A DNA stretch of 64,000 bases, from positions 1-64,000 of the forward strand of contig JAJYMO010000035.1 in assembly GCA_021786845.1 (NCBI GenBank). Reading direction: 5' to 3'. The DNA comes from Pseudomonadota bacterium (GTDB lineage Bacteria; Pseudomonadota; Gammaproteobacteria; Burkholderiales; Sulfuriferulaceae). This document shows positions 1 to 64,000 of this stretch, piece by piece. Under the pieces are notes generated by a model. The model made no database searches. It saw nothing but the letters and a program-made list of their open reading frames with translations, and was not told the origin of the DNA. The translations under genes were made by a program, and so were the position numbers. The first letter of the stretch is position 1, and every line of letters begins with the position of its first letter.

Positions 1-2127
<2,127 letters not shown>

Positions 2128-2167
2128 CTACCTGTCGCGTGCTTGAAACACGCGGGCCTGCCTGGGT

Positions 2168-2428
2168 TTAAGCTGCGGGGATGATATTGACCATCTTGCG
2201 ACGCAATGCACCTTTGACCACGAATTGAACTGCACCATTCACCGTGGCAAACAAGGTGTGGTCTTTGCCGATGCCGACATTGACCCCGGGATGAAATTGT
2301 GTGCCGCGCTGGCGAATAATAATATTGCCCGCCAGGACTTGTTCGCCGCCAAAGCGTTTAACGCCCAAACGTTTTGAATGTGAGTCGCGGCCGTTACGCG
2401 AACTGCCACCTGCTTTTTTATGTGCCAT
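2168..2428 (-). CDS. rpmA: 50S ribosomal protein L27
   Basis: [48 protein letters not shown]. Confidence 0.98.
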
Positions 2429-2439
2429 GCTTGCGCTCC

Positions 2440-2763
2440 TTAAGCTGAAATGCCGTCAATGCGGATTTCTGTGTAATTCTGACGATGACCTTGATGCTTC
2501 TGGTAGTGTTTACGACGTCGCATTTTGAAAATACGAATTTTGTCGTGTCTGCCGTGAGAGATTACAGTCGCTGTGACGCGCGCACCGTCAACCAGGGGTG
2601 TTCCGACTTTCACGTCGTCGCCGTTTGCCAGCATGAACACTTGATCCAATACGATTTCGCTGCCAACGTCTGCGGTAATCTGTTCTATTTTAAGTTTTTC
2701 GCCGGCAACAATGCGATACTGCTTGCCACCGGTTTTTATGACCGCGTACATGGAATTCTCCAA
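2440..2763 (-). CDS. rplU: 50S ribosomal protein L21 (start probably at internal MYAVIK, about 2751)
   Basis: [25 protein letters not shown]...; adjacent to rpmA. Confidence 0.97.
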
Positions 2764-2842
2764 TAAAGACTGAGAGTGAACCTGCTATTATAGAGTGATT
2801 GAAATTAAAATTCAAGTTTTAGCTGAGGGAGTGTCTTTTTGC

Positions 2843-2872
2843 TTGACATAAGGGCCCCATGCTTCCTACTAT
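2843..2872 (+). promoter_or_regulatory. Putative sigma70 promoter of ispB
   Basis: TTGACA (2843-2848), 18-bp spacer, TACTAT (2867-2872), about 30 bp upstream of the ispB ATG. Confidence 0.6.
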
Positions 2873-2903
2873 TCTGCAGTTAATTTAAGGTTGAAAGTCA
2901 TCC

Positions 2904-3866
2904 ATGCAAGGCTTACAGGCGTTTTTGGCGGCAGACATGCTGCGTGTTGATGAGGTCATCCGCGCCAGTCTGCATTCGGATGTGGTATTGGTGAATCAGG
3001 TTGCTGAATACATCGTTGCCAGTGGCGGCAAACGTTTGCGTCCAGCTTTGGTGCTGTTAACCGCTGGGGCAATGGGCTATTCAGGTAAACAACAGTATGC
3101 GTTGGCTGCAGTGGTTGAGTTTATTCATACCGCCACTTTGTTGCATGATGATGTGGTCGATGAGTCTGCTTTACGACGTGGTCGTGCCACGGCCAATGCG
3201 TTATTTGGTAATGCGGCGAGTGTGCTGGTCGGCGATTTTTTGTATTCGCGCGCATTTCAGATGATGGTGGATGTGGGGCAGATGCGTGTCATGCAAGTAT
3301 TGTCCGATGCGACCAACACGATCGCTGAGGGTGAGGTCTTGCAATTAATGAATTGCAACAATGCTGAAATCAGTGAGCAAGACTATCTCCATGTTATCCG
3401 CTACAAAACAGCCAAACTGTTTGAAGCCGCTGCTCGCTTGGGTGCGTTGTCAGGCGGAGCTGATTTAATGATGGAGTCTGCTCTGGCCGCTTACGGCATG
3501 CACCTTGGCACGGCATTTCAATTGATTGACGATGTGCTGGATTACTCAGGTGACTTGTCTGAAATTGGCAAGAATGTGGGGGATGATCTGGCAGAAGGTA
3601 AGCCCACGCTTCCGTTATTGTATGTGCTGAGCCACGGGGATGCGCATCAGGTTGCTTTGGCGCGTGAGGTCATTGAACAGGGGGGGTTGCAGCAGCTTGA
3701 CGAGATTCTTGCAGTGATCCGTTCATGTGGTGCCCTGGATTACACCCGGGCTTGTGCACGAACGGAGGCTGACCTGGCGCTAGCGGCTTTGGTCAATTTG
3801 CCGGATACGCCATTTAAACAGCAACTGGTTAATTTGGCGCATTTTGCGGTCAATCGTACGTTCTAA
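2904..3866 (+). CDS. ispB: Polyprenyl (octaprenyl) diphosphate synthase
   Basis: DDVVDESALRRG and DDVLDYSGD aspartate-rich motifs; GGKRLRPALVLL; divergent from rplU. Confidence 0.96.
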   Translation: MQGLQAFLAADMLRVDEVIRASLHSDVVLVNQVAEYIVASGGKRLRPALVLLTAGAMGYSGKQQYALAAVVEFIHTATLLHDDVVDESALRRGRATANALFGNAASVLVGDFLYSRAFQMMVDVGQMRVMQVLSDATNTIAEGEVLQLMNCNNAEISEQDYLHVIRYKTAKLFEAAARLGALSGGADLMMESALAAYGMHLGTAFQLIDDVLDYSGDLSEIGKNVGDDLAEGKPTLPLLYVLSHGDAHQVALAREVIEQGGLQQLDEILAVIRSCGALDYTRACARTEADLALAALVNLPDTPFKQQLVNLAHFAVNRTF

Positions 3867-3924
3867 CCAGAACTGAACATCCACTAACCTGAAGGTCGGT
3901 GAGCTTGTCGCCGGGAGTAGAATT

Positions 3925-4170
3925 GTGCTTGATGTCATCCTGTTTGTCGTATTGTTGATTTATGTTTATCGCCGTTGGCTGGCGCCTTCTACGCCAAGGT
4001 CGGTGGGTCGCCACCCGCAGCGCGAGCAGCACAGGGGTATCGAATCAGTGGATACAGTGAAATGTGCACAGTGTGGTGTGTATGTGCCGCGCAATGGGGC
4101 GACAGGCAATGAAGATGCCTGGTATTGCTGTCCTGAACATGCGCGAGAAGCTCGACACGATGGTCGATAA
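3925..4170 (+). CDS. Small PP0621-like protein with C-terminal Cys-rich segment
   Basis: N-terminal hydrophobic segment plus CAQCGVYVPRNGATGNEDAWYCCPEHAREA, upstream of pilS. Confidence 0.75.
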   Translation: MLDVILFVVLLIYVYRRWLAPSTPRSVGRHPQREQHRGIESVDTVKCAQCGVYVPRNGATGNEDAWYCCPEHAREARHDGR

Positions 4171-5782
4171 TGACGCTGATGTGAGTGCGCGGAAGGAGCC
4201 GGATGCCACTGGTGAGCGAACCGGGCGTAACTGGAGTGCGTTGCGCTATTTGAATTTGTATCGAAGCGTTGTCGCTGTCGCTTTATATTCGACTAATTTT
4301 CTGGGTGCTCACCTGCGTCCATTTGGTCAAATTGACCCTCAATATTTTTTGTTTTCCAGTATCGCTTATGTAGGGTTTTCAGTCATGGCGGTGTTTGCTG
4401 CTGCCTGGCGCTGGCCCCGATTCAAGATCCAAATTCATTCGCAGCTTGTCATCGAGATTGTTTTAATTGCCGTGATGACTGCCACCAGTGGAGGCGTGCA
4501 GAGCGGCCTGGCCTGGTTGATGATGGTATCCCTGGTGTTCAATGTGCTGGTCATGCGCGCGCGTATGGTGATGTTCTATGCGGCACTTGCGACAGCCAGC
4601 GTGCTCATTACCCAAGTATTTGATATCTGGTTTGGCGCTGAAACAATGTCCAGTTTTGGGCAGGCTGGTATGTTTGGTATGGCGTTTTTTATGATTTCTG
4701 GCGGCGCGTATGTGTTGGTTGAACGCGCTCGACGGAGTGAAGCCCTGGCAGTTTTGCGGTCTGTGGATGTACAGAATCTGGCACAGATTAATCAACTGGT
4801 CATCGATGATATGCAGGATGGGGTGATTGTGCTGGACAGTGAGGGACGGATTCGGCAAAGTAATCGTCATGCCCACAATTTGTTGGCTGGCTGCGACAAA
4901 GCTGAAGACAGAACACTTGCGCAATATTTCCCTGCACTGGGGCAATATCTGGAACAGTGGCGATTGAATCACGAAATTCAATTTCCAACCGTTATTTTGG
5001 GTGAGCGAAATGAACACTTCCAGCCGCGATTCATAGCGGTGGGTCAAGCCCGTATTTTTGGGGCGGTGCTGTTATTAAAGGATATGTCACGCGTTTATGA
5101 AGAGGCGCGGCAAATAAAATTGGCCGCATTAGGGCAATTAACGGCGAATATCGCCCATGAAATACGCAATCCTTTGGCAGCGATTAGTCATGCCGCTGAA
5201 CTGCTCTCTGAAGATGCTTTTCAGGGGCAAGGGCGTTTATTGCAAATTGTACTGAATAATACGCAACGAATTAATCACCTGATTCAGGATGTGATGGCGC
5301 TCAATCGGCGTGATCGAATAAAACTTGAGCGTATAGAGCTGTTTCAATTCATGCATGATTTTATGAGCGATTTTGTCATGGTTTCTCGTATCCCGAGCCA
5401 TTGCATTACTTGGGAGTGCCCGCCAGAGGCCGTGTTGTGCTTTGACCTTGAGCATTTGCGTCAAGTGCTGACTAATTTGTGTGCCAATGCGGTGAAATAT
5501 GGCCAGGGAATTTCGGGTAGCGTGCGAATATGGGTAGCTGATATGCGTGACGGTGTTGCGATACATTGCGCAGACGATGGTAAAGGGGTGTCAGCAGAAC
5601 ATTTACCTCGCCTGTTTGAACCTTTTTTTACCACAGATACGGCTGCGGGGACTGGGTTGGGATTGTACATCTCACGTGAATTGTGTCTCGCTAATGGTGC
5701 AAGTCTGGAATACGTGAGCGGATCTGCAGGAGGAAATTTTAGAATTTTGAGTCTGGAGCGGGCATGTCGAGATCAGCAGTGA
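4139..5782 (+). CDS. pilS: Sensor histidine kinase PilS (start could also be 4160)
   Basis: N-terminal TM region, PAS segment, H-box LTANIAHEIRNPLAAISHAAELL, HATPase G-boxes; directly followed by pilR. The ORF-track start at 4064 overlaps the preceding gene and is unlikely. Confidence 0.93.
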   Translation: MREKLDTMVDNDADVSARKEPDATGERTGRNWSALRYLNLYRSVVAVALYSTNFLGAHLRPFGQIDPQYFLFSSIAYVGFSVMAVFAAAWRWPRFKIQIHSQLVIEIVLIAVMTATSGGVQSGLAWLMMVSLVFNVLVMRARMVMFYAALATASVLITQVFDIWFGAETMSSFGQAGMFGMAFFMISGGAYVLVERARRSEALAVLRSVDVQNLAQINQLVIDDMQDGVIVLDSEGRIRQSNRHAHNLLAGCDKAEDRTLAQYFPALGQYLEQWRLNHEIQFPTVILGERNEHFQPRFIAVGQARIFGAVLLLKDMSRVYEEARQIKLAALGQLTANIAHEIRNPLAAISHAAELLSEDAFQGQGRLLQIVLNNTQRINHLIQDVMALNRRDRIKLERIELFQFMHDFMSDFVMVSRIPSHCITWECPPEAVLCFDLEHLRQVLTNLCANAVKYGQGISGSVRIWVADMRDGVAIHCADDGKGVSAEHLPRLFEPFFTTDTAAGTGLGLYISRELCLANGASLEYVSGSAGGNFRILSLERACRDQQ

Positions 5783-7134
5783 GTGTTCATTCCCCTACAG
5801 TTTTAGTAGTGGATGATGAGGCGGATATTCTCGAATTGCTTGAAATCACGCTGTTGCGTATGGGTCTGGACGTGGTGAAAGCAAGTAATGTGAGTGTGGC
5901 CCTGGCGAAATTGGCGCAACAATCTTTTGATTTGTGTTTGACGGACATGCGTTTGCCGGATGGTGAAGGTTTGGAAGTGGTGCGTTATATCCAGACAGAA
6001 CGACCGACTGTGCCGGTGGCTGTGATGACTGCGCATGGTAATACCGATAATGCGGTGAGCGCACTCAAGGCCGGTGCGTTTGATTATCTTAACAAACCTG
6101 TGACGCTAGAACAGTTACGCGCTTTGGTCGCATCGGCTTTGCAACTCAATATCACGCCAGCGCTTGATGTGAAAGTGTCTGGTGTGAGAGGCTTGATTGG
6201 CGAATCGTTGCCGATGCGGCAAACACGGGAGATGATTGCCAAACTCGCGCGTACCCAAGCCCCAGTATATATTGCCGGAGAATCGGGCAGTGGCAAAGAA
6301 TTGGCCGCCCGCCTGATTCATGCGCAGGGTTCGCGTGGTAAAGCACCCTTTGTGGCGGTTAATTGCGGCGCGATTCCTGAAACCTTGATGGAATCCGAAT
6401 TTTTCGGTTATCGTAAAGGCGCCTTTACTGGTGCGGACAGTGATAGGGATGGTTTTTTTCAGGCCGCCCAGGGGGGGACCCTGTTTTTGGATGAAGTGGC
6501 AGAGTTGCCATTGACGATGCAGGTGAAGTTGCTGCGTGTCATTCAGGAAAAACGGGTACGCAGGCTGGGTGCGACGCAAGAAGATTCCGTCGATGTTCGT
6601 ATCATCAGTGCTACGCACCAGAATTTGACGCAATGTGTTGAAAGGGGCATATTTCGTCAAGATTTATTTTATCGCCTCAATGTCATTGCGCTGACTATGC
6701 CCGCATTGCGTGACAGAAAGGGGGATATTCCACTGATCGCCAGGAATATTTTGCAACGTCTGGCAGACGTGACGCAAATCGCTGTGCCTGTGTTGAGTGA
6801 GTCAGCGTTATCCGCATTAAAGGCTTATGATTTTCCTGGTAATGTACGCGAGCTGGAAAACATTCTGGAGCGGGTGCTGGCCTTAAATGGCGAAAAACCT
6901 ATCGATGCGACAGCATTGCAATTGCCGGTCACTGAGGTGGCGGTCGAGTGTCATGCGGCGAATGGTCGTGCTAAATGGCCGTTGTCCGCCTATCTGGATC
7001 GATTGGAACGCTCAGCGATTGCGGAAGCGTTGGCGCTTGCTCATGATAATAAAATTGCGGCAGCAAAACAGTTGGGGATGAGTTTCAGGGCGTTGCGCTA
7101 CCGGTTAGAACGTTTAGGGCTCGTGAATGAATAA
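5764..7134 (+). CDS. pilR: Sigma54-dependent response regulator PilR
   Basis: Receiver domain VLVVDDEADILELL, AAA+ GESGSGKELAARLIH and GAFTGAD, C-terminal Fis-type HTH. The last codons and stop lie within a terminal inverted repeat. Confidence 0.95.
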   Translation: MSRSAVSVHSPTVLVVDDEADILELLEITLLRMGLDVVKASNVSVALAKLAQQSFDLCLTDMRLPDGEGLEVVRYIQTERPTVPVAVMTAHGNTDNAVSALKAGAFDYLNKPVTLEQLRALVASALQLNITPALDVKVSGVRGLIGESLPMRQTREMIAKLARTQAPVYIAGESGSGKELAARLIHAQGSRGKAPFVAVNCGAIPETLMESEFFGYRKGAFTGADSDRDGFFQAAQGGTLFLDEVAELPLTMQVKLLRVIQEKRVRRLGATQEDSVDVRIISATHQNLTQCVERGIFRQDLFYRLNVIALTMPALRDRKGDIPLIARNILQRLADVTQIAVPVLSESALSALKAYDFPGNVRELENILERVLALNGEKPIDATALQLPVTEVAVECHAANGRAKWPLSAYLDRLERSAIAEALALAHDNKIAAAKQLGMSFRALRYRLERLGLVNE

Positions 7135-7382
7135 CTGTCACATACGTTGCTGTGTATTCGGGATGGATGCAAGGCGCGAGGCGCAGCGAATGGTGATTCC
7201 CTTTGCAAGCCTCGCAACGCCGCAGATGCCCGAATATGCAGCAACCCAGTGGGCTGGGGCCGCTTTGGGCACATCCCGGTGTTGCAAGCCGCTTGTTGTG
7301 AATGACACAACCGCGCATCTTGCGCCTTGGCCTGCGCCCAAAGCGGCCCCAGCGTATGTGACAGTTATTCATTCACGAGCCC
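7117..7382. repeat. 266-bp MITE-like element: perfect 30-bp terminal inverted repeats plus two 99-nt hairpin modules
   Basis: GGGCTCGTGAATGAATAACTGTCACATACG at 7117-7146, exact reverse complement at 7353-7382; flanking TTA direct repeats at 7114-7116 and 7383-7385; stems 7147-7162/7229-7244 and 7254-7270/7336-7352. Confidence 0.9.
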
Positions 7383-8390
7383 TTAGGCATGAAGTAGAAC
7401 CAGGCTCAGGTACAACACGTACAATGCGCCATTTACCCACAGTTGCCAGATATGCAGCTGACCTCGCGCCAGACACAGGCGCAGCCAGGCAGCTGCCGTT
7501 AACGTGATGAGCATGCTCAGTAAAGTGGCGGGTTGTGCTGTCCATGGTGTCAACGCAATCCCCATGGCAGGCAGCAGTGTGCCTTGAAACACCATGGCGC
7601 CAGTGATGTTGCTAAAAGCCAGCGTGTCTTTATCACGGCGTATCCAAAGGATGCTGTTGATTTTTTCTGGCAGTTCGGTGGCAACAGGTACGATCATGAG
7701 TGAAAGTAGCAAGGCGGAAATGCCAAGCAGGGGGGCCGCTTGTTGAATACTCGTGATAAACCCCCTGGCGCCCATGACCAGCAGACCCAAGCCGACCAAC
7801 AGCTGTAACAGGATGACGATCAGGTGTTTGGGTAGGCCTGTTTGTGTCAGCAACAAAGTCGATTCCGTTTTCGTGCCATGGCCCGCTTCTACCAGATTTT
7901 TGGACGCGCGCAAGGTAATCAGAACATAAATAAAATAAATGAAGACCAGGATAAACGCCATCATTATGCGTGCGGCACCCTGATCATGTGGCACGAACAT
8001 GCTGAGCAAAGCAAGGCAGAATGCGGCAAGAAAGGTGTTGAGGTCGCGGGTTAATCCACTGCGTTCAGGGGTGTAAGTACCCTTGATGCCACGCTTCCGC
8101 CATACCGTGAAACTGAGTAATGACACCGACAGCGTGGACAGCATCAATGGCGCGCCCAAAATGGCGCCTGTGCCAATGTCCTGATTGGTCAAAGCGTTGC
8201 CTCCGCCTGCAGCAATGGCCAACAAAGGGACAATGGTTTCTGGTAAAGCGGTGCCTACAGCGGCAAATATGGACCCGGTTACCCCTTCAGAAATGTGCAA
8301 CGCTTCACCCAAATGTTCCAGTGCGTTGACGAAAATTTCCGCTGCCAGCAGAATAAGAATCAGAAAGACGAGTAAATTGACCCATAGCAC
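7383..8390 (-). CDS. Sodium/calcium exchanger (CaCA) family membrane protein (probable GTG start at 8390)
   Basis: Multi-TM; SIFAAVGTALPETIVPLLAI and LMIVPVATELPEKINSILWI match the duplicated alpha-repeats of the CaCA family. Confidence 0.85.
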   Translation of the reverse strand: MLWVNLLVFLILILLAAEIFVNALEHLGEALHISEGVTGSIFAAVGTALPETIVPLLAIAAGGGNALTNQDIGTGAILGAPLMLSTLSVSLLSFTVWRKRGIKGTYTPERSGLTRDLNTFLAAFCLALLSMFVPHDQGAARIMMAFILVFIYFIYVLITLRASKNLVEAGHGTKTESTLLLTQTGLPKHLIVILLQLLVGLGLLVMGARGFITSIQQAAPLLGISALLLSLMIVPVATELPEKINSILWIRRDKDTLAFSNITGAMVFQGTLLPAMGIALTPWTAQPATLLSMLITLTAAAWLRLCLARGQLHIWQLWVNGALYVLYLSLVLLHA

Positions 8391-8403
8391 GGTTGAAAGC
8401 CCC

Positions 8404-9525
8404 CTATTTTTGCCAGTTGAATCGTGCGATGAGGCGTAAATCTGAACCGATGTGACGCACATCGCGAATTTCGGGCGTGATGGGCGAGGTCAGGTCAGCG
8501 AAAGCGGGGAGGTTAAACAGACCGCGTGCACTGTTTCCCAGCAAGATCGGTGCGGTGTAGGCAATCCATTCATCGGCCAGTTGTGCCTGAATCAGAGCGC
8601 CGTTGAGTGCAGCACCTGCTTCGGTGAGCACTTCGTTGATGCCGCGTTGCGCCAGCAGGCCAAGCAATTGGCGCAAATCAACCTGGCCCTGGTTGTCTGG
8701 CAGGGCGATGAGTTCTGCTCCGGTTGTACGCAAGGCCTGTTGTTGTGAGTCAGGTGCGTGGGCATAGGCAATGAGCACATTGGTTTCTCGCAAGATGGCG
8801 GCTTGCATGGGCGTGCGCAGTTGGCTGTCCACGATGACGCGCATTGGTTGGCGTGGTGTCTCCACATCGCGCACTGATAGGCGGGGATCATCGGCTAAAA
8901 TCGTGCCGATCCCCGTCAATATCGCGCAGGAGCGCGCGCGCCAGCGGTGGACGTCATGGCGGGAATCGGCTGAGGTAATCCATTGACTTATCCCATTGGC
9001 CAGTGCGGTGCGTCCGTCCAGTGAGGCGGCGGTTTTAATGCGTAACCAGGGGCGTTGCCGCCTCATGCGCTGGATAAATCCCAGATTAAGTTCTTGCGCT
9101 TGTGCTTCAAGCAAGCCGCATTCTGCTGTAATGCCTGCCGCATTCAAGCGCGCCAAACCTTGTCCGGCGACTTGTGGGTTGGGGTCTTGCATCGCAGCAA
9201 TTACCCGATGGATACCGGCCTTAATCAGTGCGTCGGCGCAGGGCGGGGTACGCCCATGATGGCTGCAGGGTTCTAGTGTGACATAAGCGGTTGCGCCATG
9301 CGCGCGCGCGCCCGCTTCATTGAGTGCGTGAATTTCAGCATGTGCTTCACCCGTTTTTTGATGCCAGCCTGTACCCACAATGATGCCGTCGCGCACCAGT
9401 ACACAACCTACGCGAGGATTTGGTGAAGCGGAATACAGGCCCAATTCCGCAAGACGCAGGGCGTGCGCCATGTGCGCATAATCAGATACGGTCCAGTCAG
9501 GGTGCGATACCGGTTGGGTGGTCAT
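8404..9525 (-). CDS. ribD: Bifunctional diaminohydroxyphosphoribosylaminopyrimidine deaminase / 5-amino-6-(5-phosphoribosylamino)uracil reductase
   Basis: [12 protein letters not shown]...[11 protein letters not shown]...[16 protein letters not shown] deaminase motifs plus C-terminal reductase; follows nrdR. Confidence 0.97.
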
Positions 9526-9971
9526 GAATCCAGGTCTTTGATGACATGCCGAAAATCATCCACATCCTGAAAGCTTTTATAGACCGATGCAAAACGAATG
9601 TAAGCGACTTTGTCCAGGGGTTTCAGTGCTTGCATCACCAGTTCGCCGACCTGGCGAGAGGGTATTTCCCGTTCGGCAAGCGAGAGTACGTGTTTGATTA
9701 CCCCCATAATGGCCTGATCGACATATTCGGTCGGTACGGGGCGTTTGTGTAATGCGCGCGTAAAGCCCTCCCGTAATTTTCCGGATGAAAACTCTTCCCG
9801 GTTACCATTGGATTTGACCACCTGCGGTAAGCGCAATTCGGTGGTCTCGTAAGTGGTGAACCGTTTGTCGCATTCGCTGCAACGCCTTCTGCGGCGAATC
9901 GAGTCGCCGGATTCGGATACGCGTGAATCCACCACATGGGTATCGGTGTTGCCGCAGAAAGGACATTTCAT
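9522..9971 (-). CDS. nrdR: Transcriptional repressor NrdR
   Basis: [42 protein letters not shown] zinc finger and ATP-cone. Confidence 0.98.
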
Positions 9972-9979
9972 TTTGATTT

Positions 9980-11227
9980 TTAGCCGTAAACAGGGAATTT
10001 GGCGCAAAGCGTCTGCACCGCAGCGGCAGTGCGAGCAATCATCGCTTCATCTGCGGGTGCGTCGAGCACATCCGCAATCAGATGCGCCAGTTGATGCGCT
10101 TCATTCGCACCAAAACCTCGTGTCGTCATGGCTGGCGTGCCGATACGAATTCCGGAGGTGACAAAAGGTTTTTGGGGGTCGTTTGGAATGGCATTTTTGT
10201 TCACAGTTATGTGCGCGTGGCCCAGTACGGCTTCTGCTTCTTTACCCGTGAGATTTTTGGAGCGTAAATCCACAAGCATCAGGTGTGAGTCAGTGCGCCC
10301 GGACACAATGCGCAAGCCACGCTGCTGCAAAATATCTGCCATGATGCGCGCGTTGGCGATCACTTGTCGCTGACTGATTTTAAAGTCCTCATGCATGGCT
10401 TCGCCCAGTGCAATGGCTTTTGCAGCAATGACATGCATGAGCGGGCCGCCTTGGGTACCGGGAAAAATGGTTGAGTTGAGGGGTTTTTCAAATTCGGCTT
10501 TTGCCAAAATCAAGCCACCGCGAGGTCCACGTAAAGTTTTATGTGTGGTGGTGGTGACAAAATCAGCGATTCCAACCGGACTGGGGTAGGCGCCCGCAGC
10601 AATTAATCCGGCATAGTGCGCCATGTCCACAAACAAATAGGCGTCTACGCTGTCAGCAATTTCACGAAATTTTTGCCAGTCGATGACTAAAGCATAAGCC
10701 GATGCGCCCGCCACAATCATTTTTGGGCGGTGTTCTTTTGCTAATCGGGCAACTTCATCATAATCAATTTCTTCCGTATCAGGATGCAACCCATAGCTGA
10801 TGGCATGAAAGAGTTTGCCGGAAAAATTGACCTGCGCGCCGTGAGTCAGGTGTCCACCATGCGCAAGAGACATTCCCAGAATGGTGTCGCCGGGTTTGAG
10901 TACGGACAGGTACACGGCAGCATTGGCTTGCGAACCGGAATGGGGTTGTACATTGACATATTCAGCGCCAAATAATGCCCGGGCGCGGTCAATGGCAATT
11001 TGTTCTACCACATCGACGTATTCACAACCGCCATAATAGCGTTTCCCGGGATACCCTTCGGCATATTTGTTGGTCAAGACTGAACCTTGAGCCTCCATGA
11101 CAGCAGGACTGGTATAGTTTTCTGAGGCGATGAGCTCAATGTGATCTTCCTGGCGCTGTTTTTCATGTTGCATGGCTTCCCATATGGCAGGGTCGGTTAC
11201 TGCGATGGTGTTTTTATGATTGAACAT
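9980..11227 (-). CDS. glyA: Serine hydroxymethyltransferase
   Basis: [56 protein letters not shown]. Confidence 0.98.
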
Positions 11228-11733
11228 AATATTTCCCAAGTGGTGTGATAGATAAAAATCAGGTGTTCAATGCAAGTTTTTCGCGAATTGATTTTGGTGT
11301 GCCATAGCTGGCTGGGCACGTGAAAGTCAATATAATATTCGAATTGAAATGCATCACACTGATAATTCTACCATGTCGCAAGGCTGTTTTTTGGCGAATT
11401 TCAGTGCTTTTTGTGATGCAAGAAACACTGAAGCCGCCAGCCTTGCGGTTGACCGGTGTGGGAGGAATGCCAGATTCTCCAGATTGTCGTTCTTTTAAAG
11501 CGGAGTCTGATGCGCCTGTTGACCGAATCGCTGAGGTTTTAAACCCGTAAATCAAAGGGGCAAAGTAGCGCTTGTTTTCTGTGAAAAATTATGAAAATGA
11601 CGCGCACAAAACATTTTTTTTGCGTATAATTCCCCAACGAACGAAAAAGTTTCGTTTCGTCCAGACTTGCGCTATTGTTCTGGCGTGTGCAAGTTCACTT
11701 GTTTTTTTATTTAATATTATTTGGAGATCTATA

Positions 11734-11946
11734 ATGACCCGTTCCTTGCTCCTCGCTGCATTGATGGCCTTGTCCCTGACCGCTTGCGGAAAAAAAGATG
11801 AAACAGCTGCTCCTGAAGCTGCTGCACCTGCTGCTGAAAGCACTGCCGCTGCACCTGCTGCTGAAACTTCCGCTCCAGCTGCTGCATCTGCTGCTGACAC
11901 TTCTGCACCTGCTGCCGCATCTGCTGCTGCACCAGCCGCTAACTAA
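11734..11946 (+). CDS. Small Ala/Pro-rich predicted lipoprotein
   Basis: MTRSLLLAALMALSLTACGKKDE lipobox (LTAC) followed by low-complexity AAPAAES/AAPAAET repeats; TATAAT at 11625-11630 upstream; terminator downstream. Confidence 0.8.
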   Translation: MTRSLLLAALMALSLTACGKKDETAAPEAAAPAAESTAAAPAAETSAPAAASAADTSAPAAASAAAPAAN

Positions 11947-11966
11947 AAAATTATTAGCGTGTGATA

Positions 11967-12021
11967 ACCACTGTTTTTTTCAGTGGTGGTTAAAAAAGCC
12001 GACTCTTTGAGTCGGCTTTTT
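11967..12021 (+). terminator. Two consecutive hairpins, the second a Rho-independent terminator
   Basis: AACCACTG-TTTTTTT-CAGTGGTGGTT, then AAAAAAGCCGACTCTTTGAGTCGGCTTTTT. Confidence 0.85.
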
Positions 12022-12026
12022 GTTTA

Positions 12027-12279
12027 GTGCGCCCGGCAGGGCGCACTTGCCTGGAGGTGAAAGTCCTCTACTCACCCGACAAGGGGAAGAGTTAGCCGAA
12101 CGGCAAGGGTGTCGCGGGCGACTGCGAATCTGGAGGAAGCCTGAGGCAAACGGGATTGGTTTCGTTGCTGGACACCCAGCAACGCTTCCAGCGTGTTGAT
12201 TGAGTGAACCGCCGTATGCGGAACCGCACGTACGGTGGTGTGAGAGGGCGATGGAAGTAATTCCGTCCCCTACTCGATT
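12027..12279 (+). mobile_element. ORF-less, internally deleted group II intron remnant (class C-like)
   Basis: 5' GTGCGCCC start with domain I-like segment; domain V-like ACCGCCGTATGCGGAACCGCACGTACGGTGGT; domain VI-like GATGGAA-GTAA-TTCCGTC followed by CCCCTACTCGAT. Confidence 0.8.
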
Positions 12280-12402
12280 ACGGTAGAATGCTGTTTAGTG
12301 AGTCAAGTTTTGTGTGTGAACACTGTTTGCATGCTTCCGTTTGCTGTTTCTGTATGAGACTCAGCGCGCTCTGTGGATTGGAATGTGATGAGGGATGGAA
12401 TA

Positions 12403-13359
12403 ATGATGTGGACTAAGGGCTTGAGCGAAAGCGTGGTGTATGCTGATTTGTCTGATCTTGGTTTAATTGGCGTCAGGGGTAATGATGTTGAATTGTTTTT
12501 GCAAGGTCAATTAACCAATGACGTACGAAAATTAGCGAATTCTGAAGTGCAGTACAATGGGATGTGTACGCCAAAAGGGCGTTTGTTGGCCAGTTTTTTG
12601 ATGTGGCGGCGTGCTGGTGAGTGGTTCATTCAATTGCCAGCCCATTTGCAGGAAAGTATACAGAAACGTTTAACCATGTATGTGCTGCGAGCTCAAGTCA
12701 GCTTGAGTGATGTGCGTGAACAATGGGTGCGGATCGGTTTGGCGGGATCAGGGGCTGAGGCTTTGATTGCGCGTTTATCCGTTTCCGTTCCGTCTGCAGC
12801 GATGCGTTCAGCGGAGAATGGGTTTCTTGACGTACTGCGGCTTGATCAGGAGCGTTTTCAGCTGGTGGTGCGTAAGGATATGGCGGAAAATGTGCTGGCT
12901 ACCCTGGCGCAAGAGGCCAGTCTGATTGATGCCGCGCAATGGCAGTGGCTGGAGATTCAGGCCGGTATTCCATCCATCGTGTCGGCCACACAAGAGCAGT
13001 TTGTACCGCAAATGGTTAATTTTGATTTGATACAAGGGGTTGATTTCAAAAAAGGCTGTTATACCGGTCAGGAAATTGTTGCCCGTATGCATTATTTGGG
13101 GAAATTGAAACGTCGGATGTATGGCGTCCATAGTCAAATGCCGATGACCCCCGGCGATGAAATTTTTAGCCCCGATGTTCCCGGCCAGGCGACAGGCATG
13201 ATTGTGAACGCGCAGCCAGCTCCAGCGGGAGGTTGGGATGCGTTAGCGGTGATTCAGGTGAGTAGCGCCCTTGGCTATCCGTTAAGTCTTAAAGCGGTTG
13301 ATGGTGAGTTGCTGAGTCTGTGGAATTTACCCTATGCGGTGACCGTCCCCAATGCCTGA
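12403..13359 (+). CDS. ygfZ: YgfZ/GcvT-family folate-binding protein
   Basis: GVDFKKGCYTGQEIVARMHYLGKLKRRMYG signature; NGMCTPKGRLLASF. Start uncertain (ORF opens at 12373). Confidence 0.9.
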   Translation: MMWTKGLSESVVYADLSDLGLIGVRGNDVELFLQGQLTNDVRKLANSEVQYNGMCTPKGRLLASFLMWRRAGEWFIQLPAHLQESIQKRLTMYVLRAQVSLSDVREQWVRIGLAGSGAEALIARLSVSVPSAAMRSAENGFLDVLRLDQERFQLVVRKDMAENVLATLAQEASLIDAAQWQWLEIQAGIPSIVSATQEQFVPQMVNFDLIQGVDFKKGCYTGQEIVARMHYLGKLKRRMYGVHSQMPMTPGDEIFSPDVPGQATGMIVNAQPAPAGGWDALAVIQVSSALGYPLSLKAVDGELLSLWNLPYAVTVPNA

Positions 13360-14188
13360 TACCCATCTCGAAACCAGTTTGTTGGGCAAGCCGACAGAAT
13401 ATGACGGTGCACATGACGCAGGGGTGCTGTATGCGGTACCCCGCGCACCCATGCGGGCAGAACTGGGTATCCTGGGAACTTTGCCCTTTTTGGGCGCAGA
13501 CATTTGGAATGCCTATGAGCTGTCCTGGTTGAATATGCGCGGCAAACCACAGGTTGCGTTAGCAAAAATCATCTTTCCGGCAGACTCTCCTGCACTCATT
13601 GAATCGAAATCCCTGAAATTGTATCTGAACGGTTATAGTCAGACTGCGATGCAGGACATGAGTGTTGTGAAAAACCGGATTGCAGCCGATTTGTCCCGGG
13701 TGGCGGGTGCAAGGGTAGATGTGTATTTGCAAACACCAGAGGAAGTGGCCGGACAAAGTTTGACTGAAATGGCTGGGCTGCTGCTGGATCGCCTGGACAT
13801 CGATGTCGAAGTGGGGCAAGTTGGCAAAGAAATATTGCAGGTCGATGCGAGCGCCCCACAGGTCGAGGAAACGCTGGTATCCCGCTTGCTCAAATCAAAT
13901 TGTCCTGTGACAGGGCAGCCCGATTGGGCAAGTGTACAAATCTATTATCTCGGCGCACCCATTGATCAAGCCAGTTTATTGCGCTATTTAGTGGGTTTTC
14001 GCACACACAATGCTTTTCATGAGCAATGCGCAGAACAAATTTTTATCGACATTCAACACGCTTGTCGACCGACGAAGTTGTCCGTGTATGCGCGATATAC
14101 CCGTCGCGGTGGATTGGACATTAATCCATGGCGCAGCAATTTTAATGCAACGACTTTGCCTTCTAATTTGCGACATCCCCGGCAATAA
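13352..14188 (+). CDS. queF: NADPH-dependent 7-cyano-7-deazaguanine reductase
   Basis: ESKSLKLYLNGYSQT, FHEQCAEQIFIDI, VYARYTRRGGLDINPWRSN. Confidence 0.96.
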   Translation: MPDTHLETSLLGKPTEYDGAHDAGVLYAVPRAPMRAELGILGTLPFLGADIWNAYELSWLNMRGKPQVALAKIIFPADSPALIESKSLKLYLNGYSQTAMQDMSVVKNRIAADLSRVAGARVDVYLQTPEEVAGQSLTEMAGLLLDRLDIDVEVGQVGKEILQVDASAPQVEETLVSRLLKSNCPVTGQPDWASVQIYYLGAPIDQASLLRYLVGFRTHNAFHEQCAEQIFIDIQHACRPTKLSVYARYTRRGGLDINPWRSNFNATTLPSNLRHPRQ

Positions 14189-14511
14189 AGTCATCTGAAT
14201 TTTGTGAGTTATTCCAAGTCAAACTCTCGTGATCTGTCTGGGCTATATTTCCTTTAAGTTCGACAGGTTCTCAGGGGCATAATGCCGAAATTGCTGAATT
14301 AACCATTTGCCATTTCACTGGAAAAGTACGCGAGCCGCGCAAATCAGATCGCTTCCTGAGACAGGTTGATATCGCTGGCGATCAGTTCATTTTGCCCACT
14401 GCATCATGCTGACAGCAAACGTTTGTCTACCTTAATCTCAACCACCAAAACATCTTCACATTTTCAAAAGTCTATGTTGATACACTGAAACACGGTTTAT
14501 CACCTTTACGT

Positions 14512-14542
14512 AATCTTTACACTTTCCCCAGCAATCTTTACA
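14512..14542 (+). promoter_or_regulatory. Direct repeat upstream of kdp operon (candidate KdpE operator)
   Basis: AATCTTTACA at 14512-14521 and 14533-14542, 21 bp apart, about 60 bp upstream of the first kdp ORF. Confidence 0.5.
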
Positions 14543-14603
14543 TTATTTTTATTTTTCATTGGTTATGATCACTTCATCCAAATTTTCATGGGGGAGAAAT
14601 CAG

Positions 14604-14696
14604 ATGGATCTATTTTATCTTGTGTTAATCGTCGCATTTTTTGTGACCTCAATTCTGCTGGTATATGGTTGCGAAAAATTGGGGAGATCATCATGA
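14604..14696 (+). CDS. 30-aa predicted membrane peptide preceding kdpF
   Basis: MDLFYLVLIVAFFVTSILLVYGCEKLGRSS; GGGGGAG ribosome-binding site just upstream; stop overlaps the kdpF start (ATGA). Confidence 0.7.
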   Translation: MDLFYLVLIVAFFVTSILLVYGCEKLGRSS

Positions 14697-14785
14697 CATG
14701 GCTCTATATATTGAGCGGCATCGTCGCTTTGGGTTTGCTGGTCTATCTTGTTACGGCATTACTTAAACCGGAGTTATTCTCATGA
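14693..14785 (+). CDS. kdpF: K+-transporting ATPase subunit F
   Basis: [34 protein letters not shown] overlap with kdpA. Confidence 0.92.
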   Translation: MTWLYILSGIVALGLLVYLVTALLKPELFS

Positions 14786-16590
14786 CTACGAATGGATTTC
14801 TGCAAATTGTTTTGTTTCTGGGTACGCTGTTGCTGCTCGCGAAGCCCATGGGTTGGTATATGAGCAAAATTTATGAAGGCGATATACCAGGGTTTGTGCG
14901 CTGGTTTGTTCCGGTGGAAAAAGGTCTTTATCGCTTGTGTGGAATAGAGTCCGGTCAGGAAATGGGCTGGGTTCGCTATGCCATCGCCTTGTTGTGGTTC
15001 AGTTTGCTTGGGATGGTCGCGGTGTACGCCCTGCAACGTTTGCAAGGTTTTTTGCCATTCAATCCGCAGCATTTCGGCGCAGTGTCTCCTGACTCGTCAT
15101 TTAATACCGCAGTCAGTTTCATGACCAATACCAACTGGCAAGCTTATTCGGGTGAGTCAACGATGAGTTATCTCACTCAGATGTCGGGACTTACTGTTCA
15201 GAACTTCTTGTCTGCAGCCAGTGGTATGGCCGTTGCGGTGGCCCTGATTCGGGGCTTCGCCCGCCACTCCGTGAAAACTGTCGGTAATTTCTGGGTGGAT
15301 ATGACGCGCAGTGTGCTCTACATTCTGTTACCGCTTTCCATATTGTTTGCGTGCGTGCTGGTCAGTCAAGGTGTGGTGCAAAATTTTGCCGCCAACAAAA
15401 TTATTCATACTGTTGAATCCCAAGTCTATGATAATCCGAAAATGGATGCTGCCGGTAATCCGGTGAAAGACGCGGCAGGAAACCCTGTGACGGAAAAGGC
15501 GACGACGCAGGCCCAAACGATTCCGTTTGGGCCGGTTGCTTCGCAAGAAGCGATCAAGATGATCGGCACTAACGGTGGTGGTTTTTTCAATGCCAATTCG
15601 GCGCACCCTTACGAGAACCCTACTCCGCTGACCAATTTTCTGCAGATGATCATGATGTTCCTGATTCCTGCCGGCCTGTGTTATACCTTCGGGAAAATGA
15701 TCGGAGACACACGCCAGGGCTGGGCTATCCTCACCGCTATGACACTGGTTTTCGTCGCCATGCTCGCTGTCACTGAAACTTCGGAACAAGCCGGTAATCC
15801 CGCCTTTGCTGCGCTAGGCATTGATCAGGCGGCCTCCAGCACCCAGGCTGGCGGAAACATGGAGGGAAAGGAAACCCGTTTCGGCATTGTCAATTCTGCC
15901 TTGTTCGCGACCATCACCACCTCTGCTTCCTGTGGTGCAGTCAACAGCATGCATGATTCATTTATGCCGCTGGGAGGCATGGTTCCTTTGTCACTGATTC
16001 AGTTGGGCGAAGTCGTTTTTGGCGGGGTCGGTTCGGGGTTATACGGCATGCTCATTTACGCGATCATTGCGATATTTATAGCCGGGCTCATGATCGGACG
16101 TACCCCCGAATATATCGGCAAAAAAATCGAGTCATTCGACATCAAAATGGCTTCGCTGGTGATTCTGATTCCGCCGCTTTTGATACTCTGCGGTACGGCC
16201 GTGGCCGTCATGGCAGAAGCTGGCAAGGCTGGAGTGGGAAACCCCGGTGCGCACGGCTTTAGCGAAATCCTGTATGCCTTTTCGTCCGCTGCAGGCAACA
16301 ATGGCAGTGCTTTTGCCGGGTTGTCAGCCAATACGCCTTTTTACAATATCGCGCTGGGGGTGGCCATGTTCTTTGGCCGTATCTGGTTGATGGTTCCTGT
16401 TCTGGCGCTTGCCGGTTCACTGGCCGCCAAGAAGCGTATTCCGTCAGGCGCAGGTACATTGGCTACCCATACCCCCATTTTTGTGATGCTTTTGATTGGA
16501 ACTGTGTTTCTGGTGGGAGCCCTCAATTTCGTACCAGCGCTGGGCTTGGGACCGGTGGTTGAGCAACTGGCCATGGTCGGCGCACATTAG
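14782..16590 (+). CDS. kdpA: K+-transporting ATPase subunit A
   Basis: [44 protein letters not shown]. Confidence 0.98.
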
Positions 16591-16600
16591 GAGAATTGCT

Positions 16601-18673
16601 ATGAATGAAAGACTTAAACCGGTTGCGCTGTTTGATGGCGAGATTGTGTGGCAGGCATTCTTGAATGCTTTTAAAAAACTAAACCCTGCGCAGCAGATAA
16701 AAAATCCCGTGATGTTCGTGGTTCTGGTGGGCAGTATCTTGACAACAGTGCTGTATTTTCAGGCGCTTATCGGACAAGGTGAAGCGCCTGCCGGATTTAT
16801 CCTGGCGGTGACAGGCTGGCTCTGGTTTACGGTGTTGTTCGCTAATTTCGCTGAAGCGATCGCCGAAGGAAGAAGCCGTGCCCAGGCGGCTTCCTTGCGC
16901 AAAGCCAAGCAGGACATTGCCGCCAGAAAGTTACTGGCACCACGTCATGACGCTGAATTCTCATTGATCTCCAGCACCAAGTTGCGCCAGCACGATATCG
17001 TACTGGTCAATGCGGGAGAATTCATACCGGGTGATGGTGATGTCATTGAAGGCGTGGCGTCTGTCGATGAAAGCGCGATCACTGGAGAATCTGCGCCAGT
17101 GATTCGCGAATCAGGTGGGGATTTTTCTGCTGTCACGGGCGGAACACGGGTACTTTCAGACTGGCTGGTGATTCGAATTACGACTAACCCTGGGGAGAGC
17201 TTTCTTGATCGCATGATTGCGATGGTTGAAGGAGCCAAACGTCAAAAAACGCCTAATGAGATTGCGCTGACCATTTTATTGGTGGCACTGACGATCGTTT
17301 TTTTGCTGGTGACCGTGACTTTACTTCCTTTTTCCTTCTACAGTGTAGAAGTCGCCAAGTCGGGACAACCCGTCACACTGACGGTATTGATCGCTTTATT
17401 GGTCTGCCTTATTCCAACTACCATCGGCGGCTTGCTGTCAGCCATCGGTGTGGCGGGCATGGGCAGAATGATGCAGAAAAACGTGATTGCGACATCCGGG
17501 CGCGCAGTTGAAGCTGCGGGAGATGTGGATGTCTTGCTGCTGGATAAGACAGGCACGATTACCCTGGGAAATCGTCAGGCGAGTAGCTTCATCCCGGCGG
17601 GCGGCGTGACCGAACAAATACTTGCCGATACGGCGCAACTTGCTTCGTTGGCAGATGAAACACCAGAAGGACGCAGCATCGTCGTCCTGGCCAGGGAAAA
17701 ATTCGGCTTTCGTGAACGGGATATTCAGTCGCTCGGCGCGACCTTCGTGCCGTTTTCAGCACAAAGCCGAATGAGTGGGGTGAATCTGGACGGCAGGCAA
17801 ATCAGGAAAGGCGCCAGCGATGCGATGCGTGCTTATGTCAAAGAATTCGGGGGAGATTTCCCTCCGCAGGTGGAGGCTGCTGTCGACGAAGTGGCACGTC
17901 GAGGCAGTACGCCATTGGTTGTCGCTGAGGGGAATCGTATTCTGGGCGTGATCGAACTCAAGGACATCGTCAAAGGCGGTATCAAGGAGCGTTTTGCCGA
18001 ATTGCGTCGTATGGGGATTAAGACCATTATGATCACGGGTGACAATCGCCTGACTGCAGCCGCTATTGCCGCAGAAGCAGGAGTAGATGATTTTCTGGCT
18101 GAAGCCACACCGGAACAGAAGCTGAAACTTATTCGCGCATATCAGGCAGAGGGACGACTGGTCGCGATGACCGGAGATGGCACCAACGATGCGCCCGCGC
18201 TCGCTCAAGCCGATGTGGCGGTGGCAATGAACTCCGGCACCCAAGCTGCCAAAGAAGCTAGCAATATGGTGGATCTGGATTCCAATCCCACCAAGCTGAT
18301 TGCGATTGTGGAAACCGGCAAGCAGATGTTGATGACGCGCGGTTCGCTGACCACCTTTAGCATTGCTAACGACATAGCCAAGTATTTTGCGATTATTCCG
18401 GCAGCTTTCATCACCACTTACCCCGCATTGGGTGCGTTGAATGTGATGCATCTGGCAACCCCCGCCAGTGCGATCTTGTCGGCAGTGATTTTTAATGCGC
18501 TGATTATTGTCGCGCTCATTCCGCTTGCACTTAAGGGGGTGAAATACCGTCCGATCGGTGCGGCAGCGTTGCTCCGCAATAACCTGTTTATTTACGGGTT
18601 GGGTGGAATTGTGGTCCCGTTTGCCGGCATTAAACTGATTGACATGACGCTCTCTGCACTCCGGTTAATTTAA
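16601..18673 (+). CDS. kdpB: K+-transporting P-type ATPase subunit B
   Basis: [11 protein letters not shown] phosphorylation motif; [31 protein letters not shown]. Confidence 0.98.
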
Positions 18674-18687
18674 AAAAGGAAACTATC

Positions 18688-19260
18688 ATGTTGAAAGAAT
18701 TTCGTCCTGCGGTGATGAGTTTTGTCGTGCTTACAGTGATTACCGGTATCGTTTATCCCTTTGTCATGACAGGATTCAGTCAGATTTTTATGTCCAATAC
18801 GGCAAACGGCAGTCTGGTTGTAAAAGACGGCAAAGCCGTTGGTAGCCGACTCATCGGTCAAGCCTTCAGTGATCCGAAGTATTTTTGGGGTCGTCCTTCT
18901 GCGACATCACCGATGCCATATAACGGTCTGGCCTCCGGTGGGTCTAACCTCGGTCCGACTAATCCGGCGCTGATAGATGAAGTTAAGGCTCGGTTGCAAG
19001 CATTGCGGGATGCCGACCCGGACAATCACGCGCCAGTTCCTGTCGAACTGGTCACCGCTTCCGGAAGCGGACTTGATCCGGAGATTAGTCCGGCAGCGGC
19101 GCAATACCAAGTTTCCCGAGTGGCGCATGCAAGGGGACTGGAAGTCGCTGCGGTCAATCGTTTGATTGCACAGCACACGGAACCACGGCAATTTGGCATA
19201 CTGGGTGAACCAAGGGTGAATGTGCTGGCGCTTAATCTGGCGCTTGATACGCTACACTAA
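18688..19260 (+). CDS. kdpC: K+-transporting ATPase subunit C
   Basis: [32 protein letters not shown]. Confidence 0.97.
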
Positions 19261-19303
19261 AAAATGCGACGCATACCATTAACCCCTGTATAGGCTAAAC
19301 CGT

Positions 19304-21994
19304 ATGAACGAATTACGCCCAGATCCAGACAAACTGCTAGACATGGTGCAGCGCGAACAGGAGAAAGCACTTCGAGGTAAACTAAAGATCTTTTTTGGCG
19401 CGTCTGCCGGTGTCGGGAAAACTTACGCAATGCTGTCTGCAGCACGTCAGCTGAGAGATCGCGGACTTGACGTAGTGGTGGGCATTGTTGAAACCCACGG
19501 CAGGGTTGAGACCATGGCGCAGATGGAGGGATTGGAGGTGTTGCCGCGCAAGGAAATTGAGCATCGCGGCAAACTGCTCTCTGAGTTTGATCTGGATGGG
19601 GCGTTGGCACGACATCCTCCACTGATCCTGATTGATGAACTGGCACATACCAATATTCCAGGTTCGCGTCACCCGAAACGTTGGCAGGACGTTGAAGAAC
19701 TGCTGACTGCCGGTATTGATGTCTTTACCACGGTAAATGTTCAGCATCTGGAAACACTCAACGATATTGTTGGTGGGATTACCGGCATTCGTGTTCAGGA
19801 AACTGTACCGGACAAAGTTTTTGATCAGGCAGATGAAATTATTTTGGTAGATATTACACCCGATGAGTTATTGCAGCGGCTGAAGGAAGGCAAGGTTTAT
19901 ATTCCACAACAGGCTGAAGGGGCGATCCGGAATTTTTTTCGTAAGGGGAACCTGATTGCCCTGCGGGAATTATCACTCAGACGTACCGCTGATCGGGTTG
20001 ACGATCAGATGCGTATATACCGGCAGGAACGTTCCATTGGAGGTGCCTGGCATACGCAGGACTCCTTGCTCGTCTGTGTAGGACCGGAACCCGGTGCCGA
20101 AAAAATGATTAGAAAAGCCAGCCGAATCGCAACGCAGTTCGGGGTTGAGTGGCATGCTGTGTATGTGGAAACGCCGCACCTGCAGCATCAGCCGAGGGCT
20201 GAGCGTGACCGCATTCTCAAAACCTTGCATTTTGCTCAGGATCTGGGAGCGGAAACAGCTGTTTTGGCTGGTCAAAATCCTGACATTGTTTTGGTCGATT
20301 ATGCGCGCAACCATCATCTCTTTCAAATCATCATCGGTGGGAGACGCACAAGCGCCTGGAATTTTTTTCGGCCTTCCTTTGCAGATCGCCTCGCACGTTT
20401 ATCAACGGATAGGGATGTGATCCAGCTTGCCTGCGCAGTGCCGGACGAACGCATCAGCACGAAGCCTGCTGTGGCCCGAGAAGCTACCCCAAAGATATAT
20501 TGGATGTCCTATGCCTGGGCAGTGATTGCCTGTGCGGCAGCAACAGGCGTAGCTGCTTTGCTGTTGCCCTATTTCGATATTGCTAATATCGTGATGTTAT
20601 TCCTGTTGGCAGTTGTATTCGTTGCCGTCAAGTATGGGCGTGGTCCTGCAGTACTCGCGTCATTCCTGAGTGTTGGCCTGTTTGATTTCTTTTTTGTACC
20701 ACCGCGTTTTTCGTTTGCGGTTGGCGATGTACAATACCTGTTGACATTCGCAGTAATGCTCATCGTTGCGCTGATTATCGGGCAATTGACGGCCAATTTG
20801 AGTTATCAGGTGCGTGTGGCCAGTCATCGCGAAACCCGTTTACGTGCACTGTATGAAATGGCACGTGATCTGTCGTCGGTGCTTCTGCCGCAACAAATTG
20901 TGGACATCAGTCACAAGTTTATTGAGGCGACATTCAGCGTTAAAGTGGCCATTTTGATCTCCGATGCTGAAGACAGACTTCATTTGCCTGATACGGGCGA
21001 GGCATCAGCCCTTGCGATTGATATGGGTATTGCCCAATGGGCCTTTGATCATATTGAGGCGGCGGGATTCAGCACAGATACTTTGCCCGGCAGCTCGGTC
21101 TTGTATCTTCCACTGCGTGCGCCCATGCGTACACGTGGCATACTGGCGGTAGAACCATCGCATTCTAGTTGGCTGCTGATTCCGGAACAGCGCCGTCAGC
21201 TGGATGGATTCGTTGCGCTCATTGCGACAGCACTGGAGCGTGTTCATTATATTGAGGTGGCACAAGACGCATCGGTGAGAATTGAATCAGAGCGACTGCG
21301 CAATTCAGTGCTTTCCGCGTTGTCGCATGACTTGCGCACACCGCTCACCAACCTTGCCGGACTGTCTGATTCGCTGACACTGACCAAACCTGCGCTGCCC
21401 AGGCAGCAACTTGATCTCGCGATTGCGATTCGTGACCAGACCTCCCGCATGAGTGCGCTGGTCAATAACCTGCTCGACATGGCACGACTTCAGGCGGGTA
21501 ACGTTAAATTGAATTTGCAGTGGCAACCTTTGGAAGAAGTGATTGGCAGCGCACTTGCAGCGTGTGAACAGCAAATGTCCGGTCATCACTTAGACATTTC
21601 TTTACCCCTTGATTTTCCTCTGCTGGAATTCGATGCAGTACTGATCAAAAGTGTTTTCTGTAATTTGCTTGAAAATGCTGCCAAATACACCCCGCCTAAC
21701 AGCACTGTTCATATTGAGGCCAGCGTTGACGGAAGCCAGGCGCGTATTTCGGTGACGGATAATGGGCCGGGACTTGTGCCCGGAAGCGAAGAGACCATAT
21801 TTGAAAAATTTACCCGTGGGGTACGGGAATCTTCAACACCGGGTGTCGGGTTAGGACTGACCATTTGTCGCGCGATCATTGAAGCGCACAAAGGGAGAAT
21901 CTGGGCTGAAAATATGCCCGTAAGGGGTGCCCGGTTTACTTTTACATTGCCGTTAGGTATCCCGCCTACGCTGGATATGGAGAGCAGGGCGTGA
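19304..21994 (+). CDS. kdpD: Osmosensitive K+ channel histidine kinase KdpD
   Basis: GKLKIFFGASAGVGKTYAML; USP-like domain; LSALSHDLRTPLTNLAGLSDSL; HATPase domain. Confidence 0.97.
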   Translation: MNELRPDPDKLLDMVQREQEKALRGKLKIFFGASAGVGKTYAMLSAARQLRDRGLDVVVGIVETHGRVETMAQMEGLEVLPRKEIEHRGKLLSEFDLDGALARHPPLILIDELAHTNIPGSRHPKRWQDVEELLTAGIDVFTTVNVQHLETLNDIVGGITGIRVQETVPDKVFDQADEIILVDITPDELLQRLKEGKVYIPQQAEGAIRNFFRKGNLIALRELSLRRTADRVDDQMRIYRQERSIGGAWHTQDSLLVCVGPEPGAEKMIRKASRIATQFGVEWHAVYVETPHLQHQPRAERDRILKTLHFAQDLGAETAVLAGQNPDIVLVDYARNHHLFQIIIGGRRTSAWNFFRPSFADRLARLSTDRDVIQLACAVPDERISTKPAVAREATPKIYWMSYAWAVIACAAATGVAALLLPYFDIANIVMLFLLAVVFVAVKYGRGPAVLASFLSVGLFDFFFVPPRFSFAVGDVQYLLTFAVMLIVALIIGQLTANLSYQVRVASHRETRLRALYEMARDLSSVLLPQQIVDISHKFIEATFSVKVAILISDAEDRLHLPDTGEASALAIDMGIAQWAFDHIEAAGFSTDTLPGSSVLYLPLRAPMRTRGILAVEPSHSSWLLIPEQRRQLDGFVALIATALERVHYIEVAQDASVRIESERLRNSVLSALSHDLRTPLTNLAGLSDSLTLTKPALPRQQLDLAIAIRDQTSRMSALVNNLLDMARLQAGNVKLNLQWQPLEEVIGSALAACEQQMSGHHLDISLPLDFPLLEFDAVLIKSVFCNLLENAAKYTPPNSTVHIEASVDGSQARISVTDNGPGLVPGSEETIFEKFTRGVRESSTPGVGLGLTICRAIIEAHKGRIWAENMPVRGARFTFTLPLGIPPTLDMESRA

Positions 21995-22680
21995 CTTCGC
22001 ATACTGTGATCATTATCGAAGATGAGAAACAAACCCGTCGTTTTTTGCGTTTGTCGCTTGAAGCGGAGGGATACCACGTATTTGAGGCTGAAACTGGGGG
22101 CGAAGGTCTGAAAGCGGTTGCTTCGCGCAAGCCGGATATGGTCATCATTGACCTTGGTCTGCCAGATATGGACGGTGTGGAGGTGGTCAAAAAATTACGC
22201 GAATGGAGCACGATTCCGATCATTATTTTGTCAGCGCGCAGTGAAGAAAAGGAAAAAATCATTGCGCTGGACGTTGGAGCCGATGATTACTTGACCAAGC
22301 CGTTCGGCACTGGAGAGTTGCTGGCTCGTATCCGGGTTGCGTTAAGGCGGGCGATATCCAATGAGCAGGCAGGTAACGGAACTTTTTCAATCGCTGATTT
22401 GACCATTGATCTCATCCACCGCAAAATAACGAAGATGGGGGAAGAAATTCATCTTACGCCGATTGAATACCGGCTACTTTCAGTGCTTGCTCAACATCAG
22501 GGAAAAGTGTTGACTCACAGCTTTTTATTAAAGGAAGTGTGGGGGCCAAACCAGATGGACAATGCACATTATCTGCGAATTTACATGAGTCAACTGCGGC
22601 ACAAACTCGAAAAGGAACCTGTACGACCACGTTATATTTTGACTGAAGCCGGTGTGGGGTACAGGTTTGCTGTTGAGTGA
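21991..22680 (+). CDS. kdpE: Response regulator KdpE
   Basis: Receiver plus winged-helix (OmpR family); ATGA-type overlap with kdpD. Confidence 0.95.
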   Translation: MTSHTVIIIEDEKQTRRFLRLSLEAEGYHVFEAETGGEGLKAVASRKPDMVIIDLGLPDMDGVEVVKKLREWSTIPIIILSARSEEKEKIIALDVGADDYLTKPFGTGELLARIRVALRRAISNEQAGNGTFSIADLTIDLIHRKITKMGEEIHLTPIEYRLLSVLAQHQGKVLTHSFLLKEVWGPNQMDNAHYLRIYMSQLRHKLEKEPVRPRYILTEAGVGYRFAVE

Positions 22681-22705
22681 GTAAGGTTGATAAGTTTGAG
22701 TCCGC

Positions 22706-23149
22706 TCAAGCTCGCCCGGTTTGCGTTTCAGTCTGCGTTTCTATCATCACAAAATCATGGCTCACCGTGGCGGTACGCCCCAGCATAATGGTGGCAGAGC
22801 AATATTTTTCCGCTGAAAGACGAATGGCGCGCTCAACCAGTTCTGGTTTAAGTGCATGGCCGGTGACGATGAAATGCATGTGGATGTGGGTGAATACTTT
22901 GGGATCGGTTTCTGCCCGTTCTGCGTTAATTTCTACCACACAGTCGGTGATTTTGGCGCGCGATTTTTGGAGTATGCTCACCACATCGAATGTTGTGCAG
23001 CCTCCTGCGCCCAACAACAACATCTCCATGGGGCGAGGACCGAGATTGTTGCCGCCGCTTTCAGGCGCGCCGTCCATGAGTACCGCATGGCCGCTGCCGG
23101 TCTGTCCTAAAAATGCCCTGTTTTCTACCCATTTGACGCGTGCTTGCAT
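22706..23149 (-). CDS. OsmC family protein
   Basis: GPRPMEMLLLGAGGCTTFDVVSILQKSR; OsmC-like fold motifs. Confidence 0.88.
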   Translation of the reverse strand: MQARVKWVENRAFLGQTGSGHAVLMDGAPESGGNNLGPRPMEMLLLGAGGCTTFDVVSILQKSRAKITDCVVEINAERAETDPKVFTHIHMHFIVTGHALKPELVERAIRLSAEKYCSATIMLGRTATVSHDFVMIETQTETQTGRA

Positions 23150-23290
23150 GATGGAAATCCCCGTGATCATTTGCTAAAAAACTTGTTCCGGCTATTTTAC
23201 CTCGAATGAGGTGAGTTGACACAGCATCATCAACCGTCTATGGCCTGTTCAATCCATTTGCCAAAAGGATGCGATGAAATGATTGGCGCG

Positions 23291-23402
23291 TTTATCCTTT
23301 TTCCTTGCTGGTTTAAAACCCCGGCCTTTAGGCCGGTAGGAGCGCCGAACCCCGCCCTGACTAAATATCCACCGGCCTGAAGGCCGGTGACCTCATTGCT
23401 GG
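23291..23402. repeat. Palindrome-rich repeat, left copy (inverted relative to 24639-24802)
   Basis: TTTATCCTTTTTCCTTGCTGGTTTAAAACCCCGGCCTTTAGGCCGGTAGGAGCGCCG...CCACCGGCCTGAAGGCCGGTGACCTCATTGCTGG; near-identical to the reverse complement of the right copy. Confidence 0.9.
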
Positions 23403-23511
23403 ACAATTGAAGCCGTTTGGGCTAAAATTGCACCACTATTTTATAGAATGCGGGCGTGGTGTGAACCTTGTCCGTTTCTTTGTGTCTTCAATTTCCTGGC
23501 TGAGGTAATCC

Positions 23512-24648
23512 TTGTCGCAACGACGTCCCGCTGTTCTTGTGTTGGCTGATGGTTCGGTGTTCCGTGGTTCGGCCATTGGTGCATCGGGTGTAGCAGTGGG
23601 TGAGGTGGTGTTTAATACCGCCATGACTGGCTATCAGGAGATTTTGACTGATCCCTCATACGCACGACAGATTGTGACTTTGACTTGTCCGCACATTGGT
23701 AATACTGGCGTCAATACGGAAGATTGTGAATCTGCTGCCTTGTATGCAGCGGGTTTGGTGGTGCGGGATTTGCCATTATTGGCAAGTAATTACCGGTCTT
23801 CTGGTCATTTAGAGCATTATTTAATACAACACCATGTGGTGGCGATTGCAGATATTGATACGCGGCGTTTGACGCGCCTGTTGCGCGAGCGCGGTGCACA
23901 AGCTGGCTGTATCATGGCAGGTGAAATTGATGAGGCGGATGCCTTGCGGCAGGCGCAATCATTCTCTGGTCTGGTCGGCATGGATCTGGCCAAAGAGGTC
24001 TCTGTGAAAGCCCCTTATGAATGGACCGAAGGCGAGTGGCAGCTTGAGGGCGGTTTTGCAACGCCTGCTGATCAGCCCTGGCATGTGGTCGCATTTGACT
24101 ATGGCGTGAAACGCAATATATTGCGCATGCTCGCGGGGCGCGGTTGTCGCGTGACGGTCCTGCCTGCTCAGTCGAGTGCTGAAGCTGTGCTCGCTCTGCA
24201 TCCGGATGGCATCTTTTTGTCTAATGGCCCTGGTGACCCGGAAGCTTGTGATTACGCCATTACGGCGATTACGCAGTTATTGGCCAGCGGTATTCCGGTT
24301 TTTGGTATTTGTTTGGGGCATCAGTTACTGGCATTGGCTTCCGGTGCAAAAACCGTCAAAATGAAATTTGGTCATCACGGTGCTAACCATCCGGTCAAAG
24401 ATCTGGACAGCGGGCGAGTGATGATTACCAGTCAGAATCATGGTTTTTCTGTTGATTCAAAAGAACTTCCCGACATCTTGCGCGCAACGCATGTGTCGCT
24501 GTTCGATGGTTCTTTGCAAGGGATTGAGCGTACCGATGTGCCTGCATTCGGTTTTCAGGGGCACCCTGAAGCCAGTCCTGGGCCGCATGATGTAGCCGGT
24601 TTGTTTGATCGTTTTGTGCAAATGATGCGTACCTTTCGCCAGCAATGA
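23512..24648 (+). CDS. carA: Carbamoyl-phosphate synthase small subunit (TTG start)
   Basis: [31 protein letters not shown]; class I GATase [12 protein letters not shown]. Confidence 0.97.
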
Positions 24649-24802
24649 GGTCACCGGCCTTCAGGCCGGTGGATGTTTAGTCAGGGAGGGGTGTGCATCC
24701 CCTCCCTGACCGCGCCTTTAAAACCTCGCCCTTCAGGGCTGGGTCCGGCGCTCCTGCCGGCCTGAAGGCCGGGGTTTTAAACCAGCAAGGAAAAAGGATA
24801 AA
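24639..24802. repeat. Palindrome-rich repeat, right copy, includes the carA stop codon
   Basis: CCAGCAATGAGGTCACCGGCCTTCAGGCCGGTGG...TCAGGGAGGGGTGTGCATCCCCTCCCTGA...TTTAAAACC...CCGGCCTGAAGGCCGGGGTTTTAAACCAGCAAGGAAAAAGGATAAA. Confidence 0.9.
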
Positions 24803-24879
24803 GCATCCTGAATATTAACAAGCCCTAACGAGTGTTGGGCAAAAATTTGTCAATTAAAGGCGGCAACTCACACAATCCT

Positions 24880-27800
24880 ATGTCCAAGCGTACAGACTTA
24901 CACAGTATCCTGATTATTGGTGCGGGACCGATTGTTATCGGTCAGGCGTGCGAATTTGACTATTCCGGCGTGCAGGCATGCAAAGCTCTGCGTGAGGAAG
25001 GTTATCGCGTGATTTTGGTTAATTCCAATCCGGCAACGATCATGACCGATCCTGACATGGCCGATGTGACTTACATTGAGCCCATTACCTGGTCAGTGGT
25101 TGAAAAAATTATCGCGAAAGAGCGTCCTGATGCATTGTTGCCGACCATGGGCGGGCAGACTGCGCTGAATTGCGCGCTGGATTTGGCCAAGCATGGTGTT
25201 TTGGAACGTTATGGCGTGGAAATGATCGGTGCGTCGCGTGATGCCATCGATATGGCGGAAGACCGGGAAAAATTTAAGCAGGCCATGGCACGTATTGGTT
25301 TGCATTCACCCCGTTCCCTGATTGCGCACAGCATGGAAGAAGCCTTGCAGGTACAGGCAGTGATGGGCTTTCCAACCATCATTCGGCCTTCATTTACCAT
25401 GGGTGGAACCGGTGGCGGCATTGCTTACAATCGCGAAGAATTCGTTGAAATTTGCGAGCGCGGTCTTGAAGCTTCGCCCACGCATGAGCTGTTGATTGAG
25501 GAATCGCTCATCGGCTGGAAAGAATTTGAGATGGAAGTGGTGCGTGACCGCAAGGACAACTGCATTATTGTTTGCTCAATTGAAAATTTTGACCCAATGG
25601 GGGTGCACACTGGCGATTCAATTACGGTAGCGCCCGCATTGACGTTGACTGACCGCGAATATCAGCACATGCGTGACGCTTCGATTGCCGTGCTGCGAGA
25701 GATTGGCGTGGAAACAGGCGGCTCCAACGTGCAGTTTGGTATCAACCCGCGTGATGGACGCATGGTGGTGATTGAAATGAATCCGCGCGTGTCGCGTTCA
25801 TCGGCATTGGCGTCCAAGGCTACCGGCTTCCCCATCGCTAAAATTGCCGCCAAATTGGCGGTGGGTTATACGCTGGATGAATTGACCAATGATATTACTG
25901 GCGGCGTGACGCCTGCTTCGTTTGAGCCCAGTATCGATTATGTCGTCACCAAGATACCCCGTTTTGCCTTTGAAAAATTTCCGCAAGCCAATGATCGTTT
26001 GACGACGCAAATGAAATCAGTGGGTGAGGTGATGGCGATAGGCCGCACTTTCCGCGAATCGTTACAAAAAGCCATCAGGGGCCTGGAAACCGGTGTATAC
26101 GGTTTGGATACGCTGAGTCAGGATCGTGACGTGATTGAAGCGGAAATTGGCAATCCTGGGCCGGAGCGGCTTTGGTATGTGGCTGACGCGTTTAGAGTGG
26201 GGATGAGTTTGGAAGAAGTGCAGGTATTTTCGCACATCGATCCATGGTTTTTGGCACAAATTCGCGCTTTGGTTGACACCGAATCGAATTTGACCGGTCG
26301 TCAGCTGGACAGCCTGGATGTTGCGGAATTACGCAGTTTAAAACGGGATGGATTTTCTGACCGGCGTTTGGCGAGTTTGCTGGGCGTGGATAAAGATGCA
26401 GTGCGTCAACGACGTTGGGCGCAGCACATCCACCCAGTGTACAAGCGGGTGGATACCTGTGCGGCAGAGTTTGCTTCGCACACGGCGTATATGTATTCCA
26501 CCTACGAAGAGGAATGCGAGGCCCAACCGACCAGTCGCCGTAAAATTATGGTGCTTGGCGGTGGACCGAATCGCATTGGGCAGGGGATAGAGTTTGACTA
26601 TTGCTGCGTCCATGCTGCACTTGCGCTACGCGAAGATGGTTTTGAAACCATCATGGTCAACTGCAATCCTGAAACAGTGTCCACCGATTATGATATTTCG
26701 GACCGTCTGTATTTTGAGCCGTTGACTTTGGAAGATGTGCTGGAAATTGTACGGATTGAGAAACCGGTGGGCGTGATTGTCCAGTATGGTGGACAAACAC
26801 CACTAAAACTGGCTCGTGATTTACAGTCTTGCGGTGCGCCGATTATTGGTACAACGCCTGATATGATTGATTGTGCGGAAGACCGTGAGCGTTTTCAAAA
26901 AATGTTACACGCACTGGGGTTATTGCAACCACCTAACCGTACCGCGCGTTCGGCAGATCAAGCCATTGTTTTGGCATCAGAAATTGGTTACCCCCTGGTG
27001 GTGCGGCCATCCTATGTGCTGGGCGGACGGGCAATGGAAATTGTGCGTGCTGAGGAAGATTTACAGCGTTATATGCGTGAAGCAGTAAAAGTATCGAATG
27101 ATTCCCCTGTGTTACTGGACCGTTTTTTGAGTAATGCGGTAGAGGTCGATGTGGATGCCGTGTCCGATGGCGAAATGGTTGTCATCGGTGGTATCATGGA
27201 ACATATTGAGCAGGCTGGTGTGCATTCGGGTGATTCAGCCTGTTCTTTGCCTCCCTATAACCTCTCCCGCGCACTGCAGGATGAAATTCGCCGGCAAACG
27301 ATCGCGATGGCTCGTGCACTCAATGTGATCGGCTTGATGAACGTGCAGTTTGCGATCCAGAATGAAACTGTCTATGTGTTAGAGGTGAATCCGCGCGCTT
27401 CGCGTACCGTGCCTTTTGTGTCCAAAGCCACGGGCGTGCAGCTGGCGAAAGTGGCTGCTCGATGTATGGCGGGTACGTCTTTGGTGGAACAGGGTGTGGT
27501 GGATGAAATTATCCCGCCTTATTATTCGGTGAAGGAGGCCGTATTTCCATTTGCCAAGTTTCAGGGTGTGGACACTTTATTGGGCCCGGAAATGAAATCA
27601 ACGGGTGAGGTAATGGGCATAGGCGAAACCTTTGCTGAGGCATTTGTCAAATCGCAGTTGGCAGCGGGCGTTAAATTACCCAAAGGCGGACAGGCTTTTT
27701 TGAGTGTGCGCAATGCCGACAAGGTTAAAATTGTTGAAATTGGTGCAGAATTGCTGGCTTTGGGGTTTGTGTTGGTGGCAACCCGTGGTACGGCAGCGGC

Positions 27801-28101
27801 GTTGCAAACGGCGGGTTTGGCGGTAAGGGTGGTGAACAAAGTCGCTGAAGGCCGCCCACATGTCGTCGATATGATTAAAAACAATGAAATTAATTTCATT
27901 GTCAATGTGGTGGATGACAAGCGTGCTGCCCGCGATTCGGTAGAAATTCGTCGTGTGGCTCTGGCGCAACGCGTGACATATTACACCACACTGGAAGGTG
28001 CGCGGGCGGCATGCATCGGTATGCGTGCGATGAGTGAACTGACTGTGTACGATTTACAGCAATTGCATGGGCGTGTGCGCGCCCTGGAAAGTATGAAATG
28101 A
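24880..28101 (+). CDS. carB: Carbamoyl-phosphate synthase large subunit
   Basis: [58 protein letters not shown]. Confidence 0.98.
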
Positions 28102-28583
28102 ACGCGATAACCAAAGTACCCTTAACTGTTTTCGGCGCACAACAGCTGCGGGAAGAGCTACACCGTTTAAAAACGGTTGAGCGCCCATCTGTGATTACTG
28201 CCATTGCTGAAGCGCGTGCCCAAGGCGATTTGTCCGAAAATGCTGAGTATGATGCAGCGAAAGAGAAGCAAGGTTTTATTGAAGGTCGTATTGCTGAACT
28301 GGAAGCCAAGTTGTCCACGGCCCAAATTATTGACCCTGCAAGTATTGATGCGGAAGGGCGGATTGTTTTTGGTGCGACGGTAGAGCTTGAAGATGCGGAA
28401 AGTGGCGACGCGGTCACCTACCAAATTGTGGGTGATGATGAAGCAAATATTAAACAATCCAAGATTTCCATCAGTTCGCCTATTGCACGTGCGTTGATTG
28501 GCAAATACGTCGGTGACACAGCGGATGTGATGGCACCTGGAGGCGTGCGCCAGTATGAAGTGCTGGACGTGCGCTACTTATAA
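28098..28583 (+). CDS. greA: Transcription elongation factor GreA
   Basis: [49 protein letters not shown]. Confidence 0.97.
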
Positions 28584-29036
28584 ATGAGTTCATCCCGTTT
28601 CGCAGAATTTTTTGCCAGAATCGCTGTGACCGCTTGGGTGGGTGGCCTGTGGGCGATCGGTTATATTGCTGCCCCCGTGTTGTTTTGGCATCTGAAAGAC
28701 AAGCAACTTGCCGGTAATCTGGCGGGCGGAATGTTTGCCGTGATTGCTTTGCTGGGGATGGCCTGCGGGTTTTATTTGCTGATTCACCGATTGATCCGAT
28801 TTGGTGGTGGAGCACTCAAACAAGCCTGGTTTTGGGCTGCTTTGATTATGCTCCTGATGACTTTGGCCGGTTATTTCGGTATTCAACCGGTCATCGAAGC
28901 GCTCAAGGTGCAAGCCTGGCCCAAAGCGGTGATGCAAAGTGCATTCAGCGACCGGTTTGCACATTGGCATGGTATTGCAAGTATTATCTATCTGATTGAA
29001 AGTTTGCTCGGGCTGGTGCTGCTCGCGAAAGAATGA
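28584..29036 (+). CDS. DUF4149-like membrane protein
   Basis: Four hydrophobic segments; WVGGLWAIGYIAAPVLFWHL; between greA and rlmE. Confidence 0.8.
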   Translation: MSSSRFAEFFARIAVTAWVGGLWAIGYIAAPVLFWHLKDKQLAGNLAGGMFAVIALLGMACGFYLLIHRLIRFGGGALKQAWFWAALIMLLMTLAGYFGIQPVIEALKVQAWPKAVMQSAFSDRFAHWHGIASIIYLIESLLGLVLLAKE

Positions 29037-29656
29037 AGCCAGCTAAAACCAGCAAAGCATGGATGCGTGAGCATCTCAACGATCCTTATGTGAAACTCGC
29101 CAAAGCACAGGGATATCGCTCACGTGCCGCATTCAAGCTGGAAGAGATCAGTCAAAAGGATGGCCTGATACGACCTGGTTGTATGCTCGCCGATTTGGGT
29201 TCTACACCAGGCGGTTGGTCTCAATTTGCCAGTCGTCAAGGTGCGCAAGTGATTGCTTTGGATCTGTTACCGATGGATCCGATTCCCGGGGTGCATTTTA
29301 TTCAAGGCGATTTCACGGAACAGGTTACCCTGGATGAAATGGAATTGGCTTTAAAAAACCGTCGTCTTGATCTTGTAATCTGTGATATGGCACCCAATAT
29401 GAGCGGTGTGAGTAGTGTTGATCAGGCACGCAGCCTGTACTTGTGTGAATTGGCGCTGGAGTTTGCCCGTGTCTGGCTGAGGCCTGAAGGAAATTTTTTG
29501 GTGAAAGTGTTTCAGGGTGAGGGATTTTCAGACTATCTTGCCGACATGCGCTTAAGTTTCAATCAGGTGTTGAGCCGCAAGCCGAAAGCCTCGCGTGACC
29601 GTAGCAATGAGGTCTATTTGCTGGGTAAGGGGCTAAAATCCATGGTGAAGGATTGA
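29033..29656 (+). CDS. rlmE: 23S rRNA 2'-O-methyltransferase RlmE (FtsJ/RrmJ)
   Basis: DPYVKLAKAQGYRSRAAFKLEEI, ADLGSTPGGWSQ, VICDMAPNMSG. Confidence 0.97.
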   Translation: MKPAKTSKAWMREHLNDPYVKLAKAQGYRSRAAFKLEEISQKDGLIRPGCMLADLGSTPGGWSQFASRQGAQVIALDLLPMDPIPGVHFIQGDFTEQVTLDEMELALKNRRLDLVICDMAPNMSGVSSVDQARSLYLCELALEFARVWLRPEGNFLVKVFQGEGFSDYLADMRLSFNQVLSRKPKASRDRSNEVYLLGKGLKSMVKD

Positions 29657-29785
29657 ACGTGGCCCGGTTTGGGTAGAAGAATGTGTGTAAGCGCTGTCAT
29701 GGTTGCAAAGATTTCGTGAAGCATTCTGTTTAAAATAAACGATACGCCACACCGTTTTTGTGGACGCTCATCAGGAGCTGGATAG

Positions 29786-31681
29786 ATGAATAACATGTTT
29801 AAAAATATAGCCATTTGGTTGGTGGTCGCGTTGGTACTGATGACAGTATTCAATCAGTTTAATACCCACGAGACGCCTCAGGTGCAAATGGATTACTCCC
29901 AGTTCCTCGATCAGGTCAAGCAAGGCCAAATTGCCAAAGTGGTGATTGAGAACCATGTGATTAAAGGGGTGCGAACCGACGGACACCATTTCAGCACCTA
30001 TGCGCCGGCTGATCCCTGGATGGTATCGGATTTGCTCAAAGGTGGCGTGGCAGTTCAAGCGCGTCCTGAGGAAGAGCCTTCTTTCCTGATGAATATTTTC
30101 ATTTCTTGGTTTCCCATGTTGTTGCTGATCGGCGTGTGGGTATTTTTTATGCGCCAGATGCAGGGGGGCGGTAAAGGGGGTGCTTTTTCGTTTGGTAAAA
30201 GTAAAGCACGCATGCTCGATGAATCGACCAATCAAATTACCTTTGCAGATGTGGCGGGTTGCGATGAAGCCAAAGAAGAAGTGGCTGAACTGGTCGATTT
30301 TTTACGTGAACCAGCAAAATTTCAAAAATTGGGTGGACGCGTACCGCGCGGTGTATTGATGGTAGGTAGTCCTGGGACCGGTAAAACCCTGTTGGCCAAG
30401 GCCATTGCCGGCGAAGCCAAAGTGCCTTTTTTTAGTATTTCCGGTTCTGATTTTGTCGAAATGTTCGTCGGTGTGGGCGCGGCGCGGGTGCGCGATATGT
30501 TTGAGCAGGCTAAAAAGCATGCGCCCTGTATTATTTTTATTGACGAAATTGATGCGGTGGGTCGGCAGCGTGGCGCTGGCATGGGCGGTGGTAATGATGA
30601 GCGTGAGCAAACGTTGAATCAATTGCTCGTTGAAATGGATGGTTTTGAAGGCTCTGCTGGCGTGATCGTGATTGCGGCCACAAATCGGCCTGATGTGCTT
30701 GATCCCGCTTTATTGCGTCCTGGTCGTTTTGATCGTCAAGTGGTGGTTTCCTTGCCCGACATACGTGGTCGCGAGCAAATTTTGCTGGTCCACATGCGTA
30801 AAATCCCTATGGGAACGGATGTGCGTGCGGATATTTTGGCCAGAGGAACGCCGGGTTTTTCAGGTGCGGATCTCGCCAATTTGGTGAATGAGGCGGCCCT
30901 GTTTGCGGCGCGGGGCAATAAGCGTCTGGTTGACATGGATGACTTTGAACGCGCTAAAGACAAGATTATGATGGGCAGTGAGCGCAAGGGCATGGTGATG
31001 CCAGAGGAGGAGCGTCGCAATACGGCGTATCACGAATCCGGACATGCCGTGGTGGCTTATCTGCTGGACAAAACCGATCCGGTACACAAGGTCACCATTA
31101 TTCCGCGTGGGCGCGCGTTGGGGTTAACCATGCAATTGCCTACGGAAGACCGTTACAGCATGGATCGTGCTCAGTTGCTGCAAAATATTTCGGTGTTGTT
31201 CGGTGGGCGAATTGCTGAAGAAATATTCATGAACCACATGACGACTGGGGCATCGAATGATTTTGAACGTGCCACCGAGATGGCGCGCCGCATGGTGACG
31301 CAGTGGGGAATGTCACCCGCTTTGGGTCCAATGGTCTATGGCGAAAATGAGGGCGAGGTATTTTTGGGCCGTAGCGTGACCACCCATAAAAGCGTGTCCG
31401 AAGCCACCATGCAACGAGTGGATGTCGAAATTCGTCGCATTATTGATGAACAATACGCATTGGCGCGTAAAATTCTGGAAGACAATCGCGACAAAGTGGA
31501 GGCCATGACCCATGCTTTACTGGAATGGGAAACCATTGATGCGGATCAAATCAAAGACATCATGTCCGGTTTGCCACCCCGTCTTCCCAAACCGGTTAAT
31601 ATTGGCACACCTTCGGTTTCGTCAAGTGGCACCACGCCACCTAATGCTGCACCGACAGCGACACCTGCCGCTGGCGTGTAG
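29786..31681 (+). CDS. ftsH: ATP-dependent zinc metalloprotease FtsH
   Basis: [54 protein letters not shown] zinc site. Confidence 0.98.
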
Positions 31682-31762
31682 GTGTGACAGTTTCTCCGTT
31701 TTCCTGTTTAACAAGCCAGCTGTTGCTGGCTTGTGGCTTTCTGGTCGGGCAGTTTCTTTAAT

Positions 31763-32587
31763 ATGCGTTTGATTTGTCGTCATAAATCTTTGGATTTGGC
31801 TGTTCCCCGTATTATGGGGATTGTGAATGTCACACCGGACTCTTTTTCTGATGGGGGCAAACGGTCTTCCGTGCAAGCGGCTATTGATTATGCGTATGGT
31901 TTAATTGACGCTGGTGCGGACATGATTGATGTGGGGGGCGAATCCACGCGTCCCGGCGCTGCCCCGGTGAGTGACGAAGAAGAAATTGCACGTGTATTGC
32001 CGGTCATCGCTGGTTTGCAAGGTACATCCTGTGTTATTTCTGTCGACACACGTAATCCACGCGTCATGCATGAAGCCATTGTTGCAGGGGTTGACATGGT
32101 GAATGATGTGCAGGCGCTTGGTGCACCCGGCGCGTTGGATCTGGTGGCAAAAAGCGGCGTGGCGGTGTGTTTGATGCATATGCGCGGCAACCCGGAGTCG
32201 ATGCAGCAGCAACTTGAGTACGGCGATGTGGTGACCGAAGTGCGTGACTTTCTGCAGCAACGCCTGGAGTTGGCCATCGGCGCAGGCGTGAGACAGGATT
32301 CGATACTGCTTGATCCGGGCATTGGCTTTGGTAAATCCCTGGCGAATAATTTATTGTTGATTAAACAGTTAGGGATGTTACATCATTTGGGCGCCCCGGT
32401 GCTGGTGGGTGTGTCGCGTAAAAGTATGTTGGGCCAGTTGACTGGACGAGCAGTGACAGAGCGCGAGGCGGCAGGCATCGCCGCCAACCTGTACGCCTGT
32501 CAGCGCGGTGCGCGCGTGCTGCGCGTGCATGATGTGACGGCCTGTCGTGATGCTTTGACTGTTTGGCAAGCCTTAGAGGGATGTTGA
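31763..32587 (+). CDS. folP: Dihydropteroate synthase
   Basis: [27 protein letters not shown]. Start from internal ATG; ORF opens at 31733. Confidence 0.97.
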
Positions 32588-33945
32588 TGGGCAGAAAATA
32601 TTTCGGTACGGATGGTATTCGTGGTCGGGTCGGTGTTTACCCCATTACACCTGATTTTGTCATGCGGCTGGGTTATGCAGCAGGAAAGGTGCTGGTTCGT
32701 GAGCGTTGTACCCTGAAGCCCGGTGAGCATCCTGTGGTACTGATTGGTAAGGATACCCGTCTGTCTGGCTATATGCTGGAGGCAGCATTGCAGGCGGGGT
32801 TGTGTGCGGCAGGCGTTGATGTGCGTCTTGTTGGCCCTATGCCGACGCCGGCAGTGGCCTATTTAACCAAAGCATTGCGTTTGCAGGCAGGTATTGTGAT
32901 TTCAGCCTCACATAATCCCTATGAAGATAATGGCATCAAATTTTTTTCTTCCACGGGTGAAAAACTGTTGGACGAAATTGAGCGTGCTATTGAAGCAGAA
33001 TTAGAACGGGAATTGGTGACTTTCTCGTCGGCTGAATTAGGCCGGGTGAAACGCATTGATGATGCGCCTGCCCGGTATATTGAATTTTGCAAAAGTACTT
33101 TTCCCTTCGAACAGGATTTGCGGGGTGTAAGGATCGTTGTCGACTGTGCGAATGGTGCGACTTACCATATTGCACCCTCCGTGTTGCATGAGTTGGGTGC
33201 AGAAGTCATTTCTATCAATCATCAGCCCAATGGCACCAATATCAATGACCATTGTGGGGCAACTGATACAGTCCACCTGAGCGTAGCGGTATTGCAGCAT
33301 AAGGCTGATTTCGGCATTGCGTTGGATGGCGATGGTGATCGTGTCATGATGGCTGATGCAAACGGTCGTATATATAACGGCGATCAATTATTGTATGTGA
33401 TTGCTCGCTATCGCAAGGATACTGGAAAACTAAAGGGCGGAGTGGTAGGTACCTTGATGAGTAATTTGGGCTTGCAACATGCGTTAGGGCGATTGGCAAT
33501 CCCTTTTGTGCGCGCAAGTGTCGGTGATCGTTATGTGCTGGAAATGTTGGGTCAACATGAATGGCAGTTGGGGGGCGAGGCATCAGGACATCTTCTGTGT
33601 CTGGAAAAGCACACCACCGGTGATGGCATTATAGCGGCGTTACAGGTGTTGCATGCGCTGCGGGAAACCGGCATGTCGCTGGCTGATTATACGACGGATC
33701 TGTACATGTACCCGCAAACCATGATCAATGTGCAAGTAGACAAACAGGTGGATTTAAAGTCTGCATCGATACAGCAAGCGGTTGTGGAGGTGGAGGCGGG
33801 CATGGGAGACTGTGGCAGGGTGGTATTACGCGCTTCTGGCACAGAACCCCTGGTGCGGGTAATGGTAGAATGCGCAGAGGCAGCACAATCTGCGGCGTAT
33901 GCGGAGCATGTGGTTAAGGCCGTCAGGGCCGCCGCAAAAGGTTAA
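32581..33945 (+). CDS. glmM: Phosphoglucosamine mutase
   Basis: [42 protein letters not shown]. Start 32581 or 32587. Confidence 0.98.
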
Positions 33946-33967
33946 CGCGCCTATTGTTCAATACCTG

Positions 33968-34210
33968 GGAGCCTGTCGGACTTAAAGGAAATCGGCTGCA
34001 AATCCGCCTGATCGGTGCATATTTCACCGCTTTTTTGGTCAATAGAACAACTATTGATCGGCAAAACCGGCAAATGGGGTAAGCAGGCATTTCGCCTTTC
34101 GGCGAAAACTCGCAAAATCTGCCCTCGCCCAGCCGAATTTTGCGAACAGCCGCTTTGCGGCTTGCCTGCTTGAACCACTTCGCTCCGATTCTTCAAGGCC
34201 GACAGGCTCC
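33968..34210. repeat. 243-bp MITE-like element with imperfect terminal inverted repeats and cloverleaf-like core
   Basis: GGAGCCTGTCGGaCTTaAAGgA at left; the right end reads GGAGCCTGTCGGcCTTgAAGaA on the opposite strand; internal nested stems at 34081-34171. Confidence 0.8.
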
Positions 34211-34212
34211 TA

Positions 34213-34305
34213 GGGCTCGTTAATAGATAATTGTCACATACGTTGCTGCATATTCGGGATGGATGCAAGCCTTGCAACGCTGCAGACGCCCGAATACGCG
34301 GCAAT
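34213..34305. repeat. Single-module (half) copy of the 7117-7382 element
   Basis: GGGCTCGTTAATAGATAATTGTCACATACGTTGCTGCATATTCGGGATGGATGCAAGCC...CCCGAATACGCGGCAAT aligns with 7117-7245. Confidence 0.85.
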
Positions 34306-34350
34306 CCGCGAGCAGCCCCATCATTGTCCAACTTATTATTTCTTGGCGCC

Positions 34351-35112
34351 TTAGCCGAATTTTCCCGTAATATAGTCTTCGGTTTCTTTTTTACTGGGGT
34401 TGGTAAAAATCACATCGGTGCGGCCAAACTCCATCATTTCACCCAGATACATATAGGCAGTATAGTCTGATACACGAGCCGCCTGCTGCATGCTGTGGGT
34501 CACGATGGCGATGGTGTATTCAGTTTTGAGTTCATGGATCAGTTCTTCGATGCGTGCTGTAGAGATTGGGTCTAACGCGGAGGCCGGTTCATCGAGTAAA
34601 AGCACTTCGGGTTTGACGGCAATGCCACGTGCGATGCAAAGGCGTTGTTGTTGCCCACCTGACAAGCTGTATCCACTTTGTCCCAGTTTGTCTTTCACTT
34701 CATTCCACAGCGCTGCTTTTTTAAGTGCCCATTCAACACGGTCAGACAACTCTGAACGTGACAGTCGTTGATACAGTTTGATCCCAAAAGCAATATTATC
34801 GAAAATTGACATGGGGAAGGGGGTTGGCTTTTGAAAAACCATACCAACCCGGGCGCGAAGATGGTTTAAATCGGTTTTTTTGTCGAGTATGTCGACATCA
34901 TCCAGCAAAATTTTCCCTTCAGCACGTTGCCCCGGATAAAGGTCATACATGCGATTCAAGGTGCGCAACAAGGTGGATTTGCCGCAACCGGAAGGGCCGA
35001 TAAAGGCCGTCACCTGGTTGCTGGGGATATCCAGATTAATATCCTTGAGTGCATGGTCTTTGCCATAGTAAAAATCAACATTGCGCAGACTGAATTTGAT
35101 GTGGTGTGCCAT
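34351..35112 (-). CDS. pstB: Phosphate ABC transporter ATP-binding protein PstB
   Basis: [35 protein letters not shown]. Confidence 0.98.
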
Positions 35113-35151
35113 AAGGTACTCGCGAAAATGAAGCGGTGCTTTCTAATAGGG

Positions 35152-35985
35152 TTATTTTTGTTTAAACAGAGAACGGGCCAGAATGTTCAATACCAGGACG
35201 GCAATCGTGATTAACAAGGCGCCAGACCATGCCAAAGATTGCCAGTCATCATAAGGACTCATCGCCATTTGGAAGATGACAACCGGTAAATTGGCCATGG
35301 GCGCATTCATGTTGGTGCTAAGAAATTGATTATTTAATGCGGTAAACAGGAGCGGTGCTGTTTCTCCGCTGATACGGGCTACCGCCAGCAGCACACCCGT
35401 CAGCATCCCCGCCTTGGCGGCACGCCAGGTGATTAAGGTGACAATCATCCAGCGTGGTGCGCCCAAAGCGGCTGCGGCTTCACGCATGGTGTCCGGAATG
35501 AGTTTCAGCATGTCCTCTGTGGTGCGTACGACCACCGGAATGACCAATAATGACAGGGCGAATACGCCAGCCCAACCTGAAAAATGGTGCACGCTGGTGA
35601 CGTAGATTTCGTAGATAAACAAACCAATAATAATCGAGGGCGCCGACAGCAAGATGTCGTTGATGAAGCGCGTGACCGGCGCCAGCCAACCCTGTTGCCC
35701 AAATTCAGAAAGATAGGTGCCAGCCATGATGCCTATCGGTGTGCCCAGTACCGTGGCCAGTATTGTCATGCCCAGGCTGCCGACAATGGCATTAAGCAGG
35801 CCCCCATCGCTTCCGGGCGCGGGAGTAATTTCGGTAAACAGTTTCAGGCTTAGTCCCTTGAATCCAAAATCCAGCAAAACCCATAAAATCCAGCCTAAGG
35901 CCAGCAAACCAATCAGCATGGCTGCGGCAGAAATCATCAGGTTAAACCGGTTTATCAGCTTGCGCTGGGCATAGTGTGAAAGCAT
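35152..35985 (-). CDS. pstA: Phosphate ABC transporter permease PstA
   Basis: [51 protein letters not shown]. Confidence 0.97.
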
Positions 35986-35993
35986 GGGTAATC

Positions 35994-36974
35994 CTAGGTT
36001 TTCGTGCCTTCCTGTTTGCGCATTTGCAGTAACAGGAGTTTTGAGATGGCCAATACCACAAAGGTAATGAAGAACAGGATGAGGCCCAGTTCAATTAATG
36101 AAGATGTATACATATCACCCACGGCTTCAGTAAATTCATTGGCCAAAGCCGAAGAAATGGTGTTGCCGGGCATCAAGAGTGAAGAACTGAGGTCATGTGA
36201 GTTGCCGATAACGAAGGTAACGGCCATGGTTTCACCGAATGCCCTGCCTAAACCCAGCATGATGCCACCCACGACACCAATTCGGGTATAAGGCAGAACG
36301 ATAAAACGTGCAACTTCCCAAGTGGTCGATCCCAGGCCATAGGCGGATTCTTTGAGCATAGGCGGGACAATTTCGAATACATCGCGCATCACGGAGGCAA
36401 TGTAAGGAATCACCATGATGGCCAAAATTAAGCTGGCAGTTAATACACCTATGCCCATGGGGGCGCCCTGGAAAAGAAAACCGAGTATGGGTAAGCTGCC
36501 TAAATGGTCAATGAGCCAGGGTTCGACGTGGTCGCCAAAAAATGGGGCGAAAACAAACAGTCCCCACATGCCATAAATGATACTGGGAATACCGGCAAGT
36601 AGCTCAATCGCGATACCCAGAGGGCGTTTAAGCCAGTTGGGCGAGAGCTCGGTCAGAAATAATGCGATACCAAAACTGATGGGTACGCCGATCAATAAAG
36701 CGATAAAAGAAGTGATGAGCGTTCCTGCAATGGGTACTAAACCGCCAAATTGCTCTGTGACCGGATTCCATTCTTTGCCAAAGATGAAACCGAAGCCGAA
36801 TTTATGTAAGCTGGGCCAGCTTCCAATGATCAGTGACAGAAGAATACCCAAGAGTAAAATGAATACCACCAACGCGAAAAAGCGGGTGAGGTTGATAAAC
36901 ACAGTGTCCTGGATCGCAAAACGCAGGCTGGTGCTTTTATTCGCCGAGGACTGGTTGAGCATTGATATTTCCAT
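35994..36974 (-). CDS. pstC: Phosphate ABC transporter permease PstC
   Basis: [50 protein letters not shown]. Confidence 0.97.
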
Positions 36975-37090
36975 TAACGAAATTAGGTGCGATTATAGCG
37001 TGACAAACAAAAAAAATTGTAAAAATAACAGTATCGCTATAACATTAATTTATTGTTAAGACTTTGAAGTGGTCGCTTGCGTCAGCTGCC

Positions 37091-37125
37091 AAATGGGTGA
37101 TATGCGCTTGCACCATCACCCATTT
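37091..37125 (-). promoter_or_regulatory. Stem-loop in the pstS-pstC intergenic region
   Basis: AAATGGGTGAT (37091-37101) pairs with ATCACCCATTT (37115-37125); no U-run follows. Confidence 0.6.
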
Positions 37126-37139
37126 ATCCTGGCATGATT

Positions 37140-38189
37140 TTACCAGATTGCTTTACCGCTGTTGTCACGAATGTTCTGTGTCCAACTTGTTTCAATGAGT
37201 TTGGTGACTGATTTAGGCAAGGTGACATAATCCAGACTTGCGGCCAGTTGGTCACCATTGGCATAGGCCCAGTCAAAAAATTTCAGCACGATTTTCGCAT
37301 TTTCGGGTTTGCTGGCGGTTTTGTGCATCAGTATGAAGGTGGCGCCGGTAATTGGCCAGCTCTGCAGGCCAGGTTCGTTGGTAAGAATTTCGTAGAAATC
37401 AGGCACATGAGCCCAGTCCGCACCGGCAGCCGCAGCTTGAATGTTGGCTGCGAAGGGTGCAACATACTGCCCGGCTTTGTTTTGCATCAACACATAGGCC
37501 ATTTTATTTTGTTTGGCGTAAGCGTATTCCACATAACCGACAGAACCCCGGATCTGTTTGACAAAAGACGCTACTCCTTCGTTACCTTTGCCGCCGACAC
37601 CCGCAGGCCAGGCCACAGCAGTGTCATTGCCTACTTTTTCTTTCCAGTCCGGGCTGATTTTACTCAAGTAATTGGTAAAAATAAACGTGGTGCCCGAGCC
37701 ATCAGAACGATGTACAACCGTAATGTGTGTGGCGGGCAATGCCAAACCCTTGTTCAGGGCCACAATTTCAGGATCATTCCATGCAATCACTTTCCCCATG
37801 TAAATATCGGACAGGGTTTTGCCGTTCAAGTGCATTTTTCCTGGCGCAACGCCAGGTATATTCACCACGGGCACCACGCCACCAATCACTGTGGGGAATT
37901 GCGTGAGACCATTTTTCGCCAGAGTTTCGGGAGAAAGGGGCATGTCTGTGGCACCAAAATCAACTGTGTTGGCTTCGATTTGTTTAATGCCCCCACCAGA
38001 ACCTATCGATTGATAATTCAAACTGACGCCGCTACTGGCCTTATAGGCTTCGGCCCATTTGGCGTAAATGGGGTAGCCAAACGTTGAACCGGCACCGGTC
38101 ATTTCGCCTGCGTGGGCAGCGGACATCAGGGTGGAACTTAAAGCCAGGGCTGTAAGCAAGGTGCGTGAGGTGGTTAGATTGATCATCAT
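37140..38189 (-). CDS. pstS: Phosphate ABC transporter substrate-binding protein PstS
   Basis: GAGSTFGYPIYAKWAEAY, NYQSIGSGGGIKQI, VHRSDGSGTTFIFTNYL. Confidence 0.97.
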   Translation of the reverse strand: MMINLTTSRTLLTALALSSTLMSAAHAGEMTGAGSTFGYPIYAKWAEAYKASSGVSLNYQSIGSGGGIKQIEANTVDFGATDMPLSPETLAKNGLTQFPTVIGGVVPVVNIPGVAPGKMHLNGKTLSDIYMGKVIAWNDPEIVALNKGLALPATHITVVHRSDGSGTTFIFTNYLSKISPDWKEKVGNDTAVAWPAGVGGKGNEGVASFVKQIRGSVGYVEYAYAKQNKMAYVLMQNKAGQYVAPFAANIQAAAAGADWAHVPDFYEILTNEPGLQSWPITGATFILMHKTASKPENAKIVLKFFDWAYANGDQLAASLDYVTLPKSVTKLIETSWTQNIRDNSGKAIW

Positions 38190-38301
38190 TTAATCTCCAT
38201 GGTTGATGTGATGAGTATAAGGTCAGGTGTGACTTCAAATCAGGCGGAATATCACCACACGAAAAAATATTAATATTACTCCGCAGATTTTATCTTAAAG
38301 A

Positions 38302-38320
38302 TATGACAAAATTGTGACGA
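38302..38320 (-). promoter_or_regulatory. Candidate Pho box upstream of pstS
   Basis: Reverse strand TCGTCACAATTTTGTCATA: CGTCA/TGTCA half-sites 11 bp apart, resembling the PhoB consensus; about 113 bp upstream of the pstS start. Confidence 0.6.
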
Positions 38321-38442
38321 TTTGTAGGGTCGGCTGACTTGATTGCTGCGTGCCTGTCCCGGCAAGCAGCAAATCTCGCACAACAATTGACCAAACGACC
38401 AAAAAGTGTGTACTATAGCGCGTTTGATTATCGAGGTGGGAC

Positions 38443-39213
38443 ATGCGGCAAAAACTGGTCGCGGGTAATTGGAAAATGCATGGTAGCCTGCAATCCAATC
38501 AGGTTTTGCTTGCGCAACTGCGTGAAAAACTGGATGCGAAGCTCGGTGCGCAATGTGCTCGTCTGGAAGTGTTGGTGTGTGTGCCCGCGCCCTACCTGGC
38601 GCAAGTGCAATCCTCCCTGAGCGGCTCATCTATTGCGTGGGGTGCGCAAAATGTGAGTCAACACAAGTCAGGCGCTTACACCGGTGAGATTTCAACCAGT
38701 ATGTTGCAGGATTTCGGGTGTCGTCATGTGTTAATTGGGCATTCCGAGCGGCGCGGCATGTATGGGGAAACGGATTTTGTGGTGGCTGCCAAGTTTAAGG
38801 CGGCTAAAGTGGCTGGGTTGATACCGGTTTTGTGTGTGGGGGAAACTCTGCAGGAGCGTGAGTCGGGTGTGACAGAATCTGTGATTGCGCGGCAAATCGA
38901 CGCGGTGCTGGAAGTGTCCGGCATTGACGGTTTTTGGCAAACTGTGGTGGCGTATGAACCCGTGTGGGCAATCGGCACTGGAAAAACTGCCAGTCCCGGG
39001 CAGGCGCAGGCAGTGCATGCTTATATTCGGCAAAGGTTGTCTCAGCATCATGCTGGGTTGGCCGAGGAATTGCGCATTGTGTATGGGGGTAGTGTGAAAG
39101 CCGATAATGCGGCGGAATTGTTCGCGATGCCGGATATAGATGGTGGTTTGGTGGGCGGCGCTTCTTTGGTGTCCGCAGAGTTTGTTGCGATTTGTGAGGC
39201 AGCCTGTTCTTGA
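38443..39213 (+). CDS. tpiA: Triosephosphate isomerase
   Basis: MRQKLVAGNWKMHGS; HVLIGHSERRGMYGE; AYEPVWAIGTGK. Confidence 0.98.
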   Translation: MRQKLVAGNWKMHGSLQSNQVLLAQLREKLDAKLGAQCARLEVLVCVPAPYLAQVQSSLSGSSIAWGAQNVSQHKSGAYTGEISTSMLQDFGCRHVLIGHSERRGMYGETDFVVAAKFKAAKVAGLIPVLCVGETLQERESGVTESVIARQIDAVLEVSGIDGFWQTVVAYEPVWAIGTGKTASPGQAQAVHAYIRQRLSQHHAGLAEELRIVYGGSVKADNAAELFAMPDIDGGLVGGASLVSAEFVAICEAACS

Positions 39214-39238
39214 ATGGGGTGGCTGAAAGGGTTAAAAT

Positions 39239-39646
39239 TTGGAAACGCTGGTTTTGATAGTGCACCTGATGGTGGCGACCGCTTTGGTAGTGATGGTATT
39301 GCTACAGCAAGGTAAAGGCGCTGACATGGGTGCTTCGTTTGGGAGTGGGGCTTCGGGCAGTTTGTTCGGTGCTTCAGGTTCAGCCAACTTTTTGAGCAGA
39401 ACAACAGCCGTTTTGGCGACGATTTTTTTTATCACCAGTCTTTTGTTGACATATCTTTCGAGTCGGCAGCATACGTCAGTGGGCGTGATGCAGACGCAAA
39501 TGCCGTTGCAAATGCAGGTTCCTTTACCCAAGGCATTGCCAACAGTTAAACCCGTCGCCCCAGTCTCTGTGAGTGCACCGCCTGCGGGGGGAAATAAGTC
39601 GGCTTCAAGCAACGGCCAGTCAAAAGCTGGGGAAATTCCCAAGTAA
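39239..39646 (+). CDS. secG: Preprotein translocase subunit SecG (TTG start)
   Basis: [44 protein letters not shown]. Confidence 0.95.
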
Positions 39647-39695
39647 TCAGGAGTTGTTGCATCGGGACGGTGTATCTTTCCGTCTTGTCAAACAG

Positions 39696-39780
39696 GCCGA
39701 CGTGGTGAAATTGGTAGACACGCTATCTTGAGGGGGTAGTGGCGTAAGCTGTGCGAGTTCGAGTCTCGCCGTCGGCACCA
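39696..39780 (+). tRNA. tRNA-Leu(GAG)
   Basis: GCCGACG...CGTCGGC acceptor stem, ACCA 3' end, anticodon stem CTATC/GGTAG with loop TTGAGGG, GTTCGAGTC T-loop, variable arm. Confidence 0.97.
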
Positions 39781-39940
39781 GAATTGTTTTAAAGCGAAAC
39801 AGATTTAAGGCGCAATTGAATTAATCATGATGTGGTAAGGGTCGTTCTGAACAAATGAGCCCCAAGTTCTGTAGCGAGCTGATTTTGCAGATGTTTTATG
39901 TGCGACACCTATGACACCATATCCCTCGTACGGAGTGGCG

Positions 39941-39962
39941 CAACAAATTTTAAAATTTGTTG
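39941..39962. other. Perfect 22-bp palindrome in the nuo upstream region
   Basis: CAACAAATTTTAAAATTTGTTG. Confidence 0.85.
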
Positions 39963-40035
39963 GGTGGCGAGCTCATTGAGCACTGCAGGCTGCAAACTTG
40001 CGTCTGAACAATGGCTGTAACAGAGGAGGTTTGTC

Positions 40036-40392
40036 ATGCTGGATAATTATTTTCCTGTACTGGTATTTGTTCTGGTCGGGTTGCTGGTAGGGATCATTCC
40101 CATCTTGATGGGTTGGTTGTTGGCGCCCAATCGTCCTGACGCAGATAAATTATCACCCTACGAATGCGGATTTAATGCATTTGAAGATGCGCGGATGAAA
40201 TTCGATGTGCGCTACTATCTCGTGGCGATATTATTCATTCTGTTCGATTTGGAAATTGCATTTTTGTTTCCCTGGGCGATCGTTTTGCCAGAAATAGGTT
40301 TGTTTGGCTATCTTGCGATGGTACTGTTTTTAGGTATTCTGGTGGTTGGTTTTGTCTATGAATGGAAAAAAGGGGCGCTAGAATGGGAATAG
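40036..40392 (+). CDS. nuoA: NADH-quinone oxidoreductase subunit A
   Basis: [40 protein letters not shown]. Confidence 0.98.
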
Positions 40393-40859
40393 AAGGCGTT
40401 TTAGAGCAGGGGTTTGTCACCGCCTCCGCTGACAAACTGATTAACTGGATGCGTACAGGTTCATTGTGGCCCATGACTTTTGGTTTGGCGTGCTGCGCTG
40501 TGGAAATGATGCAAGCCGGGGCTGCACGTTATGATCTGGACCGATTCGGTGTGGTATTTCGGGGCAGTCCGCGTCAATCAGATGTGATGATCGTGGCGGG
40601 TACTTTATGTAACAAAATGGCACCGGCGTTGCGCAAAGTTTATGATCAGATGGCAGAGCCGCGCTGGGTGATTTCGATGGGGTCATGTGCCAACGGTGGC
40701 GGTTACTACCATTACTCTTATTCCGTGGTACGGGGCTGCGATCGAATTGTGCCGGTGGATATTTATGTGCCGGGGTGCCCACCGACGGCAGAGGCGTTGT
40801 TATACGGCATTATCCAGTTGCAAAACCGGATTAAACGTACCAATACCATTGCACGATAA
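40383..40859 (+). CDS. nuoB: NADH-quinone oxidoreductase subunit B
   Basis: [48 protein letters not shown]. Confidence 0.98.
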
Positions 40860-40877
40860 TTTTTGGGGCGTGTGGCT

Positions 40878-41474
40878 ATGAATGCATCATTGGAAAGTTT
40901 ATCGGTGTCGTTGCTGACTGCACTGGGTTCGAAAGCGCTGCGTCAAGTTGAAGTGCTGGATGAAGTGACGGTAGAAATCCATGCGAAGGATCTGCTGGTG
41001 GTCATGACCACGCTGCGTGATCACCCCGCTTTGCGTTTTGAACAATTAATTGATCTGTGTGGTGTGGACTACGCCCACTATCGCGAAGGTGAATGGCAGG
41101 CTGGACGTTTTGCTGTGGTCTATCACCTGCTTTCAATTTCGAAAAATCGGCGGGTACGCGTGCGCACATTTGTCGAACACGATGATTTTCCGCTTGTTTC
41201 CAGTGTGGTTTCTATTTGGCCATCTGCCAATTGGTATGAGCGTGAAGCATTTGATTTATTTGGGATTGTTTTTGAAGGACACCCTGATTTGCGCCGCATT
41301 TTGACGGATTATGGTTTCGTGGGCCATCCATTCCGTAAGGATTTTCCGGTGTCAGGTGAGGTGGAAATGCGTTATGACGAGGCAACACGCAGAGTGATTT
41401 ATCAACCGGTCAGCATTGCGCCACGTGAAATTACGCCGCGTATTGTGCGCGAACCAAACTATGGAGAGGCATGA
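40878..41474 (+). CDS. nuoC: NADH-quinone oxidoreductase subunit C
   Basis: [39 protein letters not shown]. Confidence 0.98.
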
Positions 41475-41477
41475 GCC

Positions 41478-42731
41478 ATGGCAGAAATTCGTAATTACAC
41501 CATGAATTTTGGCCCACAGCACCCCGCAGCGCATGGTGTTTTGCGCTTGGTGCTGGAGCTGGATGGCGAAGTGGTTGAGCGTGCCGACCCGCATATTGGC
41601 TTGCTGCATCGCGGCACAGAGAAACTGGCAGAAAGTAAAACTTTTTTGCAGAATCTGCCTTATATGGATCGTCTTGATTATGTGTCCATGATGAGCAACG
41701 AACATGCTTATGTCATGGCAGTAGAAAAGCTGCTTAATTTGGCTGTCCCGGAACGGGCGCAGTATATTCGGGTCATGTTTGACGAAATCACCCGCATCCT
41801 GAATCATTTGCTTTGGCTGGGCGCTCATGCTTTGGACGTGGGTGCCATGACAGTATTCCTCTATGCGTTTCGTGAGCGTGAGGATTTGATGGATTGTTAT
41901 GAGGCAGTCTCCGGTGCTCGACTCCATGCTGCATATTACCGTCCAGGTGGTGTCTACCGTGATTTGCCGGACACCATGCCCCAGTACCAGCCCTCCAAAA
42001 TTCATGATGCAGCCGCTGTGCGAGAAATGAACGCAAATCGCCAGGGTTCGTTGCTGGATTTTATTGAAGACTTCACCCGTCGTTTTGATACGTATGTGGA
42101 CGAATATGAAACATTGCTGACAGATAACCGAATTTGGAAACAGCGTACTGTGGGGATAGGCGTGGTCAGTCCAGAGCGGGCCTTGGCGTTGGGTTTTTCA
42201 GGACCCATGCTGCGCGGTTCCGGTGTGGCTTGGGATTTGCGCAAAAAACAGCCCTATGAGGTTTATGACCGCATGGAGTTTGATATTCCAGTGGGTGTAA
42301 CAGGCGATTGTTACGATCGTTATTTGGTGCGCATGGAAGAAATGCGGCAATCCAACCGTATTATCAAGCAATGTATCACGTGGTTGCGGCACCACCCCGG
42401 GCCGGTGATGTCGGACAACACCAAAGTGGCACCCCCTTCCCGGTTAGACATGAAGCAAAACATGGAAGCCATGATCCATCACTTTAAACTGTTTACTGAA
42501 GGCATGCATGTGCCGGAGGGCGAGGTTTATGCGGCGGTAGAACATCCCAAGGGTGAGTTTGGCATTTATATGATATCGGATGGGGCGAACAAGCCTTATC
42601 GTATGAAAATCCGTGCGCCAGGGTATGCTCATTTGGCTGCGCTGGATGAAATGGCTCGCGGTCACATGATCGCAGACGTGGTAGCCATTATTGGCACACA
42701 AGATATTGTGTTTGGTGAGATTGATCGTTAA
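41478..42731 (+). CDS. nuoD: NADH-quinone oxidoreductase subunit D
   Basis: [34 protein letters not shown]. Confidence 0.98.
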
Positions 42732-42824
42732 TATTTTAGAGGTGTTTGTTCTGTAAAGAGATTATTTACATAATGTGGCTGTGTTCATTGTATAAAGGTC
42801 TCATGAAAAGATAAAGGTGCTTGA

Positions 42825-43316
42825 ATGTTATCCCCAGAATCGTTGGCGCAAATCGATCATGAAATTGCAAAATATCCGGCTGATCAGCGGCAGTCTGCGG
42901 TGATGTCGGCCTTACGCATCGCACAAGTGGAACAGGGTTGGTTATCCACCGGGGTCATGGATGAAATTGCGGTTTATTTGGACATGCCGGCGATTGCGGT
43001 GTATGAGGTGGCCAGCTTCTATAATATGTATGACACGCAACCGGTAGGAAAACACAAAGTCACGCTCTGTACCAATATTTCTTGTATGTTGATGGGCGCG
43101 CCAGAAATTGCCGAACATCTCCAGCACCGTTTGGGGTGCGGCTTTGGCGAAACCACGGCTGATGGTCAGTTTACCCTGAAAGAAGGTGAATGTATGGGCG
43201 CTTGTGGTGATGCCCCGCTGTGCCTGGTCAATAATCACCGTATGGAAGGTGAGCTCACACCGGATAAAATTGACGCATTACTGGATGAATTAAAATCATG
43301 CGGTGAAGTAAAATGA
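42825..43316 (+). CDS. nuoE: NADH-quinone oxidoreductase subunit E
   Basis: [43 protein letters not shown]. Confidence 0.98.
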
Positions 43317-43356
43317 TGCCAAATTTAAAAATGACGAATCGGCTGAGGGTCATGAA

Positions 43357-44631
43357 ATGGTAAGAGTAGGCGGTGAGGTTATTTTCAATACAGCGCATCT
43401 TCCTGAATCATGGAAGCTGGAAACTTATGTGGCGAATGGCGGTTATGCGGCATTGCGCAAAGTGTTGACTGAAAAAATATCAGCAGAACATATCATCGCA
43501 GAAGTTAAAAAATCGGCCCTGCGCGGTCGCGGTGGAGCAGGTTTCCCGACGGGTCTAAAATGGAGTTTTATGCCACGCCATTACCAGGGCGAGAAATATT
43601 TGGTGTGTAATTCCGACGAGGGTGAACCGGGCACTTTTAAAGATCGCGACATCTTGATGCTGAACCCGCATGCGCTGATTGAAGGCATGGCGATTGCTGC
43701 TTACACGATGGGCGTTCAGCGGGCCTATAACTATATCCATGGTGAAATCTGGCAAGCTTATGAACGTATGGAGCTGGCGTTGGCCGAAGCGCGTGCGGGC
43801 GGCTATTTGGGTGAGCGGATTTGCGGGACAGATTTTAGTTTTGATTTGTTTAACCATCACGGTTATGGCGCATACATTTGTGGCGAGGAAACTGCATTAT
43901 TAGAATCGCTGGAAGGAAAAAAGGGCCAGCCCCGCTTTAAACCGCCGTTTCCAGCGAGCTTTGGCTTATATGGCAAACCCACAACCATTAACAACACGGA
44001 AACTTTTGCCAGCATTCCTTATATTATTCGTGAAGGCGGGCAAAAATTTCTCGAGCTGGGCAAACCAAATAGTGGTGGAACCAAAATATTTTCCGTGTCG
44101 GGGCATGTGAATCGCCCCGGTAATTACGAGGTGGGTATGGGTACCCCGTTCGCCGAGTTGCTGGAAATGGCTGGCGGGATGCGTGGCGGGCGCCAATTTA
44201 AAGCATGCATTCCGGGGGGGTCCTCAACCCCGGTGGTGCCAGCAGAAACGATGATGAATTGCACCATGGACTATGATTCCATCGCTAAAGCCGGTTCAGC
44301 GCTGGGTGCTGGTTCAGTCATTATCATGGATGAGACGGTCTGTATGGTGAAGGCGCTGGAGCGGTTGTCGTATTTTTATTATGAAGAATCGTGCGGCCAA
44401 TGTACGCCTTGTCGCGAAGGCACAGGCTGGTTGTATCGCGTGATACATCGCATTGAGCACGGTCAAGGCCGTATGGAAGATTTGGCACTGTTGGACGATG
44501 TGGCACATAACATTGGTGGCCGCACGATTTGCGCTTTGGGCGATGCCGCTGCGGCACCGGTACAAGCAATGTTGAAACATTACCGGCACGAGTTCGAATA
44601 TCATATCGAACACGGCAAATGTATGGTGTAG
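43357..44631 (+). CDS. nuoF: NADH-quinone oxidoreductase subunit F
   Basis: [32 protein letters not shown]. Confidence 0.98.
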
Positions 44632-46983
44632 GTGAAAAAAATGCTGGAAATCGAAATTGACGGTCAAAAAGTAACAACGCCAGCCGGTGGCACCATTATG
44701 GATGCGGCAGCACAGGTGGGAATTTATATTCCACACTTTTGCTATCACAAAAAATTATCAATCGCTGCGAATTGTCGCATGTGCCTGGTGCAGGTGGAAA
44801 AAGCGGCCAAGCCGTTGCCGGCATGTGCAACACCGATCACCGATGGCATGAAGGTGTTTACTCGCTCGGATTATGCGATTAAAGCCCAAAAAGGGGTGAT
44901 GGAGTTCTTGCTGATTAATCATCCCCTGGATTGCCCGATCTGCGATCAGGGAGGTGAGTGCTCATTACAAGATTTGGCCGTGGGTTATGGTGGCGTGGCA
45001 TCCCGTTACCAGGAAGTAAAGCGCGTGGTCACGGAAAAATATTTGGGTCCTCTGGTCGCGACAGACATGACCCGTTGCATTCATTGCACCCGTTGCGTCC
45101 GGTTTGGTCAGGAAATCGCGGGTATCAAGGAAATGGGGCAGACTGGCCGTGGTGAGCATTCCCAGATTATGCCGTACATTGACTGCACCATCGACTCGGA
45201 ATTATCAGGCAATATTATTGACCTGTGCCCCGTGGGCGCTTTAACAAGCAAGCCTTTTCGCTATACAGCACGGACATGGGAATTGTCACGTCGGCGTTCT
45301 GTCAGCCCGCATGACAGCCTGGGCAGCAATCTGGCTGTTCATGTCAAAAGCAATCGTGTGATGCGGGTTTTGCCTTTGGAAAATGAAGCGGTTAACGAAT
45401 GCTGGTTGTCGGATAAGGATCGTTTTTCTTACGAGGGCTTGAACTCACCTGAGCGTTTGACACAACCCATGTTAAAACAGGGTGGAATTTGGCAAAGTGT
45501 GGGTTGGCAAACTGCCCTGGAATACGTGGCAAATGGATTGAAAGACATTCAGCGCGACCATGGTGCGGACAGCGTTGCCGCCCTGGCTAACCCGAATCAA
45601 ACTTTGGAAGAATTGTTTTTGTTGCAAAAGCTGGTGCGTACCATGGGCTCATCGCATATGGATGCGCGTCCCCGACAGGCTGATTTTAGCCGTGATGGCA
45701 ACAGGTTGGGCGCGCCCTGGTTAGGGATGCCGGTGTCCGAACTCAATACGCTGGACAGTGTATTGCTCGTTGGGAGCCGCTTGCGGCAGGATCACCCGCT
45801 GATGGCACACCGTTTACGTGTCGCAGTCAGGCACGGTGCCCGGTTTAGTGTGATTAATCCTGTCGATGACGATCTGTTGATGAATCTTGCGCACAAGGCC
45901 ATTGTGCCACCGCAGGCGATGGTGAATTGTTTGGCCCAGGTGTTGGTGGCTGTGGCGGAATTGTCCGGACAAGCTTTGCCTCCTGACCTTGGTCAAGTAT
46001 TGAGCAAGGTGGTGCCCGATGAATTGGCGCAGGGGATAGCGAAAGACTTCATGCACGGCGAGCGTAAAGCTGTGTTGTTGGGAAATCTGGCGCTGCACCA
46101 TGAGCAATATGGCGATTTGCATGTGCTGGCGCAGGCGATTGCTGAACTGTCTGGTGGCAGGTTCGGTGTGTTGGGTGAGGCGGCGAACAGTGTGGGCGCA
46201 TACATTGCACAAGCCGTTCCGCTGAATACCGGCGAAGCGCTTGCGGGTTTCTGGTCGGTGCCGCGAAAAGCTTATTTGTTGTTGGGCATTGAGCCGGAAA
46301 ATGACTGCAACAACCCGGCGCTCGCTCTGACTGCGCTGAAACAGGCTGATATGGTGGTGATGATGGCCGCCTACAAACCTGCTCATTTGGATGGTGTGGA
46401 TGTGTTGTTGCCGATCGCACCGTTTAGCGAAACAGCGGGCACTTTTGTGAACACAGAAGGGCGGGTGCAATCTTTTAATGGAACGGTTGCGCCTTTGGGT
46501 GAGGCAAGGCCGGCATGGAAAGTCTTGCGTGTGTTGGGTACGCTGTTGGGATTGTCTGGCTTCGATTATGACGATGTGGAAGCCATACGCAAAGCGGTCT
46601 TGCCAGAAGAAAAACTTGCTGACGGGATATTAAATAATGCCTTGTCGGAGATGGCTGTGAATGACGTTGCAGTGGGTAACGTCCTGACACGGTTGGGCGA
46701 TGTGCCGTTGTACCGCACGGATGCGGTAGTGCGGCATGCCGTGGTGCTACAGCAAATACGTACAGCGGAGCTGGAGGTGGCATCGGTCCACCCCAGCCTG
46801 TTGAAACAGTGGGGTATGGATTCAGGGGCGCAAGCCCGTGTACGGCAGGGAAATCATTCGGCTGAGGTGAAAGTCGTGGCAGATGAGCGTGTTGCACCGA
46901 ATTGTGTGCGGATTCCTGCTGCTTTATCAATCAGCACCATGTTGGGAGCAATGATGGGTGAAATTAGCGTGGAGCAAGTCTGA
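44632..46983 (+). CDS. nuoG: NADH-quinone oxidoreductase subunit G
   Basis: N-terminal 2Fe-2S domain [34 protein letters not shown]. Confidence 0.97.
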
Positions 46984-48011
46984 TGAGCTACTTTCAAGGG
47001 TTGTTGGGTGTGGCCTGGCCTGCAATTTGGGTATTGATAAAAGTGGTGGTGATTGTAGCGCCGTTGATGGTGGCCGTGGCTTATTTGACCTATGCCGAGC
47101 GCAAAGTGATCGGTTACATGCAAGTGCGTATCGGGCCAAACCGCGTGGGTTATAAAGGTTTGTTGCAACCCATTGCCGATGCGGTCAAGTTGTTAATGAA
47201 AGAAATCATTGTCCCATCGGGCGCTAACAAATATTTGTTTATTTTGGCACCTGTGCTGACCATTGCGCCAGCATTGGCGGCATGGGCGGTCATCCCGTTT
47301 TCACCCGAGCTGGTGTTGGCGAATGTGGATGCAGGTTTATTGTACATCCTGGCGATTACTTCCATGGGCGTCTATGGCGTGGTGGTTGCAGGTTGGGCGT
47401 CCAATTCAAAATACGCTTTTTTAGGCAGTTTGCGGTCGGCAGCGCAGATTGTTTCTTATGAAATTGCCATGGGATTTGCGTTGGTGGGCGTCCTGATGGC
47501 CGCACACAGTTTGAATTTGGTTCATATCGTTAATGCACAGCTGGGTGGCGTATTCCAATGGTATTGGTTACCACTGTTTCCCATGTTCATCGTATATTTA
47601 ATTTCCGGGCTGGCTGAAACCAACCGCGCACCGTTTGATGTGGCCGAAGGTGAGTCGGAAATCGTTGCCGGTTTTCACGTTGAATATTCCGGCATGGCGT
47701 TTGCCATATTTTTTCTGGCTGAATATGCCAATATGATTTTAATTGCGACGCTGACATCGCTGCTGTTTTTAGGCGGCTGGGATCCTTTATTTGATGTTGC
47801 GCCATTCACATGGCTACCCGGTATTTTTTGGCTATTGGGTAAAATTGGTTTTGTCCTGTTCCTGTTTCTCTGGTTTCGTGCAACGTTTCCCCGTTATCGT
47901 TATGATCAGATTATGCGTCTGGGTTGGAAAGTGTTTATTCCAGTTACGCTGGTTTGGTTGTTGCTGGTTGGCGCAGTCATGCAAACTCCGTTTGCGTTCT
48001 TGATTCATTGA
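46983..48011 (+). CDS. nuoH: NADH-quinone oxidoreductase subunit H
   Basis: [66 protein letters not shown]. Confidence 0.98.
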
Positions 48012-48052
48012 TACAGCATGGCGGTTGCGATGTGGCGTTGGAGAGGTTTTAA

Positions 48053-48541
48053 ATGAAAGCGATTAAACAATTTTTTTCCAGTTTACTGCTGACAGAATTG
48101 TTACGGGGCATGCTGCTTACCGGGCGACACTTCTTTGCGCACAAGATTACTGTGCAATACCCTGATGAGAAAACACCCCAGTCGGTGCGTTTTCGCGGTT
48201 TGCATGCTTTGAGGCGTTATCCTAACGGTGAAGAACGTTGCATTGCGTGTAAATTGTGTGAGGCGGTGTGTCCAGCGATGGCGATTACGATTGAATCGGA
48301 GCAACGTGAGGATGGTTCGCGCCGAACTACGCGCTACGACATTGATTTAACCAAATGTATTTTTTGTGGGTTCTGTGAAGAATCGTGCCCGGTTGATTCA
48401 ATAGTAGAAACGCACATCTTTGATTACCACGGTGAACAGCGGGGTGATCTGTTTTATACCAAAGAGATGTTATTGGCTGTTGGGGACAAATACGAAGCTG
48501 AAATTGCGGCAGCACGAGCTGCCGATGCCAAATACCGCTAA
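48053..48541 (+). CDS. nuoI: NADH-quinone oxidoreductase subunit I
   Basis: Two 4Fe-4S motifs: [12 protein letters not shown] and [12 protein letters not shown]. Confidence 0.98.
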
Positions 48542-48558
48542 ACACTGGGTGAAACCGT

Positions 48559-49185
48559 ATGAATTTTTTAACAATCGTATTTTATCTTTTTGCAGCCATT
48601 TTGCTGTTTGCCGCTTTTCGGGTGATCACCACCCGTAACCCGATTCAGGCAGCCCTGTTTTTGGTGTTGGCTTTTTTTAGCGCCGCAGGCCTGTGGCTCA
48701 CTTTGGAAGCGGAGTTTTTAGCGATTGCCCTGGTCATGGTGTATGTGGGGGCAGTGATGGTGTTGTTTCTGTTTGTCGTGATGATGCTGGACATTAACCT
48801 GGATCGACTGCGTGAAGGATTCTGGAGTTATTTACCCCTCGCAGGTTTTGTCGCCACGATGCTGGCATTAGAAATGGCGGTGGTGCTGGGCAGTCGTTCA
48901 TTTGGTTTGAGTATTGTTCCTGCGCCGTTGGCGCATGCGGCCAACTACAGCAACACCCGTGAATTGGGTCTTTTGTTGTATACCGAATATGTGTATCCGT
49001 TTGAGTTGGCGGCCGTGGTGCTGCTGGTGGCTATTGTGGCGGCTATTGCGTTGACGATGCGGCGGCGCAAGCACACGAAACATCAGGATCCGTCCAAACA
49101 GGTGAAGGTGAAGCGAGATCAACGGTTACGCGTGATCAATATGCCGTCTGAACGTGCTTCGTCGACCAAGATAAGTGGAGAATAG
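48559..49185 (+). CDS. nuoJ: NADH-quinone oxidoreductase subunit J
   Basis: NPIQAALFLVLAFFSAAGLWLTLEAEFLAIALVMVYVGAVMVLFLFVVMML. Confidence 0.97.
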   Translation: MNFLTIVFYLFAAILLFAAFRVITTRNPIQAALFLVLAFFSAAGLWLTLEAEFLAIALVMVYVGAVMVLFLFVVMMLDINLDRLREGFWSYLPLAGFVATMLALEMAVVLGSRSFGLSIVPAPLAHAANYSNTRELGLLLYTEYVYPFELAAVVLLVAIVAAIALTMRRRKHTKHQDPSKQVKVKRDQRLRVINMPSERASSTKISGE

Positions 49186-49188
49186 AAG

Positions 49189-49494
49189 ATGTTGTCATTG
49201 TCACATTATTTGATTCTGGGCGCGATATTGTTTTCAATCAGTGTGTTGGGGATTTTTCTTAACCGAAAAAATTTAATTATTCTGTTGATGGCGATTGAAT
49301 TGATGCTGCTGGCAGTCAACCTGAATTTTATTGCCTTTTCGCATTATTTAGGCGATGCGAGCGGACAAATTTTCGTGTTTTTTATCTTGACTGTGGCAGC
49401 AGCGGAGTCTGCGATTGGTTTGGCGATCCTGGTGGTGTTATTCCGTAAGTTGAACACCATTCATGTGGATGATTTGGATCAATTGCAGGGTTAA
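49189..49494 (+). CDS. nuoK: NADH-quinone oxidoreductase subunit K
   Basis: [41 protein letters not shown]. Confidence 0.98.
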
Positions 49495-49545
49495 TCTCTC
49501 TATCAGCCATGAACATTAAAATGGTCGCGTCATCATAGGACAATT

Positions 49546-51582
49546 ATGCAAAATCTTTATTTGTTGGTCCCCCTCGCCCCTTTAGTGGGCGCCCTGGTAG
49601 CGGGTTTGTTTGGTTGGGCGATTGGCCGTACTTTGTCGCATTTAGTGACTATTTTAGGTGTGACAGTATCCTGTTGGGCGTCATGGCTTATTTTTCGCGA
49701 TGTTCAAGCCGGGCATGTTTACAATGGCGCACTATATACGTGGATGACAGTGGGAGATGTACATTTACAACTCGGATTTCTGATTGATTCATTAACGGCC
49801 ATGATGATGCTGGTGGTGACCTTCGTGTCGCTGATGGTGCATATCTATACCATTGGTTATATGCGCGATGACCCGGGTTATCAACGTTTCTTTAGTTATA
49901 TTTCCCTGTTTACGTTCTCCATGCTGATGCTGGTGATGTCCAATAATTTCCTGCAATTATTTTTTGGTTGGGAGGCGGTTGGCCTGGTTTCGTATTTGCT
50001 GATTGGTTTTTGGTATACCCGCCCCACGGCGATTTATGCCAATCTTAAGGCGTTTATGGTCAACCGCGTCGGTGATTTTGGTTTTGTGCTGGGTATTGCC
50101 CTGGTGCTGGCTCATTTTGGCACGCTGGATTATGCCGCCGTGTTTGCCCATGCGCCTGCGCTGGCCAATCAGACCATTTCCTTGTGGTCGGGAAACTCGA
50201 TTGCACTGATAACCGCTATTACGCTACTGCTGTTTATTGGTGCCATGGGAAAATCTGCACAAGTCCCCTTGCATGTCTGGCTACCCGATTCGATGGAAGG
50301 CCCCACGCCCATTTCAGCCTTGATTCACGCTGCGACCATGGTGACGGCGGGCATTTTTATGGTGGCGCGTATGTCACCATTGTTTGAGATGTCGCAACAC
50401 ACATTGTCATTTGTGCTGGTGATCGGTGCAATCACAGCCCTGTTTATGGGATTCCTTGGCATCATACAAAATGACATCAAGCGTGTCATTGCTTATTCAA
50501 CGCTTTCGCAGCTGGGTTATATGACTGTTGCCCTGGGCGCCTCGGCTTATCCAGTGGCCGTATTCCATTTGATGACGCATGCTTTTTTTAAAGCATTGTT
50601 GTTTCTTGCCGCAGGCTCGGTCATTATCGGGATGCATCATGAGCAGGATATTCGTCATATGGGGGGCTTGCGGAAATATATGCCGATTACCTGGTTGACC
50701 TTTTTAGTGGGTACGCTAGCACTCATCGGGACGCCTTTCTTCTCAGGGTTCTATTCTAAAGACAGTATTATTGACGCAGTGCATATTTCAATGGAGCAAG
50801 GCATGCCGGGCGCTGCATTCGCCTACTATTCAGTGGTTGCGGGTGTCTTCGTCACGGCATTTTATTCGTTCAGGCTGTATTTCCTGGTGTTCCATGGCAA
50901 GGAACGTTTTCTGCATGGGGTCGGTGCACATGCTGATGCTCACCATCACGCCGCTCACAATGAGGCACAGCCTCAAGAGGAGCATGAACATGATGCGCAT
51001 ACGTATGTACCGCATGAATCGCCGTGGGTGGTAACAATCCCGCTGATTTTACTTGCGATACCTTCAATGTTGATCGGTTATTTCACTATTCAACCCATGT
51101 TGTTTGGGTCTTATTTTAATGGCGCTATTTTGATCAATTCCACCCTGCACCCTGCCATGACAATATTGGGCGAGGAGTTTCATGGCGCAGGCAACATGGC
51201 CATCCACAGCTTGACCTCCTTACCTCTGTTCCTCGCCTTGGCGGGTGTGGTTTTGTCATGGTTTTTCTATATGAAGCGGCCGGATATTCCGGCAATGCTG
51301 CAAAAGCGATTCCACATTATTTACCGTGTACTGGAAAACAAGTATGGTTTTGATGAATTTAACGATTGGTTCTTCTCCGGTGGTGCGCGTGCCTTGGGGC
51401 GACAATTGTGGCAAATCGGTGATGTGCGTCTGATTGATGGGTTTTTTGTTAACGGCACGGCTAATTTGGTGGGATGGATGTCCACACAGATACGTCGCTG
51501 GCAATCAGGCTATATTTATCATTATGCCTTTGCGATGATTTTTGGTGCTTTTGCGTTAGTCACGTGGTTTGTATATGGATGA
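49546..51582 (+). CDS. nuoL: NADH-quinone oxidoreductase subunit L
   Basis: FFGWEAVGLVSYLLIGFWYTRP; GKSAQVPLHVWLPDSMEGPTPISALIHAATMVTAGIF. Confidence 0.98.
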   Translation: MQNLYLLVPLAPLVGALVAGLFGWAIGRTLSHLVTILGVTVSCWASWLIFRDVQAGHVYNGALYTWMTVGDVHLQLGFLIDSLTAMMMLVVTFVSLMVHIYTIGYMRDDPGYQRFFSYISLFTFSMLMLVMSNNFLQLFFGWEAVGLVSYLLIGFWYTRPTAIYANLKAFMVNRVGDFGFVLGIALVLAHFGTLDYAAVFAHAPALANQTISLWSGNSIALITAITLLLFIGAMGKSAQVPLHVWLPDSMEGPTPISALIHAATMVTAGIFMVARMSPLFEMSQHTLSFVLVIGAITALFMGFLGIIQNDIKRVIAYSTLSQLGYMTVALGASAYPVAVFHLMTHAFFKALLFLAAGSVIIGMHHEQDIRHMGGLRKYMPITWLTFLVGTLALIGTPFFSGFYSKDSIIDAVHISMEQGMPGAAFAYYSVVAGVFVTAFYSFRLYFLVFHGKERFLHGVGAHADAHHHAAHNEAQPQEEHEHDAHTYVPHESPWVVTIPLILLAIPSMLIGYFTIQPMLFGSYFNGAILINSTLHPAMTILGEEFHGAGNMAIHSLTSLPLFLALAGVVLSWFFYMKRPDIPAMLQKRFHIIYRVLENKYGFDEFNDWFFSGGARALGRQLWQIGDVRLIDGFFVNGTANLVGWMSTQIRRWQSGYIYHYAFAMIFGAFALVTWFVYG

Positions 51583-51829
51583 AACTGGACTGAAACAGGT
51601 TTGTATATCGCGTTGACAAGATGCGATGAGGTTTCCTTGAATTGGGTTTGTGTATGGTCGAATGATTTTGTGTCATGTCGCGAGTGCAGATTCGATGAAG
51701 TGTAAAAATGGTAAGAAACAGGGGTATGCAACCAGTACACAGTGATTTTAAGCTGTTTTTTAACAAAACATGAGTCAGTGTGCTGGTCGTGCAGTGGTCT
51801 CGATGTGAATATCAATGAATAGGGAAGTT

Positions 51830-53317
51830 ATGTTAGCGGGATACCCCATATTAAGTTTGGTGATCTGGTTGCCAATTATTTCAGGTGTTTTGGTGTTGGC
51901 CACTGGCTCTGACCGCAACGCGCCGTTGGCACGTATTTTGGCTTTAGTGGGTGCATCGGTCAGTTTTGCGGTGACTTGGCCTTTGTGGCGCTGGTTCGAT
52001 ACCCAGACGGCCAATATGCAATTTTCGGAATTTTCAAGCTGGATTCCGTCGTTCAACATCAATTATCATCTGGGTGTGGATGGCATTTCCATGCCATTGA
52101 TACTGCTTAACAGTTTTATGACCGTACTTGTGGTGTTGGCTGGTTGGCGTGTGATTCAAAATAAAGTGTCGCAATACATGGCAGCATTCCTGATTATGTC
52201 GGGTTTGATCAACGGTGTGTTCGCTGCGCTGGATGCGATGTTGTTTTATGTCTTCTTTGAAGCCATGTTGATCCCCTTGTTTTTGGTTATTGGTATCTGG
52301 GGCGGGCCCCGGCGCGTTTACGCGGCCATCAAGTTTTTTCTTTATACCCTGATGGGTTCGTTATTGATGCTGGTGGCATTTATTTATTTGTACTTTCAGG
52401 CCAACGGCAGTTTTGAAATTCTCGCTTTTCAGGCGTTACCCTTAACAATGTCTGTACAAATTATGTTGTTTATGGCTTTTTTCATGGCATTTGCCGTGAA
52501 AGTGCCCATGTGGCCGGTGCATACGTGGTTGCCTGATGCGCACGTAGAAGCCCCCACAGGCGGTTCGGTCATTCTGGCGGCGATTACCCTGAAAATTGGC
52601 GCCTATGGGTTTCTGCGGTTTAACTTGCCCATCACACCCGATGCCAGCCACTACCTGACGGGATTTATCGTTACCTTGTCATTGATTGCTGTGGTTTATA
52701 TCGGTCTTGTGGCGTTGGTGCAGGGCGACATGAAAAAATTGATCGCCTATTCATCTATTTCACACATGGGCTTTGTGACGCTGGGTATTTTCATGTTTAA
52801 TTCCATTGGAATGGAAGGCGCTTTGGTCCAGATGATTTCTCACGGCTTCGTGTCTGCGGCCATGTTTCTGGGTGTTGGCGTGATGTATGACCGACTGCAT
52901 TCACGTCAGATTTCCGATTATGGTGGTCTGGCCAAAAATATGCCTGTATTTGCCGGTCTTTTAATGCTGTTTTCGATGGCCAATTCCGGTTTGCCAGGAA
53001 CCAGCGGCTTCGTAGGAGAATTCATGGTGATTATGGGGACCATGCAAGTGAATTTCTGGTATGCCTTCCTTGCTGCCAGTACGCTCATTTGGGGTGCGGC
53101 CTATACATTGTGGATGTACAAGCGGGTGATATTCGGTGCTGTAACGCGCAAAGAAGTGGCACAGATGAAGGATGTGGTACCCCGGGAGTTTGTGATCCTG
53201 GGCGTTCTGGCTTTACTGGTGCTGGCGATGGGTGTGTACCCCAGACCCTTAACAGAAGTGATACACAGTTCAGTCAGCAATCTGCTCGCGCATGTTGCGC
53301 AAAGCAAGTTGCCTTAA
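51830..53317 (+). CDS. nuoM: NADH-quinone oxidoreductase subunit M
   Basis: [44 protein letters not shown]. Confidence 0.98.
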
Positions 53318-53346
53318 CCATAAAGCTTAACCATAAAGGGATACGC

Positions 53347-54792
53347 ATGAATTTCGGAATGAGTGATCTGATGCCGATGTTGCCGGAGATTTTTTTGTTG
53401 GCAGCCACTTGCGCCATATTGATTACAGACTTGTTTATTTCCGACCAACGCCGGTTTTTGACTTATCTGCTGAGCCTGCTAACGCTGGCAATTTGTGGGT
53501 GGCTGACTTTCTCTACTGCCACGGGGATAACAGCCTACACCATGCATGGGATGTTTATTGATGACCTGTTGTCCGATACGCTGAAATTATTCCTGTACAT
53601 TACCGTTGCCGTGGTGCTGGTCTATTCGCGCGAATATTTGCATCTTCGCGGGTTGTTCCGGGGGGAATTTTTTGTGCTGGTGTTGTTTGCAACGCTGGGT
53701 ATGATGGTCATGATTTCCGGTGGAAATTTCATCACGTTATACATGGGACTGGAATTGTTGAGTTTGTCTTTGTACGCGTTAGTTGCCATGCAACGTGAAT
53801 CTGCGCTGGCCGTTGAAGCCGCAATGAAATACTTTATTTTAGGGGCGCTGGCATCAGGCATGCTGCTGTATGGTATGTCGATGGTGTATGGCGCTACAGG
53901 CAGTTTAGACATTAACCATATTGGGTTGTTACTACAAATGGGCGTCGCGAACCCCGCTGTGCTGGTGTTGGGTCTGGTCTTTATTGTCGCAGGTGTTGCG
54001 TTTAAGCTGGGTGTGGCACCTTTTCACATGTGGATACCTGATGTTTATCAAGGTGCACCGACTGCAGTGACTTTGTTTGTGGGTACTGCCACCAAATTAG
54101 CCGCCTTTGCTTTCGCCATCCGCTTGTTAGCGCAAGGCTTACAGGCGTTTTCTGCAGATTGGCAACAAATGCTGGCCATTATGGCGATACTGTCTTTGGC
54201 AATCGGGAATGTCACCGCGATTGCACAGACCAATTTAAAACGTATGTTGGCCTATTCAACCGTCGCTCACATGGGTTTTCTGTTGTTGGGTATTCTGTCA
54301 GCGGATGTCGCTGGCTACAGTGCCGCCCTGTTTTATGTGGTGTCTTATGTGATCACGGGTTTGGCTGCGTTCGGTATGATCATGCTCTTGTCCCGGCACG
54401 GGTTTGAGGCGGAAAATCTGGATGATTTGAAGGGCTTGAATCAACGTAATCCCTGGTATGCTTTTCTGATGTTGCTGGTCATGTTTTCCCTGGCGGGCGT
54501 ACCTCCGACAATTGGTTTTTACGCTAAACTGGCTGTGTTACAGTCGTTGGTGAGCACAGGTCATACCGGTTTGGCCGTTGTTGCAGTGGTATTTTCCCTG
54601 ATTGGCGCATTCTACTATTTGCGTGTCGTGCGTTTGATGTATTTTGATAAAGCAGAAGATACCCATCCGATTACACCCTCATTTGATTTCAAAATATTGA
54701 TGAGTGTAAATGGGTTGGCCGTGCTGGCATTGGGTATCATGCCTCAACCGTTAATGGCGATGTGTTTATATGCCGTGGAGCAATCTTTATGA
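53347..54792 (+). CDS. nuoN: NADH-quinone oxidoreductase subunit N
   Basis: [36 protein letters not shown]. Confidence 0.98.
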
Positions 54793-55082
54793 ATAGTGCA
54801 GTGGCGGCCGTCCTGATTTTGGCATTGTTGGCAGCGAATTTACCCTTTGCCAACGAACGCCTGTTTAGCATATTCGCTTTGAAAACACCCAGCAAAGCCT
54901 TTGGTTGGCGTTTGGTGGAATTGATGGTGAATTATGCCCTGGTGGGCGTCATCGCTTACCTGCTGGAACAGAAAATTGAACCCGTTCATCATCAGGATTG
55001 GGAGTTTTATGCCGTCACAGCTTGCATGTTTTTGGTGTTGGCTGCGCCGGGGTTTGTGTATCGTTTTCTTTGGAAGCCATGA
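54789..55082 (+). CDS. DUF2818-like membrane protein
   Basis: [29 protein letters not shown], overlapping the nuoN 3' end. Confidence 0.85.
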
Positions 55083-55127
55083 ATTTTTGCTCGTAACGGC
55101 AGGTTGCATAACATGTGCTGAGCCGAT

Positions 55128-56219
55128 TCAATCCGGTGATATGTTGTAATGGAATAAACCAAAAACGCAACTGTAATCGAGCGGTTGGTGAACATTGTCA
55201 ATGCAGGTAATTTCTCCATTGCCATAGAACCCGATAAAAGGCATATTGGGATGACATTGTTTCATAATGCGCAGGTCACGGTCATCCCCATTGTAAAAGC
55301 CGGGCCCTCGACCGGAAGAACTCACCATAATACCAAAATCGGGCGCGTGCGCCAATTGGCTACCGACCTGGTTAATGGCGGAGCGCATGCCTGATTCAGC
55401 GGCCAGGGGTTGACGCAATGCCCAAAACAGGCGTGATCCCAGAGGGAGTTGAGAGGCCAGCGTGACAGAAGCCGTTTCGGAATGGGTGGCGATGATGGGG
55501 ATTAACCGGTAGCGACCTTCTGCGATGGCATTCTCGGGTTCTCCCTGAATTTCTGCGGCCATGAGGCGGTGCAAGGGAATGTGGTCAAATTCGCGGGCCT
55601 CCAGTGGCAGTTCGCGTAGCAGGGTATGCAAAGCGGGTTTCCCGTTCAGGCCGCTCAGTTCATAGCCGTGAATGCCAGTAATCGCGGCGGGAGGCGTGAG
55701 TGCCCTGATCCCGCGTGAAACACCCATTCTTCCTGTACAAGCTTCTATGCGCATTTCACTGTGCCCTGCTGTGCAGACTTTCCCATTTTGCCAAACTTTG
55801 TGGGACCCATATCCGGTGGCATCGCCTGAAATGCCGCCAAAGCATTGACTGGTTATACTCATCCCCAGTTTTTGGATGGCGTTGGGCGCGGCCAAGGTCA
55901 ATAACAAATCGTTGCTGGCATGCGAAGGAACTAATTTTTGTGGATCGGAAAACACCATTGCGGCGGCAGCAGGTGCATCCAGCACCCACGTTTCCTCGGT
56001 GAAAATGCCCGTGGCGCTGCAACCAGTGACTTGCATGCATTGACTTTGACGTGATGCAGCCAGTAATGCAGGACGCGGGTCATGGGCGAACGCATCGCTT
56101 AAAAACAATAATACACTGGTGGCATGAGAAATATTCAAACGCGTCATGGCCTGTGTCACCGCTTGCGCGGCGAGGGCCGGATCTGCTGTTTTCCCTGTGG
56201 CCAAACCGGTAGCAATCAT
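55128..56219 (-). CDS. FIST-domain signal transduction protein
   Basis: FIST N/FIST C-like motifs: GCSATGIFTEETW, CHPNMPFIGFYGNGEI...CVFGLF. Confidence 0.8.
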   Translation of the reverse strand: MIATGLATGKTADPALAAQAVTQAMTRLNISHATSVLLFLSDAFAHDPRPALLAASRQSQCMQVTGCSATGIFTEETWVLDAPAAAAMVFSDPQKLVPSHASNDLLLTLAAPNAIQKLGMSITSQCFGGISGDATGYGSHKVWQNGKVCTAGHSEMRIEACTGRMGVSRGIRALTPPAAITGIHGYELSGLNGKPALHTLLRELPLEAREFDHIPLHRLMAAEIQGEPENAIAEGRYRLIPIIATHSETASVTLASQLPLGSRLFWALRQPLAAESGMRSAINQVGSQLAHAPDFGIMVSSSGRGPGFYNGDDRDLRIMKQCHPNMPFIGFYGNGEITCIDNVHQPLDYSCVFGLFHYNISPD

Positions 56220-56350
56220 CCTGGAAACGTCAATTCAACGCGTCGTGTATTTGGCAATCGGGTGAACAGTGAAGTCATGGAGAGATTGTTTAATCGCATA
56301 ATATTACCTTGTCTGACGAGCGGTCAACTGCCGTTTCCGGGAACGTGTGT

Positions 56351-57037
56351 TTATTTTACTGGAATGACCTTGTCCAGCCATTGACATAAATCGGCGATTA
56401 AACAGGCTTCACATTGCGGTTTGCGTGCTGTACAAGTGTAGCGGCCATGCAGAATCAGCCAGTGATGAGCATGTTGCAGGTATTCATTTGGGATGATTTT
56501 CATCAGCGCTTGCTCGACCTGTTTGACGTTTTTTCCTGGCCCCATACCGGTTCGATTGGCGACGCGAAAAATATGGGTGTCAACCGCCATGACAGGCAGG
56601 CCAAAAGCCGTATTCAATACCACATTTGCTGTTTTACGTCCCACACCGGGCAGCGCTTCGAGTGCATCGCGATCACCGGGGACCGTGCTGTGATGGAGCG
56701 TAATCAGTTGCTCACAAGTGGCCAGCACATGTCGCGCCTTGGTTTTGTACAGGCCAATACGCTGTATGCTCGATTCCACTCCACCCACCCCCAAAGTGAG
56801 CATGGCTTCGGGGGTGGGTGCGAGACGAAACAACTCGCGCGTAGCCAGATTAACACTTTTATCTGTGGCTTGCGCCGACAGCATGACAGCGATCAATAGT
56901 TCAAAATTGCTGGTGTAAAGCAATTCGGTTTTCGGGTAGGGGTTAATCGCCGCGAAGCGTGTAAATACCGCGCGGCAAGTGGATTCAAGCAAGAAAAAAG
57001 GCCCTGGATTTACTGGATTTAGAAGTGGCGAAACCAA
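56351..57037 (-). CDS. nth: Endonuclease III (start probably downstream, about 56990)
   Basis: LPGVGRKTANVVLNTAFGLPVMAVDTHIFRVANRTG; C-terminal C-X6-C-X2-C-X5-C iron-sulfur motif. Confidence 0.96.
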   Translation of the reverse strand: MVSPLLNPVNPGPFFLLESTCRAVFTRFAAINPYPKTELLYTSNFELLIAVMLSAQATDKSVNLATRELFRLAPTPEAMLTLGVGGVESSIQRIGLYKTKARHVLATCEQLITLHHSTVPGDRDALEALPGVGRKTANVVLNTAFGLPVMAVDTHIFRVANRTGMGPGKNVKQVEQALMKIIPNEYLQHAHHWLILHGRYTCTARKPQCEACLIADLCQWLDKVIPVK

Positions 57038-57435
57038 CCCACTTCAGGATGAGGTTCCCGAGGCGAGCTTTTGGCTTGAGTTTCCAATTCGTGCAGCATA
57101 TGGTGATGGGCTTCATCTAATTCATGCATCTGATCAGGGGTCAACTTGGGAAATAAAGAACCTTTGATGAAGCCACCCAAGTCAATCAGACTGGTTGTCC
57201 AAGTACCTTGATGTAAATGAAAATCGTGATGTGAATGCTGACCATACGGATAAGAGGAAAATTCAAGACCTTTGGTCGTGCGCAGGTCGGCATCGGCCAG
57301 TACGATTTTTTTTGCCCAGTCATACCACCATTTGTAATAAGTTTCCTGCAGGGCCAGATTTAAACCATAACGATCATAGAAGGCGGTAACGTTACCGCGA
57401 TTGGTGTTGCCACTGAATGGAAAGTGCCCAGCCAT
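57019..57435 (-). CDS. Hypothetical protein, His-rich C-terminal half
   Basis: 138-aa ORF with coding-like composition: ETYYKWWYDWAKKI..., GQHSHHDFHLHQGTW..., DEAHHHMLHELE; no family recognised. Confidence 0.6.
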   Translation of the reverse strand: MAGHFPFSGNTNRGNVTAFYDRYGLNLALQETYYKWWYDWAKKIVLADADLRTTKGLEFSSYPYGQHSHHDFHLHQGTWTTSLIDLGGFIKGSLFPKLTPDQMHELDEAHHHMLHELETQAKSSPREPHPEVGWFRHF

Positions 57436-57615
57436 GTCCTCATCCTTATAAAAGTGATTTTGAAATGGTGAATTCTAGCGTGATTTTGGCTGTTTGCCTA
57501 TGATTCGCTCAAGAGGGTGCAACAGGTGTGATTTATTGGTGAAGTCAGGTTGGCCGGAAGATGAGAAATTTGTGTATAATTATTAGCTAAATGGTTGGAT
57601 AGGATGAGAGAATTG

Positions 57616-59019
57616 ATGAGTGGACAAACCTTGTACGATAAACTTTGGCAATCGCATCTGGTACACAGTGAACCGGATGGCTCTGCATTGCTGTATATCG
57701 ATCGTCATTTGGTGCATGAGGTGACCAGCCCGCAAGCGTTTGAGGGCTTGCGTCTGGCGGGACGCAAGGTGTGGCGTGCAACCAGTGCGGTCGCAGTGCC
57801 GGATCACAATGTGCCCACGCTTAACCGTGAGCAAGGAATTACCGATGCGGTATCACGGCTTCAAGTGGAGACACTGGACCGCAATTGCGCAGAATTTGGA
57901 ATTGTGGAATATGGGATGAATGATGTGCGTCAAGGCATCGTTCATGTGATCGGTCCGGAACAGGGGTTGACTTTGCCGGGCATGACAGTGGTGTGCGGCG
58001 ATTCTCATACCAGCACGCATGGTGCGTTTGGTGCCCTGGCTTTTGGTATAGGCACTTCGGAGGTTGAGCATGTTTTGGCCACCCAATGTTTGGTGGCGCG
58101 GAAGTCGCGCAGTATGCGCGTGTGGGTGAAAGGCCGGTTGGGCGTTGGCGTAACGGCCAAGGATTTGGCGCTAGCCATTATCGGTCAGCTGGGCACTGCA
58201 GGCGGGACTGGCTATGCAATTGAATTTGCGGGGCCAGCAGTCAGCGCATTGTCCCTGGAAGGCCGCATGACACTCTGCAATATGGCCATTGAAGCCGGTG
58301 CGCGTGCGGGTATGGTTGCCGTGGATCAAGCCACCCTGGATTATGTGCGAGGCCGTCCTGCGGCACCGACTGGATCAGTGTGGGAACAGGCAGAGGCGTG
58401 GTGGCGGACTTTGGTTTCAGATGAAGATGCGCAATTTGATTGTGAAGTAACCGTGAATGGGAGTGATGTTGTTCCTCAGGTCACATGGGGTACTTCGCCT
58501 GAAATGGTGGTGGGGGTGACCGGTGCAGTGCCTGACCCTGATGACATGTCTGACGCAGTGAAGCGATCGGATGGACAGCGTGCGTTAAATTATATGGGAC
58601 TGACTGCCCACACGCCAATCACGGCAATTGCAGTGGATAAAGTGTTCATCGGTTCATGTACCAATTCCCGAATTGAGGATCTGCGTGCGGCGGCTGCCGT
58701 GCTGAAGGGGCGGCACAAGGCGGCTTCCGTTAAATTGGCCATGGTGGTGCCGGGTTCGGGTTTGATTAAACGGCAGGCTGAAGCGGAGGGTCTGGATAAA
58801 TTATTTTTGGCGGCAGGTTTTGAGTGGCGCGAACCAGGCTGCTCGATGTGTTTGGCGATGAATGCCGACCGTCTGGAGCCTGGCGAACGGTGCGCGGCCA
58901 CCTCAAACCGTAATTTTGAGGGGCGGCAAGGTGCAGGTGGGCGAACACATCTGGTGAGCCCTGCGATGGCGGCTGCTGCTGCATTGGCAGGGCATTTTGT
59001 GGACGTACGTGATTTTTAG
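57616..59019 (+). CDS. leuC: 3-isopropylmalate dehydratase large subunit
   Basis: [55 protein letters not shown]. Confidence 0.98.
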
Positions 59020-59056
59020 AGGCGGCAAATGATTCATTCAAATGATCCATTAGCCC

Positions 59057-59080
59057 CGTCATTTCTGCACGGGAATGACG
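59057..59080. repeat. Short palindromic repeat in the leuC-leuD gap
   Basis: CGTCATTTCTGCACGGGAATGACG; imperfect hairpin with CGTCATT/AATGACG arms. Confidence 0.5.
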
Positions 59081-59204
59081 AGTTTTCGTTCTCATGACAA
59101 TTCGGGATTAAGCAAATGATTAATTTTGTGTTTCGCAACATAACGGTAGGGGTTGGCGTGGAAGTGCGTCAGGCCGGGCAAGCCAAATGGAGATGGGTTC
59201 AATC

Positions 59205-59843
59205 ATGCGCGCACTGACAGAATTAACCGGTTTGGTGGTGCCTTTGGATCGTGCCAATGTGGACACGGATGCCATTATCCCCAAGCAGTTTTTGAAATCT
59301 ATTTTGCGCAGTGGTTTCGGTGTGAATTTGTTCGATGCGTGGCGCTATCTGGATCAGGGAGAGCCGGGTCAGGATTGCAGTCAACGCCCCTTAAATCCTG
59401 ATTTTGTGCTGAATCAGCCGCGTTATCAGGGCGCGCAGATTTTGCTGGCACGGGAAAATTTTGGTTGCGGATCAAGTCGGGAACATGCGCCTTGGGCGAT
59501 TGCCGATTATGGTTTGAGGGTGTTGATTGCGCCCGGTTTTGCCGATATTTTTTATAATAATTGCTTCAAAAATGGTTTGCTGCCTATCGTGTTGCCCGCA
59601 GAGCAGGTTGAGCGCTTGTTCCAGGAAACCTTCGCTCACCCTGGTTATCAGCTGCATGTGGATTTGGTGAAACAGGAAATTGTGACGCCTGCAGGTGAAA
59701 TTTTAACCTTTGATGTGGATGCGCACCGCAAGTTGTGCCTGTTAAATGGTTGGGATGACATTGGCTTGACCTTGCAGCACCTTGGAGAGATTCGTGCTTA
59801 TGAAGCACAAAGAATAATTGATGCACCTTGGTTGTTTAGTTGA
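59205..59843 (+). CDS. leuD: 3-isopropylmalate dehydratase small subunit
   Basis: [37 protein letters not shown]. Confidence 0.98.
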
Positions 59844-59862
59844 TCAGATGGAGTAATTGTTG

Positions 59863-60927
59863 ATGAAGATTGCAGTGTTGCCGGGCGATGGCATTGGCCC
59901 TGAAGTGGTTGAGCAGGCGGTGAAGGTGTTACGGATTTTGGCGCTGGATGGTTTGCCGATAGAAATGGATTATGCGGCGATAGGGGGTGCGGGTTACGAT
60001 GAAGCTGGTGACCCTTTGCCAGAAAACACATTGGCGTTGGCACGCGCAGCCGATGCGGTGTTGCTGGGTGCGGTAGGCGGTCCGCGTTATGATGCCCTGG
60101 CACGACCGCTGCGTCCAGAGCAGGGTTTGTTGCGAATTCGTAAAGAATTGAATTTATTCGCTAATTTACGCCCGGTGCGGGTCTATCCGGAATTGGCAGG
60201 CGCCTCGACTTTGCGTCCGGAAGTGGTGTCGGGTCTGGATTTAATGATCGTGCGTGAATTGACTGGCGATTTGTATTTCGGCCAACCGCGAGGGATTCAT
60301 ATCAACGCCGATGGCGAACGCGAAGGTTATAACACCATGCGCTATGCGGAGTCGGAAGTGCGGCGTGTCGCCCATACCGGTTTCCAAATCGCCATGAAGC
60401 GCAGTAAAAAACTGTGTTCGGTGGAAAAAGCCAATGTGCTGGAAACCAGCGAATTGTGGCGCGAAGTGGTCATCGAAACCGCGCGCGACTACCCAGAAGT
60501 GGCGTTATCGCACATGTATGTCGATAACGCCGCCATGCAGTTGGTGCGTAATCCAAAGCAGTTTGATGTGATCTTGACAGGCAATATCTTTGGTGACATT
60601 TTGTCGGATGAAGCCTCGATGTTAACCGGCTCTATTGGCATGTTGGGTTCTGCTTCACTGAATGCGGCGAGTAAAGGGATGTATGAGCCTATCCATGGCT
60701 CAGCGCCGGACATTGCCGGGCAAGACAGCGCGAATCCATTGGCAACCATCTTGTCGGCAGCGATGATGATGCGCTATACCTTTGGGCAGGATGAAGCAGC
60801 AGATCGTATTGAACGGGCAGTCAGCGCGGTCATCACGCAAGGTTTGCGGACTCAGGATATCTATACGCAGGGGCATCAACGCGTAGGGTGTGCAGCAATG
60901 GGCGATGCAGTGGTTGCTGCATTGTAA
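59863..60927 (+). CDS. leuB: 3-isopropylmalate dehydrogenase
   Basis: [64 protein letters not shown]. Confidence 0.98.
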
Positions 60928-60956
60928 TGGATATGACAACAGGATCGGATCACTCG

Positions 60957-62069
60957 ATGATGCAAGTGGGCGTAGTGGGTTGGCGTGGCATGGTGGGTTC
61001 AGTGCTGCTGCAGCGTATGCGTGAGGAACGCGACTTTGATGCTTGCAATCCAGTCTTTTTTTCTACTTCGCAGGTGGGCGGTTTGGCACCGGATGTGGGG
61101 AAACCTGTACCCGTGTTGCAGGATGCCTTTGATCTGGAAACACTTCAAGATATGGATGTTATTTTGTCCGCGCAAGGTGGCGATTACACTGAAAAAATCT
61201 ACGGCCCTTTGCGGGCGGCAGGTTGGAAAGGTTATTGGATTGATGCCGCTTCAACGTTGCGGATGGCGCCAGAAAGCATCATTGTGCTTGATCCAGTTAA
61301 TTCGCAGGTGATTGATGAAGCGCTGGCACAGGGTAAAACAGATTTTATTGGCGGGAATTGCACCGTTTCCTTAATGTTGATGGCTTTGGGCGGTCTGTTT
61401 CAAGCGGACAAAGTGGAATGGGTAACCGCCATGACCTATCAGGCTGCCTCAGGGGCCGGGGCGCAAAACATGCGCGAATTATTAAACCAGATGGGCCACA
61501 TTCATCAGGGCGTAGCCGCACAACTGGATAATCCTGCTGCCAGCATACTGGACATTGATCGGGGCGTGGCGATGATTATGCGCGATGCGCATTTCCCGTC
61601 ACAGCAGTTTGGCGTGCCTTTGGCAGGCAGTCTGATTCCATGGATAGATAAAGATTTGGGTAATGGGCAGAGTAAGGAAGAATGGAAAGCCAGCGCTGAA
61701 ACCAACAAAATTTTAGGTTACGCGCCCGGACAAATTCCGGTTGATGGGTTATGCGTACGTGTTGGCGCCATGCGATGCCACAGTCAAGCTTTGACCATTA
61801 AGCTCAAGCAGGATTTACCGATGGATGAAATCGAACAGATGATTGCCGGGCACAATGATTGGGTGAAATTGGTGCCTAATGAACGCGAAATCAGTATGCA
61901 GCAATTGACGCCCACAGCGGTAACCGGCACACTGACTGTACCTGTCGGGCGTTTGCGAAAACTGTCCGTGGGCAGTCATTTTTTGTCGGCATTTACTGTG
62001 GGTGATCAGTTGTTATGGGGGGCGGCGGAACCTTTGCGGCGTATGTTGCGCATTATTTTACAGCGTTAA
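60957..62069 (+). CDS. asd: Aspartate-semialdehyde dehydrogenase (start uncertain)
   Basis: [41 protein letters not shown]. Confidence 0.97.
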
Positions 62070-62303
62070 AGTCATTGGGTGGGGCGCGCAGGGTGTTAAT
62101 TTTGATGCAGGGTACGGATAAACCAAATCATCTGTCAGGGCACGGGATGATGATTGAAAATTGACCACCAGCACGCATAGGGGCGGGAAGTGTCACCGAA
62201 TGAATGATCAGGGAGTGGTTATCGTTGTGAGCCGATTTTCGAAGAAGCCGGTGCAAATGGGGACATCCTTACTTCGTTCCTGATAAATATAAAGGTTGAG
62301 ACA

Positions 62304-63674
62304 ATGCAAACAAAGAAAATTGTAATTGCCATATCAGCTGCGATGGGGTTAATGCTTAATGGGGTGGTGTTGGGTGCCGAACTGGGTAAAGTTCAGCTTG
62401 ATTCCGGACTTGATCAACCCTTAAGTGCAGACATTGAGCTGACGGTACCCAATGCTGTCGAGCTGAAACACCTGCACGCCAGGATGGGTGAGCGTGATGC
62501 ATTTCATCGCGCTCATTTGAATTTCCCCCCCATACTTAACACAGTTCGCTTTCAGCTGCATTCGAAAGCGGATGGTTCAATGGTGGTGCATTTGAGCTCG
62601 GATCAACCGGTCACAACACCCGTTCTCGATATGTTGATTGAACTGGATTGGGGTACGGGCCTGACCCTGCAAGAATATCGTTTGTCGTTGAATCCTGTCG
62701 GATTGAATAAGGGAATTCAGCAAGCATCGAACTCAGTCGTCAACGGAACTGTCGCCGGTACAGTGCGATTACCAGTACAGGTACAACGGGCACCAGGTAC
62801 GAATGCAATGCCGCAGAACCCAACGCCTTTGACACAGAAATCAACGCTGGAGACGAATGCATCCGCAACCCATACCATTTGTATTCAGAAGGGCATGACG
62901 CTAAGTGGCATTGCTGTTCAATACCTGCCGAAAGGTGTTCATCTGGATCAGATGTTGTTGGCTTTGTATCAGAAGAATATACAGGCATTTGATGGTAATA
63001 TGAGCCGGATGCAAGCGGGTCGGACTTTGCGTATGCCTGGTCAGGATGACCTTGCAGCGATAAACGAACATGCGGCTGAGCACGAAGTGCAGATCCAGGC
63101 AGAAGCTTGGGACAGGTATCGGCAAAAACTGGCCATTGAGACGAAACGTTCGGCTGCACGACGCTCATCTTCCAACGAGGTTCATGGGCATGTTGTGGCG
63201 ATGATGCCAGAAAAAACTGTTTCGCCAGGTCAACGTTTGGATGAACTCAAATTATCTCATGCGGTTTTGCCGGCATCTGCGCATCGGGGAAAAAGCTTCA
63301 TTCAGCCACAACCCACAGCCATAGAGAAGAAGCGGATGGTGAGGGATGATATGGCTGCCCGGCAAAATGCCTTGAAAGAAGAAAAAATACGCAAGGCGTT
63401 GCTGGAAGAAAATTCCCGAAATATTCAAAAGTTGCTGGCGTTAAAAAAACAGGCAATGAATGAAAATAAACCAGCGAGTCTTGTGGTGGCCGCAACAGCA
63501 TCTCCCGATACGGTTTCCGTTTCACGGTCGCAGTCCATGACAAAGTGGTATAAAAAAATTAATTTAAGTGATGTGTTTGCAGGCGGTGCAGTTGTGCTGC
63601 TGCTGGTTTGGCTCAAGTCGATTATCCACCATCGTAAGAAAATTGAGCAGAAACAAAAAATCTATCCTGAGTAG
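62304..63674 (+). CDS. FimV-like protein (N-terminal FimV domain, LysM-like segment, C-terminal TM)
   Basis: LGKVQLDSGLDQPLSADIELTVPNAVELKHLHARMG...; downstream of asd, the usual fimV position. Confidence 0.85.
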   Translation: MQTKKIVIAISAAMGLMLNGVVLGAELGKVQLDSGLDQPLSADIELTVPNAVELKHLHARMGERDAFHRAHLNFPPILNTVRFQLHSKADGSMVVHLSSDQPVTTPVLDMLIELDWGTGLTLQEYRLSLNPVGLNKGIQQASNSVVNGTVAGTVRLPVQVQRAPGTNAMPQNPTPLTQKSTLETNASATHTICIQKGMTLSGIAVQYLPKGVHLDQMLLALYQKNIQAFDGNMSRMQAGRTLRMPGQDDLAAINEHAAEHEVQIQAEAWDRYRQKLAIETKRSAARRSSSNEVHGHVVAMMPEKTVSPGQRLDELKLSHAVLPASAHRGKSFIQPQPTAIEKKRMVRDDMAARQNALKEEKIRKALLEENSRNIQKLLALKKQAMNENKPASLVVAATASPDTVSVSRSQSMTKWYKKINLSDVFAGGAVVLLLVWLKSIIHHRKKIEQKQKIYPE

Positions 63675-63756
63675 ATTTGGAAATACTTGAAGTAATGAGG
63701 TGGATTCTCGTCTATTTTGATACGAGAAAAAAATCGAAATTAAAGGGGTTGTGACA

Positions 63757-64000
63757 ATGCAAGTAAAGAGAATCGTTTCAGGCGTATCTGCCGCCTTATG
63801 GTTGATGTGTTACACATCGGCTTTTGGGGCGGGATTGGGTAAGATATGGGTGAATTCTAAACTTGGACAACCTTTAAGTGCTGATGTTGAGCTGATTGTG
63901 CCTGACAGCGCTGAACTGAAATCATTGCATGCCCGCATGGGATCGGCTGACGCATTTAATAAAGCCAATCTGGAAATGACTTCCGCACTCGAATCCGTTC
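63757..64000 (+). CDS. Second FimV-like protein (partial, runs off the window)
   Basis: MQVKRIVSGVSAALWLMCYTSAFGAGLGKIWVNSKLGQPLSADVELIVPDSAELKSLHARMGSADAF; clear paralogue of 62304-63674. Confidence 0.85.
   Translation, partial: MQVKRIVSGVSAALWLMCYTSAFGAGLGKIWVNSKLGQPLSADVELIVPDSAELKSLHARMGSADAFNKANLEMTSALESV

Follow-up and report, generated by a model that had tools for sequence, protein, structure and literature searches.

Between the convergent genes glmM (ending at 33945) and pstB (on the minus strand, ending at 34351) of a Sulfuriferulaceae genome lies a non-coding unit that a first-pass annotation had described as a 243-bp inverted-repeat element (33968-34210) with a tRNA-like cloverleaf core. 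This locus, in a 64,000-nt stretch of contig JAJYMO010000035.1 analysed here as a whole (the window), raises the question whether we are dealing with a mobile element, a structured RNA, or a structured RNA carried on a mobile element. The helices and the imperfect terminal repeats of that description are all present in their places. The exact span of the element, a complete copy according to both its BLAST family and a covariance model, is 33969-34209 (241 bp), with the conserved fold on the minus strand (referred to as the A strand). Its left terminal inverted repeat is GAGCCTGTCGGACTT (33969-33983, plus strand), identical to the ends of IS1182-family elements, and its right one reads GAGCCTGTCGGCCTT on the minus strand (34195-34209). 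The 4-nt flanks are CTGG on the left (33965-33968), letters that recur at the corresponding empty site of a close relative (CAATACCTGG), and CTAG on the right (34210-34213), which equals the target-site consensus. We consider it likely that the element is a non-autonomous hairpin MITE, mobilised by IS1182-family transposases, in which a fold of about 160 nt has been selected on one strand.

The suggestion that the unit might be a MITE is well supported: it is short, non-coding and multi-copy, shares its terminal inverted repeats with an intact, autonomous IS family, and has clean empty sites in a relative. The own genome (2.19 Mb) yields 21 BLAST matches at about 17 places, with sizes of about 46, 160, 190-199 and 241 bp, common ends and differing internal blocks. 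At 14247-14273 of the window (minus strand), beside a gene end, the element family has also left a relic with one end only (TTTCCTTTAAGTTCGACAGGTTCTCAG; minus-strand end AACCTGTCGAACTTAAAGGAAA). Within the genus the ends occur in 10 of 18 genomes, and one genome (G061) carries about 105 copies, many of them identical. In the close relative G008 (93% identity in pstB) eight of the own-genome loci are without the element, with clean junctions; aligned through the joined flanks, these empty sites contain one 4-mer where the filled sites have two, the net insertion being the element plus 4 bp. The site between glmM and pstB is also empty in G008, its left junction being exact at CCAG/CTGG and its right side too diverged to align.

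None of the empty sites in G008 is exactly CTAG, and apart from the 4-mer they consist of continuous, non-palindromic DNA. Among 127 elements retrieved by a search that was not based on CTAG, flanking 4-mers other than CTAG were never equal on both sides and were sometimes reverse-complementary (4 seen versus 0.76 expected), the complementarity ending after 4 bp. Except where they read CTAG, the 4-nt flanks differ from what a simple target-site duplication would leave. Stem-loop replacement, as reported for the IS1182-family member IS1272 (PMC5678879), was rejected as the mode of insertion because of the empty sites in G008 and because flank complementarity extends over only 4 bp; unlike IS1272, the element goes into a 4-bp target and replaces no stem-loop.

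The ends (CTAG followed directly by GAGCCTGTCGGACTT) also bound IS1182-family transposases in other genomes. Complete partners with the same 15-bp terminal repeats and CTAG flanks were found in Methylotetracoccus (L143; NF033551, E 8e-70, in a split frame), in Endozoicomonas ascidiicola (L148; DUF772 by Pfam, the middle of the transposase at L148:4324-5288 being N-masked so that the gene does not read through) and at a third locus (L428), while incomplete ones are truncated (L432) or cut at contig ends (L431, L427, L435/L448). The source genomes of L428, L432, L431, L427 and L435/L448 carry the element too, and a matching transposase is present in several element-rich genomes. In contrast to these IS (NF033551), the element has an unrelated interior and no transposase gene, with no IS1182/DUF772 ORF within 33969-34209; the ends it has in common with them make it an IS1182-type MITE. 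Judging from these ends, its parent IS belongs to the IS1182 family and is absent from this genome: a BLASTN search for other copies and an intact parent IS, as proposed in the first-pass annotation, succeeded on the former count only, and, as no IS1182 transposase was found in the own assembly, mobility in this genome today has no support. The element appears to have been moved in trans by an IS1182-family transposase, as suggested by the shared ends, the complete and partial partners, the empty sites and copy numbers of up to about 105 per genome. IS1182-family transposases would recognise its 15-bp ends and would insert it at CTAG-like tetranucleotides, with 4 bp added. An origin from phages or plasmids was rejected for lack of matches in blastn searches, which covered phage and plasmid records, viral contigs and E. 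coli genomes.

In a species-level genome collection the same ends turned up in at least 119 stretches; among the matches listed they occur in Gammaproteobacteria, Desulfobacterota, Nitrospirota, Verrucomicrobiota, Spirochaetota and others, paired ends often being exactly 145 bp apart. They also delimit further elements of 46-266 bp with unrelated interiors that are still palindromic. These include a multi-copy element of 266 bp (L090:1501-1766, in G005) with CTAG/CCAG flanks and a wholly different palindromic interior, and minimal elements of 46-48 bp (L149:5453-5500, L220:6936-6981 and L343:1337-1384) that consist of the two terminal repeats and a short unrelated hairpin. Every element with these ends is a hairpin, regardless of its interior.

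Both strands of the 243-nt unit fold far better than their shuffled counterparts (plus strand -107.5 kcal/mol, z -7.53; minus strand -115.6 kcal/mol, z -7.73; 0 of 200 shuffles as good for either strand), and the part described as a cloverleaf (34081-34171) reaches z-scores of -5.05 as RNA and -5.89 as DNA. The significant folding energy that had been anticipated was thus obtained. Since shuffling destroys inverted repeats, such z-scores partly restate that the DNA is palindromic, and compensatory change among copies is the stronger evidence for a fold.

Compensatory change is abundant in an alignment of 53 distinct, divergent elements, oriented by sequence, which represent the ancestral form, a single hairpin of 159-161 bp with three internal loops. 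The 66 pairs of its structure are present in 90.7% of cells (versus 75.0% when shuffled). Compensatory change on both sides is seen at 51 of these base pairs, and doubly changed cells number 539 versus 171 expected, a value reached by 0 of 500 shuffles. The covariation score of 0.454 (shuffled 0.172 ± 0.006) falls to 0.13 if the partner is shifted by one column. Unpaired bases of the internal loops are near-invariant, with GA opposite GCA (loop 1) in 49-53 of the 53 copies and A51, G72 and A100 as further examples. A hairpin TCAATAG/CTATTGA that had been noticed upstream of the cloverleaf does exist, but it is not a separate structure: it forms the tip of the 160-bp core (GGTCAATAG/CTATTGATC, 34036-34060, minus strand) and shows compensatory changes among copies. 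A length and a fold that stay constant while the letters change point to some function of the folded strand.

Equal arms could also arise passively, if the element were an ordinary MITE whose arms are equalised by template switching (quasi-palindrome correction) or gene conversion, the covariation then being mutational. The perfect arms of some copies (L038, L140) and the perfect hairpins of the minimal elements with their unrelated interiors would be compatible with such a process, as would the reverse-complementary flank 4-mers, which resemble arm-to-arm copying. But arm correction would erase internal loops, and here the loops are unpaired and near-invariant across phyla and the length is held at 159-161 bp. 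Furthermore, arm correction is strand-symmetric, yet G.U exceeds A.C by 3- to 8-fold, and we regard a passive origin of the fold as unlikely.

This asymmetry was seen in several ways. On the A strand, deviations from Watson-Crick pairing comprise 273 G.U versus 74 A.C; if the opposite strand is folded to obtain the structure, the numbers are 221 versus 69 (48 sequences for, 2 against), and with G.U forbidden in folding, single mismatches comprise 117 G.T versus 14 A.C. Of the two strands, A gives the better fold in 52 of the 53 elements and in 15 of 16 further copies that are less than 88% identical to them (strand test 19 versus 5). From the covariation and from this excess of G.U over A.C we infer that one strand, the minus strand in the window, has been under selection in single-stranded form. 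Orientation relative to genes is random (77 left 3' ends versus 70 right 3' ends, in 38 convergent, 29 divergent and 71 codirectional settings), and a replication-strand bias relative to GC skew is not significant (68 versus 93), so that a strand-specific mutation bias would have no obvious source.

Compensatory change above chance together with strand-specific tolerance of wobble pairs is what a conserved RNA would display, and single-stranded DNA would fit too. The folded strand might therefore work as ssDNA in transposition, as a hairpin or cruciform seen by the transposase, and this would agree with the hairpin shape of all elements with these ends, with the behaviour reported for IS1272, whose transposase is of the same family (PMC5678879), and with the fact that G.T is tolerated better than A.C in DNA hairpins as well. 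However, the empty sites reflect simple insertion at a 4-bp target, and the absence of a significant GC-skew bias sets the element apart from lagging-strand single-strand transposons. A role as ssDNA is possible, if rather doubtful, and RNA is our preferred form, even though random gene orientation and the lack of any possible internal promoter upstream of the hairpin leave no obvious regular source of full-length A-strand RNA. Under selection on a single-stranded minus-strand copy, the length, pairing and loop bases of the hairpin of about 160 nt would all be held, and the folded strand, most probably RNA, would in what we think the likeliest case aid the spread or tolerance of the element itself and not the neighbouring genes. 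It could, for example, bind transposase or a host RNA-binding protein.

A benefit for neighbouring genes, such as the convergent glmM and pstB, would be expected if the fold were a cis-acting 3'-UTR or terminator-like RNA. The window copy indeed follows the glmM stop at a distance of 23 nt and is also downstream of pstB, and 38 of 163 copies (loci L001-L424) abut a TAG stop inside the CTAG flank and leave the gene intact. The abutment, however, amounts to 38 of 139 versus 18 of 84 at non-coding CTAG sites, with no enrichment left, both orientations relative to genes are about equally frequent, a U-tract is lacking, and G008 does without the element at the same sites; we give this explanation little credit. 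Even less probable, to a degree that we hardly consider it, is an independent gene for a structured ncRNA, or a tRNA-like RNA, whose position in this intergenic region is incidental. The strong fold would suit such a gene, but the element is mobile and multi-copy with empty sites, and nothing tRNA-like could be recognised: ARAGORN and Rfam RF00005 matched in the window only at 39696-39780, outside the element. A scan against Rfam, which had also been proposed, gave no family above the gathering threshold for the element, and a permissive scan returned sub-threshold microRNA-hairpin noise. Elsewhere in the window a group II intron remnant was noticed (12030-12290; Rfam RF00029 at 12207-12278, with intron-like sequence upstream).

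The cloverleaf itself, at 34081-34171 on the minus strand, coincides with the predicted minimum-energy fold, a four-way junction, and occurs only in the 241-bp subfamily. The 199-bp form gained one block of about 40 bp, whose hairpin lies next to loop 1, and in the 241-bp form a second block was added that is nearly the reverse complement of the first, so that AAGCAGGC/GCCTGCTT pair and enclose three hairpins. The window copy would thus be a derivative in which one arm of the long hairpin has gained two complementary insertions. Covariation in the junction is modest: among eight copies, cells with two-sided change number 8 versus 2.8 expected (2 of 500 shuffles reach 8) and pairing amounts to 93.8% versus 90.9% shuffled, with two-sided change in four pairs, few of them independent. 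The idea of a fold conserved by compensatory change is supported, but that the cloverleaf is its functional core is not. The junction, maintained or recent, is younger than the hairpin and a lineage-specific add-on in some copies of this genus, and what is conserved widely is the entire hairpin of about 160 bp with its three internal loops.

A covariance model (R1) built from the 53 elements recovers the window copy with 49.1 bits (E 9e-11) on the minus strand and 20.1 bits on the plus strand. Within the order it has matches in 40 of 300 genomes and 26 of 139 genera, and within the phylum in 37 of 398 sampled genomes, or about 9%, the own genome included. Metagenome bins among the matches may hold misassigned contigs, and strong matches are also found in named records of Sulfuricella, Extensimonas, Dyella, Halomonas, Massilia, Nitrosomonas, Endozoicomonas, Desulfobulbaceae and Nitrospirales. 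According to record titles, the length of 159-161 bp is fixed across Gammaproteobacteria (including Burkholderiales), Desulfobacterota and Nitrospirota.

Like our element, the Correia/NEMIS elements of Neisseria, ERIC of enterobacteria and REP/BIME are short intergenic palindromes able to fold once transcribed. They differ from it in ends, target and host range, sequences having been compared through Rfam only, and the REPs require a Y1 (RAYT) transposase. The interiors of MITEs are usually regarded as meaningless and MITEs themselves as decaying IS ends. Like bacterial MITEs in general (compare PMC3852290), the element is short, non-coding, bounded by terminal inverted repeats, high in copy number and IS-like only at its ends; its interior, in contrast, is constant in length and carries a covarying fold on one strand only, both retained over very large divergence, across phyla and in up to about 100 copies per genome. 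Neither Rfam nor the literature searched contained a description of the family, and none of the papers searched linked an element of this sort to IS1182. One oligonucleotide match, in PMC11077965, concerns a primer close to Geobacter omcE. The elements form a MITE family that matches no described one and whose conserved fold is specific to one strand. It is tempting to speculate, although we would not put this above a minor chance, that it is a parasite of transposons whose strand-specific folded RNA, of about 160 nt, is a cargo needed for its own spread, for instance by capturing IS1182 transposase in trans, and has carried the fold across phyla. The fold makes it testable whether non-autonomous bacterial elements recruit transposase via folded RNA or ssDNA, and R1 finds such elements by structure.

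Another palindromic repeat, of about 110 bp (GCAGCAATGAGGTCACCGGCCTTCAGGCC...CGGGGTTTTA), lies some 30-150 bp downstream of the element in L004 and in the right flank of L016, and recurs dozens of times in G008, G005 and G015.
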